A stretch of DNA of 64,000 nt from an uncultured Bacteroides sp. (lineage in GTDB: Bacteria; Bacteroidota; Bacteroidia; Bacteroidales; Bacteroidaceae), in contig CASENM010000027.1 in NCBI GenBank assembly GCA_949289295.1, positions 100,823-164,822 of the forward strand. The letters run 5' to 3'. Each line of letters opens with the position of its first letter. Position 1 is the first letter of the stretch. Under the pieces are notes generated by a model. The model did no database searches, was not told where the DNA came from, and worked only from the letters and a program-made list of their open reading frames with translations. The position numbers and the translations under genes were made by a program. Shown here one piece after another: positions 1 through 64,000 of this stretch.

Positions 1-1044
1 GTCTATGGAGAATGTCTGTTTGGGCCGCCAGTACGGCGGCAGGGAGGCGAAAGCTTTTTCTATTTCTTCCTTTTCTGTGTGTCCCTGTATGAGCATGACG
101 ATGCGTTCGCCGAATTTGGGGTCGGGTACGGAGGTTATCATGAACGGGGATGCGAGCAGGGGGCGGAGTGCCGTTTCCACTTGTTCTATCTGCACTTTCA
201 CCCCTCCGGTATTGATGATGTTGTCTCTGCGTCCGATGATTCGGAATTGTCTGTCGGCATTCAGTTCGGCCATGTCGTTCGTGACCAGTATCTCTTTGCA
301 GACTTTAGGGGCTCGGATAACCAGTGTGCCGGTTTCGGACAGGCACAGACTGACATCTTCGAAAGGTGTGTACCAGAGGGATGCTTCCGGTCCGCTGAGG
401 CGGCGTAAGGCTATGTGCGAGAGGGTTTCGGTCATGCCGTAGGTGCTCCAGACAGCATTGGGAAAATGTTTTAGTGCGGCCTCCATATCGGTGTCTACGG
501 CTCCTCCGCCGATAATCAGATGGGCAGTCCGTTGCAAGGTGCTGCATTCTTCGGGGACGGCCAGCGAGTTGAATACCTGCAAGGGAATCATGGCCGCAAA
601 GTCGGGTGTCTTCTTCAGATATTTCAGCGGATGTCCGGACGGTTCTACAGGCCATAGGTTGAGACCGGCCACAAGAGCGCGCACCACGACCATTTTCCCG
701 GCAATGTATTGCATGGGCATACATAGCAAGGCTGTATTTCCGGGTTGCAGGTTGAGGAAAGAGACGGTCATCATGGCACTGTTCATCATGCGGCGTTTCT
801 CGACCCACAGTTCTTTGGGAGTTCCCGTAGAGCCGGATGTATGTACTTTCAGTGTGTCGGATCCGTCGAACCATTCAGCCAGAAAGTCGGCAAGGGTTGC
901 ATGGAAACTTTCTTCTCCGTATTCGCGGCGGAATTTTTCCTGCAGTGCGCTTTGCCTTCCGTCTGATGGAGTGGCCTCGGCGGCGGAATAAGTCGTTCCT
1001 TCAATGGTGATGGTCTGTCGTGAAAAGTCAGTGTGGAATGTCAT
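1..1044 (-). CDS. menE: o-succinylbenzoate-CoA ligase MenE (3' end cut by window edge)
   Basis: AMP-forming acyl-CoA synthetase that activates o-succinylbenzoate with ATP and CoA in menaquinone synthesis. The reading frame is open from the ATG at 1044 to base 1, giving 348 codons with no stop, so the C-terminal end lies outside the window. It carries the AMP-binding P-loop HTSGSTGTPKE near residue 80, the adenylation motif STYGMTET, and the hinge-region motif GRRDNIINTGGVK, which is typical of the family. The protein is short for the family and begins close to the P-loop, as compact Bacteroidetes MenE proteins do. It starts 12 bp after menC and is the last visible gene of the men operon. The assignment rests on motifs plus operon context. 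Confidence 0.93.
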   Translation of the reverse strand, partial: MTFHTDFSRQTITIEGTTYSAAEATPSDGRQSALQEKFRREYGEESFHATLADFLAEWFDGSDTLKVHTSGSTGTPKELWVEKRRMMNSAMMTVSFLNLQPGNTALLCMPMQYIAGKMVVVRALVAGLNLWPVEPSGHPLKYLKKTPDFAAMIPLQVFNSLAVPEECSTLQRTAHLIIGGGAVDTDMEAALKHFPNAVWSTYGMTETLSHIALRRLSGPEASLWYTPFEDVSLCLSETGTLVIRAPKVCKEILVTNDMAELNADRQFRIIGRRDNIINTGGVKVQIEQVETALRPLLASPFMITSVPDPKFGERIVMLIQGHTEKEEIEKAFASLPPYWRPKQTFSID

Positions 1045-1056
1045 GTGAAAAAATAT

Positions 1057-2118
1057 TTATGCAAACAGGTAATGAGTCAGGTCGGGCGCTGGTGCCGTAG
1101 GGTCGAACCACAGGCAGTCGCCTTTGATATGGAGCGGAAAATCGATGTTGTCCGTAAACAGCAGTCCGGTTCCCAGTCCTTGCGGCAGGGTCGGGTTGAG
1201 AGTGGCACACCATTGTGCGATGGCGTTCAGTCCGACATTCGATTCCAGTGCTGAGGTAATCCAATATCCGATTCCCCGTTGTGATGCAAGTGTAATCCAT
1301 TCGGAAGCACCTTTCAGCCCTCCGTGGAGCGAAGGTTTCAGGATGATATATTGCGGTCTGACAGTTTCGAGCAGTTCGATTTTTCGGGCTGCCGTATTCA
1401 CTCCAATCAATTCTTCGTCGAGGGCGATGGGGAAAGGAGTTTGGGCGCAAAGTTTTCCCATTGTAGTCCATTGCCCTGCCCGGATAGGCTGTTCGATGGA
1501 GTGCAGATGGAACTGGCTGAGTGCTTTCAGCTTCTCCGGCGCGTCCGACGGGGAGAATGCGCCGTTGGCGTCAACTCGCAGTTCTATCTGTTCAGGGGTA
1601 AAATGACGGCGTATGTGGGCCAGAAGCTCAAGTTCCTTGTCGAAATCGATGGCTCCGATTTTCACTTTGATGCAGCGGAATCCCAGCCGCATTTTCTCTT
1701 CAATCCGATGGTACATTTCGTCGAAATTGCCCATCCATATCAGTCCGTTGATAGGGATGCCTTCCCTGCCCTCGGAGAAAGACGTATGCCAGAGCTGCAG
1801 ACTTCCGCTGTGCAGATGCTGCAGGGCCGTTTCCAGTCCGAAGAGCATGGACGGATAGGGGCGCAGCGAGTTATAGTCAAGCGTGCCTGTCACTTCAGTC
1901 TCGCGGCAATGTCTGGCCAGCACCTCTTCATAATTGGGGATGTCGTCGCAGCTCAATGCCGGGAGAGGGGCGCATTCGCCCACACCGTATTGTCCGGTTG
2001 CAGTGTCGCTGATATGGATATACCAGAGTTTGCGGGTGGTATATATGCCGCGTGAGGTCCCTGCTGGCTGTTTGAAATGCAGGGTGCGTGGGATAATCTG
2101 AATTTTATACATGGTCAT
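1057..2118 (-). CDS. menC: o-succinylbenzoate synthase MenC
   Basis: Enolase-superfamily enzyme that dehydrates SHCHC to o-succinylbenzoate. The 353-residue protein shows the expected barrel residues: a KxK motif at K151/K153 (KVKIG), metal ligands D183 (RVDANGAF), E209 (SIEQP) and D234 (ALDEE), and the second catalytic lysine K261 (LKPSLHGG). An N-terminal capping domain fills residues 1 to about 120. The start could be M1 or M3 (MYKIQ); both are ATG and two codons apart. It lies 21 bp downstream of the outer-membrane receptor gene and 12 bp before menE. Related dipeptide epimerases share the fold, but the operon makes MenC clearly the best call. Confidence 0.95.
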   Translation of the reverse strand: MTMYKIQIIPRTLHFKQPAGTSRGIYTTRKLWYIHISDTATGQYGVGECAPLPALSCDDIPNYEEVLARHCRETEVTGTLDYNSLRPYPSMLFGLETALQHLHSGSLQLWHTSFSEGREGIPINGLIWMGNFDEMYHRIEEKMRLGFRCIKVKIGAIDFDKELELLAHIRRHFTPEQIELRVDANGAFSPSDAPEKLKALSQFHLHSIEQPIRAGQWTTMGKLCAQTPFPIALDEELIGVNTAARKIELLETVRPQYIILKPSLHGGLKGASEWITLASQRGIGYWITSALESNVGLNAIAQWCATLNPTLPQGLGTGLLFTDNIDFPLHIKGDCLWFDPTAPAPDLTHYLFA

Positions 2119-2139
2119 TGTTATATGTTGTTTAGTGAA

Positions 2140-4665
2140 TCAATTCATTCTGTTGAACTGGTATTTCAGTGATACCATGAAATATCCTCTGAGTTGTTCG
2201 GAGTATATTTCGCTGAAACGTGTGGCTGAGGCATATCGGTAATAACTTTTTTTCTGGTTGAGAATATCGTTCCAGATGAATGCAAGTTCAGCACGTTTCT
2301 CTTCCAGAAATTTCCATGCCAGCCGGATGTTCCAGATTATTTCATTGTTGTTGTCTCCTTGGATGCCGGTCCCGTTCCGGATATGATAATTGGCCTCCGT
2401 GTTGAACGACAGGTTCAGTGGAAGCGATATCTGTGCGTTCAGGCCGGCCATGTAATAGCGGGTATATGTACTGTTTCCCTGGAGCGAGTTTTTGGATTGC
2501 TGGTAATCCCACTTCCCGTTCAAGTCGATGTTTCCCCATGTGGGGACAAATGAGGTACGGATTGCTGCCGACAGTCCGAGTGCACGTGTCAAGCTTTGCT
2601 CCATTTCTCCAGTCCCTCCGTCGTCAATCAGACTGAGGTGGTGTGCATAATCGCCTGACGCATCAGCGAAGAGGCGGAACAGTCCGATGCTTTTGTTGTA
2701 TCCGGCATATCCGTTCAGATTCCAGTTCCCGTTTATATTTACAGGACGCGTTTCACGTTTTCCCGTTTCAGGGTCGTAAGTCGTGGCTTGGGTTACGCTG
2801 TTGAATTCCTGGCTGAAAATCACGGAGGCATTGACACCTTTGGTAAAGTTGTTGACCGTGAAATAGGCGGAATGTCTATATGATGATTTCAAGTCGGGAT
2901 TGCTCCGGCTCACATATAGAGGTGAAATGTATTTTGTCGGTGCCAACAGACTGGTCAATGACGGCTGGAGTGTGTGTCCGTAATAGCTGAGCATCGTATA
3001 CCAATTGTTCTTTTGTCGGGTGATGACAACGGCCGGATACCATTCGGTATGGCTGGAGGCTGTGTCGATATGCGTTCCCGTATCGGTTTGGGTCAATGTA
3101 CGCCGTTGGGGAGCAATGGCCAGTTTGGCTTGTATGCCCCATATTTTTCCCTGATAATTATAAGTGAGCGTAATCTTGTGTCCTTCCGTAGTACTTTCGT
3201 TCCGGTTGCTCAGGCTGTCGATACGCTCTGATTCATAATGGGGCGGAAGATTGTTGAAGGCAAGGTTGTCGGTCTGGAATGGAGAAAAGTCATACGTGTC
3301 TTGCCGGTTCCTCTCTTGCTCGTGCCTGAAGGCATAAGCCAGTTGCAGATGTGATTTCTTTCCGACAGGATGTGTATATGCGAGTTCTATTTCATGGCTC
3401 TGAGCATTGTCGGGGGATTCCTGATACTGATTCTGTCTGCTGACGGAATCATTTCCCCATACGTCTTTCAGACGGAAATATGTGGCTTCCGCCACATTGA
3501 GCGATTTGTTTTTTGAATTGTTTCTGCTTGTCAGATAGTTTAGTGTCAGATTATCGCCTCTTGAGTTCAATTTTCTGGAAAAAAGCATGTTGATGTCGTA
3601 TCTCCATGAACTCTGTTCATCGAGTGTGTGGCGGAGATGTTCGTTGACACGTTTCTCCTTGTTCACATTTCCGATATGTGCAAACGGATTTTTCAGATCC
3701 AGTTCAGGGTTGTCTGTGAAGATGGCACTGTGTATGTTGCTTTCGCTGGTTGAGGGGAGATATCTGGCATTTCCCCCTAACATGACACTTGTCATGCTGT
3801 CGATTTCCCATCTGAGATTCAAATTTCCTCCCACATTCTGGTTTTTGTTTAGAGAGCTCTGGGTGTTTGCTCCATATTGTGTAGCTTCTGTCAGGTAGTT
3901 TTCACTGTATCCGGCTCCTGTTGTTCCGTTCCGGTTATATGAGTAATTGACACCTCCCGACAGTTCCAGCTTTTCATTGAGATGACGGCTGATGCTTGTT
4001 CCGACAGTATGGACGATGTTCCGTTTGTCGGGAGTGGTGAAGTTCCGGTTGCCCGTACGTCCGACTATACTGAAATTGTCACCTCCTTCTTCAAAGCGGA
4101 ATACCTGTCCGTTTATTTCTTTTTTCTTCTGGCTGCCATATCCGGCTTCTGCCGAAGCATTGAGTGTACCGTTCAGTCTTTTAGGAGTTTGCAGGTCGAG
4201 TACATAATTCTTGTCAGTATCTTTTATTCCGGTCGCTTTTTCTTTTTCCGTTTCCTTGTCATATACTTTCAGGCGGCTGACAAACGATGCCGGGATATTT
4301 TCAAGTGCGATGCGACTGTTTCCTTTGAAAAATTCTTTTCCGTTCACGGTAATTTCTCTGATAGGATATCCGTTGAATGACATGGAGTGTGTTTTCGGGT
4401 CATAATTCAGGCCTGGAATGCGACGGACAAGAGCTTCCAAATAGGCGTCTTCCGGTACCTTGAATGCATTTGCATTGAATATGACCGTATCCCCTTTTTG
4501 TTCCATGGAACGGATGGGAGCTGTTACAGTGACTTCGTCAAGATGCAGTGTATCGGAAAGATGAACCGCTACGGAATCTCTCGTCTTTTGCTTTTGTGCT
4601 GACATTTGTAGACAATTGGCCGCAAGCAACCAGAAAAGCACGGATAGATACACGAGGCGTTTCAT
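2140..4665 (-). CDS. TonB-dependent-receptor-like outer membrane beta-barrel protein inside the men operon
   Basis: An 841-residue outer membrane protein with a cleavable signal peptide (hydrophobic residues 5-20, ending near SAQ), a plug-like region at about residues 40-150 (LDEVTVTAP, then VNGKEFFKGN) and a long beta-barrel rich in aromatic and polar strands to the C-terminus. It resembles the outer membrane beta-barrel family often annotated as PF14905. It lacks the N-terminal carboxypeptidase-regulatory-like domain that many Bacteroidetes relatives carry. It sits between menB (15 bp upstream) and menC (21 bp downstream) on the same strand, so it is probably co-transcribed with menaquinone genes. 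The ligand is unknown. A link to quinones or to respiration is only inferred from position. Confidence 0.82.
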   Translation of the reverse strand: MKRLVYLSVLFWLLAANCLQMSAQKQKTRDSVAVHLSDTLHLDEVTVTAPIRSMEQKGDTVIFNANAFKVPEDAYLEALVRRIPGLNYDPKTHSMSFNGYPIREITVNGKEFFKGNSRIALENIPASFVSRLKVYDKETEKEKATGIKDTDKNYVLDLQTPKRLNGTLNASAEAGYGSQKKKEINGQVFRFEEGGDNFSIVGRTGNRNFTTPDKRNIVHTVGTSISRHLNEKLELSGGVNYSYNRNGTTGAGYSENYLTEATQYGANTQSSLNKNQNVGGNLNLRWEIDSMTSVMLGGNARYLPSTSESNIHSAIFTDNPELDLKNPFAHIGNVNKEKRVNEHLRHTLDEQSSWRYDINMLFSRKLNSRGDNLTLNYLTSRNNSKNKSLNVAEATYFRLKDVWGNDSVSRQNQYQESPDNAQSHEIELAYTHPVGKKSHLQLAYAFRHEQERNRQDTYDFSPFQTDNLAFNNLPPHYESERIDSLSNRNESTTEGHKITLTYNYQGKIWGIQAKLAIAPQRRTLTQTDTGTHIDTASSHTEWYPAVVITRQKNNWYTMLSYYGHTLQPSLTSLLAPTKYISPLYVSRSNPDLKSSYRHSAYFTVNNFTKGVNASVIFSQEFNSVTQATTYDPETGKRETRPVNINGNWNLNGYAGYNKSIGLFRLFADASGDYAHHLSLIDDGGTGEMEQSLTRALGLSAAIRTSFVPTWGNIDLNGKWDYQQSKNSLQGNSTYTRYYMAGLNAQISLPLNLSFNTEANYHIRNGTGIQGDNNNEIIWNIRLAWKFLEEKRAELAFIWNDILNQKKSYYRYASATRFSEIYSEQLRGYFMVSLKYQFNRMN

Positions 4666-4680
4666 CTTTCCGGAAATGAA

Positions 4681-5505
4681 TTAGGGAAGCTTCGGATACT
4701 TGGACCAGTCGGGCTTGCGCTTTTCGAGAAAGGCTTTTCCGCCTTCCTGAGCTTCTTCTGTCATGTAATACAGCATCGTGGCATCTCCGGCCAGCTCCTG
4801 AATGCCGGCCTGTCCGTCGAGTTCGGCATTCAGTCCGGCTTTTATCATGCGTAAGGCGAGCGGACTGTGCTGCATCATAGTTTCTGCCCATTCCACCACC
4901 TCATCTTCCAGCCGGTCAAATGGAACGACTTTGTTCACCAGTCCCATTTCGAGGGCTTCCTGTGCTGAATATTGCCGGCAGAGGAACCAGATTTCACGGG
5001 CCTTCTTCTGGCCTACCACGCGTGCCAGATATGAAGAGCCGAATCCGGCATCAAAGCTGCCTACCCGAGGTCCGGTTTGTCCGAAAATGGCGTTGTCGGA
5101 CGCGATGCTCAAATCGCATACAACATGGAGCACATGTCCTCCGCCGATGGCATATCCGTTGACCATGGCGATGACGGGCTTCGGAAGTGAACGGATTTGT
5201 TTCTGTACGTCGAGGATGTTCAGACGGGGAACTCCGTCGGTGCCGACATAACCTCCATGGCCTTTTACATGCATGTCGCCTCCCGAACAGAACGCTTTGT
5301 CTCCGGCTCCGGTCAGCACTATCACGTTGATGTCCCGGCAGTCCCGGCAGTAGTAGAGTGCATCGCTGATTTCTTTGGTTGTGTCCGGCGTAAAGGCATT
5401 GCGGTAGCGCGGGCGGTTGATGGTGATTTTGGCAATCCCGTTATAGAAATCGAACAGGATGTCCTGATAATTCTTGATGGTTTTCCATTCTCTTGGTTGT
5501 GACAT
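4681..5505 (-). CDS. menB: 1,4-dihydroxy-2-naphthoyl-CoA synthase MenB
   Basis: Crotonase-fold enzyme that closes the second ring of the naphthoquinone from o-succinylbenzoyl-CoA. The 274-residue protein is very close to the E. coli enzyme from memory: oxyanion-hole segments FCSGGD (about 73-78) and NGYAIGGGH (about 116-124), the active-site segment [10 protein letters not shown] (143-152), and the C-terminal block [12 protein letters not shown]. The glycine in QTGP is the position that distinguishes type I, bicarbonate-using MenB from type II enzymes with an acidic residue there, so I read it as type I. It follows menD by 48 bp and precedes the receptor gene by 15 bp. Confidence 0.97.
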
Positions 5506-5553
5506 ATCTTTTGAATTTATTTTGGGTTGTCGGAGTTGTTTGCAGACTGTGTT

Positions 5554-7227
5554 TTAGATGGTTTGCTGCCTTGTGAGCTGTTTTTGTTTGCTGTAATATG
5601 TTTTCAGCAGTTCCACATCCTTTTCCTTTTCAGTGAACACTTCCAGCAGAATAGGTTGTGCCTGCTCGTCTGCCTGAGTGAAAGTAGCGACCGCTTGTGA
5701 CAATTCTTCATCGTTGTGGGCCGACAGATATCGGAAGCCTCTGTCTTCCGCCCAGGCTTGTGCGGAAGTCTGGTGGCTTGCGATGACGAAGCGTGTGGTG
5801 ACGGCCCGTACTTCCAGTCCGGGAAGGGCATGGAATATTTCTCCTCCGCTGTTGTTCAGGAGCAGGATACGTATGTTGCTGCCATAATTGGTGTTCCACA
5901 GCGCGTTCATGTCGTAGAAAAAGCTCAAGTCACCGATAAAGATAAAATTGAGTTTGTCGGATGCGGATGCATAGCCGACCGCCGTGGAAAGAGAGCCTTC
6001 AATACCGTTTGTGCCACGGTTTGAGAGTATTTTTATTCCGGGCGGACAGTTGAAGAGTTGAGCGTAACGTACAGTCGAGCTGTTGGCCAGATGCAATACA
6101 CTGGGGGAGGGCAGCCGGTGGATTGTTTGTCCTATGGCTCCCATTTCCGAAAACGGAAAATCCGGTTCGGCCACCGTGTCTTCCAGGCTTTTCCATCGGC
6201 GCGGGTAATCGGAATTTTTTTCTTCCGTCAGGCAGGCAACTTTCTCCAGAAACTCGTAAGGATTCATTTCGATGACATCAGTGAGCGATTGGAAAAGGTC
6301 GGTCACTTGACCGTCAGGAGTGATGTGCCAATGTTCTACGGGGGGATAGCGGCGCAAAAACTTTTTCAGCCGTCCTGAAATGATGTGTCCGCCGTATGTG
6401 ACAAGCAGTTCCGGACGCATTCTTTCATGCGTGTCATTGTCCAATGAAGCCAGCAGTTGTTCAATATGGTGTATTGCTCCGGCCGGTGCAGACAGGTTGG
6501 CAGTGGTCTCTGCAATCCAAGCGAATTGAGGAGTAAGCCGCTCGGCCACTTCCGGAGAGAGAGTTTGTTCCGGATTGGCTTGTCCGGCCACAATCATCCG
6601 GCATTTGTAGCGTTTGAATTTTTCTGCGAATGCCTGTATTGCAGTATCTCCTTCATGGCGGGTGATGATACGGACAGCTGGCAATGCGGCTGTGGGATGT
6701 TGGAAGAAAGGCTGGCTCACCGGTACGTTGATATGTATGGGACCTTGTCCGTGGTGGTTAAGTTCCAGCAAAGCCTCGTTGATGAGCCGGTTGCAGTACC
6801 ACTCGTCTTCTTCTGTATGGATTTCCGGCAGGTCGACCGATTTTCTGACCAAGTTCCGGAATACGCCGGGTTGCGGTAGGGTCTGCCCGTCCATTTGTCC
6901 GATCCAGGCACGTGGCCGGTCGGCTGAAATGACCACCAGGGGTATTTGTTGGTAGAATGCTTCGGCTACTGCCGGATGCAGATTGAGCAAGGCCGAGCCT
7001 GACGTGCAGCACACACCTACCGGAACGTTTTCGTTTTGGGAAAGTCCCAATGCAAAGAATCCGGCACTCCGTTCGTCGGTTACCGGATAACATGTAAGTT
7101 CGGGGATGTCAGCCAGTGTCTGCACAATCGGGATGTCCCGGCTTCCCGGGCACAAGACAAATTTCTTTACTCCGTGTGCTTTCAGCAAGGCCGCCAGCTG
7201 CAATATGTTTTTTTTGTCTGTATACAT
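5554..7227 (-). CDS. menD: SEPHCHC synthase MenD
   Basis: Thiamine-diphosphate enzyme that joins isochorismate and 2-oxoglutarate, the committed step of menaquinone synthesis. At 557 residues it matches the usual length of about 556. The N-terminal half has CPGSRDIP near residue 26 and the family block TSGSALLNLHPAVAEA near 75-90. The C-terminal ThDP-binding motif runs from GDLSFFYDMNALWN to LLNNSGGEIF. The ATG at 7227 is the natural start; no upstream in-frame ATG precedes menF's stop. It lies 31 bp downstream of menF in the same operon. Confidence 0.97.
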   Translation of the reverse strand: MYTDKKNILQLAALLKAHGVKKFVLCPGSRDIPIVQTLADIPELTCYPVTDERSAGFFALGLSQNENVPVGVCCTSGSALLNLHPAVAEAFYQQIPLVVISADRPRAWIGQMDGQTLPQPGVFRNLVRKSVDLPEIHTEEDEWYCNRLINEALLELNHHGQGPIHINVPVSQPFFQHPTAALPAVRIITRHEGDTAIQAFAEKFKRYKCRMIVAGQANPEQTLSPEVAERLTPQFAWIAETTANLSAPAGAIHHIEQLLASLDNDTHERMRPELLVTYGGHIISGRLKKFLRRYPPVEHWHITPDGQVTDLFQSLTDVIEMNPYEFLEKVACLTEEKNSDYPRRWKSLEDTVAEPDFPFSEMGAIGQTIHRLPSPSVLHLANSSTVRYAQLFNCPPGIKILSNRGTNGIEGSLSTAVGYASASDKLNFIFIGDLSFFYDMNALWNTNYGSNIRILLLNNSGGEIFHALPGLEVRAVTTRFVIASHQTSAQAWAEDRGFRYLSAHNDEELSQAVATFTQADEQAQPILLEVFTEKEKDVELLKTYYSKQKQLTRQQTI

Positions 7228-7258
7228 AATTATAGTATCGTCAGAGAAATAGGATTGT

Positions 7259-8377
7259 TTAAAGGATATTCCGCATTGTATTCATTTTCTGCTGTGTCTC
7301 TTCCCATTCCGATTCAGCGTCAGAAGAGGGGAGAATGCCTCCGCCTGCATACAGTGTCGCTTCCGTACGGCCGATTTGCATGCATCTCAGATTGACATAC
7401 AAAGTGGTTTCTTTTTCAGGGGCAAGCCAGCCGATAATGCCGGAATAATAGCTCCGGTCATAATTTTCCGTGTCGAGGATAAACTGGTAGGCATCTTCTT
7501 TCGGCAGTCCGCATACGGCTGGCGTAGGATGAAGTTCCTGAAGTATGTCTCCCAGATGGAGGGAATCTTTCAGGGTAAAATTAAAGTCGGTCTTCAAGTG
7601 GACCAGTTGTCCGGCGCGGGCCGTGTACGGGCCTTTTTCTGTCAGTTTCGATCCGAATTTCTTGATGGTTTTGCGGATATATTCGCAGACAAACTCCTGT
7701 TCTTCCTGATTTTTCTTGCTCCAGTCGGTGGGCATAGTCTCCCCTTCCATGGGCATGGTTCCCGCCAGCGCTACTGTATGCCAGTCTGTCCCGTTTCCGC
7801 TGAGAATGATTTCCGGTGTGCTTCCTATCCATGTGCCGCATACGGGTGTGTGGCAAAGTGAAATCATCATCCGCGGATAGCTGTTGCAGGCCCTGATGAA
7901 GGCGGCCAGGGGGGAGAAACCGTTTGTAAGCGGTTGTGTGCTGTGGCGTGAAAGCACCAGCTTGCGGAATCTCTTTTTCTGCAATGGAGATATAAAATGA
8001 TTGAATGTCTGGGTATAGGTTTGTTTTTCGGCCGTTTCATCAGCGGGTGCGGCAGGAAAGGTTTCGCCGGAAGGAACAGGGCAGGTGTCTGTGGTGCACA
8101 CATCGTTGAGCGCGCCGGCTATTTCTTCCCAGTCGGATGCTGTCCGGTCGGGGTGGATGAGTATGATAGGATGTTTTTCAGACGGGTGGAAGGGGGCCAT
8201 GATGAAGCCTTCTTTTCCGTTCAGGTCTTTTAAGTTCAGTGTCGTTTCCGGTTCTCCGTCTTTTTGGAGTATGAGAATGGGTTCGTCTGTCCACGGAAGC
8301 CGGTAGAGTGCAAAACTCACATGGCTGCAGGTCAGTTTGTCGATAAAATGGTGTATGGGTGTTTCTGGTATGTTCAT
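7259..8377 (-). CDS. menF: isochorismate synthase MenF
   Basis: Chorismate-binding enzyme that converts chorismate to isochorismate for menaquinone. The frame stays open further upstream, but I place the start at ATG 8377 (MNIPETP, 372 residues), because it overlaps the stop of the thioesterase gene in an ATGA arrangement and the upstream extension reads as low-complexity antisense of that gene. The C-terminal catalytic core shows VALAGTMPMEGE, then LHPTPAVCGLP and a closing block YYSGIIGW. Enterobactin-type EntC is related, but the adjacent menD and menB settle the pathway. Confidence 0.94.
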   Translation of the reverse strand: MNIPETPIHHFIDKLTCSHVSFALYRLPWTDEPILILQKDGEPETTLNLKDLNGKEGFIMAPFHPSEKHPIILIHPDRTASDWEEIAGALNDVCTTDTCPVPSGETFPAAPADETAEKQTYTQTFNHFISPLQKKRFRKLVLSRHSTQPLTNGFSPLAAFIRACNSYPRMMISLCHTPVCGTWIGSTPEIILSGNGTDWHTVALAGTMPMEGETMPTDWSKKNQEEQEFVCEYIRKTIKKFGSKLTEKGPYTARAGQLVHLKTDFNFTLKDSLHLGDILQELHPTPAVCGLPKEDAYQFILDTENYDRSYYSGIIGWLAPEKETTLYVNLRCMQIGRTEATLYAGGGILPSSDAESEWEETQQKMNTMRNIL

Positions 8378-8799
8378 GAGTGTTTCTTTACAATTTGGTT
8401 GATTATGCGTGCGGTAGAGACCAGTTTCCCTTCCGGACTGGTGATGTCGATGTTCCAGATGTGTGTGGTTCTTCCCCGGTGGATAAGTGTGCCGGTCGCT
8501 TCTACCCAGCTTCCGAAAGGCACCATGCTTACATGGTTGGCACTGACTTGTATGCCACAGGGCATTTGTCCTTCGCTGCACAAGGGGATGGAACCGTGTC
8601 CGGCAACAATTTCCGCCAGTGCCAGCGAAGCTCCTCCGTTCAATATGCCGAAGGGCTGGCAGGTATGTTCGTTGACTGGCATGGTAGCCTTGACATATCC
8701 TTCTTTCATTTCTGTAAAGTGTATGCCCAGATGTTCTCCCATGGAACGGGATAAGTCAGGCCATGTAATTGGGTTAGTCTCGCTTGTCTGCATATTCAT
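8374..8799 (-). CDS. hotdog-fold thioesterase, probable DHNA-CoA thioesterase (MenI-like)
   Basis: A 141-residue single hotdog domain of the PaaI/YdiI type. The active-site segment GILNGGASLALAEIVAG contains the expected glutamate of this class, and the C-terminal strand has GRTTHIWNIDI. E. coli YdiI, a close family relative, hydrolyses DHNA-CoA. As first gene of the men operon, overlapping menF by 4 bp, this protein very likely does that step. I choose ATG 8799 (MNMQTSET); the frame continues to a TTG at 8820, but that lies within the probable promoter -7 element TATTTTTG at 8818-8825, so the longer form would start upstream of transcription. A second ATG at 8793 is also possible. Confidence 0.85.
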   Translation of the reverse strand: MNMQTSETNPITWPDLSRSMGEHLGIHFTEMKEGYVKATMPVNEHTCQPFGILNGGASLALAEIVAGHGSIPLCSEGQMPCGIQVSANHVSMVPFGSWVEATGTLIHRGRTTHIWNIDITSPEGKLVSTARIINQIVKKHS

Positions 8800-8929
8800 A
8801 CAATTGAAATTAATCTGCAAAAATATATAATTTCAGCGAGAATCTGGGGATGTAGTCAAGAAAATATATTCATGTGAAGTATCGGTATATGGATATATGG
8901 ATATGGAGAGGGGTAGGGTGAAAGTTGAA

Positions 8930-8970
8930 AAGCAATCCTCTTTGGCTGTTTCCGGAAAAGAGGATTGCTT
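8930..8970 (-). terminator. intrinsic terminator of the DUF2582 gene
   Basis: Perfect 14-bp inverted repeat, 8930-8943 (AAGCAATCCTCTTT) with 8957-8970, and a 13-nt loop. Read on the minus strand it is followed by TTTTC. It lies 22 bp after the stop of the gene at 8992-9219. The rest of the 170-bp gap towards the men operon holds only a short TATGGATA-type direct repeat at about 8886-8906. Confidence 0.85.
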
Positions 8971-8991
8971 CAGATGACTGTTTCCATGTGC

Positions 8992-9219
8992 TTACCCGAT
9001 ATAATAATTCAACTCAATGTATAACACATTTTCACCGTCAACCATCGTGTCGTCGATGGCAAGTTTTCCTTCTCTGGCCAACCAGCCGATTGCAGCGTTG
9101 ATTTGTCTGTCGGGGAGTCCCGTGAGTTTTTTGATTTCGTTGTAATCCCATCTCCGGTGTTCTCCCTGGAGTAATCTCCAGATGACACCTGCACTTTCAC
9201 CGATACTTTGTACGTCCAT
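8992..9219 (-). CDS. winged helix-turn-helix protein, DUF2582 family
   Basis: A 75-residue protein that consists almost wholly of one winged-helix domain: helix 1 GVIWRLLQGE, recognition-like segment KKLTGLPDRQINAAIGWL, then the wing ending in a hydrophobic strand VLYIELNYYIG. The length and sequence fit the DUF2582 family of small Bacteroidetes proteins; its targets are unknown to me. It is a single-gene unit with its own strong promoter (9258-9290) and terminator (8930-8970). It could bind DNA or act as a protein-protein module. Function beyond the fold is not supported here. Confidence 0.8.
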   Translation of the reverse strand: MDVQSIGESAGVIWRLLQGEHRRWDYNEIKKLTGLPDRQINAAIGWLAREGKLAIDDTMVDGENVLYIELNYYIG

Positions 9220-9257
9220 AAGCTAAAGTTTTTAAGTTGTTGTGGATACTCCACTCA

Positions 9258-9290
9258 CAAAGATAAAAAATATTTGTGTTTTTGACAACA
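9258..9290 (-). promoter_or_regulatory. Bacteroidetes-type promoter for the DUF2582 gene
   Basis: On the minus strand, a -33 box TTG (core at 9286-9288, in TGTTGTC), a 20-nt spacer, and a -7 box TATCTTTG at 9258-9265. It matches the TTG / TAnnTTTG consensus and lies about 40 bp upstream of the ATG at 9219. Confidence 0.85.
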
Positions 9291-9475
9291 GTTGGGAGGG
9301 ATTATTTTCAGCTTTCCGGAGACGGATTCCTGCTCGGCAGAGTCAGCCGGTAAAGGCTTTGGAGTTTAACTGTGTGCTGTATGTTTGAAGATATTCTGTT
9401 GCCGACCGGGAAAATCCGTTGGCCAAAAATCAGTGTTACAGGTGCATACCGCCCGTGTGATTTATGAAAAAAGAA

Positions 9476-9504
9476 AACCGCTGACTGATGGACAGCCGGC
9501 GGTT
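9476..9504 (-). terminator. terminator of tRNA-Ala
   Basis: On the minus strand a 12-bp stem with one mismatch (AACCGC arm at 9499-9504, GCGGTT arm at 9476-9481) closes a short loop and is followed by TTTTCTTTTTTC. It sits just after the 3' end of the tRNA. Confidence 0.8.
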
Positions 9505-9510
9505 GTTCCG

Positions 9511-9584
9511 TGGAGCATACCGGACTCGAACCGGTCACCTCGACACTGCCAGTGTCGCACTCTAGCCAGATGAGCTAATGCCCC
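9511..9584 (-). tRNA. tRNA-Ala (anticodon GGC)
   Basis: A 74-nt cloverleaf reads on the minus strand. The acceptor stem is GGGGCAT with ATGCTCC. The anticodon stem CGACA/TGTCG holds loop CTGGCAG, giving anticodon GGC. The T arm is ACCGG-TTCGAGT-CCGGT. No CCA is encoded after the discriminator A. It reads GCC (and probably GCU) alanine codons. Confidence 0.95.
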
Positions 9585-9686
9585 TTTTCAGGCGACAAAG
9601 ATAGAATGAAAATTTGACATTTTCAACTTTTTCGTTCGTTAAATCGCCGCAAGTCCGTATTTTTGCACAAAATTGAGACTGAAATT

Positions 9687-10202
9687 ATGAAACTGGAAAT
9701 TCGGAAGGCGGCAAGTGGGGATTTGGACTGTCTGATGGAAATATTTGAAAAGGCCCGCCGGTTTATGGCCGGAACCGGTAATCCGGGCCAGTGGGTGAAC
9801 GGTTATCCGCAGCGGGAGCTGATGGCCGGTGAGATAGATGCTTCACACTGTTATGTTTGTGTGGCTGGGAACGGGAGAGTGGTGGCTACTTTCTGCTTCA
9901 TTCCCGGACCGGACCCTACCTATTCTTATATTGAGGACGGAGCCTGGTTGGACGACCGCCCATATTACGTGATACATCGTCTGGCTTCCGACGGGAGTTG
10001 CAAGGGGGTGGCGGACTTCTGTTTTGACTGGTGCGCCAGGCAATATCCTTGTCTGCGTGCCGACACGCATGCCGACAATAAAGTGATGCAGCATATATTG
10101 GAGAAAAACGGTTTTGTCCGGTGTGGTATCATTTATCTTAAAAACGGGTCGCCCCGTATTGCTTATCAGAAAAAAATCTCTGAGGGCGGACGGATTTTTT
10201 AA
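9687..10202 (+). CDS. GNAT family N-acetyltransferase
   Basis: A 171-residue GNAT-fold protein: N-terminal strand-helix LEIRKAASGDLDCLMEIF, central strand VVATFCFIPG, the acetyl-CoA-loop region HRLASDGSCKGVADFCFDWC and a C-terminal block RADTHADNKVMQHILEKNGF that is typical of the family. The substrate cannot be told from sequence. The start is ATG 9687; an upstream in-frame TTG at 9663 falls inside the likely -7 element TATTTTTG at 9658-9665. It is a single gene, followed by a palindromic repeat cluster and then queH. Confidence 0.88.
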   Translation: MKLEIRKAASGDLDCLMEIFEKARRFMAGTGNPGQWVNGYPQRELMAGEIDASHCYVCVAGNGRVVATFCFIPGPDPTYSYIEDGAWLDDRPYYVIHRLASDGSCKGVADFCFDWCARQYPCLRADTHADNKVMQHILEKNGFVRCGIIYLKNGSPRIAYQKKISEGGRIF

Positions 10203-10262
10203 AACGCTTCGGCGTTTTGGCTGAAACGTCCCGGCGTTTTGATTGAAACGCCGAAGCGTTTT
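10201..10262. repeat. triple palindromic repeat, AAAACGCTTCGGCGTTT type
   Basis: Three near-tandem units of about 22 bp, each itself a palindrome: one begins AAAACGCTTCGGCGTTT (10201-10217), a degenerate middle unit (10224-10240) follows, and AAACGCCGAAGCGTTTT (10246-10262) is the exact inverse of the first. The first unit recurs letter for letter at 30401-30417. The structure may also terminate transcription of the acetyltransferase gene, whose stop codon (10200-10202) overlaps the first unit's edge. Confidence 0.8.
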
Positions 10263-10332
10263 CTGAGAAGAGCCTGTCGCGGACTTTTTAAGAGTCCGGG
10301 CTGTTGGATGGAAAAAGTTTTTCACTGAATGA

Positions 10333-10929
10333 ATGAGAAAAATGAAAAGAAAAAAAGATGACTGGGAGATTCCCGAGGGGGTTGACAGGGTGTTGTTGCA
10401 TACGTGTTGTGCACCGTGTTCGTCGGCTATCATCGAATGGATGATGGCACATGGCGTACGCCCTACCATTTATTATTGTAACCCCAACATTTTTCCTGAA
10501 GAAGAATACCGTATCCGTAAAGACGAGTGCAGCCGGTATGCCCGTTCGCTGGGACTCGACATTGTGGATGCCGATTATGACCATGCGGCATGGCGCGCTC
10601 AGATGGAAGGCTTTGAGGATGAGCCGGAACGTGGCGGCCGTTGCCTGAAGTGCTTCAGGATGCGTCTGTTGGATACGGCACGCTATGCACATGAGCATGG
10701 CTTCCGTGTGATAACGACAACCTTGGCCTCATCGCGCTGGAAAAGTCTGGAGCAAATTAATGAAGCGGGGCATTTTGCCGTTTCTGCCTATCCGGATGTG
10801 ATCTGGTGGGACCAGAACTGGCGGAAAGGTGGGTTGAGCGAGCGCCGTGCGGCCATCATTAAGGAATATCATTTTTATAACCAGCAATATTGCGGCTGTG
10901 AGTTCAGTATGCGGAAGTCTGGCGGTTGA
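10333..10929 (+). CDS. queH: epoxyqueuosine reductase QueH
   Basis: Iron-sulfur enzyme (formerly DUF208) that reduces epoxyqueuosine to queuosine in the tRNA wobble base, the non-cobalamin alternative to QueG. The 198-residue protein has the diagnostic cysteine motifs: HTCCAPCSS near residue 25, GGRCLKCFRMR near 104, and YCGC near the C-terminus, plus NPNIFP. The start may be ATG 10333 or ATG 10342; both precede a lysine-rich stretch. It ends 10 bp from the stop of the convergent gene at 10940. Confidence 0.95.
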   Translation: MRKMKRKKDDWEIPEGVDRVLLHTCCAPCSSAIIEWMMAHGVRPTIYYCNPNIFPEEEYRIRKDECSRYARSLGLDIVDADYDHAAWRAQMEGFEDEPERGGRCLKCFRMRLLDTARYAHEHGFRVITTTLASSRWKSLEQINEAGHFAVSAYPDVIWWDQNWRKGGLSERRAAIIKEYHFYNQQYCGCEFSMRKSGG

Positions 10930-10939
10930 GTCCGCCCTT

Positions 10940-11683
10940 TCATTCCGGTTTGGGATTATGCTGTTGTGCGGCGGGCTGTTTTTCTGAAGGCAGATTTTGC
11001 GGAACCCGGCTTTTGTCGGCCTGGGCCGCCGCCGCGGTGTCAGATTTCAGCGGAACCGTATTTTCCTTATAGGCTGCGAAACCTTTCACTTTTACCCGTT
11101 CTTTCTTTTCTTCCTCATTGATTTCTTCCGTACCGAGCTGGTTCATGTTGTCCTTGATGAAATTATGGATGTCGAAGAAAAAGTCGAGCAACATTTTCAG
11201 ATGTTCCTCCAGTTCTCCCTCGTTCGGCGAGAAATAAGTGTGGCAGTGGGAGTGAAGTCCCACGGTCTTTCCGTCTTCATCCAGCATATATACGGTGGTC
11301 ACAATTGATTTCACGTTGGCCAGATTGATTATTTCCTTGAGGAACGGAAAAGCCTCGTTGTCTGTATTGATGCATCCCCACCATGGATTCCAGATCATGA
11401 TGAAGCGGTTTTCTTCTTCGGAGGCGATGTAGAAGTCGTCGCCCTGATATTTGAAGCAGATATGGTCTTCCTCATTCGTTTCCGGCTGGCAGCCTATTTT
11501 CTTCAGTGTGCTGATGACCAGCTCTTTGGTACTCACTTCATCCAGCTCGTCTTTGGTCATTCGTTCGATATATTCCAGCCGCTTGCGCCGTTTGTTCAGA
11601 AAATGCAGGGCAAACAGTATTACAGGCCATAGTGCGAGTGCGATGACGGCTATCAGAAGGGTAATTTCGCTAAGATTTGTCAT
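10940..11683 (-). CDS. membrane-anchored protein of unknown function
   Basis: I do not recognise a family with certainty. The 247-residue protein has one N-terminal transmembrane helix (residues 7-28), a basic stretch NKRRKR, then an alpha/beta domain (about 50-180) with acidic helices and the segments FIMIWNPWWGCI and HSHCHTYF. The layout recalls YbjN-like sensory domains, but that is weak. The last 50 residues are Pro/Ala/Gln-rich and look disordered. Topology suggests a short periplasmic N-terminus with the domain in the cytoplasm. It is transcribed alone, convergent with queH. Confidence 0.7.
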   Translation of the reverse strand: MTNLSEITLLIAVIALALWPVILFALHFLNKRRKRLEYIERMTKDELDEVSTKELVISTLKKIGCQPETNEEDHICFKYQGDDFYIASEEENRFIMIWNPWWGCINTDNEAFPFLKEIINLANVKSIVTTVYMLDEDGKTVGLHSHCHTYFSPNEGELEEHLKMLLDFFFDIHNFIKDNMNQLGTEEINEEEKKERVKVKGFAAYKENTVPLKSDTAAAAQADKSRVPQNLPSEKQPAAQQHNPKPE

Positions 11684-11848
11684 GGCTTCGGATGATTAAA
11701 AGGTGACACAAACGGTTCGTTCAAACTTTCAGCTTAAAGGTAAGAAAAAAATCGCAGACGTAACATCTGTTAGCTTTTTTTAATTGGTCGGAATGCAGTA
11801 AAATCTTTTTTTATTTGTTTTACAGGTAAAAAGATAAAACTTGAAGTG

Positions 11849-12400
11849 ATGAAAAAGATTTTCTTTATGATGTTCGCTCTGCTGTTTGCTATGGGGAACA
11901 TCCAGGCTCAGGACAATAAGGAGCTGACTAAGGCTGAAAAGAAGGCTCTGCAGGAGAAACTCGACAGCTTGCAGTATGCCGAGGCGGTGGAAGCCGTTGA
12001 GGCGAAAAAGTTTACGCTTGAAGCCGATCAGGTGGTCTTTAAGTATGGACAGACGGCATACGTTTCGTCGAACACGAACTTTGTATCGGTGGATGGGAAT
12101 GAAGCTGTCGTTCAGGTAGCGTTCAACATCCCTGTTTCGGGACCGAACGGTATAGGCGGAGTTACTGTGGACGGGAAAGTGTCCGGCTATGAAGTCAAGG
12201 AAGACAAAAAGGGAAACCTGTCTTTGACGATGAATGTGATGGGAACAGGAATTTCTGCCCGTATTGACATCCGTATGGCGAAAGGGACCAACCGTGCATC
12301 GGTAACAATCGTACCGAATTTCAATTCAAACCGTCTGACATTGAATGGGGTGGTTCTTCCCTTGGCAAGGAGCAATGTGTTCAAGGGAAGTTCTCTCTAA
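11849..12400 (+). CDS. DUF4251 domain secreted protein
   Basis: A 183-residue exported protein with a signal peptide (MKKIFFMMFALLFAMGNIQAQ, cleaved after AQ) and a charged helix, then a domain of beta strands (about 50-183) that matches the Bacteroidetes DUF4251 family, including the FNIPVSGPNGIGGVTVDG region. Function is unknown. The ATG at 11849 is preferred to a GTG just before it. It stands 41 bp ahead of a DUF4136 lipoprotein and a beta-barrel gene on the same strand, which suggests an envelope operon. Confidence 0.82.
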   Translation: MKKIFFMMFALLFAMGNIQAQDNKELTKAEKKALQEKLDSLQYAEAVEAVEAKKFTLEADQVVFKYGQTAYVSSNTNFVSVDGNEAVVQVAFNIPVSGPNGIGGVTVDGKVSGYEVKEDKKGNLSLTMNVMGTGISARIDIRMAKGTNRASVTIVPNFNSNRLTLNGVVLPLARSNVFKGSSL

Positions 12401-12441
12401 TGATTGTGTAACAGAAAAATAAAAAAAGAAGACAATTGAGT

Positions 12442-13062
12442 ATGAAAAAGTTATTGTTCCTGGCATGTGCGGCGTTGGTGATGTCGTCATGCGAAAAAGA
12501 CCCTGACATGGGTGAACTTGAGGCTAATCTGGCTGTCTATACTGATTATGACAGCAGTGCCGATTTCGGTTCCAGACAGACTTATTTTTTGCCCGACAGC
12601 ATCTTGGAGGCGGGAAGCCGTCATGCCACTTACTGGAAGGATGAGAATGCACAGGCTATTCTGGGCAGAGTGGAGGCTCAGATGGACAGCCGGGGCTATT
12701 CGCGTATAACAGATGCCGAAAAGCGGTCGGAGGCTGATTTGGGCGTACAGGTTTCCTATGTGTCGCAAACCACTCATATAGTGACCGGAGGATATTTCGG
12801 CGGATGGTGGGACTTCGGCTTCTGGGGGCCGTGGAGCGGATGGTATTATCCGTATCCGGTAAGCTATTCGTATGACACGAACACACTGGTTGTGGAAATT
12901 GTTGACTTGAAAGGGGCCGACGGCACAGACACCTCCAAGTTGCCGGTAATATGGTATGCCAATGCTTCCGGATTTGATTTTGGGGGACGCTATAATCAGC
13001 AGTTGCTGGAAGGGGCGGTTGACCAGGCTTTCAGCCAGTCGCCTTATGTAAAAGCCAATTAA
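12442..13062 (+). CDS. DUF4136 domain lipoprotein
   Basis: A 206-residue lipoprotein: short signal with lipobox MSSC (C17), then a DUF4136-type domain that begins VYTDYDSSADFGSRQTY and contains a Gly/Trp/Tyr-rich insertion (GYFGGWWDFGFWGPWSGWYY, about 113-132). Members of this family are usually surface or periplasmic lipoproteins of unknown role. The start is ATG 12442 rather than the in-frame TTG 6 bp upstream. The stop lies 20 bp before the following barrel gene, so the two are probably co-transcribed. Confidence 0.87.
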   Translation: MKKLLFLACAALVMSSCEKDPDMGELEANLAVYTDYDSSADFGSRQTYFLPDSILEAGSRHATYWKDENAQAILGRVEAQMDSRGYSRITDAEKRSEADLGVQVSYVSQTTHIVTGGYFGGWWDFGFWGPWSGWYYPYPVSYSYDTNTLVVEIVDLKGADGTDTSKLPVIWYANASGFDFGGRYNQQLLEGAVDQAFSQSPYVKAN

Positions 13063-13082
13063 AAAGAGAGGAGGATATTTGT

Positions 13083-13718
13083 ATGAAAACAATGAATGAT
13101 AGATTGATCAAGAAAACGCTTCTGGCGTGTGTGATGTTTTTAGGGCTGTCGGTGCAGGGCTTTGCGCAATGGGATGCCAGCAAGATGGATCTGAAGATAG
13201 ACTGGCAGATGAATGCTCCCTTTTCTACGGATTTTGCCGACAAGATCAGCGGATGGGGTATGAATTATGAGCTTTCTTATCGGATTACTCCCCGTTGGGA
13301 AGCGGGTGTGTTTGCTTCATTCCATAGCAATCACCAGTATGTGGCGCGCCAGACACTAAGCCTGTCTCCCACCGAATCGCTGACTACCGACCAGCAACGC
13401 TCAGCTTTCCAGATTCCGTTCGGCTTGACTGCGGCATTCAATCTTTCGACTCATAAGTATTGCCGGCCCTATATCGGCGGCAAGGTCGGAACCATGTTTG
13501 CCCGCAATACGACGTATTACGCGTCGCGAGGGGTATATGACAAGGCATGGGGATTCTATGTGTCGCCCGAGATTGGTCTGAAAATATATCCTACCGGAAA
13601 GCATTGGGGATTCCACGTAGCCGGATATTACAGTTATGCCACTAACCGGACCCAGACACTGACTGGCGATGTGGACGGCCAGAACAATGTGGGTTTCCGT
13701 CTGGGTGTGATATTCTGA
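13083..13718 (+). CDS. small outer membrane beta-barrel protein
   Basis: A 211-residue protein with a signal peptide ending near GFAQ and about eight amphipathic strands ending in GFRLGVIF, the terminal aromatic pattern of outer membrane barrels. It resembles the OmpA/OmpW-like porin-fold proteins of Bacteroidetes; no ligand can be named. An unusually good Shine-Dalgarno-like run AGAGAGGAGG (13065-13074) stands 8 nt before the ATG at 13083. It is the last gene of the three-gene envelope set and is followed by an inverted repeat at 13737-13805. Confidence 0.83.
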   Translation: MKTMNDRLIKKTLLACVMFLGLSVQGFAQWDASKMDLKIDWQMNAPFSTDFADKISGWGMNYELSYRITPRWEAGVFASFHSNHQYVARQTLSLSPTESLTTDQQRSAFQIPFGLTAAFNLSTHKYCRPYIGGKVGTMFARNTTYYASRGVYDKAWGFYVSPEIGLKIYPTGKHWGFHVAGYYSYATNRTQTLTGDVDGQNNVGFRLGVIF

Positions 13719-13736
13719 GATTGTTCTGAATGAGTG

Positions 13737-13805
13737 GATGCGGAAGCACAGAGAGCATAATGATTTTGTGAGGAGCAAATTATAAACCTCTGTGGTTCCG
13801 CATTC
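13737..13805. repeat. inverted repeat with CACAGAG core, possible terminator
   Basis: Left arm about 13737-13753 (GATGCGGAAGCACAGAG) pairs with the right arm 13788-13805 (CTCTGTGGTTCCGCATTC) with few mismatches around a 34-nt loop, followed by TTGTTTTT on the plus strand. It would serve as terminator of the barrel gene. The CACAGAG/CTCTGTG core also appears in the larger element at 57824-57950. Confidence 0.65.
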
Positions 13806-13833
13806 TTGTTTTTGGATTCGTATAAATAAAAAA

Positions 13834-13855
13834 GGACACTCAACGATGAGCGCCC
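13834..13855 (-). terminator. terminator of the tRNA-Glu pair
   Basis: A 9-bp stem on the minus strand (GGGCGCTCA / TGAGTGTCC, with two G-U pairs) with loop TCGT is followed by TTTTTTATTTA. It lies just after the second tRNA-Glu in the direction of transcription. Confidence 0.8.
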
Positions 13856-13862
13856 TTTTCCG

Positions 13863-13934
13863 TAGCCCGTGGGAGAATCGAACTCCCCTTTCAAGAATGA
13901 AAATCTTGCGTCCTAACCGATAGACGAACGGGCC
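13863..13934 (-). tRNA. tRNA-Glu (anticodon TTC), copy 1
   Basis: A 72-nt cloverleaf: acceptor GGCCCGT with ACGGGCT (first pair G-U), anticodon stem CAAGA/TCTTG with loop TTTTCAT giving TTC, T arm GGGGA-GTTCGAT-TCTCC. No CCA is encoded. It is identical to the copy at 13979-14050 and is probably transcribed with it from the promoter at 14090-14119. Confidence 0.96.
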
Positions 13935-13978
13935 ATCCTTTGTTTGCCACTGATACTGTCAGTTGGCTTTTGTTTTGG

Positions 13979-14050
13979 TAGCCCGTGGGAGAATCGAACT
14001 CCCCTTTCAAGAATGAAAATCTTGCGTCCTAACCGATAGACGAACGGGCC
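13979..14050 (-). tRNA. tRNA-Glu (anticodon TTC), copy 2
   Basis: Identical in all 72 positions to the copy at 13863-13934. The identity also covers about 12 bp beyond the 5' end of the tRNA (ATCCTTTGTTTG on the plus strand), so the duplicated unit is about 85 bp at a 116-bp offset. Confidence 0.96.
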
Positions 14051-14089
14051 ATCCTTTGTTTGTGATGAAGTGTTTTTCAATCACGGGTG

Positions 14090-14119
14090 CAAAGGTACGG
14101 ATTATTTTTAAATTTGCAA
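14090..14119 (-). promoter_or_regulatory. promoter of the tRNA-Glu pair
   Basis: On the minus strand: -33 TTG at 14117-14119, 19-nt spacer, -7 TACCTTTG at 14090-14097, a full match to the Bacteroidetes housekeeping consensus, about 40 bp before the first tRNA base. Confidence 0.88.
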
Positions 14120-14145
14120 GCGTTTCGGGAATAAAAAATGAAAAA

Positions 14146-14193
14146 AAGCATCTTTGTATCCTTCCTGTAGAGGTTCGGAAAACAAAGATGCTT
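14146..14193 (-). terminator. terminator of trpB2
   Basis: Perfect 11-bp stem AAGCATCTTTG (14146-14156) with CAAAGATGCTT (14183-14193) around a 26-nt loop. On the minus strand it ends in a run of seven T. It lies 26 bp after the trpB2 stop. Confidence 0.88.
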
Positions 14194-14218
14194 GGTTAAA
14201 TCTCTTGTTATTAGAATC

Positions 14219-15583
14219 TTATACTTGAGGTACGTCTTTCAAGCTTTTTTCGATTTCTTCTTCCGGCAAAGTGTAATTGGTCAGATTTCCTGACAGATAC
14301 TGATCGTATGCACTCATGTCGATGAGTCCGTGACCGGACAAGTTGAACAGGATAATTTTTTCTTCTCCCGTTTCTTTACACTTGTTTGCTTCTTTGATGG
14401 CTGCAGTGATTGCATGGCACGATTCGGGCGCCGGAATGATGCCTTCCGCACGTGCAAACAGGCATCCGCTTTCGAAGCTTTCCAATTGTTGGATATCTAC
14501 AGCTTCCATCAAGCCGTCTTTCAGCAGTTGGGAGACGATGACACCGGCCCCGTGATAACGCAGGCCGCCCGCATGGATGTTGGCCGGAGTGAAGTTGTGT
14601 CCGAGCGTGAACATAGGTAACAAAGGGGTGTAGCCGGCTTCATCGCCGTAGTCATATTCAAATTTTCCTCGCGTCAATTTAGGACATGAAGCCGGTTCGG
14701 CGGCGACATATCGGGTTTTTTTGCCTTCCAGAATAGTGTGCCGCATGAATGGGAAGGCGATACCTCCAAAGTTGGAGCCACCTCCGAAACAGCCGATGAT
14801 GATGTCCGGATATTCGCCGGCCATTTCCATCTGTTTTTCCGCTTCCAGTCCGATGATGGTCTGGTGAAGGGCTACATGGCTTAATACGGAACCAAGTGTA
14901 TATTTGCAGTTGGGGGTGGTGCGTGCCAGTTCTATAGCCTCAGAAATGGCAGTTCCCAACGAACCCTGATGGTTGGGATACTTGGTCAGGATATCTTTTC
15001 CTGCACGTGTAGACATTGACGGAGAAGGGGTGACCTGTGCTCCGAAAGTTTGCATGATGCTACGCCGGTAAGGCTTCTGTTCATAGCTGATTTTTACCTG
15101 ATAGACGGCAGCTTCCAGCCCGAATACTTTGGCAGCATAAGCCAATGCCGCTCCCCACTGTCCGGCTCCCGTTTCGGTGGTGATGTTTGTCACCCCTTCC
15201 TGTTTGCAATAGTATGCTTGTGCCAATGCGGAGTTCAGCTTGTGGGATCCGATAGGGCTGACGCTTTCATTCTTGAAATAAATATGTGCCGGTGTATCCA
15301 ATGCCTTTTCCAGTCCATAGGCTCTTACCAATGGTGTACTGCGGTAGTATTTATACATTTCGCGTACCGTTTCCGGTATTTCAATCCATGTGTCAGTTTG
15401 GTTCAGTTCCTGCTGGCAGAGCTCTTTGGCAAAAATCGGATAAAGGTCTTCCGGTTTGAGAGGTTGTTTTGTGGCCGGGTTCAAAGGCGGCATGGGTTTG
15501 TTTTTCATGTCGGCCTGAATGTTGTACCAGTATCTGGGTATTTCGTCTTCCGGCAAAATAAATCTTTTCTGTTTATTACTCAT
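14219..15583 (-). CDS. trpB: TrpB2-type tryptophan synthase beta subunit
   Basis: PLP enzyme of the TrpB2 (TrpB-like) group. The 454-residue protein has the PLP-lysine motif SPIGSHKLNSALAQA, the glycine-rich phosphate loop GCFGGGSNFGG, and TETGAGQWG ahead of it. At about 450 residues, with an N-terminal extension before the core, it is the TrpB2 form, longer than TrpB1 of about 400 residues. TrpB2 enzymes use free indole or serine and often stand without trpA, as here: no other trp gene is near. The start is ATG 15583 (MSNKQKRF); the frame stays open upstream, but the promoter at 15611-15641 excludes an earlier start. Confidence 0.92.
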   Translation of the reverse strand: MSNKQKRFILPEDEIPRYWYNIQADMKNKPMPPLNPATKQPLKPEDLYPIFAKELCQQELNQTDTWIEIPETVREMYKYYRSTPLVRAYGLEKALDTPAHIYFKNESVSPIGSHKLNSALAQAYYCKQEGVTNITTETGAGQWGAALAYAAKVFGLEAAVYQVKISYEQKPYRRSIMQTFGAQVTPSPSMSTRAGKDILTKYPNHQGSLGTAISEAIELARTTPNCKYTLGSVLSHVALHQTIIGLEAEKQMEMAGEYPDIIIGCFGGGSNFGGIAFPFMRHTILEGKKTRYVAAEPASCPKLTRGKFEYDYGDEAGYTPLLPMFTLGHNFTPANIHAGGLRYHGAGVIVSQLLKDGLMEAVDIQQLESFESGCLFARAEGIIPAPESCHAITAAIKEANKCKETGEEKIILFNLSGHGLIDMSAYDQYLSGNLTNYTLPEEEIEKSLKDVPQV

Positions 15584-15610
15584 ATTTGCTGTCAAATTTA
15601 TAGTTTCTGC

Positions 15611-15641
15611 CAAAAATATGGAAATAAATGATAACAGGCAA
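15611..15641 (-). promoter_or_regulatory. promoter of trpB2
   Basis: On the minus strand: -33 TTG at 15639-15641, 20-nt spacer, -7 TATTTTTG at 15611-15618, 28 bp before the ATG. I see no leader peptide or attenuator here. Confidence 0.85.
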
Positions 15642-15788
15642 CAGATTTTGTCTTTTTCTTTGTTTGGGTTGCCGAAAAAGTGCGGATATGTTAAAAAAAC
15701 ATACATCCGGCAGGAAAAAAGTCGGAAAGGGATGTATTCCGGCGGTTATGCGTATTTTTGCCGGACAATCACATTGTATATAGCTTGT

Positions 15789-17618
15789 ATGGACTATTGG
15801 GAACGACTGTTTTTATACCGGAAGAAGTTGCTTCTGCCGCGTATTAACCAGCTTGTGAACTGGACACTTGGCCTCACCTATTTATGTGCGTTTGCTTTTT
15901 TGGCGGCTATCGTATATGAATACGGATTCAGTATTTCTGAAAGCGAGCAGGAGAGGGTGCATCTTGTGTACCGGGTTGTCTGGATTGTCTTTCTTCTGAG
16001 CACTACTTTGCAGATTGTATTCCGTCAGGACGATTCACCCTTTAAGTTTACTGCCTGGACATGGGTGCTCAGTGTATTGCTTTATCTTACCTTGCTTCCG
16101 GTTGTGTTCCGTCAGCCCGAGCCAGACACAAAGGTATATTGGGTCTGGGCTTTTTTTCGGAGTCCATATTACAGGGGTACTATTTTGCTGCTTTATTCCT
16201 TTTATCAGTTGTCGGGCAGTCTGGTCCGTCTGATGGGCAAACGCACGAATCCCTCCCTTATTCTGGCAGGAAGTTTTTTGGTTATCATTCTGGTAGGTAC
16301 GGGCTTGCTGATGCTTCCGAGGGCTACTTATGACGGTATCCATTGGATAGACGCGCTTTTTACGGCGACCAGTGCGACTTGTGTGACGGGGCTGGTTTCT
16401 GTGGATGTCCCTTCCGTGTTTACGCTTGAGGGACAGGTAATCATCATTCTGCTCATTCAGGTCGGTGGTTTGGGGGTAATGACTCTTACCAGCTTTTTCG
16501 CCATGTTTTTTATGGGAAACACTTCCATCTACAACCAGCTGGCCATCGGTGACATGATCAGCTCCAACTCGCTCAACTCTTTGCTTTCTACATTATTATA
16601 TATATTGGGCTTTACTTTAGTCATCGAAGGGGTTGGTATGGTGATTATCTGGTACAGCATTCACGACACGTTGGGCATGACGTTGGATGAAGAGTTGTTC
16701 TTTTCCGCCTTTCATTCCGTTTCAGCCTTTTGCAATGCCGGATTTTCCATCTTGCCCGGAGGTATGAGCAATCCGGCTGTCATGCAGAACCACAATCTTC
16801 TGTATGTCACTTTAGGGTTGCTGATAGCATTGGGGGGTATCGGTTTTCCGATATTGGTGAATTTGTATGAAACCGTGACGTATTATCTGAGATATCTGAA
16901 ATGGAAAGTGTTCGGCCGTTCCCACCGTTTTGTCAAAAGAGTGCATCTCTATAATCTGAACACGAAGATTGTATTGGTCTCCACAGCTTTCCTGTTGCTT
17001 CTGGGCACGTTGCTTATTGCTGTGATAGAGTGGGACAAGGCATTGGCCGGGATGCCTGTGGCCGACAAGCTGGTACATGCTTTCTTCAATTCTTCCTGTC
17101 CCCGTACGGCAGGCTTTGTGAGTGTGCCGTTGCTGTCGTTTTCCGTGCAGACTTTATTGCTCATGTTGGTGCTGATGGTGATAGGTGGGGGTACGCAGTC
17201 GACGGCAGGCGGTGTGAAAATCAATGTGTTTGCCGTGGTCATGCTCAATCTGTGGGCGGTGATCCGCGGTTCGGAACATGTCACTATCCTTAAGCGTGAA
17301 CTTTCATACGATTCCATCCGCCGTTCGAATGCGGTTATTATGCTTTATCTGATTCTGGCGTTTACGGGTATGTTTTTCTTGAGCATACTGGAGCCTGACG
17401 CGCCACTGCTGTCAATCGTCTTTGAGTGTATATCGGCGTTGAGTACGGTAGGGTCAAGCCTTGACCTTACCCCTAAATTGGGCGACTGGAGCAAGATTCT
17501 GGTGGTGTTGATGATGTTTGTGGGACGGGTCGGAGCTTTTACATTGGCGACAGGCCTCGTCCGGCAAGAGAAAAAACGAAACTACAAGTATCCGAGTGAC
17601 AATATAATTATCAACTGA
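15789..17618 (+). CDS. trkH: potassium uptake protein TrkH/KtrB
   Basis: Ion-conducting membrane subunit of a Trk/Ktr potassium transporter, 609 residues. The four pore-loop repeats are visible with their filter glycines: TATSATCVTGL, SVSAFCNAGFS, SSCPRTAGFVS and CISALSTVGSS. An extra membrane region of about four helices (residues 1-150) precedes the core, as in many Bacteroidetes homologs. The start is ATG 15789 (MDYWERLF). The frame extends much further upstream, but that stretch overlaps the divergent trpB2 gene and lies beyond a -7-like TATTTTTG at 15753-15760. trkA follows after 2 bp. Confidence 0.93.
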   Translation: MDYWERLFLYRKKLLLPRINQLVNWTLGLTYLCAFAFLAAIVYEYGFSISESEQERVHLVYRVVWIVFLLSTTLQIVFRQDDSPFKFTAWTWVLSVLLYLTLLPVVFRQPEPDTKVYWVWAFFRSPYYRGTILLLYSFYQLSGSLVRLMGKRTNPSLILAGSFLVIILVGTGLLMLPRATYDGIHWIDALFTATSATCVTGLVSVDVPSVFTLEGQVIIILLIQVGGLGVMTLTSFFAMFFMGNTSIYNQLAIGDMISSNSLNSLLSTLLYILGFTLVIEGVGMVIIWYSIHDTLGMTLDEELFFSAFHSVSAFCNAGFSILPGGMSNPAVMQNHNLLYVTLGLLIALGGIGFPILVNLYETVTYYLRYLKWKVFGRSHRFVKRVHLYNLNTKIVLVSTAFLLLLGTLLIAVIEWDKALAGMPVADKLVHAFFNSSCPRTAGFVSVPLLSFSVQTLLLMLVLMVIGGGTQSTAGGVKINVFAVVMLNLWAVIRGSEHVTILKRELSYDSIRRSNAVIMLYLILAFTGMFFLSILEPDAPLLSIVFECISALSTVGSSLDLTPKLGDWSKILVVLMMFVGRVGAFTLATGLVRQEKKRNYKYPSDNIIIN

Positions 17619-17620
17619 AT

Positions 17621-18310
17621 ATGAAATATCTGATTATTGGTTTGGGACATTATGGAGGCATTTTGGCCGAAGAACTTACAGCATTGGGACATGAAGTGGT
17701 AGGAGTGGATAAAGACGAGTCGCATGTCGACCGTGTGAAAGACAAGATGGTCACTTCATTTGTGCTTGATGCCACCGATGAGACGGCACTTTCTGTGCTT
17801 CCGGTCCGGAATGTGGATTTGGTGATTGTGGCCATAGGTGACAATTTCGGCGCTTCCGTACGTATCGTTTCATTGCTGAAAAAGAACAAGGCGAAACATA
17901 TCTATGCCCGTGCTGTCGATGAGGTGCATAAGGCGGTACTGGATGCATTTGCCATCGATCGGATACTGACTCCCGAGCAGGACGCGGCACACATGTTGGC
18001 ACAGTCGCTCGAGCTGAGCACTGCAGTCGAGTCGTTTCAGGTGGATGATGACAATTATGTGTTCAAGTTCCGTCTGCCGGGGAAATTGGTCGGCTATCAT
18101 GCCAACGATTTGAACCTGGAGCAGGAGTTCGGGCTGAAAGTAATATCTCTGGTGCGCGGAAACCGCACCTGCAATTGCTTGGGCATTTCCGTACTGGAGC
18201 ATAATGTAGCCAATGAGTTTCCAGAAGATTATGAGTTGAAGGATGAAGACGAGCTGGTGTGCTACGGTGCTTATTCCCAATTCATCGAATTCTGGAAATC
18301 AGTACGCTGA
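17621..18310 (+). CDS. trkA: potassium uptake regulatory subunit TrkA/KtrA
   Basis: Cytoplasmic gating subunit for the adjacent TrkH. The 229-residue protein has an N-terminal RCK domain with the Rossmann motif GLGHYGG (7-13) and an acidic ligand at the end of strand 2 (GVDKDESH), then an RCK C-terminal domain (about 140-229). A single RCK pair is the KtrA-like arrangement, in contrast to the doubled E. coli TrkA. It starts 2 bp after trkH, so translation is probably coupled. It ends 9 bp from the convergent mltG stop. Confidence 0.93.
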   Translation: MKYLIIGLGHYGGILAEELTALGHEVVGVDKDESHVDRVKDKMVTSFVLDATDETALSVLPVRNVDLVIVAIGDNFGASVRIVSLLKKNKAKHIYARAVDEVHKAVLDAFAIDRILTPEQDAAHMLAQSLELSTAVESFQVDDDNYVFKFRLPGKLVGYHANDLNLEQEFGLKVISLVRGNRTCNCLGISVLEHNVANEFPEDYELKDEDELVCYGAYSQFIEFWKSVR

Positions 18311-18319
18311 CGGTCGCGC

Positions 18320-19345
18320 CTATCGGATGTTTCTTCTGTTCAATGCCTGCTGGTAGCGGCGGGCGTTGGCCTGGTGTTGCGAAAGTGTCCGGGCAAAATT
18401 GTGTGTACCTGAAAAATCTTCTTTCGCGCACATGTAAAGATAATTGTGTGGAGTATAGTTCAGTACGCTTTCTATGGCATGGACTGAAGGGATACGGATA
18501 GGTCCGGGAGGGAGTCCTGCATGGAGGTAGGTATTATACGGACTTTCCGTTTCCAGATGCTTGTACAGGATACGCCGCAGGCTGAAGTCCTGGAGAGCAA
18601 ATTTGATGGTGGGGTCAGCCTGGAGCGGCATACCTATGCGCAGGCGGTTCAGATAGAGTCCGGCCACCGTTGGCATTTCATTTTTGTTGGCGGTTTCTTC
18701 TTCTACGATGGAAGCCAGCGTGCTTACTTCTGTAGGGGTCAGTCCGATGGCTTTTGCCTTGTCCAGCCGTTGCTTGTTCCAGAAACGGTCATATTCTTTC
18801 TTCATCCGTCTGAGGAAGCTTTCCGCATCCATGTTCCAATATACTTCGTACGTGTTCGGAAGGAAGAAAGCCGGAAAGGTTTCTTTGTTGAATCCGAGCG
18901 ATGCGCGGCAGGCACTGTCGTTGAGCAGGGTGACTATCTGTGTGGAATCGGCCATGATTTGCCGGCCTACCGTAGCGGCCATTCTTTCGACGGTACGTGT
19001 ACCGGGAACGACCATTCTTACCGGAGTCTGGTGTCCGTGGTTCAGCTTCTGGAAAAGCTGGAACGTGTTTTCTTCGGCCGACAGTTTGTAGGCACCCGTG
19101 TGTACATGTTCTTTATAATGTTTCAGTGAAGCGAGCATCTTGAAGCCTTCAAGCCTTTCCGCATGGAACTGTTTCTCGAGTTTGGTGTAGACGGAGTCGG
19201 CCGTGTCGTCATCGTCAATATAAAGGAAAGAGACAGGTGAAGTCTTTATCGGATGGTTCAGCAGCAGGCAAAGTGGGACGATGGCACATGCGGCCAGAAC
19301 CGACAGGATGATGCCCGAAAGGACGATGATATTTTTCCGCTTCAT
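18320..19345 (-). CDS. mltG: endolytic peptidoglycan transglycosylase MltG
   Basis: Inner-membrane lytic transglycosylase that cuts nascent glycan strands. The 341-residue protein has one N-terminal transmembrane helix (about residues 6-30), a LysM-like region, and the YceG/MltG core with PNTYEVYW and ASIVEEETANKNEMPTVAGL. The first Glu of EEE (about residue 215) corresponds to the catalytic Glu of the E. coli enzyme. The start is ATG 19345 (MKRKNII); a likely -7 box TATCTTTG lies a few bases upstream, in GCTATCTTTGCC, so the longer open frame is not used. Confidence 0.93.
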   Translation of the reverse strand: MKRKNIIVLSGIILSVLAACAIVPLCLLLNHPIKTSPVSFLYIDDDDTADSVYTKLEKQFHAERLEGFKMLASLKHYKEHVHTGAYKLSAEENTFQLFQKLNHGHQTPVRMVVPGTRTVERMAATVGRQIMADSTQIVTLLNDSACRASLGFNKETFPAFFLPNTYEVYWNMDAESFLRRMKKEYDRFWNKQRLDKAKAIGLTPTEVSTLASIVEEETANKNEMPTVAGLYLNRLRIGMPLQADPTIKFALQDFSLRRILYKHLETESPYNTYLHAGLPPGPIRIPSVHAIESVLNYTPHNYLYMCAKEDFSGTHNFARTLSQHQANARRYQQALNRRNIR

Positions 19346-19493
19346 GATTGTTGTTCGTTTGGTCGGCAAAGATAGCATAAAAAATTGAGAAACGATATTT
19401 GCCGCTTTCTTCTTGTTTGCTGCACTTTTATTCTTATATTAGCGGCGAAATGAATCTTTGTTGGTAAAAATATGATAAACACGTGAAATTGAC

Positions 19494-20180
19494 ATGAGAA
19501 AATCTGATTTTGCTTTCGCTGTGATAGTTCTGGCGATATTCGCTCCTTTTGTGTGTTCAGAAACATTGTATGAATGGTACAAGTCGTTCAATGCGGCCCA
19601 TGGAATGGTGATGAGCTTTCTGAAGTTTGCAGTTCTGTCTACCTTGGGAGAGCTTCTGGGGCTTCGTCTCAGTACGGGAAAGTATCTGAAGCCGGGATTC
19701 GGCGTTTTCCCTCGCGCTGTAGTCTGGGGAGTGCTGGGCATGGGCATCAATCTGGCGATGATTATTTTCTCCGGAGGAGTTCCTTTGGCGTTGGAATACA
19801 TTGGTCTGCATGGTGCGGCGGCTTCCATGTCGGCTCCCCTGTGTGTGGAAAAGGTTGTGGTGGCCTTCTGTATTTCCGTGGCGATGAACAGCATTTTTGC
19901 TCCGGTGTTCATGACATTCCATAAGATTACTGATACGCACATTCTGGATTGTGGAGGTTCCGTGCGCGCATTGGTGACTCCTATTCCGATGACCCGCATC
20001 ATTACGGGACTGAATTGGGATGTACAGTGGAATTTTGTGTTCAAGAAAACGATTCCATTGTTCTGGTTTCCTGCCCATACGGTCACTTTTCTCCTTCCGA
20101 GCGAGACGAGAGTGCTATTCGCCGCCTTGCTGGGGGTGGCGTTGGGTGTGCTGCTGGCGGTAGCGGCACGGAAGAAATGA
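19494..20180 (+). CDS. polytopic membrane protein, weakly Mpv17-like
   Basis: A 228-residue membrane protein with about five hydrophobic segments. I do not recognise it firmly. The C-terminal segment, FWFPAHTVTFLLPSE followed by RVLFAALLGVALGVLLAV, resembles the end of the Mpv17/PMP22 family (Trp, Pro-Ala, a Phe-rich stretch, then RVLF). That family is best known from eukaryotic organelles, and bacterial members are unstudied as far as I know. It is divergent from mltG, and a -7-like AATCTTTG lies at 19451-19458. It ends in a strong bidirectional terminator. Confidence 0.7.
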   Translation: MRKSDFAFAVIVLAIFAPFVCSETLYEWYKSFNAAHGMVMSFLKFAVLSTLGELLGLRLSTGKYLKPGFGVFPRAVVWGVLGMGINLAMIIFSGGVPLALEYIGLHGAAASMSAPLCVEKVVVAFCISVAMNSIFAPVFMTFHKITDTHILDCGGSVRALVTPIPMTRIITGLNWDVQWNFVFKKTIPLFWFPAHTVTFLLPSETRVLFAALLGVALGVLLAVAARKK

Positions 20181-20198
20181 CTTCTCTTGTTGATAACT

Positions 20199-20246
20199 CA
20201 AATCGGTCATTAGAAATAGAAATACAATTTTCTAATGACCGATTTG
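20199..20246. terminator. bidirectional terminator
   Basis: Perfect 18-bp inverted repeat, CAAATCGGTCATTAGAAA (20199-20216) with 20229-20246, around a 12-nt loop. It is placed between the convergent genes ending at 20180 and 20250. Its outer flanks are not strongly U-rich on either strand. Confidence 0.8.
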
Positions 20247-20249
20247 GGT

Positions 20250-21521
20250 TCAATCAATCTTTTTGAGGGAATAATCCAATTCAGATTCGGGCGTTTCAAA
20301 GTTGTTGTTCAGGAGCGTCAGCCTGTCCTTTCCGTAAAGGAAGTTGAAGGTGCTTTTCCCATTGTCGGATACAAGCTGCCATACCGTGGCGTTGTTGTCA
20401 TTGGGGATGCCGCGTAGTGTGTACCGTTTGCCCATATAGGTATGGATTGCGTCCTTGCCGTTGTCGGCTTCCAGATATGTGAGTTGCAAAAGGAATTGTC
20501 CGTCTCCGCTGTGCTCCCGGTGGCGGACATACAACTGGTATCTGATACCCGGACAATCGGCTGCAGGAAGCACCCCTGTATAATGCTCCTCAACCCAGTT
20601 CCCTAAATCACGGTTGTTGTCGCTTCGGGATTGCTTGAACAGGATCTTACCCCTTTGGCTGAGAGTCCAGCACCCGTCTGCGAAGTTCAGATTCTTGGTG
20701 TCGTCATCTTCTATATTCCACACATGTTTCCCATCGGGTAATGTGCGCCGTTGCAGTCTTTCTTTTGTCTCGCTGCCGGATTTGTATAAATCGACGGACA
20801 GTGAATCCTTGCTGAACAGGATATAGGTGGAAAGTTTCTCTCCGTTAACGGATTCAGTCCGTATGCCTTCCCGGAACAACTGCAAATCCCGGCTATAGCA
20901 GGCAAGGCTGTCTATTCCGACGACCCGCAACACTCTGTCATAGTTTTGAGCAAATCCTTCTTCCGAATGCCCGGCGTCCACAACTTGCAATTTGGCATAA
21001 ACAGGTTGCCCGTTTTTTACCCCTTGCGTGATAGAGTCATATTGTCGGAACAAGTCACCGGTCTTGTCTGTAATCCAATAATCATTGGTGTCTCCTTGGA
21101 TAACCAGACTGCGCACTTCGTGTCCGATAGTCAATATGCCTTCTGCTGTCTTGGCTGAAGCTTCGTTTTCTGCATCGCCTTCTCTTCCATACATTAATAT
21201 CAGTGTCCCTTTCTTCAATACCAGGCTGTCTTTCGTAAGCTTCTCTATGGCGAATGTATCCGAGAAAACGATTGTTTGTCGGTTGCCTATGCTTTTTCCC
21301 GAAAGGATAAGCCGGTCGTTTTGCTTTTCCCATTTTTCATAAGACAAGGTAGCCATATTGACGGATGAAGCTTTTCCGCCTTCTTCCAACACAAATCCTT
21401 GTTCCATCTGAGGCATGTTGGGGACGGGTTGCGTCCATTTGCCTACCAGACTTTCACTTTCTCCGCAAGCCAATAAACCCAATGAAGAGAGGCCTGCCAT
21501 AATCAAATTTACTTTTTTCAT
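20250..21521 (-). CDS. NlpE-like lipoprotein with lipocalin-like N-terminal domain
   Basis: A 423-residue lipoprotein (lipobox LLAC, C19). Three regions can be separated: a lipocalin-like domain (about 25-115, starting LVGKWTQPVPN), a domain like the NlpE C-terminal OB fold (about 125-210: EGILTIGHEVRS, then GQPVYAKLQV), and a C-terminal domain like the NlpE N-terminal barrel (about 310-423), with YTGVLPAADCPGI matching the family's YxGxLPCADCxGI motif. The order is thus swapped against E. coli NlpE, and the first Cys of the motif is Ala. E. coli NlpE senses surface contact and lipoprotein stress; a similar role here is inference. Confidence 0.75.
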   Translation of the reverse strand: MKKVNLIMAGLSSLGLLACGESESLVGKWTQPVPNMPQMEQGFVLEEGGKASSVNMATLSYEKWEKQNDRLILSGKSIGNRQTIVFSDTFAIEKLTKDSLVLKKGTLILMYGREGDAENEASAKTAEGILTIGHEVRSLVIQGDTNDYWITDKTGDLFRQYDSITQGVKNGQPVYAKLQVVDAGHSEEGFAQNYDRVLRVVGIDSLACYSRDLQLFREGIRTESVNGEKLSTYILFSKDSLSVDLYKSGSETKERLQRRTLPDGKHVWNIEDDDTKNLNFADGCWTLSQRGKILFKQSRSDNNRDLGNWVEEHYTGVLPAADCPGIRYQLYVRHREHSGDGQFLLQLTYLEADNGKDAIHTYMGKRYTLRGIPNDNNATVWQLVSDNGKSTFNFLYGKDRLTLLNNNFETPESELDYSLKKID

Positions 21522-21927
21522 AACCTTGTGTTTCGTTTGTCTTCCAATTGCAATTTATTTATAGCAAAAGCGTATTTGGAAAGAGTAACCTCAGCCCGAT
21601 TATAAAAATAGGGAATTTCTGCGAGCGACTTCTGTCATTTAATGAATTTTTTTGCTTCTTAAGTTGGATTTAAGTGCATCCTGTCTATACTTTAACCGTT
21701 TTATATCTTACGCCATTCAGTACCAATTGAAGCCAAACTTTCAGACTGTCAGTGGAAATGCTCAGATTTTCTTTATCTTACGTTTTGTCTTATTTGTTTT
21801 CCGGGGAATGAAATGGAATTGTAACGCCATGTTACGTTATTTTTAAAGGGTTGAAACAGTTTTGTAACATTGATTGCCGACCTTTGCGTCGTAAAAAAGT
21901 TGGATTAGGGTAATTAATTTTGATATT
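21522..21927. other. divergent intergenic region (406 bp)
   Basis: AT-rich gap between the NlpE-like gene and the phosphate operon. No credible ORF or RNA gene was seen. The last 120 bp hold TTGTAAC at 21819-21825, its inverse GTTAC at 21831-21835 and a second TTGTAAC at 21862-21868, followed by a -7-like GACCTTTG at about 21889-21896. Confidence 0.6.
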
Positions 21928-22923
21928 ATGAGAATGAAGCGATTGATAGCAGGACTTTTAAGTTGTATGCTGGTGATGCCGGCCGTAGCAGGAAACGAGG
22001 AGGCTCCTGCTCAGGAAAAAGAAAAGAAAGGTTCAGCCATTATCACAGTTTTTTCTGATTTCCATACCGGTTTCGGCCGTGCGAACGATGACAGAGGTTT
22101 CGACCTGGACCGTGCGTATATCGGCTATCAGTATAAGTTGCCTCATGGCTTGCAGCTGAAAGCTGTGATGGACTTCGGGCAGTCTGACCATGTGGAAGAC
22201 TATCAGCGTATAGGATACATCAAGAATGCACAGATTACTTGGAAACATGGGAAGTGGACATTGAATGCCGGCCTTATCAGCACAACGCAGTTTAAGACAC
22301 AGGAAGACTTCTGGGGGAAACGTTACGTAATGAAATCGTTTCAGGATGCATATAAATTCGGCAGCAGTGCTGACTTGGCTGTTTCGGCGGCTTACAGATT
22401 CAACGATGTGGTTTCTGCCGATGTGATTCTGACCAACGGCGAAGGATACAAGAAAGTGCAGGTGAAAGACGGTCTGCAGTATGGTGCCGGAGTGACGCTG
22501 ACTCCCGTAAAAGGTCTGATAATCCGTGCATACGGTTCGTTCAACGAAGCTTCGGAAGACGGCATGAAAGGAATTACCAATGTGGCGGCTTTCGTCGGAT
22601 ACAAGAATTCTTCTTTTTCAATAGGTACTGAATATAACTGGCAGTCGAATGCCAAGAATGTGTCCGGAAACGACCAGCAGGGTGTTTCGGCTTATGCCAG
22701 CGTGCAGTTCAACAAACATGTCGGGATGTTCGGACGTTGGGACTGGCTTGATTCGAAGAACGGCTGGAACAAGGATTCCGACGGTATGGCAGGTGTATTG
22801 GGTGCTGAGTTCAAGTTGGGAAAATATATCAAGCTGGCTCCCAATTTCCGTGTCTGGTCGCCCAAGGCCGACGGCGTAGACCATTCCGGCTATTTCTATC
22901 TGAATGCTTCTTTTGCTATCTGA
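21928..22923 (+). CDS. phosphate-regulon outer membrane porin (OprP/Porin_O_P-like)
   Basis: A 331-residue outer membrane barrel with a signal peptide ending near VAG and repeated amphipathic strands to a C-terminal Phe-Ala-Ile. The body begins after a charged linker (EKEKKG) and shows phosphate-selective-porin-like segments such as LDRAYIGYQYKL and WGKRYVMKSFQDAYKFGSS. It stands 49 bp before pstS on the same strand, which supports a role in letting phosphate cross the outer membrane. The start is ATG 21928 or ATG 21934. General porin is the alternative. Confidence 0.82.
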   Translation: MRMKRLIAGLLSCMLVMPAVAGNEEAPAQEKEKKGSAIITVFSDFHTGFGRANDDRGFDLDRAYIGYQYKLPHGLQLKAVMDFGQSDHVEDYQRIGYIKNAQITWKHGKWTLNAGLISTTQFKTQEDFWGKRYVMKSFQDAYKFGSSADLAVSAAYRFNDVVSADVILTNGEGYKKVQVKDGLQYGAGVTLTPVKGLIIRAYGSFNEASEDGMKGITNVAAFVGYKNSSFSIGTEYNWQSNAKNVSGNDQQGVSAYASVQFNKHVGMFGRWDWLDSKNGWNKDSDGMAGVLGAEFKLGKYIKLAPNFRVWSPKADGVDHSGYFYLNASFAI

Positions 22924-22972
22924 CAAGTCAAGAAAATACATCAAGAATAACTGTTATTAATTTTATAGACAC

Positions 22973-24022
22973 ATGAAAAAGTTTTATTTACCTTTGATTG
23001 CGGGCGCAATGGCATTGTCATTCGCAGCATGTGGCGGATCGGGTTCTGCCGAATCGGTTGAGTTGAGTGGTGCGGGTGCTACATTCCCTCTTCCTTTCTA
23101 TAACATGTCATTTGAGGGATACGATGCTGCGTCGGGCAATAAAGTGTCGTACGGGGGTATTGGCAGCGGCGGCGGCGTGCGCAACCTGAAAGATGAAATC
23201 GTGGATTTTGCGGGAAGTGATGCGTTTCTGACCGATGAGGAGATGAAAGGCATGAAACCTGTCGTTCACATACCGACCTGTATGGGTGCTGTCGTGTTGG
23301 CTTACAATTTGCCGGACGTGGTGAAGCTGAATCTTTCAGGTGATGTGATTGCGGATATCTATATGGGTAAGATTACGAAATGGAACGATGCACGTCTGGT
23401 TGCACTGAACCCTGACGTGAAACTTCCTGCCAAAGATATTATTGTGGCTTACCGTTCTGACGGCAGCGGTACGACCTTTATCTTCACCGACTATCTGTCG
23501 AAAGTGAGCGAAAACTGGAAGAATACTTACGGTGCGGGCAAGACGGTTGATTTTCCGGTGGGACAGGCTGCAAAAGGCAATCCGGGCGTAGCCGGCATCA
23601 TCGCACAGACTCCGTATTCATTCGGTTATATCGGTTCTGAATATGCGTTTGCCCAGAAGATTCCTTACGCAAGTGTAAAGAACAGTCGCGGTGAACTGAT
23701 TACTCCGTCGACGGAAAGCATTTCAGCTGCGGCCGGCGACATCCCTCAGGATACCCGTTGTTCGATTACCAACGCAGATGCCGCAGGCGCATATCCTATC
23801 AGCTGCTTTACCTGGCTGCTCATTTATCAGGAGCAGAACTACGGCGGACGCAGTCTGGAGCAGGCGAAAGCTACAGTTGGTTTGATGCAGTATATGTTGG
23901 CCGACAGTGTCCAGCAGAAGACGGCTACCGTAAACTATGCTCCGCTGCCCAAGAAGGCTGTTGAGCTGAGCCTTCAGAACTTGAAGACTGTCACTTACGA
24001 CGGACAGCCCATTATAAAATAA
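22973..24022 (+). CDS. pstS: phosphate ABC transporter substrate-binding lipoprotein PstS
   Basis: Periplasmic phosphate-binding protein, 349 residues, with a lipoprotein signal (FAACGG, C20). Phosphate-binding segments are visible: SGAGATFPLPFY near residue 31, YGGIGSGGG near 60, FAGSDAFLT near 80, and YRSDGSGTTFIFTDYL near 165. It is the first cytoplasmic-membrane component of the pstSCAB operon and follows the porin gene by 49 bp. Confidence 0.96.
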   Translation: MKKFYLPLIAGAMALSFAACGGSGSAESVELSGAGATFPLPFYNMSFEGYDAASGNKVSYGGIGSGGGVRNLKDEIVDFAGSDAFLTDEEMKGMKPVVHIPTCMGAVVLAYNLPDVVKLNLSGDVIADIYMGKITKWNDARLVALNPDVKLPAKDIIVAYRSDGSGTTFIFTDYLSKVSENWKNTYGAGKTVDFPVGQAAKGNPGVAGIIAQTPYSFGYIGSEYAFAQKIPYASVKNSRGELITPSTESISAAAGDIPQDTRCSITNADAAGAYPISCFTWLLIYQEQNYGGRSLEQAKATVGLMQYMLADSVQQKTATVNYAPLPKKAVELSLQNLKTVTYDGQPIIK

Positions 24023-24034
24023 AGAAAGATTGTT

Positions 24035-24892
24035 ATGCAGGATAAAATATTCAAGACATTACTGATTTTATCTGCAGTTCTTATTCCAATCATCGGTGGG
24101 GGGATCATTCTCTCCCTCACTATTGATGCTTCCGGGGCTTTTGAGAAATTCGGATTCTGGGAATTCGTGTTCTCCGATGATTGGGTGACTACGGCAGGTA
24201 AAGAAAAATACGGAGCTTTACCGTTCATAACGGGTACATTGCTCACTACGGCTCTGGCACTGATTATGTGTATTCCTTTTTCTCTTCCGGTGGCTCTCTT
24301 TACCGGAGAATATTTCAAGGGACGTAAGATTGCAGCGATATTGGGTACGGTGATTGATTTGCTGGCAGGTATTCCTTCTATCATTTATGGCTTGTGGGGA
24401 TTTTATGTGCTCCGCGGTGCGTTCATGTATCTGGATCTTTCTCCGCAGGGGTCGGGAATCCTGACCGCTTCCTTCGTGCTGGCCATCATGATTGTCCCTT
24501 ATGCCGCGTCGTTGAGTGCCGAGTTCATCAAAATGGTTCCGGCCGAATTGAAGGAGGGAGCGTATGCGATGGGTGCCACGCGTGCGGAAGTCATCCGCCG
24601 TGTGATTTTCCCGATGGCGGGTTCCGGTATTTTCTCCGCGTTCATTCTGGCTATCGGACGTGCGCTGGGTGAAACAATGACTGTAACCATGCTGATCGGC
24701 AATACGAACCAGATGCCCGATACCTTGCGTACCACGGGTAATACGATGGCCAGTATCATTGCCAATCAGTTTGGTGAAGCTGACGGTCTGAAACTTTCTT
24801 CTCTGATTGCCATCGGACTGCTTTTGTTCCTGATTACCGCAATCATCAATATTATCGGCAAGATTCTGATTCGTCGTGCCCGTCATGTGTAA
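24035..24892 (+). CDS. pstC: phosphate ABC transporter permease PstC
   Basis: Membrane permease of the phosphate ABC transporter, 285 residues with six predicted helices. The ABC-contact loop (EAA loop) reads MVPAELKEGAYAMGATRAEVIRRVIFP, and the upstream segment GIPSIIYGLWGFY is characteristic of PstC. It starts 12 bp after pstS and pairs with PstA. Confidence 0.96.
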   Translation: MQDKIFKTLLILSAVLIPIIGGGIILSLTIDASGAFEKFGFWEFVFSDDWVTTAGKEKYGALPFITGTLLTTALALIMCIPFSLPVALFTGEYFKGRKIAAILGTVIDLLAGIPSIIYGLWGFYVLRGAFMYLDLSPQGSGILTASFVLAIMIVPYAASLSAEFIKMVPAELKEGAYAMGATRAEVIRRVIFPMAGSGIFSAFILAIGRALGETMTVTMLIGNTNQMPDTLRTTGNTMASIIANQFGEADGLKLSSLIAIGLLLFLITAIINIIGKILIRRARHV

Positions 24893-24914
24893 TCTTGTAA
24901 ATTGATTGAAATAT

Positions 24915-25775
24915 ATGAATAAAGTAAAGTTTCGTATTTTTAAGAGTCGCCTCCTTTTTGTCCTGGTGTGCGTGCTGTCAGGAATTACTGCGATTCCGTT
25001 GGTGGCCATCCTGGGCGAGGTGCTGATAAAAGGATGGGACCAGTTGGGCTGGTCATTCATCACTGAGGCTACTCCGAATGCATATAAGGCAATGATTGCG
25101 GCCCAGGCCGGTGAAGACATTCCGGGCGGTATTGCCAACGGTATCATCGGTACTTTCCTGATGTTGTTCCTGGCTGCAGTTGTAGCTATTCCTGTAGGTA
25201 TTCTTTGCGGTATCTGTCTGTCGGAGTACCGGAAAAGCTGGTTTGCCACTTTCGTGAGTTATCTGACTGACTTGCTGCAGGGTACTCCTTCCATTATCAT
25301 CGGTATCATTACCTACATTTGGGTGGTTGTGCCGATGAAAGGTTACTCGGCCATTGCGGGCAGTGTGGCGTTGTTCATCATGATGCTGCCGCTGATTATC
25401 CGTTCTACAGAAGAGACGATGAAGGTGTTGCCGGAAACCTTGAAGGAGGCCGGTCTTGCACTGGGGGGAAGTTACTGGCGTGTGATGCTGAAAGTGATGG
25501 TTCCCGCCGCATTGGGAAGTATCTTTACAGGTATCCTGCTGGCCATCTCGCGTGTGGTAGGTGAAACCGCTCCGTTGATGTTTACCGCTTTGGGCGGTGC
25601 GGCAATCAGTTGGAACATGACCAAGCCTATGTCGGCCGTGCCTTTGCTGATTTGGGAATTTTTCAACGACCCGAATCTCCAGAACCTGATTTGGGGAGCG
25701 TCTCTGTTCCTGTTGGTTTTCGTATTATGTTTGAATTTATTAGCTAAACAAGTTGCAAAGAAATGGAAAGTATAA
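24915..25775 (+). CDS. pstA: phosphate ABC transporter permease PstA
   Basis: Second permease of the phosphate transporter, 286 residues, with about six helices. It shows DLLQGTPSIIIGIITYIW and the EAA-type loop VLPETLKEAGLALGGSYWRVM. The start is ATG 24915 (MNKVKFR); the TTG at 24906 in the same frame is less likely. The 3' end overlaps the pstB start by 13 bp, which suggests translational coupling. Confidence 0.96.
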   Translation: MNKVKFRIFKSRLLFVLVCVLSGITAIPLVAILGEVLIKGWDQLGWSFITEATPNAYKAMIAAQAGEDIPGGIANGIIGTFLMLFLAAVVAIPVGILCGICLSEYRKSWFATFVSYLTDLLQGTPSIIIGIITYIWVVVPMKGYSAIAGSVALFIMMLPLIIRSTEETMKVLPETLKEAGLALGGSYWRVMLKVMVPAALGSIFTGILLAISRVVGETAPLMFTALGGAAISWNMTKPMSAVPLLIWEFFNDPNLQNLIWGASLFLLVFVLCLNLLAKQVAKKWKV

Positions 25776-26533
25776 AAGACCCGATTCTTCAGATAAAAGA
25801 CGTATGTATCTCATACACCAGCGATGTGATGGCCGTGAAGCATGTCACAGCCGACATTGAAAAGAATTCTATTACGGCTATCATGGGACCGTCTGGTTGC
25901 GGCAAGAGTACACTGCTGCGTGCCGTAAACCGTATGCATGAGCTGTATAAAAATATCCGTGTGACAGGAGAGATTCTGCTGAACGGCGAGAATGTGCTCG
26001 AAATGGAGCCGATGGAAGAACGTCGCCGCATCGGTATGGTGTTCCAGCGCCCGAATCCGTTCCCTACGATGAACATTTATGATAATGTGCTGGCCGGATA
26101 TATTCTGAACGGTATCCGTCTGTCTAAATCCCAGAAGGATGAGATTGTGGAGCGTAACCTGCGCAACGTGTCTCTTTGGGATGAGGTGAAGGACTCTTTG
26201 ACCAAACGGGGTACTTTCCTTTCAGGAGGGCAGCAGCAGCGTCTGTGCATTGCGCGTTCGTTGGCGCTCCAGCCGGATGTGTTGCTGATGGATGAGCCGA
26301 CTTCCGCGCTTGACCCGATTGCCACCAAGCACATTGAAGACCTGATGGACCAGCTGAAGAAGGAGGTGACTATTCTGATTGTAACCCACAACATGTCGCA
26401 GGCCATGCGTATTTCTGACCGCTCCATGTTTATGTTTCTGGGTGAACTGATTGAATACGATGATACGAAGAAGATGTTTGAGAATCCGGCCGATGAACGT
26501 ACACGCTCTTACTTGACCGGTAAGATGGGATAA
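25763..26533 (+). CDS. pstB: phosphate ABC transporter ATPase PstB
   Basis: ATP-binding subunit, 256 residues. Walker A GPSGCGKST is at 42-50, the signature reads LSGGQQQR, Walker B is VLLMDEPTSALDP, and the switch histidine is in ILIVTHNM. The Q-loop (VFQRPNPFP) is the PstB form. It is the last gene of the operon: a 20-bp perfect terminator follows, and no phoU comes after it, although phoU commonly follows pstB elsewhere. Confidence 0.97.
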   Translation: MESIKDPILQIKDVCISYTSDVMAVKHVTADIEKNSITAIMGPSGCGKSTLLRAVNRMHELYKNIRVTGEILLNGENVLEMEPMEERRRIGMVFQRPNPFPTMNIYDNVLAGYILNGIRLSKSQKDEIVERNLRNVSLWDEVKDSLTKRGTFLSGGQQQRLCIARSLALQPDVLLMDEPTSALDPIATKHIEDLMDQLKKEVTILIVTHNMSQAMRISDRSMFMFLGELIEYDDTKKMFENPADERTRSYLTGKMG

Positions 26534-26557
26534 TATCTGCCGGGACTGTAACAAATA

Positions 26558-26601
26558 GAGGAGGTTCAAGATGAAAACTGATTTTCATCTTGAACCTCCT
26601 C
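26558..26601. terminator. bidirectional terminator of pst operon and PfkB kinase gene
   Basis: Perfect 20-bp inverted repeat, 26558-26577 with 26582-26601, and a 4-nt loop CTGA. The A-rich and T-rich halves meet at the loop. It lies between pstB and the convergent kinase gene. Confidence 0.88.
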
Positions 26602-26650
26602 AGTCTATAGCTCTGTCTCTTGCCGGCAACCTGGGAATGGACAGGCAGAT

Positions 26651-27550
26651 TTATATGAGTTCAGCTTTCAGATGGCTTGTGTGCATGATATTCCATATAT
26701 CATCTTCAGAACCTGAGAACGGTCCCGACTGTTCCAGCTTGAGGGTGGACATTGCAGCGGCAAAGCATCCGGCTTCTTCGCAGGAGAAGCCTTTGTTCCG
26801 CATATAGAGGTAACCTAACACGTAGGTGTCTCCGCATCCGGTAGCATCGACTACTTCCGTGGGGGGGTATGCAGGAATTTTATGGAATTTTCCGCTTTCG
26901 TAAATCAAGGAGCCCGAACTTCCCAAGGTCAGCAACACTTCTTTTACTCCCCACTCGGCCAGCTGGAGGGCTGCCTGCTTGTAATTTTTGAATCCGGTCA
27001 GCACTTCTGCCTCGTGTTCGTTTACCTTTAGAATATCGATATATTTCAGAGCCTCTTTTTTCTCTTTCCAGTCGGTAGGATACACATGTTCACCTTTCAC
27101 CTCTCTCAGGTAACCCTGAGCGTCGACAGCCAGAACCCCTTTCCGGGCCAATAATTTCACAACATCCAGAGGAAAATCGTCTGCCAGCAGACTGCCCAGA
27201 TGGAAGAAATGCGCCTGCTCGTCTTTCAGCTCTTCGGCAGTGAACGGATCGGCTTTGGCAAGGACACGCTGTGAGCGTTCGTCCGGATTTTCACCGTATG
27301 TGTTTTCAAAATATACCGTATGCCGGCTGGAAAGCACTTCCACCTGGATGCCTTTTTTCCTCATGTCTTCTACAATGCTGTATTCGCTGGGAGCTAATGC
27401 AGTGACCAGTTTGTAGTTTTTCGAGTCTTTCAGATGCTGGATTCCGTAGGTGAAATAATAGGACGTGCCTCCCGGCATGTAGGTCGTTTTTCGCGGAGTG
27501 ACGATTTTGTCTAATGTAAGATGTCCGATACAACAAATGTCATTCATCAT
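26651..27550 (-). CDS. PfkB-family carbohydrate kinase
   Basis: A 299-residue ribokinase-like sugar or nucleoside kinase. The N-terminal glycine motif is PGGTSYYFTYG, and the C-terminal anion-hole and catalytic-Asp motif is VVDATGCGDTYVLGYL. The substrate is not readable from sequence. It is divergent from inositol-3-phosphate synthase, with 250 bp between them. That neighbour, and the fact that some PfkB kinases phosphorylate myo-inositol, make inositol a reasonable guess, but no more. A -7 box TATCTTTG is at 27577-27584. Confidence 0.87.
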   Translation of the reverse strand: MMNDICCIGHLTLDKIVTPRKTTYMPGGTSYYFTYGIQHLKDSKNYKLVTALAPSEYSIVEDMRKKGIQVEVLSSRHTVYFENTYGENPDERSQRVLAKADPFTAEELKDEQAHFFHLGSLLADDFPLDVVKLLARKGVLAVDAQGYLREVKGEHVYPTDWKEKKEALKYIDILKVNEHEAEVLTGFKNYKQAALQLAEWGVKEVLLTLGSSGSLIYESGKFHKIPAYPPTEVVDATGCGDTYVLGYLYMRNKGFSCEEAGCFAAAMSTLKLEQSGPFSGSEDDIWNIMHTSHLKAELI

Positions 27551-27800
27551 TTCAATAGTTTTTTCTGATTCGGGTGCAAAGATACGTATATTTTTAGTGT
27601 CTTTCAGGTCTTGTAATAGCTTTTTCTTCCGATTTTATGGCAGATTTTTACTTATTGGACCATAAAACAGCCGATAAGATTTTAAATAAGAAAACAAAGC
27701 CTTAACTTTGGGGCGTATGTCTTTGAACGAAAGAAGGAATGTTCGTGAGAAGGGATGCAGAAAGATGCATTTATGTTGAAGTTGTAAAAATATAATTAGA

Positions 27801-29108
27801 ATGGAAAAAATGAATGTAAAATCAGCTGATGGGAAATTAGGAGTTTTGTGTGTAGGATTGGGCGCAGTGGCTACTACATTTATGACTGGGGTTCTGATGG
27901 TCCGCAAAGGACTGGCCAAACCGGTCGGTTCGATGACACAGTATGACAAGATTCGTGTAGGACGTGGCGAAAACAAAAAGTATCTTCATTATAATGAAAT
28001 TGTACCGATGGCGCGGTTGGAAGACATTGTGTTCGGTGCATGGGATGTTTATCCGGCAAATGCATACGAATCGGCCATCAACTGTGAGGTGCTGAAGGAA
28101 AAAGATATCAATCCGGTGAAAGATGAGCTGGAAAAGATTGTGCCGATGAAGGCGGCTTTTGACCATAACTATGCAAAACGTCTGGACGGCAACAATGTGA
28201 AGGACTGTGCAACCCGTTGGGAAATGGTAGAGCAGTTGCGTGAAGATATCCGCAATTTCAAGGCCGTGAACGGATGCAGCCGCATTGTGGTGTTGTGGGC
28301 TGCTTCTACAGAAATCTATGTGCCGGTTTGTAAAGAAGTGCACGGCACGTTGGATGCGCTTGAAAAGGCGATGAAAGCGGACGACCGCGAACATGTGGCT
28401 CCTTCCATGTGTTATGCGTATGCGGCACTGGCCGAAGGGGCTCCGTTCATCATGGGTGCTCCGAATACCACAGTAGATATCCCGGCTATGTGGGAAATGG
28501 CTGAAAAGACAAAGATGCCTATCGCCGGAAAAGATTTCAAGACCGGCCAGACACTCGTGAAGTCCGGTTTCGCTCCGATTATCGGCACTCGTTGTCTGGG
28601 TCTTTCAGGATGGTTCTCTACCAATATCCTGGGTAACCGCGACGGACTTGTGCTTGACGAGCCGGCCAACTTCCATACAAAAGAGGTCAGCAAGCTGTCC
28701 ACACTCGAGTCGATTCTGGTGCCGGAAAACCAGCCGGATCTTTATACCGATTATTATCATAAGGTAAGAATCAATTACTATCCTCCCCGAAATGATAACA
28801 AGGAAGGATGGGACAACATTGATATTTTCGGTTGGATGGGTTATCCGATGCAAATCAAGATTAACTTCCTTTGCCGTGACTCTATCTTGGCCGCTCCGCT
28901 TTGCCTCGACCTGGTACTGTTGAGCGATTTGGCCGCACGTGCAGGCCGTTACGGTATCCAGCGTTTCCTGAGCTTCTTCCTGAAGAGCCCGATGCATGAT
29001 TATACGCAGGATGAAGTGCCCGTGAACCATCTGTTCCAGCAGTATGTGATGCTGAAGAACGCATTGCGCGAGATGGGCGGTTATGAGGCCGACGAAGAAA
29101 TCGATTGA
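27801..29108 (+). CDS. inositol-3-phosphate synthase (MIPS/Ino1)
   Basis: NAD-dependent enzyme that converts glucose 6-phosphate to 1D-myo-inositol 3-phosphate. The 435-residue protein has a Rossmann motif GLGAVATTFMTG near residue 20, the segment VVLWAASTEIY, and the C-terminal catalytic region with AGKDFKTGQT and FNMD-like PMQIKINFLCRDSILAAPL. Bacteroidetes use it to make inositol phospholipids. Here no CDP-alcohol phosphatidyltransferase or phosphatase follows, so the lipid genes must lie elsewhere or be absent. A -7 box TAACTTTG at 27703-27710 lies 90 bp upstream. Confidence 0.93.
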   Translation: MEKMNVKSADGKLGVLCVGLGAVATTFMTGVLMVRKGLAKPVGSMTQYDKIRVGRGENKKYLHYNEIVPMARLEDIVFGAWDVYPANAYESAINCEVLKEKDINPVKDELEKIVPMKAAFDHNYAKRLDGNNVKDCATRWEMVEQLREDIRNFKAVNGCSRIVVLWAASTEIYVPVCKEVHGTLDALEKAMKADDREHVAPSMCYAYAALAEGAPFIMGAPNTTVDIPAMWEMAEKTKMPIAGKDFKTGQTLVKSGFAPIIGTRCLGLSGWFSTNILGNRDGLVLDEPANFHTKEVSKLSTLESILVPENQPDLYTDYYHKVRINYYPPRNDNKEGWDNIDIFGWMGYPMQIKINFLCRDSILAAPLCLDLVLLSDLAARAGRYGIQRFLSFFLKSPMHDYTQDEVPVNHLFQQYVMLKNALREMGGYEADEEID

Positions 29109-29136
29109 TATTAGATTTTCTTGTTCTGATAGTTGG

Positions 29137-29180
29137 AAAGCGGAAATGTCCATGTCATAGATATGGATGTTTCCGCTTTC
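29137..29180 (+). terminator. terminator after inositol-3-phosphate synthase
   Basis: An inverted repeat with arms GAAAGCGGAAATGTCCAT and ATGGATGTTTCCGCTTTC (18 bp, mismatched at two central positions) and a short loop. Positions are approximate to 1-2 bases. No long T run follows. Confidence 0.6.
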
Positions 29181-29206
29181 TTCATTGATATTTCCGTAGA
29201 TGAAAA

Positions 29207-29237
29207 TTTGCCTCCTTTGTAGAAAAGTGTATATTTG
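29207..29237 (+). promoter_or_regulatory. promoter of the aldose epimerase gene
   Basis: -33 TTTG at 29207-29210, 19-nt spacer, -7 TATATTTG at 29230-29237. The gene starts 32 bp further on, so it is expressed separately from the inositol synthase. Confidence 0.87.
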
Positions 29238-29269
29238 TGACATGAAGACACAAATTAATTTTTTTTCTT

Positions 29270-30142
29270 ATGAAGACATTATCTAATTCCCGACTGACCA
29301 TTCAGGTTTCTCCGCATGGTGCTGAGCTGTGCAGTATTGTGTGTGATGGCAAGGAATATCTGTGGCAAGCTGACCCGGCATTCTGGAAACGTCATTCGCC
29401 GGTACTTTTCCCTATTGTGGGCAGTGTGTGGCAGAACACTTATTTTGTCGATGACCGTCCTTTCAGAATGACCCAGCATGGATTTGCACGCGACATGGAT
29501 TTTGAACTGGTCTCTGAGTCGGACGACGAGGTGTTTTACCGTTTGACTGACAACGAGGAGACACGTGTCAAATATCCGTTCCCTTTCTGCCTGGAAATCG
29601 GCTACCGCTTGAAAGACAATACGGTCGAAGTGATGTGGCAGGTGACGAATCCTTCTGACGGGGAGATGCATTTTCAGATTGGCGCACATCCGGCATTCTA
29701 TTTCCCGGGCTTTAATCCTATGGACACGCATCGGGGGTTCTTCGGATTCGACAAGAAAGAAGGTTTGAAATATATCCTGATTGCCGAAAAAGGCTGCGTA
29801 GATATAACGAAAACTTATCCGCTCAAGTTGGATTCCAACGGGCTTTTGCCTGTGGATATCCATACTTTCGACTCTGATGCGTTGATTCTGGAGGGCAGTC
29901 AGGTGAAAGAGGTGACGCTCTACAATAGTCTCGGCCATCCGCATCTGAGTCTGCACTTCGATGCGCCGGTAGTCGGTTTGTGGTCTCCTCCCGGCAAGAA
30001 CGCGCCGTTTGTCTGCATCGAGCCGTGGTACGGGCGTTGCGACCGTGTCTGCTATGCCGCCGAGTTCAAGGATAAGGACTGGATGCAGCATCTGGGTCCC
30101 AAGGGAGTGTTCCGTGGGGGATATACTATCGAGATAAAATGA
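29270..30142 (+). CDS. aldose 1-epimerase family protein (LacX-like)
   Basis: Galactose-mutarotase-fold protein of the YihR/LacX type, 290 residues. The motifs are SPHGAELCSIVCDG near 14-27, HSPVLFPIVGSVW near 42-54, QHGFARDMDF near 69-78, IGAHPAFYFPGF near 138-149 (His is likely catalytic) and FVCIEPWYGRCD near the end (Glu is likely the catalytic base). It would interconvert anomers of an aldose or sugar phosphate. The exact sugar is unknown. It has its own promoter. Confidence 0.88.
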   Translation: MKTLSNSRLTIQVSPHGAELCSIVCDGKEYLWQADPAFWKRHSPVLFPIVGSVWQNTYFVDDRPFRMTQHGFARDMDFELVSESDDEVFYRLTDNEETRVKYPFPFCLEIGYRLKDNTVEVMWQVTNPSDGEMHFQIGAHPAFYFPGFNPMDTHRGFFGFDKKEGLKYILIAEKGCVDITKTYPLKLDSNGLLPVDIHTFDSDALILEGSQVKEVTLYNSLGHPHLSLHFDAPVVGLWSPPGKNAPFVCIEPWYGRCDRVCYAAEFKDKDWMQHLGPKGVFRGGYTIEIK

Positions 30143-30198
30143 CAAGGTAAAGAGGCTGTTTCGAAATGGAAACCAGCTTTTACTTTGTCATCTGATGG

Positions 30199-30256
30199 AA
30201 CGTAGTGAAGGATTTCAGAAATACAAGCTGATATATACGAGATCCTTCGCTACGTT
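30199..30256. repeat. hairpin element with conserved loop, copy 1
   Basis: Arms AACGTAGTGAAGGATTTC (30199-30216) and GAGATCCTTCGCTACGTT (30239-30256) pair over 18 positions with two wobbles. The 22-nt loop (30217-30238) is ACAAGCTGATATATAC at its 3' part. The loop matches that of the element at 41261-41328 at 16 of 22 positions, while the stem is mostly different. Confidence 0.75.
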
Positions 30257-30382
30257 GCTTTTTGATGGTCAGTTCTCATTTTATTGTTTGGATGATTATA
30301 AGAACGGCGGATTTTGTGACGCTCTTTTCCGCAAGAACTACAACACACTATAACGGCTGCTGATTTTTCTTAATCTTTAAAA

Positions 30383-30417
30383 TGCCGAAACGTTTTGACC
30401 AAAACGCTTCGGCGTTT
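30383..30417. repeat. palindromic repeat, AAAACGCTTCGGCGTTT type, copy 2
   Basis: Two units: a degenerate one, TGCCGAAACGTTTTGACC (30383-30400), and AAAACGCTTCGGCGTTT (30401-30417), the latter identical over 17 bases to 10201-10217. Confidence 0.78.
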
Positions 30418-30523
30418 AAAAAAATGCCTTGGTGTCTTTAGGGCGAAACCGGCTGATTTCCTCTCAAATATTATTCTATTATTCATAAAAAAAGGTAAGA
30501 ATCACGCTTTTCGGCGGTCTAAA

Positions 30524-30555
30524 TTTGTGGAAGACCGTTTTGCTATGTACCTTTA
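30524..30555 (+). promoter_or_regulatory. promoter of the DUF5686 receptor gene
   Basis: -33 TTTG at 30524-30527, 20-nt spacer, -7 TACCTTTA at 30548-30555 (last base off consensus). The start codon is 41 bp downstream. Confidence 0.7.
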
Positions 30556-30596
30556 CACACTATTTTATAAACTGACTGACAAGGTCTCATAAAAAT

Positions 30597-33239
30597 ATGG
30601 TAAAAAGATTAGTGTTGTTTCTGTTTTTTTGTGTGGCAGTTGTGAAATTGTCTGCTCAAAATATCACAGGAGTAGTGACAGACTCTGAAACCGGTGAGCC
30701 GATACCTTACCTGAATGTCTATTATGAAGGGAAAAGTGTAGGAGGGGTAACAGACATTGACGGGAAATATACGATACCGTGCCGTCCGGAATGGAAGGTG
30801 CTGACATTTTCCATGGTGGGTTACGCCACTCAGAAATTGCCCGTTTCGTCGGATACACGCAAACTGGATGTCCGGATGGTTTCCGATGCGGTACTTGATG
30901 AAGTGATTGTCAAGCCTAAAAAAGAAAAATATTCACGCAAGAACAATCCTGCCGTGGAGATGATGAAGAAGGTCATCAAGGCCAAGAAACTGTATGACCT
31001 TGGGGTGAACGATTATTATCATTATACGAAATATCAGAAGATTACCTTTTCACTCAACAACATAACGACCGATTCGTTGCGCGAGTCGAATCTTTTCAAG
31101 AAATATCCTTTCTTCCGCGACCAGGTGGAGCTGTGTGACGTGACAGGAAAGAATATCCTGCCTATTTCGGTAGACGAAACCGTATCGGAAAAGGTGTATC
31201 GGAAGGAGCCTCACAGCGAAAAAACGATTGTGAAAGGATTGAACTCGTCGGGGGTGAACGAGCTGTTCAACACCGGCGACATGCTGACGACGGTGCTGAA
31301 AGATGTGTTTCAGGACATCAACATTTATCAGGACCGTTTCCGCTTCCTGCAGTATCCGTTCGACAGTCCTATCTCGAATGCCGGAATCAATTTCTATAAA
31401 TATTATATTATGGACACCCTGGCTGTAGACAGGGAAAAGTGTATCCGTCTGACATTCGTGCCCAACAATTCCCAGGACTTCGGGTTTACCGGCGAACTTT
31501 ATATTTTGGCGGACTCTACATGGCGTGTGAAGAAATGCCGGTTGAACTTGCCGAAAAAGACAGACATCAACTTTGTGGACAACATGATTATCGACCAGCG
31601 TTTCGGTGCACTTCCTTCGGGTGAGTGGGTGCTGATGGAGGATGACATGCTGTGCGAGCTGTCGTATCTGCGCAAGCTTTTGGGCTCGTTTCAGGTGAGG
31701 CGTACAACCCGTTACTCCGATTTCGGGTTTGGGGAAATTCCGGACAGGATTTTCAAGAAAAAAGGGAGCGAAATCAAGGATGTCAACGCCATGATGCGCG
31801 GTGATGATTTCTGGAAAGAGTTCCGCCCCACACAACTCACCAAGTCGGAGGGAAAGATGGACCAGTTTGTGGAAAACCTTTCGCAAATAAAGGGTTTCAA
31901 GTATATTATCTTTGTGGCAAAGGCATTTATCGAGAATTTCGTGGAAACGGGCATTCACGGCCGTCCGAGCAAGGTGGACATCGGCCCCATCAATACTATG
32001 TTCTCCAGCAATTATATCGACGGGTTCCGCTTGAGAGGGTCGTTGCAGACCACAGCCAACCTGCATCCGCATCTGTTCTTGCGCGGGTATTATGCATACG
32101 GTTTCAAAGACCGCAAGTCGAAATATAAGGGGGAGGTGGAGTATTCGTTCAACAAGAAAGAATATCTTCCCCGTGAGTATCCCATCAATTCGTTGACTTT
32201 CTCGTATTCGTATGATAATATGCTTCCTACTGATAAGTTTATGGGAACGGATAAGGACAATGTGTTCACCTCGTTGAAGGTCACTTCCGTCGACCAGTAC
32301 AACTATGAGCGTACGGCAAGTGTCAAATACCAGCTTGAGAAGGAGAGCGGGCTACGCACGACCATAACCTTGAAGCATACCAATCTGGAACCTTGCGGGA
32401 AACTGTTCTACCGGACGATGGCGGGTGAGAGCCAGTTGCAGTGTGACATCGCTTCGGGTGCGCTCAGCGGTACGGAGTGGATGCATTCTCCGTACAACAC
32501 GCACGACTTTTCGGTGGCCGAGGCTTCCATCGCCCTCCGTTATGCTCCCGGAGAGACGTTTATCAACACCAAGCAGCGCCGTCTGCCCATCAATCTCGAC
32601 GCTCCTGTGTTCACCGTACAACATACGGTGGGAGTGAAAGGCGTGCTGGGCAGTGACTATAACTACAACATGAGCGAGGTCAGCTTCTATAAACGCTGGT
32701 GGCTCAGCTCGTGGGGAAACATCGACACGTCGCTTAAAGGCGGAATCCAATGGAACAAGGTGCCTTTCCCGTTGCTGATAATGCCGGCAGCCAATCTTTC
32801 ATATATCATTCAGGATGAAACTTTCAACCTGATCAACAATATGGAATTCCTGAACGACCGTTACGCGTCGCTTGATGTGTCGTGGAACATGCAGGGGAAA
32901 ATCTTCAACCGCATCCCGTTGCTGAAGAAACTGAAATGGCGTGAGTTTATCGGCGTGAAGTGTCTGTGGGGAAAACTGACGGACAAGAACAATCCGTTTT
33001 TGCCTCAAAATGCAGACGACCCTGTTCTGATGATGTTCCCGGGGCATTATGATGAAGCCGGGAATTTCCATACGTCGAGTTATGTGATGGATCCGAAGAA
33101 ACCGTATGTGGAAATCAGCGCGGGAATCCACAACATTTTCAAATTGCTGCATGTGGAATATGTGCGGAGGCTGAACTATAACGAGCTTCCTACAGCCAAT
33201 AAATGGGGTATCCGTTTCATGATCCGTACGGTATTCTGA
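30597..33239 (+). CDS. DUF5686 outer membrane protein with carboxypeptidase-regulatory-like domain
   Basis: An 880-residue outer membrane protein. After a signal peptide (cut near LSAQ) comes a carboxypeptidase-regulatory-like beta-sandwich (about 22-100: ITGVVTDSETGEPIPYLNVYYEG, spread over positions 24-46). A middle domain and a large barrel (about 430-880) of the DUF5686 family follow, ending in the aromatic RFMIRTVF. It resembles TonB-dependent receptors in layout but lacks a recognisable plug domain. Ligand and role are unknown. It has its own promoter and is followed 63 bp later by a separate promoter. Confidence 0.83.
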   Translation: MVKRLVLFLFFCVAVVKLSAQNITGVVTDSETGEPIPYLNVYYEGKSVGGVTDIDGKYTIPCRPEWKVLTFSMVGYATQKLPVSSDTRKLDVRMVSDAVLDEVIVKPKKEKYSRKNNPAVEMMKKVIKAKKLYDLGVNDYYHYTKYQKITFSLNNITTDSLRESNLFKKYPFFRDQVELCDVTGKNILPISVDETVSEKVYRKEPHSEKTIVKGLNSSGVNELFNTGDMLTTVLKDVFQDINIYQDRFRFLQYPFDSPISNAGINFYKYYIMDTLAVDREKCIRLTFVPNNSQDFGFTGELYILADSTWRVKKCRLNLPKKTDINFVDNMIIDQRFGALPSGEWVLMEDDMLCELSYLRKLLGSFQVRRTTRYSDFGFGEIPDRIFKKKGSEIKDVNAMMRGDDFWKEFRPTQLTKSEGKMDQFVENLSQIKGFKYIIFVAKAFIENFVETGIHGRPSKVDIGPINTMFSSNYIDGFRLRGSLQTTANLHPHLFLRGYYAYGFKDRKSKYKGEVEYSFNKKEYLPREYPINSLTFSYSYDNMLPTDKFMGTDKDNVFTSLKVTSVDQYNYERTASVKYQLEKESGLRTTITLKHTNLEPCGKLFYRTMAGESQLQCDIASGALSGTEWMHSPYNTHDFSVAEASIALRYAPGETFINTKQRRLPINLDAPVFTVQHTVGVKGVLGSDYNYNMSEVSFYKRWWLSSWGNIDTSLKGGIQWNKVPFPLLIMPAANLSYIIQDETFNLINNMEFLNDRYASLDVSWNMQGKIFNRIPLLKKLKWREFIGVKCLWGKLTDKNNPFLPQNADDPVLMMFPGHYDEAGNFHTSSYVMDPKKPYVEISAGIHNIFKLLHVEYVRRLNYNELPTANKWGIRFMIRTVF

Positions 33240-33260
33240 AAATTGTTTTGGCTGACAAAA

Positions 33261-33291
33261 TTGCATCTTTGTATAAGATTTTGTAGTTTTG
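33261..33291 (+). promoter_or_regulatory. promoter of the sigma-54 activator operon
   Basis: -33 TTG at 33261-33263, 20-nt spacer, -7 TAGTTTTG at 33284-33291, 24 bp before the ATG at 33315. It has the form of a housekeeping sigma promoter, not a -24/-12 promoter. Confidence 0.72.
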
Positions 33292-33314
33292 TCATGTAAT
33301 TCTTGGAGAGATAT

Positions 33315-34634
33315 ATGGTAAAAACAGAAATACAGAACGTGAAGCTCCGGTTCGGCATTATCGGTAATACGGAGGGGTTGAACCGTGCCATTGACATAGC
33401 CATGCAGGTTGCTCCGACTGATTTGTCGGTGCTGGTGACGGGAGAAAGCGGAGTCGGGAAAGAAAGTTTTCCGCAAATCATCCACCAGTTCAGCCGGAGA
33501 AAGCACGGACCTTATATTGCAGTCAACTGTGGGGCGATTCCGGAAGGAACCATCGACTCGGAACTTTTCGGCCACGAGAAAGGTGCCTTTACGGGTGCCA
33601 TCAGTGACCGCAACGGCTATTTTGCGGAAGCTAACGGAGGGACTATCTTTCTGGATGAAGTGGGCGAACTCCCTTTGTCCACGCAAGCCCGCCTGCTCCG
33701 TGTGCTGGAGTCCGGCGAGTATATAAAGGTCGGTTCTTCAAAAGTGCAGAAAACGGATGTGCGTATTGTAGCGGCTACGAATGTGAATTTTGCAGATGCC
33801 ATTGCCGAGGGGCGCTTCCGCGAAGATTTGTATTATCGTTTGAATACGGTGCCCATCAAGGTTCCTCCCTTGCGGGAACGTCCGAATGACATCGTATTGC
33901 TGTTCCGGAAATTTGCTTCTGATTTTGCCGAGAAGTATCGTATGCCGGCTATTCAGCTTACGGATGATGCCAGGGCGATGCTGACTTCATATGCATGGCC
34001 GGGGAATATCCGTCAGTTGAAGAATATCACCGAACAGATTTCTATCATAGAAACGAACCGTGACATTACGGCGGAAATACTGAAAAATTATTTGCCGGCC
34101 CAGCAGGAATCTAATTTTCCGGCACTCCTGGGGACAAAATCTGGAGAAAGAAAATTTGAAAGTGAACGCGAAATTCTGTATCAGGTACTTTTTGACATGC
34201 GCCGTGATGTGACGGAGCTGAAGAAACTGGTGCATGGCATTATAGCCGAACGTAATGTGGGCAGTCAGGTCCATGCTCCACAGGAAGAGGGGTCATTGCA
34301 TTATTTCCAGAATCCCGCGGTAAGCATGATACAAGACCCGACGATTGTGGCAAGCACACCTTCCGTGACACCGGTCGGCCCGATTCATTCTGCCGGCGAC
34401 GTATCTCCGGTGAAGGTAAGCTCTCCGGCTGTAAAGGTTTCTCCGGTGGTGATACCTGAGGTGCAGGATACGGAAGAGTATGTGGAAGAAAATCTTTCGT
34501 TGGATGATGTGGAAAGAGAAATGATAAGGAAAGCACTTGAACGTCATCACGGAAAACGGAAAAATGCGGCCGGCGACTTGAAAATATCAGAACGGACACT
34601 TTACAGAAAAATAAAGGAATATGGGCTTGAATAA
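33315..34634 (+). CDS. sigma-54-dependent transcriptional activator without receiver domain
   Basis: AAA+ activator of RpoN promoters, 439 residues. Walker A GESGVGKE is at 43-50, the sigma-54-contact loop GAFTGA is at 90-95, and Walker B TIFLDE is at 110-115. The RFREDLYYRLN segment and a C-terminal Fis-type helix-turn-helix (KRKNAAGDLKISERTLYRKI) follow. There is no N-terminal receiver, GAF or PAS domain; a Pro/Val/Ser-rich linker (about 310-395) separates the ATPase from the DNA-binding part. Activity may be set by level or by a partner. The ATG at 33315 is preferred over a TTG at 33303. Its last 14 bp overlap lptE. Confidence 0.93.
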   Translation: MVKTEIQNVKLRFGIIGNTEGLNRAIDIAMQVAPTDLSVLVTGESGVGKESFPQIIHQFSRRKHGPYIAVNCGAIPEGTIDSELFGHEKGAFTGAISDRNGYFAEANGGTIFLDEVGELPLSTQARLLRVLESGEYIKVGSSKVQKTDVRIVAATNVNFADAIAEGRFREDLYYRLNTVPIKVPPLRERPNDIVLLFRKFASDFAEKYRMPAIQLTDDARAMLTSYAWPGNIRQLKNITEQISIIETNRDITAEILKNYLPAQQESNFPALLGTKSGERKFESEREILYQVLFDMRRDVTELKKLVHGIIAERNVGSQVHAPQEEGSLHYFQNPAVSMIQDPTIVASTPSVTPVGPIHSAGDVSPVKVSSPAVKVSPVVIPEVQDTEEYVEENLSLDDVEREMIRKALERHHGKRKNAAGDLKISERTLYRKIKEYGLE

Positions 34635-35154
34635 TTTGCATGGAAAATGGATGGTAGGTTTGTCGGCGGTGGTTTTGTGTGTGCTGGCATCATGTACCAT
34701 TTCTTATAAATTCAACGGGTCGTCTATCAATTACGACAAGGTGAAGACAATTTCTTTTGAAAATTTCCCGAACCGTTCAGCGGCTTTCGTCTGGGGTCCG
34801 ATGGAGTCGATGTTTAATACGGCGCTGCAAGATAAGTATATGCAGCAGACGCGCCTGAAGCAGGTGAGACAGGACGGAGACTTACAGCTGTCTGGTGAAA
34901 TCACGAATTACGACGCATATAATAAAGGAGTAGGTGCTGACGGATATTCAACGATGGCGGAACTGCGTATGACAGTGAATGTACGTTTTGTGAACAACTC
35001 GAATCATGCGGAAGATTTTTCAGACCAGCAGTTTTCTGCCAGCCGTGAGTATAATTCTACCCAACAGCTTTCGGCTGTTCAGGAAGAGCTGGTGAACCAG
35101 ATGATTGATGAAATCGTCGAGCAGATTTTCAATGCTACAGTAGCTAATTGGTAA
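34621..35154 (+). CDS. lptE: LPS assembly lipoprotein LptE (Bacteroidetes type)
   Basis: A 177-residue lipoprotein (lipobox LASC, C25) that, with the LptD barrel, inserts lipopolysaccharide in the outer membrane. The signature region reads ISYKFNGSSINYDKVKTISF, then a helix MFNTALQDKYMQQTRL and a sheet-rich end with LQLSGEITNYD. Its start codon lies inside the 3' end of the sigma-54 activator gene (14-bp overlap), which points to translational coupling. Downstream are a TPR protein and secG. Confidence 0.88.
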   Translation: MGLNNLHGKWMVGLSAVVLCVLASCTISYKFNGSSINYDKVKTISFENFPNRSAAFVWGPMESMFNTALQDKYMQQTRLKQVRQDGDLQLSGEITNYDAYNKGVGADGYSTMAELRMTVNVRFVNNSNHAEDFSDQQFSASREYNSTQQLSAVQEELVNQMIDEIVEQIFNATVANW

Positions 35155-35167
35155 TTGACTGGAATTT

Positions 35168-35929
35168 ATGTGGCAACAACGTTTGCAGGAGTGGATCAGG
35201 CATCCGGAAACATTGGGGGATGAGAGTCTTGTGGAGCTGAAAGAACTGTTGGAACGGTATCCTTACTTCCAGACAGCCCGGCTCTTGTATCTGAAAAACT
35301 TGTTCTTGCTGGACAGTCCGTCATTTATGGAGGAGCTGAGAAAAGGTGCGCTCTTTGTGGCCGATTTGAGTGTCTTGTTTTATTTTATCGAAGGCGGACG
35401 TTTTCAGCTGAAGAAGCATCTGCCGGAAACGGATGAGGCAGAAAAGGGAAGCAGTGACCGCACGTTGGACTTGATAAACCGTTTCTTGTCTGACACAAAT
35501 CAAGGGGAGGCTGACGGGTTGTTGTCTTTGTCGCAGGAAGCGCATGTGGATTATACGCCGATTCTGTTGGGGGAAGAACCGGACGGGGGAAATGAAGTCC
35601 TGTTGCCGTTGAAAGGCCAGGATTTGATAGACCAGTTTATAGAAAGCACTTCGGCCGACGGAGGATTCATGGCAGACATGCCAGATCCAATGGCCGCAGA
35701 GGAGGGGGCAGAACACGAATGTCCTGTTTCAGGCGAGAATGACACTCATGAAGATGACGAAAGTTTCTTTACGGAGACACTGGCAAAAATTTATGTTAAA
35801 CAGCAACGGTATGATAAAGCTCTGGAAATTATTAAAAAATTAAATTTGAAATATCAAAAAAAAAATACTTACTTTGCAGACCAAATAAGATTCTTGGAAA
35901 AATTGATTATTAACGCTAAATCAAAATAG
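35168..35929 (+). CDS. conserved protein with C-terminal TPR-like helices
   Basis: A 253-residue cytoplasmic protein with no signal peptide. The N-terminal half is helical (LVELKELLERYPYFQTARLLYLKN), the middle (about 110-205) is acidic and probably disordered, and the C-terminus has a TPR-like pair LAKIYVKQQRYDKALEIIKKL. I do not know its function. It lies 13 bp after lptE and 5 bp before secG, an order I recall as usual in Bacteroides. Confidence 0.8.
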   Translation: MWQQRLQEWIRHPETLGDESLVELKELLERYPYFQTARLLYLKNLFLLDSPSFMEELRKGALFVADLSVLFYFIEGGRFQLKKHLPETDEAEKGSSDRTLDLINRFLSDTNQGEADGLLSLSQEAHVDYTPILLGEEPDGGNEVLLPLKGQDLIDQFIESTSADGGFMADMPDPMAAEEGAEHECPVSGENDTHEDDESFFTETLAKIYVKQQRYDKALEIIKKLNLKYQKKNTYFADQIRFLEKLIINAKSK

Positions 35930-35934
35930 GAAAG

Positions 35935-36312
35935 ATGTATTTATTATTAGTTGTACTATTGGTTCTTGCAGCTGTGCTGATGTGCTTTGTCGTATTGGTT
36001 CAGAATTCTAAAGGAGGAGGGCTTTCTTCTGCTTTTGCCTCTTCAAATCAGATTATGGGGGTGCGTAAAACTACGGATTTTATAGAGAAGCTGACTTGGG
36101 GGCTGGCTGTTTTTATGGTTGTCGTAAGCGTAGCCGCTTCGTATGTGATTCCAACGCAGTCGGTCGGCTCTTCCGTGATAATGGAGCGTGCCGTGAAAGA
36201 GCAGTCGACGAACCCGTTGAACGCACCGGCCGGTTTTGCCGCTCCGCAGAGTAATGAAGATGCGGCTGCAACATCTGCTCCCGCTGCAAACGATTCTGCT
36301 GCACAGAAATAA
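35935..36312 (+). CDS. secG: preprotein translocase subunit SecG
   Basis: Small SecYEG-associated membrane protein of 125 residues with two transmembrane helices (about 2-22 and 54-75). The conserved cytoplasmic loop VLVQNSKGGGLSSAF joins them, and an Ala/Pro-rich tail follows. It lies 5 bp after the TPR gene and ends the operon; a strong terminator follows at 36375-36420. Confidence 0.95.
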   Translation: MYLLLVVLLVLAAVLMCFVVLVQNSKGGGLSSAFASSNQIMGVRKTTDFIEKLTWGLAVFMVVVSVAASYVIPTQSVGSSVIMERAVKEQSTNPLNAPAGFAAPQSNEDAAATSAPAANDSAAQK

Positions 36313-36374
36313 TCAGATAGTTCCGGAGGTGCAGTTCTCCTGTCGGTACGGGACAATGTGCACTCTTTTTTGAG

Positions 36375-36420
36375 AGACAACGGACATGTAACTCTGACTT
36401 CCGTTACACGTTCGTTGTCT
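36375..36420 (+). terminator. terminator of the lptE-secG operon
   Basis: An 18-bp stem (36375-36392 with 36403-36420, two wobble positions) with a 10-nt loop, followed by TTTTTTCTG. Confidence 0.88.
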
Positions 36421-36459
36421 TTTTTCTGTTTTTATAGGTATCAATTTTAAAGAGTTTCT

Positions 36460-37641
36460 ATGGAAGTGCAATCAAAAAATCGGATTTTGGCAGTAGATGC
36501 CTTGCGTGGGTTTGCCGTGATGGGCATCATCTTGCTGCATAATGTAGAGCATTTCAATTTTTATTCTTTTCCCGAAGCCTCTTCATCTGTCATGAAATCA
36601 CTCGACAGTTCGTTGTGGGACATGCTTTTCTTCTCTTTTTCCGGAAAAGCATACGCTGTTTTTGCCCTTTTGTTTGGCTTTACATTTTATCTGCAGAGCC
36701 AGAGTGCGGCAAAAAGAGGTGAGGATTTCAAGAACCGGTATATGTGGAGACTGTTGCTGCTGTTGGGGTTTGGCTTTATCAATTCATTGTTCTTCCCCGG
36801 TGAGATTCTGGTGCTGTATGCTATACTTGGTTTTGTCTTGGTGCCGGTGCGCCATTGGTCGGATCGGAATCTGTTTGTGCTGGCTGTAATTCTGATGTTG
36901 CAGCCTCTGGACTGGATAAAGGTAGGGCTGGGACTGCTTGACCCTTCGTATGCTCCCAAACAGATGATTTATTCGTTGGGCGACGTTTATCCGCAGTTGG
37001 GAGGACATTCGTTTTGGGAAATGGTGAAAGTGAATTTTGTGACAGGGCAGTTGGCCAGCCTTAACTGGGCGTGGTGCTACGGACGTGTGTTCCAGACCTG
37101 TTCGTTGTTTATGTTGGGAATGTTGCTTGGGCGCAGGGGATTTTTCCGTTTCTCCACTTCTGAAGAGCGCAGGCGTTCGGGCCGCTTTTGGATTCGTATG
37201 CTCTGCATCTCGCTTCCTCTGGCAGTTGTCCTGTATTATTTTAAAGGATTTGTTTTTACGTGCGTCAGTCAGAAGTTGGTATTGGAAAGCCTGCAAACTA
37301 TCTTGAATTCATGGTATAATTTGTTTTTCATGTTTTCAATGGCAGCTGCCTTTTTGTTGCTTTATTGGGTGAACGGAGGAAAAGTGCAGCGTATTCTGGC
37401 TCCTTACGGGCAGATGAGCCTGACGGATTACATCACCCAGTCCGTAATCGGCAGTTTCCTTTATTTCGGTTATGGACTGGAGCTTCACAAAGTGTGCGGC
37501 ACCACTTTCAGTCTGTTGATAGGAATCGGTTTTCTGGTGCTTCAGATTGCTTTTTCCCATTGGTGGTTCCGGCATTTCAGGCGAGGGCCGCTGGAAACTG
37601 TCTGGCATAAGCTTACATGGATGAACTTAAAAAATAAATGA
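36460..37641 (+). CDS. DUF418 family membrane protein (YeiB-like)
   Basis: A 393-residue protein with about ten transmembrane helices. It opens with ILAVDALRGFAVMGIILLHN, the usual start of DUF418/acyltransferase-3-like proteins, and has the C-terminal block PYGQMSLTDYITQSVIGSFLY typical of DUF418. The family resembles membrane O-acyltransferases, but the substrate is unknown. Its stop overlaps the start of a 64-residue membrane protein (ATGA), so the two are coupled. Confidence 0.87.
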   Translation: MEVQSKNRILAVDALRGFAVMGIILLHNVEHFNFYSFPEASSSVMKSLDSSLWDMLFFSFSGKAYAVFALLFGFTFYLQSQSAAKRGEDFKNRYMWRLLLLLGFGFINSLFFPGEILVLYAILGFVLVPVRHWSDRNLFVLAVILMLQPLDWIKVGLGLLDPSYAPKQMIYSLGDVYPQLGGHSFWEMVKVNFVTGQLASLNWAWCYGRVFQTCSLFMLGMLLGRRGFFRFSTSEERRRSGRFWIRMLCISLPLAVVLYYFKGFVFTCVSQKLVLESLQTILNSWYNLFFMFSMAAAFLLLYWVNGGKVQRILAPYGQMSLTDYITQSVIGSFLYFGYGLELHKVCGTTFSLLIGIGFLVLQIAFSHWWFRHFRRGPLETVWHKLTWMNLKNK

Positions 37642-37832
37642 ATATGATAAAAGGAATGTTTTCTCATTCGAGCATATTGGGCATGGTGGTTGATGTGTGT
37701 GCCCTGTTGTGTATTTATATGTTGTGGGATTCGGAAAATACCGCATTGACCGTAGCATTTGTCGTGTGGGGACTGGTTGTAGCGGTCGATTTTATTCTTG
37801 CCGTTTACAGGCTGGTGTTCAAGCGGAGTTAA
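37638..37832 (+). CDS. small two-helix membrane protein coupled to DUF418 gene
   Basis: A 64-residue protein with two hydrophobic segments (about 12-30 and 36-58) and a basic C-terminal tail FKRS. No family is recognised. The 4-bp overlap with the DUF418 gene argues that it is really translated and may be a partner subunit. It could start at M1 or M3. Confidence 0.65.
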   Translation: MNMIKGMFSHSSILGMVVDVCALLCIYMLWDSENTALTVAFVVWGLVVAVDFILAVYRLVFKRS

Positions 37833-37861
37833 GTGAATGTCTGATATTTTCAGAAATAAAA

Positions 37862-37904
37862 GAGGCTGTCCCCAAATAGAAAGCTATAAATCGGGAACAG
37901 CCTC
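37862..37904. terminator. bidirectional terminator, AGGCTGT-stem type
   Basis: 12-bp stem GAGGCTGTCCCC (37862-37873) with GGGAACAGCCTC (37893-37904), one wobble, 19-nt loop. An A-rich flank on the left and TTG on the right make it better on the minus strand, where it ends rubrerythrin transcription. Confidence 0.8.
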
Positions 37905-37926
37905 TTGTTGATTCTCCTTTTACGGA

Positions 37927-38478
37927 TTATTTCTTGAAATATCTGTTGTACAGACCTTCAAAGCCTTTACCGTGGCGAGCTTCGTCTTTTGCCATTTCGT
38001 GAACAGTGTCATGGATGGCATCCAGATTCAGTTGTTTTGCACGGGTGGCGATACGTTTCTTGTCTTCGCAAGCACCTGCTTCAGCATTCATGCGTTTTTC
38101 CAGATTGGTCTTGGTGTCCCATACGCAGTCACCCAGCAGTTCTGCAAATTTTGAAGCATGTTCAGCTTCTTCCCATGCATAACGCTTGAAAGCTTCTGCT
38201 ACTTCAGGATAGCCTTCCCGGTCAGCCTGACGGCTCATGGCCAGATACATGCCGACTTCAGTACATTCTCCCATGAAATGGTTGTTCAAATCTTTGATCA
38301 TTTCTTCGTCACAACCTTTTGCAACGCCGATTACATGTTCATCAGCAAAAGCCAGTCCATTGCCGGTTTCTTCCATTTCTTTGAATTTTGAAGCCGGAGC
38401 TTTGCACAACGGGCATTTTTCAGGAGCTGTTTCACCTTCATAGATGTAACCACATACAGTACAGATAAATTTTTTCAT
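37927..38478 (-). CDS. rubrerythrin, reverse domain order (N-terminal rubredoxin)
   Basis: Non-haem iron peroxidase of anaerobes, 183 residues. The rubredoxin domain is at the N-terminus (C6/C9 in CTVCGY and C22/C25 in CPLC), followed by a ferritin-like diiron domain (about 55-180) with [11 protein letters not shown] and [13 protein letters not shown]. This is the reverse of the classical order and is like the fast-acting reverse rubrerythrins of clostridia. It probably removes hydrogen peroxide using NADH-derived electrons. It lies 52 bp downstream of perR on the same strand. Confidence 0.93.
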
Positions 38479-38530
38479 ACTCTTTAAAGTTTAAGTTATT
38501 AGTTTATGTTGTTGATTAGTTGAAATCTTT

Positions 38531-38959
38531 TCAATTGTTGTTTTCCGATTCCTTTGCACATTCCGGACATGTTCCTTTGTAGTAGTGATGAATTTCATCC
38601 AATATGAATCCCTCATGGTTCAGTTCCTTGATCTCCATGTCGTTTTCTTTCATCGGAATGTCAAATATTTTTCCACACGACCGGCAGAGAAAGTGTGCGT
38701 GTAAGCTTGTGTTTCCATCAAAGCAAGCATTACGTTCGTCAATTGTCAGCATTTTGGCGGCTCCGTGTTCAACAAAAAGCTTCAGTGTGTTGTAAACTGT
38801 CGTTTTTGAAAGAGTCGGGATTTCCTTGCATAGAGCCATGTATATTTCATCGATACATGGGTGCGTGTCGTGCTTGAGCAAATAGTCCATAATTGCAATG
38901 CGTTGTACGGATGGCTTGATATGGCAGTTAGCCAAATATTCGTAAACGTTCATTTTCAT
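38531..38959 (-). CDS. perR: Fur-family peroxide regulator PerR
   Basis: A 142-residue Fur-family repressor. The DNA-binding domain (1-80) has KPSVQRIAIMDYLL and the recognition helix TLSKTTVYNTLKLF. The metal domain has HAHFLC and two CxxC pairs (C92/C95, C131/C134) for the structural zinc. I prefer PerR over Fur or Zur because rubrerythrin follows directly and a PerR-box-like palindrome overlaps its own promoter (38975-38989). Starts at ATG 38959 or ATG 38953 are both possible. Confidence 0.87.
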   Translation of the reverse strand: MKMNVYEYLANCHIKPSVQRIAIMDYLLKHDTHPCIDEIYMALCKEIPTLSKTTVYNTLKLFVEHGAAKMLTIDERNACFDGNTSLHAHFLCRSCGKIFDIPMKENDMEIKELNHEGFILDEIHHYYKGTCPECAKESENNN

Positions 38960-38974
38960 CTTTCAATTATGTAA

Positions 38975-38989
38975 TTATTACAATTATAA
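38975..38989 (-). promoter_or_regulatory. PerR-box-like operator
   Basis: On the minus strand TTATAATTGTAATAA, a 7-1-7 palindrome that differs from the Bacillus PerR box (TTATAATNATTATAA) at two positions. It lies 10-24 bp downstream of the -7 box, over or just after the expected transcription start, a position suited to repression. Confidence 0.65.
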
Positions 38990-38998
38990 TTTCATTAG

Positions 38999-39029
38999 CA
39001 AATGTAGGAAGATATATTTTACTGACAAA
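38999..39029 (-). promoter_or_regulatory. promoter of perR-rubrerythrin
   Basis: On the minus strand: -33 TTTG at 39026-39029, 19-nt spacer, -7 TACATTTG at 38999-39006. The full consensus is met. Confidence 0.85.
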
Positions 39030-39301
39030 ACTTACTCTCTTTATTTTTGTTTTTTTTACCATTGGGCCTTTCTGTCTTAAAATGGTGGATGGCATTGTTA
39101 CATTTGTGTTACAATGAGGGGCTGTGTTCGCTGAAAACATTCTGCTATTCTTTTTCCATATTCGAATAATATGTAAATTTGCATTCAAACGGACAAAGCT
39201 GGAAAATGTTCTGGGATGCGGTTCATTCTGTTTGGCTCAAAAAGCACTTCATTATTATTGTATAAACTAATTAGCTCATTTATTATATTATATAGAAGAC
39301 A

Positions 39302-41239
39302 ATGAAATACGGTTTTGTAAAAGTGGCGGCGGCTGTTCCTGCAGTAAAAGTAGCCGACTGCCGGTTCAATGCTCAGCAAGCCGAAAATCAGATTGTTGTG
39401 GCTGATGGAAAAGGTGTGCAGATTATAGCTTTTCCTGAATTGAATCTGACGGGGTATTCATGCGGTGACCTGTTTGCCCAGTCACTGTTGCTGGAGCAGG
39501 CGGAGTTTGCTTTGATGCAGATTATGAACAACACCCGTCAGCTCGATATCATTTCGATTGTGGGTATGCCTGTAGTGGCGGGGCCGGTGCTCATGAATTG
39601 TGCAGTCGTGTTCCAGAAAGGGAAAATATTAGGAGTCGTTCCGAAAACATATTTGCCTAATTACAAAGAGTTTTATGAGCAGAGATGGTTTGCTTCGGCA
39701 TCTACTCTTCCGGCAAACATGACTGTGCGTCTGTGTGGCCAGGTAGTTCCGCTGACAACGAACATTCTGTTCGATACGCCCGATGTTTGCTTTGGAGTAG
39801 AGATTTGTGAGGATGTATGGGCACCTATCCCTCCAAGTTCGACATTGGCACTGAAGGGGGCGGAAATCATTTTCAATATTTCCGCCGATACGGAAAATAT
39901 CAGCAAGCATCAGTATCTCCGTTCGTTGTTGGCACAACAGTCGGCACGTTGTCTGGCAGGATATGTATTTTCTTCGTGTGGTTTCGGCGAGTCGACTACG
40001 GATGTTGTGTTTGCGGGTAACGGACTGATTTATGAGAACGGCAACTTGCTGGCGGCTTCCGAGCGTTTCTCGTTCAAGGAGCAGATGGTAGTGAGTGAGA
40101 TAGACGTGGAGCGTCTGCGTGGCGAGAGACTGGTGAACACCACTTTTGCGGCAAGCATACAGGCGCATACTCCGGCTCCGGCATTGAGAGTGGCGAGCGA
40201 GCTTGTAGTTTCACGCGATTTGACGCTGACCCGTCAGATAGACGCACATCCGTTTGTGCCGTCGGGCAACGAGCAGCTTGATGCCCGCTGCGAGGAAATT
40301 TTCTCCATTCAGGTGGCAGGTTTGGCCAAACGTCTGGTGCATACAGGCTGTCAGACAGTGGTGGTCGGTATTTCGGGCGGACTGGATTCTACGCTGGCTC
40401 TTCTGGTCTGCGTGAAAACATTCGATAAGTTGGGGTTGTCCCGAAAAGGAATCATTGGCATTACAATGCCCGGATTCGGTACGACTGACCGCACATATAA
40501 CAACGCTCTTTCACTGATGGCATCGTTGCAGGTCACTGCCGAAGAAATCAGTATCAAGGCGGCTTGTATCCAGCATTTTCAGGATATCGGCCAGGATATG
40601 TCTGTCCATGACGTGACGTATGAGAACGGACAGGCCCGCGAACGTACACAGATACTTATGGATTATGCCAACAAGGTGGGCGGTCTGGTAATCGGTACGG
40701 GTGATCTTTCCGAACTGGCTTTGGGATGGGCTACGTATAACGGCGACCACATGTCCATGTATGGTGTCAATGCCAGCATTCCCAAAACGTTGGTGCGTTA
40801 TCTGGTCAGCTGGGTGGCGCAGACTGGGGTTGACACTTTGTCGCGCAACACGTTGCTTGATATCATAGACACGCCTATAAGTCCGGAACTTATTCCAGCG
40901 GATGAGAGCGGAAACATCAAGCAGAAAACGGAAGATCTGGTGGGACCTTATGAGTTGCACGACTTTTTCCTCTATTATTTTTTGCGTTTCGGAACCCGTC
41001 CGTCCAAGATATTCTATTTGGCTGAAATTGCTTTCAAGGGGGTGTATGACAGTACGACCATCAAAAAGTGGCTTACCACGTTTTTCCGTCGTTTCTTTTC
41101 CCAGCAGTTCAAGCGATCCTGTCTGCCGGACGGACCGAAAGTCGGTTCTGTGTCATTGAGCCCCCGCGGCGATTGGCGTATGCCGAGCGATGCGAGTCCG
41201 GCTATGTGGCTGAAAGAATGTGAAGAGCTGCAGGGGTAA
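39302..41239 (+). CDS. nadE: glutamine-dependent NAD+ synthetase
   Basis: Two-domain enzyme for the last step of NAD synthesis. The N-terminal nitrilase-type glutaminase (about 1-290) has the catalytic triad E46 (FPELNLTGY), K115 (PKTYLPNYKEF) and C169 (GVEICEDVW). The C-terminal synthetase (about 325-645) has the ATP-pyrophosphatase motif GISGGLDSTLAL. The 645-residue length fits the long form. A -7 box TAAATTTG at 39174-39181 with a T-rich -33 region would give a leader of about 115 nt; I see no riboswitch fold there. Confidence 0.96.
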   Translation: MKYGFVKVAAAVPAVKVADCRFNAQQAENQIVVADGKGVQIIAFPELNLTGYSCGDLFAQSLLLEQAEFALMQIMNNTRQLDIISIVGMPVVAGPVLMNCAVVFQKGKILGVVPKTYLPNYKEFYEQRWFASASTLPANMTVRLCGQVVPLTTNILFDTPDVCFGVEICEDVWAPIPPSSTLALKGAEIIFNISADTENISKHQYLRSLLAQQSARCLAGYVFSSCGFGESTTDVVFAGNGLIYENGNLLAASERFSFKEQMVVSEIDVERLRGERLVNTTFAASIQAHTPAPALRVASELVVSRDLTLTRQIDAHPFVPSGNEQLDARCEEIFSIQVAGLAKRLVHTGCQTVVVGISGGLDSTLALLVCVKTFDKLGLSRKGIIGITMPGFGTTDRTYNNALSLMASLQVTAEEISIKAACIQHFQDIGQDMSVHDVTYENGQARERTQILMDYANKVGGLVIGTGDLSELALGWATYNGDHMSMYGVNASIPKTLVRYLVSWVAQTGVDTLSRNTLLDIIDTPISPELIPADESGNIKQKTEDLVGPYELHDFFLYYFLRFGTRPSKIFYLAEIAFKGVYDSTTIKKWLTTFFRRFFSQQFKRSCLPDGPKVGSVSLSPRGDWRMPSDASPAMWLKECEELQG

Positions 41240-41260
41240 TTGCCTGTCAAAAAACGATGC

Positions 41261-41328
41261 CATCATCAAAGTGAAGAATCTCAAAAACATAAGCTGATGC
41301 ACACGAGAGATTCTTCACTTTGATGATG
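41261..41328. repeat. hairpin element with conserved loop, copy 2
   Basis: Perfect 22-bp stem, 41261-41282 with 41307-41328, and a 24-nt loop AAAAACATAAGCTGATGCAC plus ACGA. The loop and the base of the stem (AATCTC/GAGATT) resemble the copy at 30199-30256. It lies between the convergent nadE and hydrolase genes and could also terminate both. Confidence 0.8.
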
Positions 41329-41361
41329 ACAGGATGTCTTGTCAATTTTATGTGAACCTTT

Positions 41362-42309
41362 TTATTTCAGGAATTTTGTGACAAATTTTTTGACTTTCTC
41401 CGTATATTCTTTCGGATAATTCCGGTATGACACGGCATGTTCCGTGTTAGGGACTATCCAAAGCTCTTTGGGTTCTGTTTTGGCTTCATAGAGTGGGTAG
41501 ACCATCCATGTAGGGACATAATCGTCGTCGGCTCCGTGGATGAACATCATCGGCTTTTGGCATTTTGCCACCTGTTTCAGTGCCGATGCTTCCTGGAAAT
41601 TCCATCCGTACTTCAAGTCGCACAGCCAGCTTGCCGTATAAAGCAACGGAAAGGGGGGGAGTCCGAATTGTGAGTCGAGTTCTTTCTTGAACTCATCCCA
41701 TACACTGGTATATCCGCAGTCATCCACAAAACAGTCTACATAGTCGGGAAGTGTCTCGCCGGAAACCATCATGGTTGTCGCTCCTCCCATTGAAACGCCG
41801 TGGACTACCATTCTGAGAGAATCGCCGAAAAGCGAAGGGGCGATGTCTATCCATTGTTTCACGTCTATCCTGTCCAGCCACCCCATTTGTATGGCTTTGC
41901 CCTCGCTCTGTCCGGCTGCACGCAGATCGGGAAGAAGGATGTTGAAATTCAGCGAATGGTTGTACATGTATCCTATGGGAAGCATACTCGTTGCCTGGTC
42001 TCCGTATCCGTGGATTAGGAGAGCGGTTTTCCGTGTCGGCTTGTCTGCATACGAATAGAATGCATGGAGTCTGATTCCGTCGGGTGCGGTGATGAATGTA
42101 TCCTTGAGAGCTTTGTGTATTTGCAGGCTGTCAATCCAGGAAGTGATGAACGGATAGTTTCCGCATTCTTTGCTGATGGCTGTCTGCCAATCAAATTTCG
42201 GGCGTTCCGGCCGTAATGCGTAGTCTATCAGATAAAAGCTTCCTCCTGTAATGAGCCCTCCCAATATCAGAAGGATGAGGCAGATTCCTGCCGTCAGTTT
42301 TTTTTTCAT
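41362..42309 (-). CDS. membrane-anchored alpha/beta hydrolase
   Basis: A 315-residue protein with an N-terminal membrane anchor or uncleaved signal (residues 6-27), then an alpha/beta-hydrolase domain. Features are LIHGYGDQATSM (oxyanion region), the nucleophile elbow HGVSMGGATT, an acidic residue in GADDDYVP, and His in NTEHAVSY. It acts outside the cytoplasm on an unknown ester or peptide. The start ATG 42309 (MKKKLTAG) lies 19 bp after aroE; the longer open frame overlaps aroE. It is not a good MenH candidate because of the membrane anchor. Confidence 0.85.
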   Translation of the reverse strand: MKKKLTAGICLILLILGGLITGGSFYLIDYALRPERPKFDWQTAISKECGNYPFITSWIDSLQIHKALKDTFITAPDGIRLHAFYSYADKPTRKTALLIHGYGDQATSMLPIGYMYNHSLNFNILLPDLRAAGQSEGKAIQMGWLDRIDVKQWIDIAPSLFGDSLRMVVHGVSMGGATTMMVSGETLPDYVDCFVDDCGYTSVWDEFKKELDSQFGLPPFPLLYTASWLCDLKYGWNFQEASALKQVAKCQKPMMFIHGADDDYVPTWMVYPLYEAKTEPKELWIVPNTEHAVSYRNYPKEYTEKVKKFVTKFLK

Positions 42310-42328
42310 AAAGCAGGTTCTGTTTTTG

Positions 42329-43072
42329 TTATCCGTTCCAGATGTCCCATGAGGCAAAGGCCTGAAGCAGCAGCATCTCGAGTCCGTTTTTGACGATGGC
42401 TCCCTGGTCGGCCCCTTTTTTCATGAAGAGCGTCGTGTTGGGGTTATACAGCAAATCATACAGCAGATGTTGGGGAGTCAGAAGGTGGTATGGAATGTCC
42501 GGGCATTTGTCGGCCAGCGGATACATGCCAACGGGCGTACAGTTTATGATGACTTTATATTCGTCCATGACTTGGGGCGTGAGCTCTTCGTAGGTGACAG
42601 TTGAATCATTGTGCTTGTTGCGCGACACGAAGAGCGTATCGAGTCCGAGTTCGACGCATCCTTGGCGGATAGCTTTTGACGCTCCCCCTGTGCCGAGAAT
42701 CAACGCTTTCTTATGGTAGGGTTCCAGAAGCGGCTCTATGGAGCGGGTGAATCCGATGATGTCAGAATTATATCCTGTCAGTCTGACTTTTCCTTTCACG
42801 TGTTCGATTCTGATGACATTGACAGCCCCGATGGAGGCAGCCACATCGTCCACTTTGTCCAGATACGACATGACCTTTTCTTTATAAGGAATGGTGACAT
42901 TCAGACCGGCCAGGTCAGGATTGCCAGAAATCACTTTGGGAAAGTCTTCGATGGTTGGAATTTCAAAGTTGATGTATTCAGCGTTGATGTTCTCAGACTG
43001 GAATTTTTCGTTGAAAAAATTCCTTGAAAAAGAATGTCCGAGCGGGTAGCCGATTAAACCGTATTTTTTCAT
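42329..43072 (-). CDS. aroE: shikimate dehydrogenase
   Basis: NADPH enzyme that reduces 3-dehydroshikimate in the chorismate pathway. The 247-residue protein has the shikimate-binding start GYPLGHSFS, the catalytic lysine K64 in NVTIPYKEKV, TGYNSDIIGF (catalytic Asp), and the dinucleotide motif LGTGGASKAI. The C-terminal block NGLEMLLLQAFASW is usual. It lies 15 bp after menG. Chorismate also feeds menaquinone, which fits the pairing. Confidence 0.95.
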   Translation of the reverse strand: MKKYGLIGYPLGHSFSRNFFNEKFQSENINAEYINFEIPTIEDFPKVISGNPDLAGLNVTIPYKEKVMSYLDKVDDVAASIGAVNVIRIEHVKGKVRLTGYNSDIIGFTRSIEPLLEPYHKKALILGTGGASKAIRQGCVELGLDTLFVSRNKHNDSTVTYEELTPQVMDEYKVIINCTPVGMYPLADKCPDIPYHLLTPQHLLYDLLYNPNTTLFMKKGADQGAIVKNGLEMLLLQAFASWDIWNG

Positions 43073-43087
43073 AAAAAAGACAATTAA

Positions 43088-43828
43088 TTATTTGGTGGCA
43101 AAATAAAGTGTGCAGATGCCCAGTGTGAGCCGTTTGAACCGGACTTGACTGAATCCTGCCTTGTGAAGGATGCGTTGCATCACTTCGCCTTGCGGAAAAG
43201 CCTTGATGGATTGAGGCAGGTAAGTGTAGGCACTGCGGTCTTTGGAGAGGAGTTTTCCCAAAGAAGGGATGACTATTCTGGAGTAGATGGAATAGAGCTG
43301 TTTCATCGGGAAACGTTCGGGTGTGGAAAGTTCCAGAATGACCAGATGTCCGCTTGGAATGAGTACGCGGTACATTTCTTTCAGCCCACGGTCAAGATCC
43401 TCGAAGTTGCGCACTCCGAAGGCTACGGTGATGGCGTCAAAACGGTTGTCGGGAAAGGAAAGGGAGGTGCAGTCTTCCTTGGCAAACGAGATTTGCCGTT
43501 CAAGTCCCAGCTGTTTCACTTTTTCGCGCCCTACGTTCATCATGCCTTCCGAAATGTCCGTGCCGATCAGTTCGTCGGGGTTGAGCTCCTTGCAGGCTTT
43601 GATGGCGAAGTCACCGGTTCCTGTAGCCACGTCCATGATGTGTTGCGGACGGAACGGCTTCAGCAATGCGATGGCCTTTTTCCTCCAATATTTGTCGATT
43701 CCCCACGACAGCAGATGGTTCAGGTTGTCGTAGGCAGGAGCGATGTGGTCGAACATTTTCTCCACCTGTGCGGCTTTGCTTCCGTCCTTGTCGTAAGGCT
43801 TGATGTTTTCTTGAGGGTAGTGAGGCAT
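43088..43828 (-). CDS. menG: demethylmenaquinone methyltransferase MenG/UbiE
   Basis: SAM-dependent C-methyltransferase for the last step of menaquinone synthesis. The 246-residue protein has the SAM motif [14 protein letters not shown], then [11 protein letters not shown], and the UbiE signature [18 protein letters not shown]. The start is ATG 43828 (MPHYPQEN); a TTG five codons upstream lies in the tandem-repeat tract. It is separated from the main men operon by about 35 kb and sits in a purC-menG-aroE cluster. Confidence 0.96.
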
Positions 43829-43834
43829 TTTGTT

Positions 43835-43971
43835 AATTAACAATTAACAATTAACAATTAACAATTAATAATGAAGAATTTACAGTTGATGATTGAAAGT
43901 CAACGATTGACAATCAACGTAAAATCAACTATTAATTCTTCATTATTAATTCTTCATTATTAATTCTTCAT
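43835..43971. repeat. tandem-repeat tract between purC and menG
   Basis: From 43835 to 43869 the 7-mer AATTAAC is repeated nearly five times. From 43930 to 43971 a 14-mer, TATTAATTCTTCAT, occurs in three exact copies. The segment 43863-43880 (AATTAATAATGAAGAATT) is the inverse complement of that 14-mer with flanks, so the two tracts can form a long hairpin. The third 14-mer copy ends in the first base of the purC stop codon complement. Confidence 0.9.
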
Positions 43972-44915
43972 TATTTCAGGTATTCAGTCACATTCTTTTC
44001 GATGCGTGCGGCAAGATTGTCGGTGTCGCCTTTTATGAAGGCCTCCCCGGTCAGATGCTCGAACAGCTCGATGTAGCGGTCGCTGATAGAAGCCACGATT
44101 TCCGGAGTCATCTCAGGCACCTTCTGTCCCTCTTTTCCCTGGAATCCGTTTTCCATCAGCCATTCGCGTACGAACTCTTTCGAGAGCTGCTTTTGCGGTT
44201 CTCCGTTCTCGAAACGTTCCTGATAGCCTTCCGCATAGAAGTAGCGGCTGGAGTCGGGAGTATGGATCTCGTCCATCAGATAGATTTCCCCATTGTGCTT
44301 TCCGAATTCATATTTCGTGTCCACGAGAATCAGTCCGCGTGAGGCGGCGATTTCCGTGCCGCGTTCAAAGAGAGCCAGCGTATATTGTTCCAGCTTTTCA
44401 TATTCCTCAGGAGTGGCAAGCCCTTTCTCCAGGATTTCTTCTTTCGAGATGTCCTCATCGTGCAGCCCCATTTCAGCTTTGGTGGTCGGGGTGATGATCG
44501 GATGGGGGAATTTCTCATTTTCTCTCATTCCTTCAGGCAGACGTACGCCGCAGATTTCGCGTACTCCGCTCTTGTAGGCACGCCATGCGCTTCCGCACAG
44601 GTATCCGCGCACAATCATTTCAATGGGGAATCCTTTGCACAATACGCCTACGGTGACCATAGGGTCGGGAGTGGCCAGTTTCCAGTTCGGACAGATGTCG
44701 GTTGTGGCGTCGAGGAATTTGGCCGCAATCTGGTTCAGCATCTGGCCCTTATAAGGGATACCTTCCGGCAGCACGACATCGAATGCGGAGATACGGTCGG
44801 TTGCCACCATCACTAGTTTTTCGTCATTGATGTTGTACACATCACGCACTTTGCCGTGGTACACGCTTTTCTGTCCAGGAAAGTGATAGTCTGTTTTTGT
44901 TAACGCTTTGCTCAT
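43971..44915 (-). CDS. purC: SAICAR synthase (phosphoribosylaminoimidazole-succinocarboxamide synthase)
   Basis: Purine biosynthesis ligase, 314 residues. The motifs are [12 protein letters not shown] (ATP grip) near 20-31, the segment [44 protein letters not shown] and [12 protein letters not shown]. The length is that of the longer, yeast-like form. Its stop codon is formed at the edge of the 14-bp tandem repeats. It lies 50 bp after phoH in the same direction. Confidence 0.96.
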
Positions 44916-44965
44916 TTTCTTCTTGTTTTAAGAATATTTTGAATCTGTACTTTCTTGTTCTGTTG

Positions 44966-45955
44966 TCAGGGTTTCTGGTCCGTAGAGGCGGTGCCGGTCG
45001 CAACTTGTCTTTTCTTGTTCTTTTCCTCGAATTTTTCGTAAGCTTCCACAATCCGTGTCACCAGTTTATGGCGGACGATGTCTTTTTTGTTCAGTTCGAC
45101 AATGCTGATTCCTTTTACGTCTTTCAGGATTTTCATGGCTTGCACCAGCCCTGATGTCTGCGAGGGAGGCAGGTCTATCTGGGTCATGTCTCCGGTTACG
45201 ATCATCTTGGTATTCATGCCCATACGTGTAAGGAACATTTTGATTTGCTGGGTCGTGGTGTTCTGCGCCTCATCGAGGATGACTATCGCATCGTTCAGCG
45301 TACGTCCGCGCATGAAAGCCAGAGGCGCGATCTGAATGATGTTGAGTTCCATGTATTCCTTCAGTTTCACAGCCGGAATCATGTCTTGCAGCGCATCGTA
45401 GAGAGGTTGGAGGTATGGGTCGATCTTTTCTTTCATGTCGCCGGGGAGGAAACCTAGTTTTTCTCCCGCCTCGACAGCCGGACGGCTCAAGATGATTTTC
45501 TTGATTTCCTTGTTTTTCAGCGCGCGTACGGCAAGTGCGATTGCCGTATAGGTCTTGCCGGAACCGGCCGGGCCGATGGCAAATATCATGTCGTTCTTCT
45601 CGAACTCGTGCACCAGCTTCAGCTGGTTCTCGCTGCGTGGAGTGATGGGCTTTCCGGTGACGCTGAATACAATGGCGTCGCCTGTCTTCTCGATTTTCGG
45701 CATATTGCCGCTTACGATGTCAAGGATCACCTCCTCGTTCAGGGAGTTGTATTTGTCGCAGTGTTTCTCGAGCGCGAGCACGGCCTCCTCAAAGGCGCAC
45801 AGCTCTTCCTCGTCTCCCATCACTTTGATGACGTTTCCGCGTGCCACGATCCTCAGTTTGGGGAACAGCGCCTTGATCATCTGCATGTGGGTATTGTTTA
45901 CTCCATAGAATACTACAGGGTCAATATCTTCGAGTACAATATGTTTTTCTATCAT
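44966..45955 (-). CDS. PhoH family ATPase
   Basis: Cytoplasmic ATPase of the PhoH-like (YbeZ) group, 329 residues. The N-terminal KH-like part covers about 1-75. Walker A is GPAGSGKT at 128-135 and Walker B AIVILDEAQN near 226-235, with the family segments LSRPAVEAGEKLGFLPGD and VTGDMTQIDLP. It is thought to act with RNA processing or ribosome maturation factors. A -7 box TAAATTTG is at 45994-46001 on the minus strand. It is the first gene of the leftward cluster. Confidence 0.93.
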   Translation of the reverse strand: MIEKHIVLEDIDPVVFYGVNNTHMQMIKALFPKLRIVARGNVIKVMGDEEELCAFEEAVLALEKHCDKYNSLNEEVILDIVSGNMPKIEKTGDAIVFSVTGKPITPRSENQLKLVHEFEKNDMIFAIGPAGSGKTYTAIALAVRALKNKEIKKIILSRPAVEAGEKLGFLPGDMKEKIDPYLQPLYDALQDMIPAVKLKEYMELNIIQIAPLAFMRGRTLNDAIVILDEAQNTTTQQIKMFLTRMGMNTKMIVTGDMTQIDLPPSQTSGLVQAMKILKDVKGISIVELNKKDIVRHKLVTRIVEAYEKFEEKNKKRQVATGTASTDQKP

Positions 45956-46075
45956 TCAATAATCGGGATATGTTTGTGCAGTTGATTTTTGTGCAAATTT
46001 AATCATAACTTTTGATTGTATGCAGGGCGGAATGCAATTTCTTGGTATATTTGTGTCGGATTTATACATATTTCA

Positions 46076-47737
46076 ATGATACGTAAAATTGGACTGATAC
46101 TGACACTTGTATCCGCATTGTCGGGACAGGCACAAAATATGCCCGAGGATTATTTTGCTTCGCCCTTTGATTTTCCTTTGTTGCTGAGTGCGAATTTCGG
46201 TGAGCTGAGGCCGAACCATTTCCATAACGGGATCGACATCAAGACGCAGGGGGTGGTGGGAAAACCCGTACATTGTGTGGCCGACGGCTATGTGTCGCGC
46301 GTTGCGGTATTGCACGGCGGATACGGACAGGTAATCTATGTGGCGCATCCAAATGGACTGACTTCGGTGTACGGGCATGTCCTTTCGTTCGCGCCGGCCG
46401 TGCAGAAGGCGGTGCGTGATTATCAGTATGCGCACGAGACTTTTGTATGTGACTTGAGGTTCGGGCCGGACAAGTTTCCTGTAAGGAAGGGGGACATTGT
46501 GGCCGTCAGCGGGAATGAGGGGGCATCGGCCGGTCCTCATCTCCATCTGGAACTGCGCCGTACGGAAACGAACGAATATATTGACCCGATACCTTATTTC
46601 AAGCGTTACCTGAAAGATACGAAGGCGCCGGTGCCGAGTCTGGTAGGCTTTTATCCTTTACCGGGAAAGGGGGTCGTGGATGGTTCGGCACGCCGTAAGC
46701 TGGTGCCTGTCTCCAGATTGGGACGTCCTATGACGGCATGGGGAAAGCTGTATACAGGAATCAGTGCGAAAGATTACATGGACGGCACGTCAAATTTCTA
46801 TGGAGTACACTCCGTGACGTTGTATGTGGATTCCGTGAAAGTGTTCAACAGCACGACTGATACGGTGGCTCCTGACGAGAACCGGATGATCAACGCCTTC
46901 ACTGATTTTGAGGAGCTGAGCCGTACCCGACGTCTGGTCATGCGTTCGTATCGGTTGCCGGGAAACCGTCTTCGGATGCTTCATACGCAGGATGACCGTG
47001 GGGTGATTGACATTGATGAGGAACGTGACTACCACTTCAGATATGTGCTGGAGGACAATTTCGGCAATCATCGTGTGTGCAGTTTTGTGGTCAGAGGCCG
47101 GAAGCAGGAGATTCCGGTTCCGGACGAAAGGAGAGGGCAGACATTATACTGGAACCGTACGAATGTGGTGCAGCGTCCCGGACTGGAACTGGTTGTCCCG
47201 AAGTATCATGTGTATGACGATGTGAAACTTCATGCCGGAATCAGAGAAGACAGCGCGGGCATATCGTTCGACTATGTGCTGGATGCGGGATATACTCCGC
47301 TCCACGGTTATTGTCCGCTCTCAATCGGGATGCGTTGCATGCCGGTGCCCGACACGACAAAATACTATGTCGTGCAGAAATGGGGCAGATGGCGCGCTCC
47401 GATGGGCGGCAAGTATGAGAACGGGTGGATGAGGACCAAGGTCCGTTCGTTGGGCACATTTGCCGTGGCTCTCGATACGGTGGCTCCGCGCATTGTTCCG
47501 TTAGGGCGGAGCGGTTGGAAATCGTCGCGCAGTATCCGTTTCCGGGTGAGCGACGCGGAATCGGGCATTGCCTCTTATAAGGTGTACATCGACGGGAAGT
47601 TTGTGCTTTTCGGACTGAAAAAAGGAGTGCTGGTCATCCAGGACAAGGAGAAGGTGCGGCGTGGAGTGCCCCATGAGGCGGAGGTGGTGGTGACTGACCA
47701 GTGCGGAAACGTGGCACGTGAGAGATATTCATTCTGA
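46076..47737 (+). CDS. M23 family metallopeptidase (LytM-type)
   Basis: A 553-residue secreted peptidoglycan endopeptidase. The signal peptide is cut near GQAQ (residue 20). The M23 domain is near the N-terminus (about 30-200), with HFHNGIDIK (zinc ligands H50 and D54) and SAGPHLHLELR. The long C-terminal region is beta-rich with an Ig-like part (SIRFRVSDAESGIASYKVYI) that may bind the wall or partner proteins. The start is ATG 46076 (MIRKIG); the upstream open frame crosses a -7 box TATATTTG at 46046-46053. Confidence 0.9.
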   Translation: MIRKIGLILTLVSALSGQAQNMPEDYFASPFDFPLLLSANFGELRPNHFHNGIDIKTQGVVGKPVHCVADGYVSRVAVLHGGYGQVIYVAHPNGLTSVYGHVLSFAPAVQKAVRDYQYAHETFVCDLRFGPDKFPVRKGDIVAVSGNEGASAGPHLHLELRRTETNEYIDPIPYFKRYLKDTKAPVPSLVGFYPLPGKGVVDGSARRKLVPVSRLGRPMTAWGKLYTGISAKDYMDGTSNFYGVHSVTLYVDSVKVFNSTTDTVAPDENRMINAFTDFEELSRTRRLVMRSYRLPGNRLRMLHTQDDRGVIDIDEERDYHFRYVLEDNFGNHRVCSFVVRGRKQEIPVPDERRGQTLYWNRTNVVQRPGLELVVPKYHVYDDVKLHAGIREDSAGISFDYVLDAGYTPLHGYCPLSIGMRCMPVPDTTKYYVVQKWGRWRAPMGGKYENGWMRTKVRSLGTFAVALDTVAPRIVPLGRSGWKSSRSIRFRVSDAESGIASYKVYIDGKFVLFGLKKGVLVIQDKEKVRRGVPHEAEVVVTDQCGNVARERYSF

Positions 47738-47849
47738 TGGTGTCCGGGCGGGCATCTGAGAATTGGTGTCGTATAAAGATTCCGTGGCTTTATGTTCTGA
47801 GGCATTGAATTATTGTTCTACTATATATTATAAAAATTAAGAAAAAGAA

Positions 47850-49499
47850 ATGGGAATGAGAAAAGTGTTCGCCGCGGCCGTGTTGCTTGTGGCGGGTGTG
47901 ACAAGCGGATGGGCTTGCACCAATTTCATTGTGGGTAAAAACGCATCGGCTGACGGTTCGGTAATCGTGTCTTATTCGGCTGATTCGTACGGGATGTTCG
48001 GTTTCCTTTGTCATTATCCTGCGGCCGTGCATGCCGAAGGGGCCATGCGTGACATCTATGAGTGGGATACCGGCAAGTATCTCGGTCAGATCAGAGAGGC
48101 GAAGCAGACTTATAACGTAATCGGAAACATCAACGAGTTTCAGGTGACCATCGGCGAGACCACTTTCGGCGGGCGTCCGGAACTGGTGGACACGACCGGG
48201 GTGATGGATTACGGAAGCTTGATTTATGTCGCCCTGCAGCGTTCGCGCAGTGCCAAGGAAGCCATCAAGGTGATGACTGACCTGGTGAAGGAATACGGAT
48301 ACTACAGCAGCGGCGAGTCGTTTTCGATTGCCGATCCAAATGAGGCGTGGATTATGGAGATGATCGGCAAAGGCCCCGGCGTGAAGGGTGCCGTATGGGT
48401 GGCCGTACGTGTCCCCGATGACTGTATCGCCGCTCACGCCAACCAGAGTCGCATCCATCAGTTCGCGCTCGATGACAAGGACAACTGCCTGTATTCGCCG
48501 GATGTCATCTCGTTCGCCCGTGAGAAAGGCTATTTCAGCGGCAGGAACGAGGACTTCAGTTTTGCCGATGCCTATTGTCCCCTCGATTTCAGCGGCCTTC
48601 GTGCCTGTGAGGCCCGTGTGTGGAGTTTCTATAACATGTTCAGCAAGACTACGGGACAGGCATATCTTCCTTACATACAGGGAGAGAGCAAGGACCCCAT
48701 GCCCTTGTATGTGAAGCCCGACCGCAAGGTGTCGGTGCGCGACATCCAACATGCTATGCGCGACCATTATGAAGGTACTCCACTCGACATCACCAAGGAT
48801 CTTGGAGCCGGCTGTTTTGCTTCGCCTTATCGCCTGTCTCCTCTGACGTTCAATGTGGACGGCCAGGAGTATTTTAATGAACGTCCCATCTCCACCCAGC
48901 AGAGCGGTTTCGTGTTTGTCTCGCAGATGCGTGCCAGCATGCCCGATGTGGTGGGTGGTGTGTTGTGGTTCGGTCTTGACGATGCCAACATGACGGTGTT
49001 CACCCCCGTGTATTGCCAGACTGACAAAGTGCCTTATCCGTATGCCAAAGGCAACGGCGACTGTGTGACTTTCTCGTGGGATTCCGGCTTCTGGATTTAT
49101 AACTGGGTGGCCGACATGATCCGTCCGCGCTACAGTCAGATGGAGGGCGACATGCGTACAGTCCAGAACAGTCTGGAGGACATGTTCGCCACTGCGCAGA
49201 AGGGCATAGAGAGCACGGCCCTGGAGCTTTATCAGCAAGATCCGGAAAAGGCGCGCGGTTTCCTGACAGAATATACCTCATCGACAGCGAACACGGCTGT
49301 GGCCAGCTGGAAGAAGTTGGGCGAGTTCCTGATTGTCCGCTACAACGACGGAGTGGTCAAACGTGTGAAGGACGGACAGCTACAGCGCCCGGAAACGGGA
49401 AACACGGCTCCTTACGACCGTCCGGGCTATCCGCAGGATTTCCTGAAGCAGCTGGTGAAAGCTACAGGCGACCGCTATAAGGTGAAGGAGTTGAAATGA
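47850..49499 (+). CDS. C69 family dipeptidase
   Basis: Ntn-hydrolase peptidase of family C69 (PepD-like, formerly U34), 549 residues. A signal peptide ends at the catalytic cysteine C23 in WACTNFIVGKNAS, which would become the new N-terminus, as in this family. Other segments are SADGSVIVSYSADSYG, the NINEFQVTIGETTFGGR block and MDYGSLIYVALQRS. It probably hydrolyses dipeptides in the periplasm. It starts at ATG 47850 or 47856. Confidence 0.92.
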   Translation: MGMRKVFAAAVLLVAGVTSGWACTNFIVGKNASADGSVIVSYSADSYGMFGFLCHYPAAVHAEGAMRDIYEWDTGKYLGQIREAKQTYNVIGNINEFQVTIGETTFGGRPELVDTTGVMDYGSLIYVALQRSRSAKEAIKVMTDLVKEYGYYSSGESFSIADPNEAWIMEMIGKGPGVKGAVWVAVRVPDDCIAAHANQSRIHQFALDDKDNCLYSPDVISFAREKGYFSGRNEDFSFADAYCPLDFSGLRACEARVWSFYNMFSKTTGQAYLPYIQGESKDPMPLYVKPDRKVSVRDIQHAMRDHYEGTPLDITKDLGAGCFASPYRLSPLTFNVDGQEYFNERPISTQQSGFVFVSQMRASMPDVVGGVLWFGLDDANMTVFTPVYCQTDKVPYPYAKGNGDCVTFSWDSGFWIYNWVADMIRPRYSQMEGDMRTVQNSLEDMFATAQKGIESTALELYQQDPEKARGFLTEYTSSTANTAVASWKKLGEFLIVRYNDGVVKRVKDGQLQRPETGNTAPYDRPGYPQDFLKQLVKATGDRYKVKELK

Positions 49500-49564
49500 T
49501 TTCGCAGAGCGCCGGACTTTTCCGTCCGTCGTCATGATTCCGGACGGACACAGGTTCCGCAGTC

Positions 49565-49596
49565 TTACGGCATGAGTCTCACGGCTTGTGCCGTAA
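49565..49596 (+). terminator. terminator after C69 dipeptidase
   Basis: A 12-position stem (TTACGGCATGAG with CTTGTGCCGTAA, two wobbles), an 8-nt loop, then AATTTTTG. Confidence 0.78.
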
Positions 49597-49693
49597 AATT
49601 TTTGTTTCACATCTAGGATAATTGGATTTTTTTTTTTATTTTTGTCTCTGTCTTGGATGAATACCTGAAAAACTAAAATAACAACTGAAAATC

Positions 49694-51436
49694 ATGGAAA
49701 ACGAAGAATTGATCAAACAATGCACAGAAAAGGCACAGGCCTGGTTGTCACCCGCTTATGATGCGGAAACTCAGGCCGAAGTAAGACGCATGCTGGAAAA
49801 CCCCGACAAGACAGAGCTTATCGACGCGTTCTATAAGGATCTGGAATTCGGTACGGGCGGTCTGCGCGGCATCATGGGTGCGGGCTCCAACCGCATGAAC
49901 ATCTACACGGTGGGTGCCGCCACACAGGGACTGGCCAACTATCTGAACAAATGTTTTGCCGGTAAGGACAACATTTCCGTAGTGGTAGGTCATGACTGCC
50001 GTAACAACAGCCGCAAGTTTGCTGAAATTTCTGCCGATATTTTCTCTGCAAACGGTATAAAGGTCTATCTGTTCGACGATATGCGTCCGACTCCTGAAAT
50101 GTCGTTCGCTATCCGTCATTTGGGATGCCAGAGCGGTATCAACATCACCGCTTCCCATAACCCGAAAGAATACAACGGCTACAAGGCTTATTGGGACGAC
50201 GGCGCACAGGTGCTGGCTCCGCACGACAAGGGTATCATCGATGAGGTGAACAAGGTGAAGGTGGATGACATCAAGTTTACAAAGAATGCTGATCTGATTC
50301 AGATTGTCGGCAAAGAAATTGATGACGAATACCTGAAACGCATCCATACCATCTCGATTGATCCGGAAGTCATCAAACGGCAGAAGGATTTGAAGATTGT
50401 CTACACTCCGATTCACGGAACAGGTATGATGCTGATTCCGCAGTCGCTGAAACTGTGGGGCTTCGAGAACGTACACTGCGTGCCTGAACAGATGGTGAAG
50501 AGCGGCGATTTCCCGACTGTGGTTTCTCCGAATCCGGAAAATGCGGAAGCGTTGACTTTGGCTATCAAGCTGGCTAAGGAGATTGACGCCGACATCGTGA
50601 TGGCTTCTGACCCGGACGCTGACCGTGTAGGTATGGCCTGCAAGGACAGCAAGGGCGAGTGGGTGCTCATCAACGGTAACCAGACTTGTCTGATTTTCCT
50701 GTACTATATCATCAAGAACCGTATCGCAACGGGCAAGATGGCCGGCAACGAATTTATCGTGAAGACCATTGTGACTACCGACCTGATTAAGACGGTGGCC
50801 GACAAGAATCATATCAAAATGCTTGACTGCTATACGGGATTCAAGTGGATTGCACGTGAAATCCGTTTGCGTGAAGGCAAGGAACAGTATATCGGTGGCG
50901 GTGAGGAAAGCTATGGATTCCTGGCTGAGGACTTCGTGCGTGACAAAGATGCCGTTTCCGCCTGCTCATTGCTGGCTGAAATCTGCGCGTGGGCGAAAGA
51001 CCAGGGCAAGACCTTGTATGACGTGCTGATGGAAATTTACGTGGAATACGGATTCTCCAAAGAGCTTACCGTCAATGTGGTGAAGCCGGGCAAGACAGGT
51101 GCTGATGAAATCAAGGCGATGATGGACAACTTCCGTGCTTGTCCTCCAAAGGAACTCGGCGGATCGGAAGTGGTACTGGTGAAAGACTACAAGTCGCTGA
51201 AGGCTACAGACAACAAGGGTAATGTGATTGATCTGGAAATGCCGGAAACATCCAACGTGCTGCAGTTCTTTACGGCCGACGGCACAAAGGTTTCCGTACG
51301 TCCGTCAGGAACAGAACCGAAAATCAAGTTTTACATGGAAGTGAAAGGCGAAATGCAGTGCCCGAAGTGCTATGCAGGAGCTACTGCCGATGCCATGGAA
51401 AAGATTGAGGCTGTAAAGAAATCTTTGGGAATCTGA
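49694..51436 (+). CDS. phosphoglucomutase/phosphomannomutase
   Basis: Alpha-D-phosphohexomutase of the four-domain family, 580 residues. The phosphoserine loop is TASHNPKEYNGYK with Ser154, the metal loop is ASDPDADRVG, the sugar loop is GGGEESYGF, and the phosphate-binding end is RPSGTEPKIKFY. It interconverts glucose (or mannose) 1- and 6-phosphate. A -7-like TATTTTTG lies at 49637-49644, but no clear -33 box is seen. Confidence 0.94.
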   Translation: MENEELIKQCTEKAQAWLSPAYDAETQAEVRRMLENPDKTELIDAFYKDLEFGTGGLRGIMGAGSNRMNIYTVGAATQGLANYLNKCFAGKDNISVVVGHDCRNNSRKFAEISADIFSANGIKVYLFDDMRPTPEMSFAIRHLGCQSGINITASHNPKEYNGYKAYWDDGAQVLAPHDKGIIDEVNKVKVDDIKFTKNADLIQIVGKEIDDEYLKRIHTISIDPEVIKRQKDLKIVYTPIHGTGMMLIPQSLKLWGFENVHCVPEQMVKSGDFPTVVSPNPENAEALTLAIKLAKEIDADIVMASDPDADRVGMACKDSKGEWVLINGNQTCLIFLYYIIKNRIATGKMAGNEFIVKTIVTTDLIKTVADKNHIKMLDCYTGFKWIAREIRLREGKEQYIGGGEESYGFLAEDFVRDKDAVSACSLLAEICAWAKDQGKTLYDVLMEIYVEYGFSKELTVNVVKPGKTGADEIKAMMDNFRACPPKELGGSEVVLVKDYKSLKATDNKGNVIDLEMPETSNVLQFFTADGTKVSVRPSGTEPKIKFYMEVKGEMQCPKCYAGATADAMEKIEAVKKSLGI

Positions 51437-51466
51437 TTCCCGTTTGAGGATGTCTTTGACAGGGAG

Positions 51467-51506
51467 TGTGCGGAGAGGCACGGATATGCCGTGTCTGCTC
51501 CGCACA
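51467..51506 (+). terminator. terminator after phosphoglucomutase
   Basis: Nested inverted repeat, TGTGCGGAG with CTCCGCACA on the outside and CACGG with CCGTG inside, followed by TTTTTTG. Confidence 0.85.
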
Positions 51507-51609
51507 TTTTTTGTGTCCGTATCCGGTGCCGGATTGTCTGATAAACTGACAATAAATGACCTTGGTTACTTACGAATGATAATTTATTTGAAAAAAAAGT
51601 ATCATTTTA

Positions 51610-51640
51610 TTTGTTTGTTTCAAAAAAGCCTTTACCTTTG
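51610..51640 (+). promoter_or_regulatory. promoter of the ilv operon leader
   Basis: -33 TTTG at 51610-51613, 19-nt spacer, -7 TACCTTTG at 51633-51640. Transcription should start near 51647, just before the leader peptide, and about 190 nt ahead of ilvD. Confidence 0.88.
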
Positions 51641-51661
51641 CGAATATAAATGATAAGAGAT

Positions 51662-51757
51662 ATGAACGCAACTCATACATTGGTCAATCTGGAAGTCCTG
51701 CATATTATTCGCGTCGTGGTCGTGGCACCAAGGGGTGAGGGGGCTTCGTGTATGTAG
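51662..51757 (+). CDS. ilv operon leader peptide
   Basis: A 31-codon ORF in the leader of the ilv operon. Eleven of codons 7-21 specify Leu, Val or Ile: LV.L.VL.II.VVVV, with Ile-Ile at 51704-51709 and four Val at 51713-51724. An in-frame ATG at 51650 would give 35 residues, but it is only about 3 nt from the expected transcript start. The ORF ends TAG at 51755-51757. Its composition and position, between a strong promoter and a terminator hairpin, mark it as a regulatory leader peptide read by the ribosome to sense charged branched-chain tRNAs. The peptide itself probably has no function. Confidence 0.82.
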   Translation: MNATHTLVNLEVLHIIRVVVVAPRGEGASCM

Positions 51758-51812
51758 TCGCATTGAATGATATTGGATGGAAGCCTTTCTCACCGGATGA
51801 TGAGAGAGGCTT
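51736..51812 (+). promoter_or_regulatory. ilv attenuator: antiterminator and terminator hairpins
   Basis: The terminator stem is AAGCCTTTCTC (51781-51791) with GAGAGAGGCTT (51802-51812), one G-U pair and a 10-nt loop, followed by TTTAATT. The left arm can instead pair with GTGAGGGGGCTT (51736-51747): GGCTT with AAGCC, two G-U pairs and GTGAG with CTCAC, with one bulge. A ribosome stalled on the Ile/Val codons leaves 51736-51747 free and favours read-through. A ribosome reaching the stop at 51757 covers it and favours termination before ilvD. Confidence 0.8.
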
Positions 51813-51835
51813 TTTAATTGAAAAATATGGTAAAG

Positions 51836-53638
51836 ATGAAACATCAGTTACGCAGTTCGATGAGTACGGAAGGCCGCCGGATGGCCGGGGCACGTGCCCT
51901 GTGGGTGGCCAATGGAATGAAAAGGGAAATGATGGGGAAACCTATCATCGCGATAGTCAATTCGTTTACTCAGTTTGTGCCGGGGCATACCCACCTGCAT
52001 GAGGTGGGCCAGCAGGTGAAGGCCGAGATTGAGAAGCTGGGATGCTTTGCGGCTGAGTTCAACACGATAGCCATCGATGACGGCATCGCCATGGGGCACG
52101 ACGGAATGCTGTATTCGCTTCCATCGCGCGACTTGATAGCAGATAGCGTGGAATACATGGTAAACGCGCACAAGGCGGATGCGATGGTCTGCATCTCGAA
52201 CTGTGACAAGATTACTCCGGGAATGCTGATGGCCGCCATGCGTTTGAACATTCCTACAGTGTTCGTGTCGGGAGGACCGATGGAAGCGGGAGAATGGGAC
52301 GGACAGCATCTTGACCTGATTGACGCGATGATCAAGTCGGCCGATCCTACGGTGAGCGACGAGGACGTGGCTCAGATTGAGTGTCATGCCTGTCCGGGAT
52401 GCGGTAGTTGCTCGGGAATGTTCACCGCCAATTCCATGAACTGCCTGAATGAGGCCATCGGACTGGCTCTTCCGGGTAACGGCACTGTTCTTGCCACTCA
52501 TGTTAACCGCAGACGGTTGTTTGAGGACGCGGCACGACTGATTGTGAAGAACGCTTACAAATATTATGAGGAAGGCGATGAGAGTGTGTTGCCGCGTAGT
52601 ATCGCTACCCGTCAGGCATTCCTGAATGCCATGACACTTGATATAGCGATGGGAGGTTCCACCAATACGGTGCTCCATCTGCTGGCTATCGCCCACGAAG
52701 GTGAAGTCGACTTCAAGATGGATGACATCGACATGCTTTCGCGCCGGGTGCCTTGTCTGTGTAAGGTGGCCCCCAACACGCAGAAATACCATATACAGGA
52801 CGTGAACCGTGCCGGAGGCATCCTGAACATTCTCGGTGAACTGGACAAGGGAGGACTGCTTGACACGTCAGTGAGCCGTGTCGACGGAATGACCTTGGCC
52901 GAAGCCATCGCCAGATACAGTATCTGTAAGCCCGACATCGACCCCGAAGCCAGACGCATTTATTCGAGTGCGCCGGGCGGAAAATTCAGTATAGAGATGG
53001 GTTCCCAGCAGGAGACTTGTCGGGAACTTGACACGGACCGTGCCGCCGGGTGTATCCGCGACCTGCAGCATGCGTACAGCAAGGACGGAGGGCTGGCCGT
53101 GCTGAAAGGGAACATCGCTCAGGACGGATGTGTGGTCAAGACCGCCGGAGTGGACGAAAGCATCTGGAAGTTCTCCGGTCCTGCCAAAGTGTTCGATTCA
53201 CAGGAGTCGGCTTGCGAAGGCATCTTGGGCGGAAAGGTGGTGAGCGGCGATGTGGTGGTCATCACGCACGAAGGTCCGAAAGGAGGGCCGGGTATGCAGG
53301 AAATGCTTTATCCCACCTCTTATATAAAGTCGAAGCATCTGGGCAAGGAATGCGCGCTGATTACCGACGGGCGTTTCAGTGGCGGCACCTCAGGGTTGAG
53401 CATCGGACATATTTCTCCCGAGGCGGCGGCTGGCGGTAATGTCGGGAAGATTGTGGACGGAGACATTATAGATATTGACATCCCGAACCGTTCTATCAAT
53501 GTGAGATTAAGTGACGAGGAACTGGCCGCAAGGCCGATGGCTCCGTTGACGCGCAATCGGGAAGTGTCGAAGGCGTTGAGAGCGTACGCAAGCATGGTAA
53601 GCTCTGCCGACAAGGGAGGAGTAAGGATTGTGGAATAA
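51836..53638 (+). CDS. ilvD: dihydroxy-acid dehydratase IlvD
   Basis: Iron-sulfur dehydratase of valine and isoleucine synthesis, 600 residues from ATG 51836 (MKHQLRSS); an ATG at 51827 is also in frame. The conserved segments are [42 protein letters not shown] (cluster cysteines), [11 protein letters not shown], and the end [16 protein letters not shown]. It is the first structural gene after the attenuator. ilvB starts 16 bp after its stop. Confidence 0.96.
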
Positions 53639-53654
53639 TGTAAAACAGGAATAT

Positions 53655-55349
53655 ATGAAAGAAAGAATAACAGGTTCTGAGGCGTTGATGCGTTCGCTGG
53701 AGCACGAAGGGGTAAAGACCATCTTCGGTTATCCGGGCGGTGCCATCATGCCGGTCTTTGATGCTTTATATGACCATCTTGACAGACTTAATCATATTCT
53801 GGTGCGTCATGAACAGGGAGCGGCTCATGCGGCCCAAGGTTTTGCCCGTGTGTCGGGACAGGTGGGCGTATGTCTGGTGACGAGCGGTCCGGGTGCTACC
53901 AATACGATTACCGGTGTGGCCGATGCCATGATAGACAGTACGCCGATTGTGGTGATTGCCGGCCAGGTGGGTGCCGGACTGTTGGGCACGGATGCGTTTC
54001 AGGAAGTGGACCTGGTGGGAGTGACCCAGCCTATCTCCAAGTGGAGTTATCAGATTCGTAGGGCGGAAGATGTGGCTTGGGCGGTGGCCCGTGCGTTCTA
54101 TATCGCGCGGAGCGGACGTCCGGGGCCGGTCGTGCTTGACTTTACAAGAAATGCCCAGACCGAGTTGGCTGATTATGAACCGGTAAGTCTGGATTTTATC
54201 CGCAGTTATGATCCTGATCCGGAAACTGACCCGAAGATGGTGGCCGAAGCGGTACGTCTTATCAACGAGGCGCAGAAGCCTTTGGTGCTTGTCGGTCAGG
54301 GAGTGGAGTTGGGTAATGCGCAGGAAGAGTTGAAGGTATTTGTGGAGAAGGCCGATATGCCTTGCGGATGCACTTTGCTGGGGCTTTCCGCCTTGCCGAG
54401 CAATCACCGGTTGAATAAGGGTATGCTGGGTATGCATGGTAATCTCGGTCCGAATGTGAAGACCAACGAATGCGATGTACTGATAGCCGTGGGCATGCGC
54501 TTTGATGACCGTGTGACGGGCAAGCTGGAGACGTATGCCAAGCAGGCGAAGGTGATTCATCTGGATGTTGATCCGTCGGAAATCGGGAAGAATGTGCCGG
54601 TGGACGTGCCGGTGCTGGGGAATTGCAAGCGTACTCTGGCTTTGCTGACTGAACTGATTCAGCCGCATAAGCATACGGAATGGATTGAGAGCTTCAAGCC
54701 TTATGAGGAGAAGGAGTTCGAGCAGGTCATCCGGAAGGAGGTCTATCCGGAAAGCGGTCCGATCAATATGGGTGAGGTGGTGCATGCCGTGAGCGAGGCG
54801 ACCCGTAACGAGGCGATACTGGTGACCGATGTGGGTCAGAATCAGATGATGGCGTGTCGTTATTTCAGCTTCTCGAAGAAGCGGAGCATCGTGACTTCCG
54901 GTGGTATGGGAACGATGGGCTTTTGTCTGCCGGCATCTATCGGTGCCACATTCGGTTGTCCCGGCCGTACGGTATGCGCGTTCATGGGCGACGGTGGTTT
55001 GCAGATGACCATGCAGGAGCTGGGTACGGTGATGGAACAAAAGGCTCCGGTAAAGATTATTTTGCTCAACAATAATTATCTGGGCAATGTGCGTCAGTGG
55101 CAGGCCATGTTCTTCAACCGCCGCTATTCGTTCACGCCGATGATGAACCCGGATTACATGCAGATAGCTGCCGCCTACGGCATTCCTTCGCGGAGAGTGA
55201 TGGAACGTGGTGATCTGGGGGATGCCATTCAGGAGATGCTGGCCACTGATGGGCCCTTCCTGCTTGAAGTCTGTGTGGTAGAGGAAGGAAATGTGCTTCC
55301 GATGACACCTCCGGGAAGTTCAGTCAATTATATGTTAATGGAATGTTGA
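53655..55349 (+). CDS. ilvB: acetolactate synthase large subunit
   Basis: ThDP- and FAD-dependent acetohydroxyacid synthase catalytic subunit, 564 residues. The catalytic glutamate is E53 in VRHEQGAAHAAQG, the FAD-region motif is TSGPGATNTITGVADA, and the ThDP motif is MGDGGLQMTMQEL followed by LNNNYLGNVRQWQ. The start is ATG 53655 (MKERITGS); a GTG inside the ilvD end is in frame but unlikely. ilvN follows after 12 bp. Confidence 0.97.
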   Translation: MKERITGSEALMRSLEHEGVKTIFGYPGGAIMPVFDALYDHLDRLNHILVRHEQGAAHAAQGFARVSGQVGVCLVTSGPGATNTITGVADAMIDSTPIVVIAGQVGAGLLGTDAFQEVDLVGVTQPISKWSYQIRRAEDVAWAVARAFYIARSGRPGPVVLDFTRNAQTELADYEPVSLDFIRSYDPDPETDPKMVAEAVRLINEAQKPLVLVGQGVELGNAQEELKVFVEKADMPCGCTLLGLSALPSNHRLNKGMLGMHGNLGPNVKTNECDVLIAVGMRFDDRVTGKLETYAKQAKVIHLDVDPSEIGKNVPVDVPVLGNCKRTLALLTELIQPHKHTEWIESFKPYEEKEFEQVIRKEVYPESGPINMGEVVHAVSEATRNEAILVTDVGQNQMMACRYFSFSKKRSIVTSGGMGTMGFCLPASIGATFGCPGRTVCAFMGDGGLQMTMQELGTVMEQKAPVKIILLNNNYLGNVRQWQAMFFNRRYSFTPMMNPDYMQIAAAYGIPSRRVMERGDLGDAIQEMLATDGPFLLEVCVVEEGNVLPMTPPGSSVNYMLMEC

Positions 55350-55361
55350 TTCAGTCAGGAT

Positions 55362-55913
55362 ATGGAAAATAAGTCATTATATACGATAATTGTTCATTCT
55401 GAGAATATTGCGGGTACGTTGAATCAGATAACAGCCGTGTTCACCCGCCGGCAGATTAATATTGAGAGTCTGAATGTGTCCGCTTCTTCCATCAAGGGAG
55501 TGCATAAATACACGATTACCTGCTGGACTACGGCAGATATTGTGGAAAAAGTCGTGCGTCAGATGGAGAAGAAGATTGACGTGATACAGGCACATTATTT
55601 CACGGACTCTGAGATTTTCCAGCGTGAGGTGGCCATGTATAAGGTCTCGATGCCGGAGTTCCAGTCGAATCCGGAGGCATCGAAAGTGGTACGCCGTGCC
55701 AGTGCGCATATCGTGGAGGTGAATCCTGTTTTTGCCATTGTGGAGAAGGTGGGAATGAGCGATGAGATTACGGCGCTTTACCAGAACCTGAAGGATTTGA
55801 ACTGCGTGTTGCAGTTTGTCCGTTCGGGGCGTATCGCCGTGTCGACAAGCTGTTTTGAGCGTGTCAATGAGTATTTGGCACATCGTGAGGAACGTTACCG
55901 GAACGGAAAATGA
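55362..55913 (+). CDS. ilvN: acetolactate synthase small subunit
   Basis: Regulatory subunit, 183 residues. An N-terminal ACT domain (about 5-78: YTIIVHSENIAGTLNQITAV, RQINIESLNVSASS) binds valine, and a C-terminal ferredoxin-like domain follows. It controls feedback inhibition of IlvB. The length is typical of the ilvN/ilvH group. An acyl-ACP thioesterase gene follows after 43 bp. Confidence 0.95.
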   Translation: MENKSLYTIIVHSENIAGTLNQITAVFTRRQINIESLNVSASSIKGVHKYTITCWTTADIVEKVVRQMEKKIDVIQAHYFTDSEIFQREVAMYKVSMPEFQSNPEASKVVRRASAHIVEVNPVFAIVEKVGMSDEITALYQNLKDLNCVLQFVRSGRIAVSTSCFERVNEYLAHREERYRNGK

Positions 55914-55956
55914 GAGTGAGGACGGATTTTGACGATTTATTGATTGGAATACATAT

Positions 55957-56700
55957 ATGGCAGAAGATAATAAAGTAGGGACTTATCAGTTCGTGGCAGA
56001 ACCGTTTCATGTGGATTTTACGGAACGCCTCACGATGGGGGTGTTGGGTAACCATCTGTTGAATTGCGCGGGATTCCATGCCGCAGAGCGTGGTTTCGGC
56101 ATCGCTACACTGAACGAGAACCATTATACTTGGGTATTGTCGCGTCTGGCCATTGAACTGGAGGATATGCCCAGGGCCTATCGGAAGTTCAGCATACAGA
56201 CGTGGGTGGAGAATGTGTACCGCCTGTTCACTGACCGCAATTTCGCTATCCTGAACGAGGAAGGGAACCCCGTGGGATATGCCCGTTCGGTCTGGGCGAT
56301 GATCAGTATGGAGAGTCGGAAGCCGATTGACTTGCTGACTTTGCACGGAGGGGCGATTACGGACTACATCTGCGATAAGGAATGCCCCATCGCCCGTCCC
56401 GGAAGAATCAAGGTGGACGAAAGTGAGCCGGTGTGTGAGTATCAGGCCAAGTACAGCGACATTGACATCAACGGGCATGTCAACAGCATCAAGTATATCG
56501 AACATATCTTGGATCTGTTTCCTATGGAAATGTTCCGTGAGAAGTCGGTCCGTCGTTTTGAGATGGCTTACGTGGCAGAAAGCTATTATGGTGACCTGTT
56601 GACTTTTTATAGGGAGCAGAAAGCCGAGAACGAATACGATATAGAGGTGAAGAAGAACAATGCGGAAGTAGTTGTTCGAAGTAAAGTGATATTCAATTAA
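55957..56700 (+). CDS. acyl-ACP thioesterase
   Basis: A 247-residue double-hotdog thioesterase of the FatA/FatB-like family (PF01643 type). The first hotdog starts with FHVDFTERLTMGVLGNHLLN, and the second has the catalytic-region motif YSDIDINGHVNSIKYIEHIL. It would release free fatty acids from acyl-ACP. It lies inside the ilv operon, between ilvN and ilvC (53 bp upstream of ilvC). Branched-chain keto acids from this pathway prime the branched fatty acids of Bacteroides, so the pairing may be functional, but this is inference. Confidence 0.88.
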   Translation: MAEDNKVGTYQFVAEPFHVDFTERLTMGVLGNHLLNCAGFHAAERGFGIATLNENHYTWVLSRLAIELEDMPRAYRKFSIQTWVENVYRLFTDRNFAILNEEGNPVGYARSVWAMISMESRKPIDLLTLHGGAITDYICDKECPIARPGRIKVDESEPVCEYQAKYSDIDINGHVNSIKYIEHILDLFPMEMFREKSVRRFEMAYVAESYYGDLLTFYREQKAENEYDIEVKKNNAEVVVRSKVIFN

Positions 56701-56753
56701 CAAATATATTCAATTAACAGGCGGCTCCGGCCGCGTAAAAAGATTGTACGAAA

Positions 56754-57797
56754 ATGGCACAAATGAATTTTGGAGGGGTTATCGAGAATGTGATAACCCG
56801 TGAGGAATTTCCATTGGAAAAGGCACGTGAGGTATTGAAAAATGAGACCATCGCTGTGATCGGCTATGGCGTTCAGGGACCGGGTCAGTCGTTGAACCTG
56901 CGTGACAACGGTTTCAATGTGATTGTCGGACAGCGTCCGGGAAAGACTTACGAGAAGGCTGTGGCCGACGGATGGGTTCCGGGTGAGACATTGTTCAGCA
57001 TTGAAGAGGCATGTCAGAGAGGTACCATCATCATGTGTCTGCTTTCTGATGCGGCCGTGATTTCTGTATGGCCGACCATCAAGCCGCAACTTACCGCAGG
57101 CAAGGCTCTCTATTTCTCACATGGCTTCGCGATTACGTGGAACGACCGTACGGGTGTGGTTCCTCCGACAGATATTGATGTGATTATGGTAGCTCCGAAA
57201 GGTTCGGGTACTTCCTTGCGTACCATGTTTCTGGAAGGCCGTGGCCTGAACTCTTCGTATGCAATCTATCAGGATGCTACAGGAAAGGCATACGACCGTA
57301 CCATTGCTTTGGGAATCGGCATCGGCTCAGGATATCTTTTTGAAACCACTTTCCAGCGTGAGGCTACTTCCGATCTGACCGGTGAGCGTGGCTCGCTGAT
57401 GGGAGCCATCCAGGGACTTTTGCTGGCCCAGTATGAGGTGTTGCGCGAAAACGGACATACTCCTTCGGAAGCTTTCAATGAAACTGTGGAAGAACTGACT
57501 CAGTCATTGATGCCGCTGTTCGCAAAGAACGGTATGGACTGGATGTATGCCAACTGCTCCACTACTGCACAGCGTGGCGCGCTCGACTGGATGGGCCCGT
57601 TCCACGATGCCATCAAGCCAGTGGTACAGAAGCTGTATGAAAGCGTGAAGTGCGGGCACGAGGCTCAGATTTCCATCGACAGCAACTCGAAACCAGATTA
57701 TCGCGACAAGTTGAATGCCGAATTGAAGGCGTTGCGTGAAAGCGAGATGTGGCAGACTGCAGTCACTGTCCGCAAGCTCCGTCCGGAGAACAATTGA
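56754..57797 (+). CDS. ilvC: ketol-acid reductoisomerase
   Basis: Class I KARI, 347 residues. The N-terminal dinucleotide motif is AVIGYGVQGPGQSLNLRD (about 32-49) followed by the cofactor-specificity loop VGQRPGKTYEKA. The C-terminal knotted domain carries SDLTGERGSLMGAIQGL and CSTTAQRGALDW. The specificity loop is not the usual NADPH type I remember from E. coli, so the cofactor should not be assumed. It is the last gene of the ilv operon, and a large hairpin element follows. Confidence 0.95.
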   Translation: MAQMNFGGVIENVITREEFPLEKAREVLKNETIAVIGYGVQGPGQSLNLRDNGFNVIVGQRPGKTYEKAVADGWVPGETLFSIEEACQRGTIIMCLLSDAAVISVWPTIKPQLTAGKALYFSHGFAITWNDRTGVVPPTDIDVIMVAPKGSGTSLRTMFLEGRGLNSSYAIYQDATGKAYDRTIALGIGIGSGYLFETTFQREATSDLTGERGSLMGAIQGLLLAQYEVLRENGHTPSEAFNETVEELTQSLMPLFAKNGMDWMYANCSTTAQRGALDWMGPFHDAIKPVVQKLYESVKCGHEAQISIDSNSKPDYRDKLNAELKALRESEMWQTAVTVRKLRPENN

Positions 57798-57823
57798 CGC
57801 GAGAACAGACACCATTTATTAAG

Positions 57824-57950
57824 AAAAAGAGTGTTTCGTAAGGTCTAAGGACACGGAGACACGGAGGCACAGAGTTTTATATTAAAAAATATATTCTCTG
57901 TGTCTTTGTGTCTCTGTGCTTGATTTTTCACTTACGATGCACTCTTTTTT
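57824..57950. repeat. long imperfect inverted repeat (MITE-like) with CACAGAG core
   Basis: The outer arms AAAAAGAGTGTTTCGTAAG (57824-57842) and the inverse CTTACGATGCACTCTTTTT (near 57931-57949) pair over 19 positions with two mismatches. The inner arms are GGACACGGAGACACGGAGGC plus ACAGAG (about 57849-57874) and CTCTGTGTCTTTGTGTCTCT plus GTGC (about 57896-57919). The AT-rich centre is TTTTATATTAAAAAATATAT. The right end abuts a -7 box TATCTTTG (57952-57959) for the next gene. Confidence 0.82.
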
Positions 57951-57987
57951 ATATCTTTGCATGCGATTAAAACGAGATGATTCCTGT

Positions 57988-60855
57988 ATGAAACGATATA
58001 TTCTTTTGTTTGCAGCATTGTGTGGCATCTGTTTTTCCGCCAATGCACAGAGCTTGGAACGTACTGTCTGTCAGCGTTTGAGGTCATTTTTTAAGAACTA
58101 TGAGACTTCGTATGCCGAAATCGGGGTCAGCAAGCTTGACAGTTTCAAGATAGACCATGAAGGAAAAGTGCTGGGGATATACGCCAATGCCGTTTTCGGC
58201 TATCAGTCTTTTACAGAAGAGAATACTTCTGCCATTTACCGTTCTCTGAAGCAAGTGCTTCCGGGTCCGGTGAATTATTATTCCTTGCGGCTTTATGCAG
58301 ACGGACGGTTGATTGAGGACTTGATACCCAACGCTTTCCGGAAGGAAAAAGACAAATCCAGGCTTTATGGGAAGATAGATTATAAAGGTGAGCCATGGGT
58401 AAAAAATATTTCCCGTCCGTTTGACGTGACTCAAGGACTGTATAACCGCCATCTTGTGGTTTGGCAGAGCCATGGGCGGTTTTATGGAAACGATAGTGGC
58501 AAATGGAGGTGGCAGCGTCCGCCTTTGTTCTGTACGAGAGAGGATTTGTTTACCCAATCGTTTGTGGTACCTTACTTGATTCCGATGCTGGAGAATGCCG
58601 GAGCGGTGGTTTATACCCCCCGTGAACGTGACTGGCAGCATTATGAAGTGATTGTGGACAATAATACCTGTTCTCCCGGGAGCCGTTATCTGGAAGTGAA
58701 CCATAAAAAATACAGATGGTCGGATACGGGTAAGCCGGGGTTTGCACAGAAATACCTTACTTATCCGGACAATCATAATCCGTTTGCTGACGGAACGGCC
58801 CGTTTTATCGCGACTCAGTCGAAATCCGGGAAATCTTTTGCCGAATGGATTCCCAATATACCTGAGAAAGGACGGTATGCGGTTTATGTGAGTTATCAGA
58901 CCTTGCCTGCAAGTGTGACTGACGCAAAATATCTGGTATTTCATAACGGGGGAGTCACCGAATTTGAGGTCAACCAGCAGATGGGAGGCGGAACGTGGGT
59001 CTATCTGGGGACTTTTGAGTTTGACAAGGGGATGAATGATTACGGGATGGTGGTATTGACCAATGAAAGCTCGGAGAAAGGTGTGGTGTGTGCCGATGCG
59101 GTGCGTTTTGGCGGTGGCATGGGAAACATCGCACGCGGAGGAAAGGTGAGCGGCCTGCCCCGTTATCTTGAAGGTGCGCGTTATGCGGCTCAATGGGCCG
59201 GAATGCCTTATTCCATATACAGCAAGAGTGGAGGAGAGAATGATTATAACGATGATATCAACGCCCGTTCGCTCACTACCAATTATCTGAGCGGAGGGTC
59301 TGTATATAATCCGGTGGAGAAAGGTCTGAAAGTGCCTTTTGAACTTTCAGTGGCCTTGCACTCTGACGCGGGCTATAAGGAAGACGATTCGTTGGTCGGT
59401 TCATTGGGCATCTATACCACCGGTTTCAATGACGGCAGGTTGAATTGTGGCATTTCGCGTTATGCTTCACGTGATCTGGCGGATATGGTGCTCACCGGTC
59501 TGCAGCGTGACATCTCTTCCCGTTTCGGTGTACGTTGGATACGGAGAGGGATGTGGAACCGCAATTATAGTGAGACAAGATTGCCTGCTGTCCCTTCCAT
59601 GATTCTTGAACTGCTCTCTCATCAGAATTTTGCGGACATGAAGCTGGGACACGACCCGGCGTTTAAATTTACGGTGGGACGTTCGGTATACAAGTCGGTC
59701 TTGAAATATGTGGCGGAGATGCACGGAACGGACTATACCGTACAGCCGTTGCCGGTCAGTCATTTCGCAATCCATGAGGGAAAGAAGAAAAATACGTTCA
59801 CATTGCGTTGGATTGGTACAGAGGATGTATCGGAACCTTCAGCCACTCCGCAGGGGTATATAGTCTATACCCGTATCGGTTATGGTGGCTTTAACAATGG
59901 GGTGTATGTAAAGAAACCGGAATATACGGTGAAAGTGGAGCCGGGACTTGTGTACAGTTTCAAGGTGACAGCTGTCAATAAAGGAGGGGAAAGTTTTCCG
60001 TCAGAGATTCTTTCAGCTTATAAGTCCGAATATAGCCAGGGAACGTTGTTGATTGTCAGTGCTTTTGACAAACTGTGCGGTCCGGCCCGTATCGAGTCTC
60101 CATCAGCAGAAGGCTTTGATTTGTGGGCTGATCCGGGTTTGTCTTATCAGAATAGTCCGGCGTTCTGCGGATATCAGCAGGGATTCGACCGCAGCCGTAT
60201 GGGAATAGAGACTGCAGGAGGGTTGGGTGTCAGCGACAGTACTCTCGAAGGAAAACTGATTGTGGGCAATACGTTCGATTATGTGTTCGTACATGGAAAA
60301 TCCATTCAGCGTGCCGGAAATTATTCGTTTGTTTCGTGTAGCGATGAAACGGTGGAGAGCGGAAGTGTGCGGTTGGCAGACTATGTGATGGTTGATTTTA
60401 TCAATGGAGCTGACGAAAAAGCTTTATCGCCCGAAATTCGTAGGGCGATAAGTGATTATTGTGGACGGGGAGGCCGTGTGTTGGTCAGTGGTTCTCGCCT
60501 GAAGGAAGGGCTGAATGCAGATAATTTCGGGAGAAATGTGCTGAAATGTACGGATGGAGGTCTATTCGTCAATCTGGGCAATCAGGAGCTTTCGGGTGCC
60601 GGTATGCGTTTTCGTATTGAAGGGAAAGCAAACGGACGGGTTTATGCCGTACCAGCCTTGCAGTGCATATTACCTGTAGCCGGTGCCTATTCCGCTTTTG
60701 TTTATACTGATGGAAATTATGGGACGGGAACTGTTTACCGAGGAGCGGATTACCGTACGTTTGTGCTGGGATTCCCGTTTGAATGCATTCAGGATACTGG
60801 TACCAGAGACTACCTGATGCAGGTCGTCATGAATACATTACTTAAAGAAAAATGA
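57988..60855 (+). CDS. secreted N-acetylmuramoyl-L-alanine amidase-like protein with golvesin-like and FnIII domains
   Basis: A 955-residue exported protein (signal peptide cut near ANAQ). An amidase_3-like fold appears split: FVVPYLIPMLENAGAVVYTP at about 180-199 and the catalytic half with VALHSDAGY and RLPAVPSMILELLSHQNF at about 450-545. Between them lies a golvesin/Xly-type beta-sandwich (about 255-370) with FAEWIPNIPEKGRYAVYVSY. A fibronectin-type-III-like domain (about 590-680) and an alpha/beta C-terminal domain follow. Such proteins are often annotated xanthan lyase, which I do not support. The start is ATG 57988 (MKRYILLF); earlier in-frame starts lie in the repeat. Confidence 0.78.
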   Translation: MKRYILLFAALCGICFSANAQSLERTVCQRLRSFFKNYETSYAEIGVSKLDSFKIDHEGKVLGIYANAVFGYQSFTEENTSAIYRSLKQVLPGPVNYYSLRLYADGRLIEDLIPNAFRKEKDKSRLYGKIDYKGEPWVKNISRPFDVTQGLYNRHLVVWQSHGRFYGNDSGKWRWQRPPLFCTREDLFTQSFVVPYLIPMLENAGAVVYTPRERDWQHYEVIVDNNTCSPGSRYLEVNHKKYRWSDTGKPGFAQKYLTYPDNHNPFADGTARFIATQSKSGKSFAEWIPNIPEKGRYAVYVSYQTLPASVTDAKYLVFHNGGVTEFEVNQQMGGGTWVYLGTFEFDKGMNDYGMVVLTNESSEKGVVCADAVRFGGGMGNIARGGKVSGLPRYLEGARYAAQWAGMPYSIYSKSGGENDYNDDINARSLTTNYLSGGSVYNPVEKGLKVPFELSVALHSDAGYKEDDSLVGSLGIYTTGFNDGRLNCGISRYASRDLADMVLTGLQRDISSRFGVRWIRRGMWNRNYSETRLPAVPSMILELLSHQNFADMKLGHDPAFKFTVGRSVYKSVLKYVAEMHGTDYTVQPLPVSHFAIHEGKKKNTFTLRWIGTEDVSEPSATPQGYIVYTRIGYGGFNNGVYVKKPEYTVKVEPGLVYSFKVTAVNKGGESFPSEILSAYKSEYSQGTLLIVSAFDKLCGPARIESPSAEGFDLWADPGLSYQNSPAFCGYQQGFDRSRMGIETAGGLGVSDSTLEGKLIVGNTFDYVFVHGKSIQRAGNYSFVSCSDETVESGSVRLADYVMVDFINGADEKALSPEIRRAISDYCGRGGRVLVSGSRLKEGLNADNFGRNVLKCTDGGLFVNLGNQELSGAGMRFRIEGKANGRVYAVPALQCILPVAGAYSAFVYTDGNYGTGTVYRGADYRTFVLGFPFECIQDTGTRDYLMQVVMNTLLKEK

Positions 60856-60884
60856 TTGTATAATTTTTTAAAGGGAGGATTACC

Positions 60885-61409
60885 ATGGACAAGAATTTTT
60901 TGGAAATTATCAAGACGCGTCGTAGCTGCCGGAAGTATAAGGCTGAGCAGATAACAGATGAGGAATTGCAAGCTGTGCTTGAAGCCGGCATGTATGCGCC
61001 TACATCAAGAGGCATGCAGTCGCCGTTTATTGTGGCCGTGCAGGACAAGCGACTGATGGATGAGCTTGCTGCCATGAATGCCGGGATTATGGGTGTCACT
61101 TCCAATCCTTATTATGACGCGCCTACATACGTGTTGGTATTCGCGCCTGCCGATGCTCACAATCCGGTTCAGGATGCCAGCTGTGTGCTTGAGAACATGA
61201 TGCTTGCGGCTCATGCCATCGGTTTGGGAAGCTGTTGGATTCATCGGGAACGCGAGATGTTTTCTACGGAAAGAGGTAAGGAACTGATGAAAAGTTGGGG
61301 GCTGCCCGACGGGCTGATGGGAGTCGGCGCGTTGGCTTTGGGTTATCCTGCGGGAGAGCCGGCTCCGGCCAAACCGCGGAAAGAAGGATACTCCCGTATC
61401 ATACGATAG
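60885..61409 (+). CDS. nitroreductase family FMN protein
   Basis: A 174-residue nitroreductase-fold flavoprotein: an N-terminal FMN motif KTRRSCRKYKAEQITDEELQ, the segment AGMYAPTSRGMQSPFIVAV, and the C-terminal GVGALALGYPAGE. It reduces an unknown acceptor with NAD(P)H. A good Shine-Dalgarno-like run, AAGGGAGGA, lies 7 nt before the ATG. It follows the amidase-like gene by 29 bp. Confidence 0.9.
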   Translation: MDKNFLEIIKTRRSCRKYKAEQITDEELQAVLEAGMYAPTSRGMQSPFIVAVQDKRLMDELAAMNAGIMGVTSNPYYDAPTYVLVFAPADAHNPVQDASCVLENMMLAAHAIGLGSCWIHREREMFSTERGKELMKSWGLPDGLMGVGALALGYPAGEPAPAKPRKEGYSRIIR

Positions 61410-61439
61410 CGGATTTGGTGTAAAAGGATAGCCAGGGCA

Positions 61440-61469
61440 TTGATAAAATGATTCCTTTTTGTATCTTTG
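61440..61469 (+). promoter_or_regulatory. promoter of the GH20 gene
   Basis: -33 TTG at 61440-61442, 19-nt spacer, -7 TATCTTTG at 61462-61469, 28 bp before the ATG at 61498. Confidence 0.85.
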
Positions 61470-61497
61470 TTCCATTCTGACTAATCCTTTTACATTT

Positions 61498-63666
61498 ATG
61501 AAAAAAGCGAACATTATCAAACATTCCTGGGGAGCGGGTGTGCTGTGTGCACTTGTGCTGGCTTCTTGTGCAGGAGGGAATCCTGACGCTGTCTGTCTGA
61601 TTCCGAAACCGGCGGAGATGCAAATGCATGGAGGCTTTTTCAAGGCCGACAGCTCCATGATTCTTGCACCTGATGGAGAGAAGGTGCGTTATGTGGTCGA
61701 TTCGGCATTGGCCGGAGTGGGAGACGAAGGTTACAGACTGACAGTCGATGGAGACGGCATTGAACTGAAAGCCGCGACTGAGGCTGGAGTATTCTATGGA
61801 AAACAAACTTTGTTGCAGATGCTGGGGAATGAGGGCATTCCTTGTGTGGAGATAGAAGACAGTCCGCGCTTCGGCTACAGAGGCCTGCATCTGGATGTAT
61901 CAAGACATATTTTCTCTAAGGAAGAAATCATGAAGCTGATTGATGTGATGTCTTCCTATAAGTTCAACAGACTGCACCTGCACCTGACCGACGCCGGAGG
62001 CTGGCGGTTGAAGATGGACAAGTATCCGCGCCTTACCTCGCACGGTGCTTTCAGAACGGAATCTGACTGGCGGAAGTGGTGGGATGGAAACGACCGCAAG
62101 TATCTGCCGGAAGGTACGGAAGGAGCATACGGAGGGTATTATACGAAAGATGACATGCGCCAGATTGTGGCTTATGCGGCCGACAGGTTTGTCACTATAA
62201 TACCTGAAGTGGAATTTCCCGGACATTCGGAAGAAGTCTTTGCGGCTTATCCGGAACTGTGCTGTAGCGGAAAGCCTTATACGGGAGGTGACTTCTGTAT
62301 CGGCAATCCCAAATCGTATGAATTCATGGAAGATGTGCTGACGGAGATTATGGAGGTATTCCCTTCCGAGCTCATCCATATCGGTGGGGATGAGGCTGGG
62401 AAACAGAACTGGAAGACTTGCCCCAAATGTCAGGCTCTTATGAGAAAGGAAGGCATGAAGAGTGTGGAAGAGCTCCAGAGCCATTTTATCCACGAGGTGG
62501 AGGAGTTTGTCAATTCAAAAGGCCGGCGTATCATAGGCTGGGACGAGATTCTTGAAGGAGGACTTGCGCCGCGGGCTTCCGTGATGTCATGGAGAGGCGA
62601 GGAGGCCGGATTCAAGTCTGCCGCGATGGGGCATGATGTGGTGATGACTCCGGGCGGCTACATGTATCTCGACTTCTATCAGGCTTTTCCGAACACACAG
62701 CCGTATGCCATAGGCGGATATACTCCGGTGAAGAAGGTTTACAGTTATAATCCTTTGCCTGACGATTCCTTGACTGCCGATCGCGAGAAGCATATCCTGG
62801 GTGTGCAGGCCAATACATGGACTGAATACATTAAGGATGAAAAGCATCTGGAATACATGATGTTCCCGCGTGCGCTAGCCGTAGCGGAAATCGGTTGGAC
62901 TCCTCAGAGCCTGAGAGACTGGAACGACTTCAAGGTACGTCTTAACCGTCATGTAGAGACTCTGCACAGACGGGGAGTCAATGCTTTCCCCTTGTCGTAT
63001 GAGATTGATTTCAGTATGGAGGTGGATACGGTGGCCCGACAGATCACGGTGGCTTTCGATGCGGAGAAATATCCGGCGGAAATCCGCTATACTACCGACG
63101 GTACGGTGCCCGACGCTTCGTCGCCGGTGTATGACAAGCCTGTGGTGGTAAAGGATTCGGCACACATTGTAGCTGGTATTTTTGTGGACGGAAAGCTGAT
63201 GGGGGATGTCTCCGAGAAGAAAGTGGATTATCATCGGGGCATCAATAAGCCGATTCATTACAACAGCGAATTGTATCCCGGATACATGGCCGGAGGCATG
63301 AATGCCTTGCTCGACGGTTATCGTGGAGGACTGACTTATGCAGACCAACGCTGGCAAGGGTATCTTGACAATCTGGACTGTGTGGTGGACATGGGCGAGC
63401 AGACCGAGATACATAAGGTTTCATCGCGCTGGATGCAGCTTATCGGACCGGGTGTGTACCAGCCGGAATACGTGGAACTGTATGTTTCCGATAACGGTGA
63501 TGACTTCGAGTTGTGCGGCAAGATAGATACGGACATCAAACAAGATGACTCACAGCTCAAGTTCCAGGAATATGCCTTTTCCGGAAACTGGAAAGGCCGT
63601 TATGTACGTATCAAGGCAAAAAATCCGAAAGGCTTCATTTTTGTTGACGAGATTGTAGTCTGGTAA
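61498..63666 (+). CDS. GH20 beta-N-acetylhexosaminidase lipoprotein
   Basis: A 722-residue lipoprotein (lipobox LASC, C24) that removes terminal GlcNAc or GalNAc from glycans. An N-terminal GH20b domain covers about 30-120. The catalytic barrel (about 125-480) has YRGLHLDVSRHIF, LHLHLTDAGGWR and the catalytic pair D298-E299 in HIGGDEAGKQNW. After it come a chitobiase C-terminal-like beta domain (about 500-580) and a discoidin-like domain (about 610-722). No SusC/SusD pair is adjacent, so it is not in an obvious polysaccharide locus. The start is ATG 61498. Confidence 0.95.
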   Translation: MKKANIIKHSWGAGVLCALVLASCAGGNPDAVCLIPKPAEMQMHGGFFKADSSMILAPDGEKVRYVVDSALAGVGDEGYRLTVDGDGIELKAATEAGVFYGKQTLLQMLGNEGIPCVEIEDSPRFGYRGLHLDVSRHIFSKEEIMKLIDVMSSYKFNRLHLHLTDAGGWRLKMDKYPRLTSHGAFRTESDWRKWWDGNDRKYLPEGTEGAYGGYYTKDDMRQIVAYAADRFVTIIPEVEFPGHSEEVFAAYPELCCSGKPYTGGDFCIGNPKSYEFMEDVLTEIMEVFPSELIHIGGDEAGKQNWKTCPKCQALMRKEGMKSVEELQSHFIHEVEEFVNSKGRRIIGWDEILEGGLAPRASVMSWRGEEAGFKSAAMGHDVVMTPGGYMYLDFYQAFPNTQPYAIGGYTPVKKVYSYNPLPDDSLTADREKHILGVQANTWTEYIKDEKHLEYMMFPRALAVAEIGWTPQSLRDWNDFKVRLNRHVETLHRRGVNAFPLSYEIDFSMEVDTVARQITVAFDAEKYPAEIRYTTDGTVPDASSPVYDKPVVVKDSAHIVAGIFVDGKLMGDVSEKKVDYHRGINKPIHYNSELYPGYMAGGMNALLDGYRGGLTYADQRWQGYLDNLDCVVDMGEQTEIHKVSSRWMQLIGPGVYQPEYVELYVSDNGDDFELCGKIDTDIKQDDSQLKFQEYAFSGNWKGRYVRIKAKNPKGFIFVDEIVVW

Positions 63667-63686
63667 TCAGCATGTAGAGCATAATA

Positions 63687-63755
63687 AAGAAGGCTGTTTC
63701 AAATCAGGAACGATATTTTTTGGATTGTCCGGTTCCGGTTTGAGACAGCCTTCTT
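63687..63755. terminator. terminator after GH20 gene, AGGCTGT-stem type
   Basis: Long stem, 63687-63711 with 63732-63755, with a few mismatches, followed by TTTCC on the plus strand. Its core AAGGCTGTTTC/GAGACAGCCTT resembles the terminator at 37862-37904. The A-rich flank on the left makes it usable by the convergent gene on the right. Confidence 0.82.
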
Positions 63756-63785
63756 TTTCCTGACTTTATCATTGCGTCACCCAAA

Positions 63786-63998
63786 TCAGAGATTCAGCCA
63801 GTCATCGGTATTGATGAGGTAGGATATAGTCCTCTCCTCCTCGGTAATGCAGAGGGTTCTTTTTACAATGTCGTTATTCTTCGGGTGTGCGATCTCAATA
63901 GTAACTATCGTCTCGGCTATCCTCAGAGTCTCATCTACAGAGTATGGACATCCGGATAGTTTCAATAACCTTTCAAGTTCCTTGTATACTTTCAATGC
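63786..63998 (-). CDS. uncharacterised protein, N-terminus beyond window edge
   Basis: The C-terminal 70 or so residues of a protein I do not recognise. The visible part has a helix (LKVYKELERLLKLSG), a mixed segment TLRIAETIVTIEIAHPKN and an end TDDWLNL. A TTG at 63995 could start it, but the frame remains open to the window edge, so a start beyond 64000 is more likely. It is convergent with the GH20 gene. Confidence 0.55.
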   Translation of the reverse strand, partial: ALKVYKELERLLKLSGCPYSVDETLRIAETIVTIEIAHPKNNDIVKRTLCITEEERTISYLINTDDWLNL

Positions 63999-64000
63999 AA

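Follow-up and report, generated by a model that had tools for sequence, protein, structure and literature searches.

A putative Ile/Leu/Val transcription attenuator upstream of the ilvD operon in a Phocaeicola-like genome, with covarying counterparts in other Bacteroidales

The 64,000-nt stretch of DNA analysed here, hereafter the window, comes from a 2.85-Mb genome that is Phocaeicola-like, its IlvD being 89-92% identical to the IlvD of named Phocaeicola contigs. The locus of interest contains a cluster of genes for branched-chain amino acid synthesis that begins with ilvD, preceded by a promoter, a short open reading frame (ORF) and several segments of RNA predicted to pair with each other. 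The features, all on the plus strand, are the following.

51610..51640, + strand: Bacteroides-type promoter as read from the sequence, with the -33 element TTTG at 51610-51613, a spacer of 19 nt and the -7 element TACCTTTG at 51633-51640
51662..51757, + strand: leader peptide ORF of 31 codons, MNATHTLVNLEVLHIIRVVVVAPRGEGASCM, with ATG at 51662-51664 and TAG at 51755-51757; homologous ORFs in relatives
51680..51724, + strand: control codons, 11 Leu/Val/Ile among codons 7-21; composition kept in relatives
51692..51699, + strand: segment 1, putative protector GAAGTCCT, which in folds is able to pair with 51740-51747 and so mask the antiterminator arm
51735..51747, + strand: segment 2, predicted 5' arm of the antiterminator, GTGAGGGGGCTTC, from duplex energy and pairing counts
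51780..51793, + strand: segment 3, predicted arm common to antiterminator and terminator, GAAGCCTTTCTCAC, from duplex energy, alignment and pair counts
51781..51812, + strand: predicted intrinsic terminator hairpin, with arms 51781-51791 and 51802-51812 and a T-run at 51811-51815
51836..53638, + strand: ilvD, dihydroxy-acid dehydratase (NF009103, TIGR00110), starting at ATG 51836 or 51827
53637..57797, + strand: remaining genes of the likely operon, namely ilvB, ilvN, the gene of an acyl-ACP thioesterase and ilvC, from gene order and identities; co-transcription is a prediction

A first-pass annotation of this DNA had proposed a complete ilv attenuator, and direct reading confirmed its 31-codon ORF with 11 branched-chain codons within codons 7-21, namely Leu7, Val8, Leu10, Val12, Leu13, Ile15, Ile16 and Val18-21. 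The predicted terminator falls between this ORF and the first structural gene, ilvD. The promoter announced there as a consensus one is indeed present, and TTTG-19 nt-TACCTTTG matches what we take to be the Bacteroides promoter consensus rather than that of E. coli. Transcription would start near 51646-51649. In 62 of the 69 leaders considered, the window included, the -7 motif TANNTTTG stands no more than 60 nt ahead of the leader start, versus 3.2% of shuffles. An alternative in-frame ATG is found at 51650, four codons before the leader start and nearly at the predicted transcription start, so that a near-leaderless initiation is possible; the start of the leader in L002 aligns with 51662.

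Conservation of the leader was evaluated on the regions upstream of ilvD, 161 in all: that of the window, those of 80 titled contigs (some non-Bacteroidota) and 80 stretches from genomes of the family, picked out of the 137 in which ilvD was matched when 151 were searched. One region of 127 nt (L075) was too short, and 160 were counted. Thresholds of 8, 9, 10 and 11 Ile/Leu/Val per 15 codons were reached or exceeded by a short ORF in 99, 87, 67 and 31 of the 160 regions, respectively; for dinucleotide shuffles the figures were 17.5%, 5.4%, 1.4% and 0.3%, and for the reverse strands 23, 9, 1 and 0 of the 160. In the Bacteroides and Phocaeicola rows the peptide resembles INLAVLHIIRVVVV, and rows farther away keep the Ile/Leu/Val composition in a different residue order, which points to selection on the amino acid content of the leader. 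Codon differences in the leader frame of 25 alignable leaders, counted over pairs that are not independent, were 828 synonymous and 929 non-synonymous, with 279/1222 and 160/1343 in the other two frames; among random single changes, 28% are synonymous. By its composition and position, the ORF may thus be described as a putative leader that abounds in codons for the end products of the biosynthetic operon downstream of it.

These data also bear on the question of whether the region is instead a riboswitch, binding a metabolite or a tRNA in the manner of a T-box, with the 5' ORF being incidental. In Firmicutes, genes of the branched-chain synthesis class are under T-box control, and such systems likewise use a terminator/antiterminator pair. 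A riboswitch is nevertheless extremely improbable here, as the 5' half of the element is kept as an Ile/Leu/Val-rich peptide whose exact sequence varies between families, the leader frame carries an excess of synonymous changes, and no Rfam family, Bacteroid-trp, T-box and other riboswitches included, matched positions 51500-51900 up to E=1. At the gathering level, Rfam matches in the whole window were three tRNAs only.

We then turn to the predicted RNA structures. The stem of the window terminator has a dG of -18.9 kcal/mol, in agreement with the hairpin at 51781-51812 proposed earlier; a simple terminator scan listed none at this locus, because the loop is 10 nt long and the limit of the scan is 8. 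The competing antiterminator had likewise been proposed, overlapping the end of the ORF, and its arm 51735-51747 forms with 51780-51793 a duplex of -23.6 kcal/mol that 0 of 200 shuffles equalled. A hairpin followed by a T-run, mostly of the form GCCTTTCTC-loop-GAGAAAGGC, was observed downstream of 84 of the 87 ORFs scoring at least 9, a few of these hairpins being weak. From these 87 regions, the three without a terminator and seven rejected by eye as non-leaders or weak terminators were removed, and among the 77 kept, 70 have an antiterminator duplex between the shared arm and a segment near the ORF end with p<=0.05 against shuffles.

Covariation was quantified in a plain, sequence-only MAFFT alignment of 65 distinct rows, five duplicates among the 70 passing leaders being omitted. 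In the terminator, 95.9% of cells are paired and 9 of 11 pairs are changed on both sides, with 35 double-changed cells versus a shuffle mean of 7.1, and on every measure 0 of 500 shuffles were as high. In the antiterminator, 89.6% of cells are paired, a percentage biased upward because the rows were pre-selected for pairing; 8 of 12 pairs are changed on both sides, a number reached by 2 of 500 shuffles, and 32 cells are double-changed versus a shuffle mean of 6.5, with 0 of 500 shuffles as high on the other measures. Shifting the partner by one column lowers the pairing to 58-75% for the terminator and to about 56% for the antiterminator. In several rows, for instance L012, L038 and L064, all three arms differ together, and the T's 3' of the terminator stem are nearly invariant in the alignment. 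Both stems covary, and the predicted antiterminator, located near the ORF end, would be mutually exclusive with the terminator. We also considered whether the core could come from a generic terminator and rejected this, the pattern AAGCCTTTC...GARAGGCTT occurring once in the genome. The terminator upstream of leuA in the same genome misses this pattern by one outer base only and shares the inner core GCCTTTC...GAAAGGC, so that the terminator core is not unique to ilv.

The spacing of these elements was measured in 70 leaders. The control codons end a median of 10 nt before the antiterminator arm (4 to 16 nt in 69 of 70, and -6 in one), and the stop codon finishes, in most of them, roughly 4 or roughly 24 nt beyond the antiterminator start. 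With such spacing, a ribosome stalled on the last control codons would therefore expose the antiterminator arm, and one that has reached the stop codon would hide it, which supports the geometry of ribosome-mediated attenuation put forward by the first-pass annotation. One of its figures has to be corrected: the last codon of the Val run closes at 51724, which is 10 nt and not 12 nt before the arm.

Folding of the window with the upstream RNA masked gave the antiterminator for a stalled ribosome, and the terminator both for a ribosome at the stop codon and for no ribosome. Across the 70 leaders, the window included, every fold gave the terminator when the ribosome was placed at the stop codon, and 68 did so with no ribosome; when the RNA was masked up to the antiterminator, as for a stalled ribosome, the minimum-energy fold was the antiterminator in 15 and the terminator in 55. 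Because these equilibrium folds select the antiterminator in only 15 of 70, the order of folding must matter, and in the folding model most relatives would need the antiterminator to form first and to persist long enough. The antiterminator core pairs with an upstream segment in 65 of 70 leader folds, in the window GAAGTCCT at 51692-51699 with 51740-51747; the consensus fold of 28 leader rows (28 aligned out of 33 leaders; 6 pairs, -0.65 kcal/mol) does not contain this protector stem.

Could the region be no more than an ordinary 5' UTR, in which an ORF arose by chance and a terminator acts constitutively, or could it encode a small RNA that ends near 51815? Short ORFs are frequent by chance, and the fold of the window leader is not unusually stable (z -1.52 in one test and z +0.38 in another). 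Conservation, the covariation of both stems and the kept spacing argue against such an arrangement, to which we give hardly any credence.

To follow the element across the order, a covariance model, R1, was built from the ilvD leader rows. R1 matches 79 of 198 Bacteroidales genomes (E<=0.01, strict filters). Among the matches listed, the best loci of 30 genomes all precede ilvD (23) or leuA (7), some of these loci, the window's own included, being training rows; twenty further chosen sites lie before leuA (12), ilvD (5), gltB (2) and one other gene. When 15 genomes were searched more loosely, another 21 loci were listed (L222-L242), of which 13 contain ilvD, leuA or gltB; the others are one weak ilvD-like stretch and seven without ilvD, leuA or gltB (one of them, L226, before ilvB), so that weak R1 matches must be considered unspecific. 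When 87 loci were searched again with R1, 11 matched, 10 of them adjoining ilvD. In the genome of the window, two R1 matches have E<1, at ilvD (2.9e-7) and at leuA (0.0018). A scan of the phylum with R1 gave matches in 44 of 198 genomes at E<=0.01, with E of 2e-4 to 0.01 outside this genome; many of these resemble plain terminators, and they served only to spot candidates. The window's type of IlvD was found at E<=1e-200 in 4 of 119 genomes of the class, all four inside the order.

Within the family, the element is present in 41 of 80 regions and 16 of 29 genera, four found by R1 only. The branched-chain codons and the two alternative stems, whose conservation in relatives had been proposed as a check, both recur in many Bacteroidales, with the stems covarying, and about half of the sampled family regions are without them. 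The genera without the element are probably Prevotella-like; several Prevotella-titled contigs are without it.

Some relatives carry the element twice. A serial double ilv attenuator is predicted before ilvD in L186 (1501-1754; E 1.2e-6 and 4.5e-6), and two serial units precede ilvD in L062, L069 and L071 (Marinifilum, Labilibaculum and a Marinifilaceae contig), where the upstream unit is the weaker one (E 0.003 to 0.02). Such tandem units leave the first unit far from ilvD, and this argues against control at the level of translation, in which leader and hairpins would chiefly set access to the ilvD start codon and not transcription. The near invariance of the T's after the stem points in the same direction, as does the fact that the covarying pairs involve the shared arm and not the start site. 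The ilvD starts at 51827 and 51836 are only 11-20 nt past the T-run end at 51815, so the same switch could also mask the ribosome site; as the chief mode of control, however, we consider translation very unlikely.

Taken together, the ilvD-ilvB-ilvN-(thioesterase)-ilvC operon is very probably preceded by a classical ribosome-mediated transcription attenuator. The basis for this reading is anatomy, conservation, covariation and geometry, from which we infer ribosome-polymerase coupling, termination and a response to amino acids. In the proposed mechanism, RNA polymerase would begin near 51647, with a ribosome trailing through the leader ORF. When charged Val, Ile and Leu tRNAs are abundant, the ribosome would reach the stop codon at 51755 and cover the antiterminator arm 51735-51747, the hairpin 51781-51812 would form and transcription would end near 51815. 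When charged tRNAs are scarce, the ribosome would stall in codons 15-21, sitting on segment 1 and leaving 51735-51747 free to pair with 51780-51793 upon its emergence, so that the terminator would be blocked and ilvD transcribed.

Attenuators of this class are familiar from the enterobacterial ilvGMEDA and ilvBN operons, in which the Ile/Val/Leu-rich leader peptides IlvL and IvbL, a terminator and an antiterminator control ilv expression. The ilvD leader resembles them, by their general descriptions, in leader peptide, terminator and antiterminator, and differs in phylum, promoter type and operon (ilvD-B-N-TE-C). A 2004 comparative paper by Vitreschak et al. reportedly predicted candidate attenuators in Bacteroidetes/Chlorobi, and priority for some Bacteroidetes attenuators may belong to that work. 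The suggestion that the element is undescribed for this organism has to be read with that prediction in mind; it holds for Rfam, as given above, and for the full-text literature searched, most subscription journals lying outside, where no description of an ilv or leu leader in Bacteroidales was found.

The Corynebacterium ilvBNC attenuator, likened here by description only, also places a leader ORF and hairpins before ilv genes, in Actinobacteria (PMC11857589, PMC10272879), and in Staphylococcus aureus, a member of the Firmicutes, a leucine-rich attenuator peptide is a branched-chain leader peptide that controls branched-chain amino acid synthesis, working, according to the title of the report, alongside CodY (PMC5794164). 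Closer in phylogeny, the Rfam family RF01692, Bacteroid-trp, is the Bacteroidetes Trp leader (Weinberg et al. 2010, PMC2864571), which like the ilvD leader is a leader-peptide RNA of Bacteroidetes, is built on Trp instead of Ile/Leu/Val and does not match the ilv region. A B. thetaiotaomicron transcriptome paper, in whose main text the term 'ilv' was not found, mentions short ORFs that bring leader peptides to mind (PMC7366714). This kind of attenuation is therefore already known, both in its classical form and as Bacteroid-trp in Rfam, and the ilvD leader is a newly found case. Annotation likely misses it, since the usual gene callers pass over an ORF of this length and no Rfam family matches; for specialists, the surprise is limited, the mechanism being textbook. 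The findings offer a concrete, testable set of RNA switches that would govern how common gut bacteria make branched-chain amino acids, and the ilvD leader would be a natural assay of ribosome-polymerase coupling in Bacteroidota.

Besides leuA, already matched by R1, three other amino acid operons of the same genome were inspected for similar leaders. Before leuA, a leader MNTLFIHILLNGLIILLEKPVGSGTCV (L193, G000:C12, 85207-85299, minus strand), with 2-isopropylmalate synthase next, has a terminator of -18.2 kcal/mol and is built like the ilvD attenuator. A recent duplication of one ilvD/leuA module was considered and rejected: over 19 genomes, the identity between the two leaders within a genome is 0.524 (all columns) and 0.816 (stem), not above that of permuted pairs (0.535 and 0.827), and 4457 and 4378 of 5000 permutations, respectively, were at least as high. 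The core of the leuA leaders is biased toward similarity because they were found with the ilvD-derived model. Directly upstream of hisG lies a His-rich ORF, MIYTSAHHRHHHYLTVQTVG (HHRHHH), with a strong terminator of -24.4 (L277:746-872, G000:C16), a probable his attenuator. Upstream of trpB, a Trp-Trp ORF and a terminator of -23.8 (L278, reverse strand, about 1151-1344 of the reverse complement, G000:C40) overlap a sub-threshold match to RF01692 (39.4 bits, gathering score 49). Before thrA (aspartate kinase/homoserine dehydrogenase), a 29-aa ORF with several Thr is accompanied by a weak hairpin of -9.6 (L276:245-384, G000:C27).

Drawing on these ilv, leu, his, thr and trp candidates, on gltB, and on candidate leaders for Thr, Trp, Ile and Cys/Met from other parts of the phylum, we find it reasonably likely, with room for doubt, that Bacteroidales use leader-peptide attenuation as the standard way of controlling amino acid synthesis, and that some lineages have serial double ilv attenuators. 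If true, this would imply tight coupling of transcription and translation in Bacteroidota, a phylum in which translation mostly starts without Shine-Dalgarno pairing.

Some further observations were made at related sites. About 200 nt ahead of the trpB leader there is another ORF, rich in Tyr and His. The R1 matches before gltB (glutamate synthase) come from two genomes of one related family (L199, L202), and the short ORFs at these sites contain several His and Lys. Candidate leaders with fitting residues (Trp runs, Thr/Ile, Ile runs, Cys/Met) were seen before other amino acid genes: trpE (L245, L247 and L258, the label at the last two being a reading of the sequence), thrA (L251) and ilvE (L250), together with L252, with cysH 447 nt downstream, and L226, with ilvB 278 nt downstream; L226 is inside the order and the other six are outside it.
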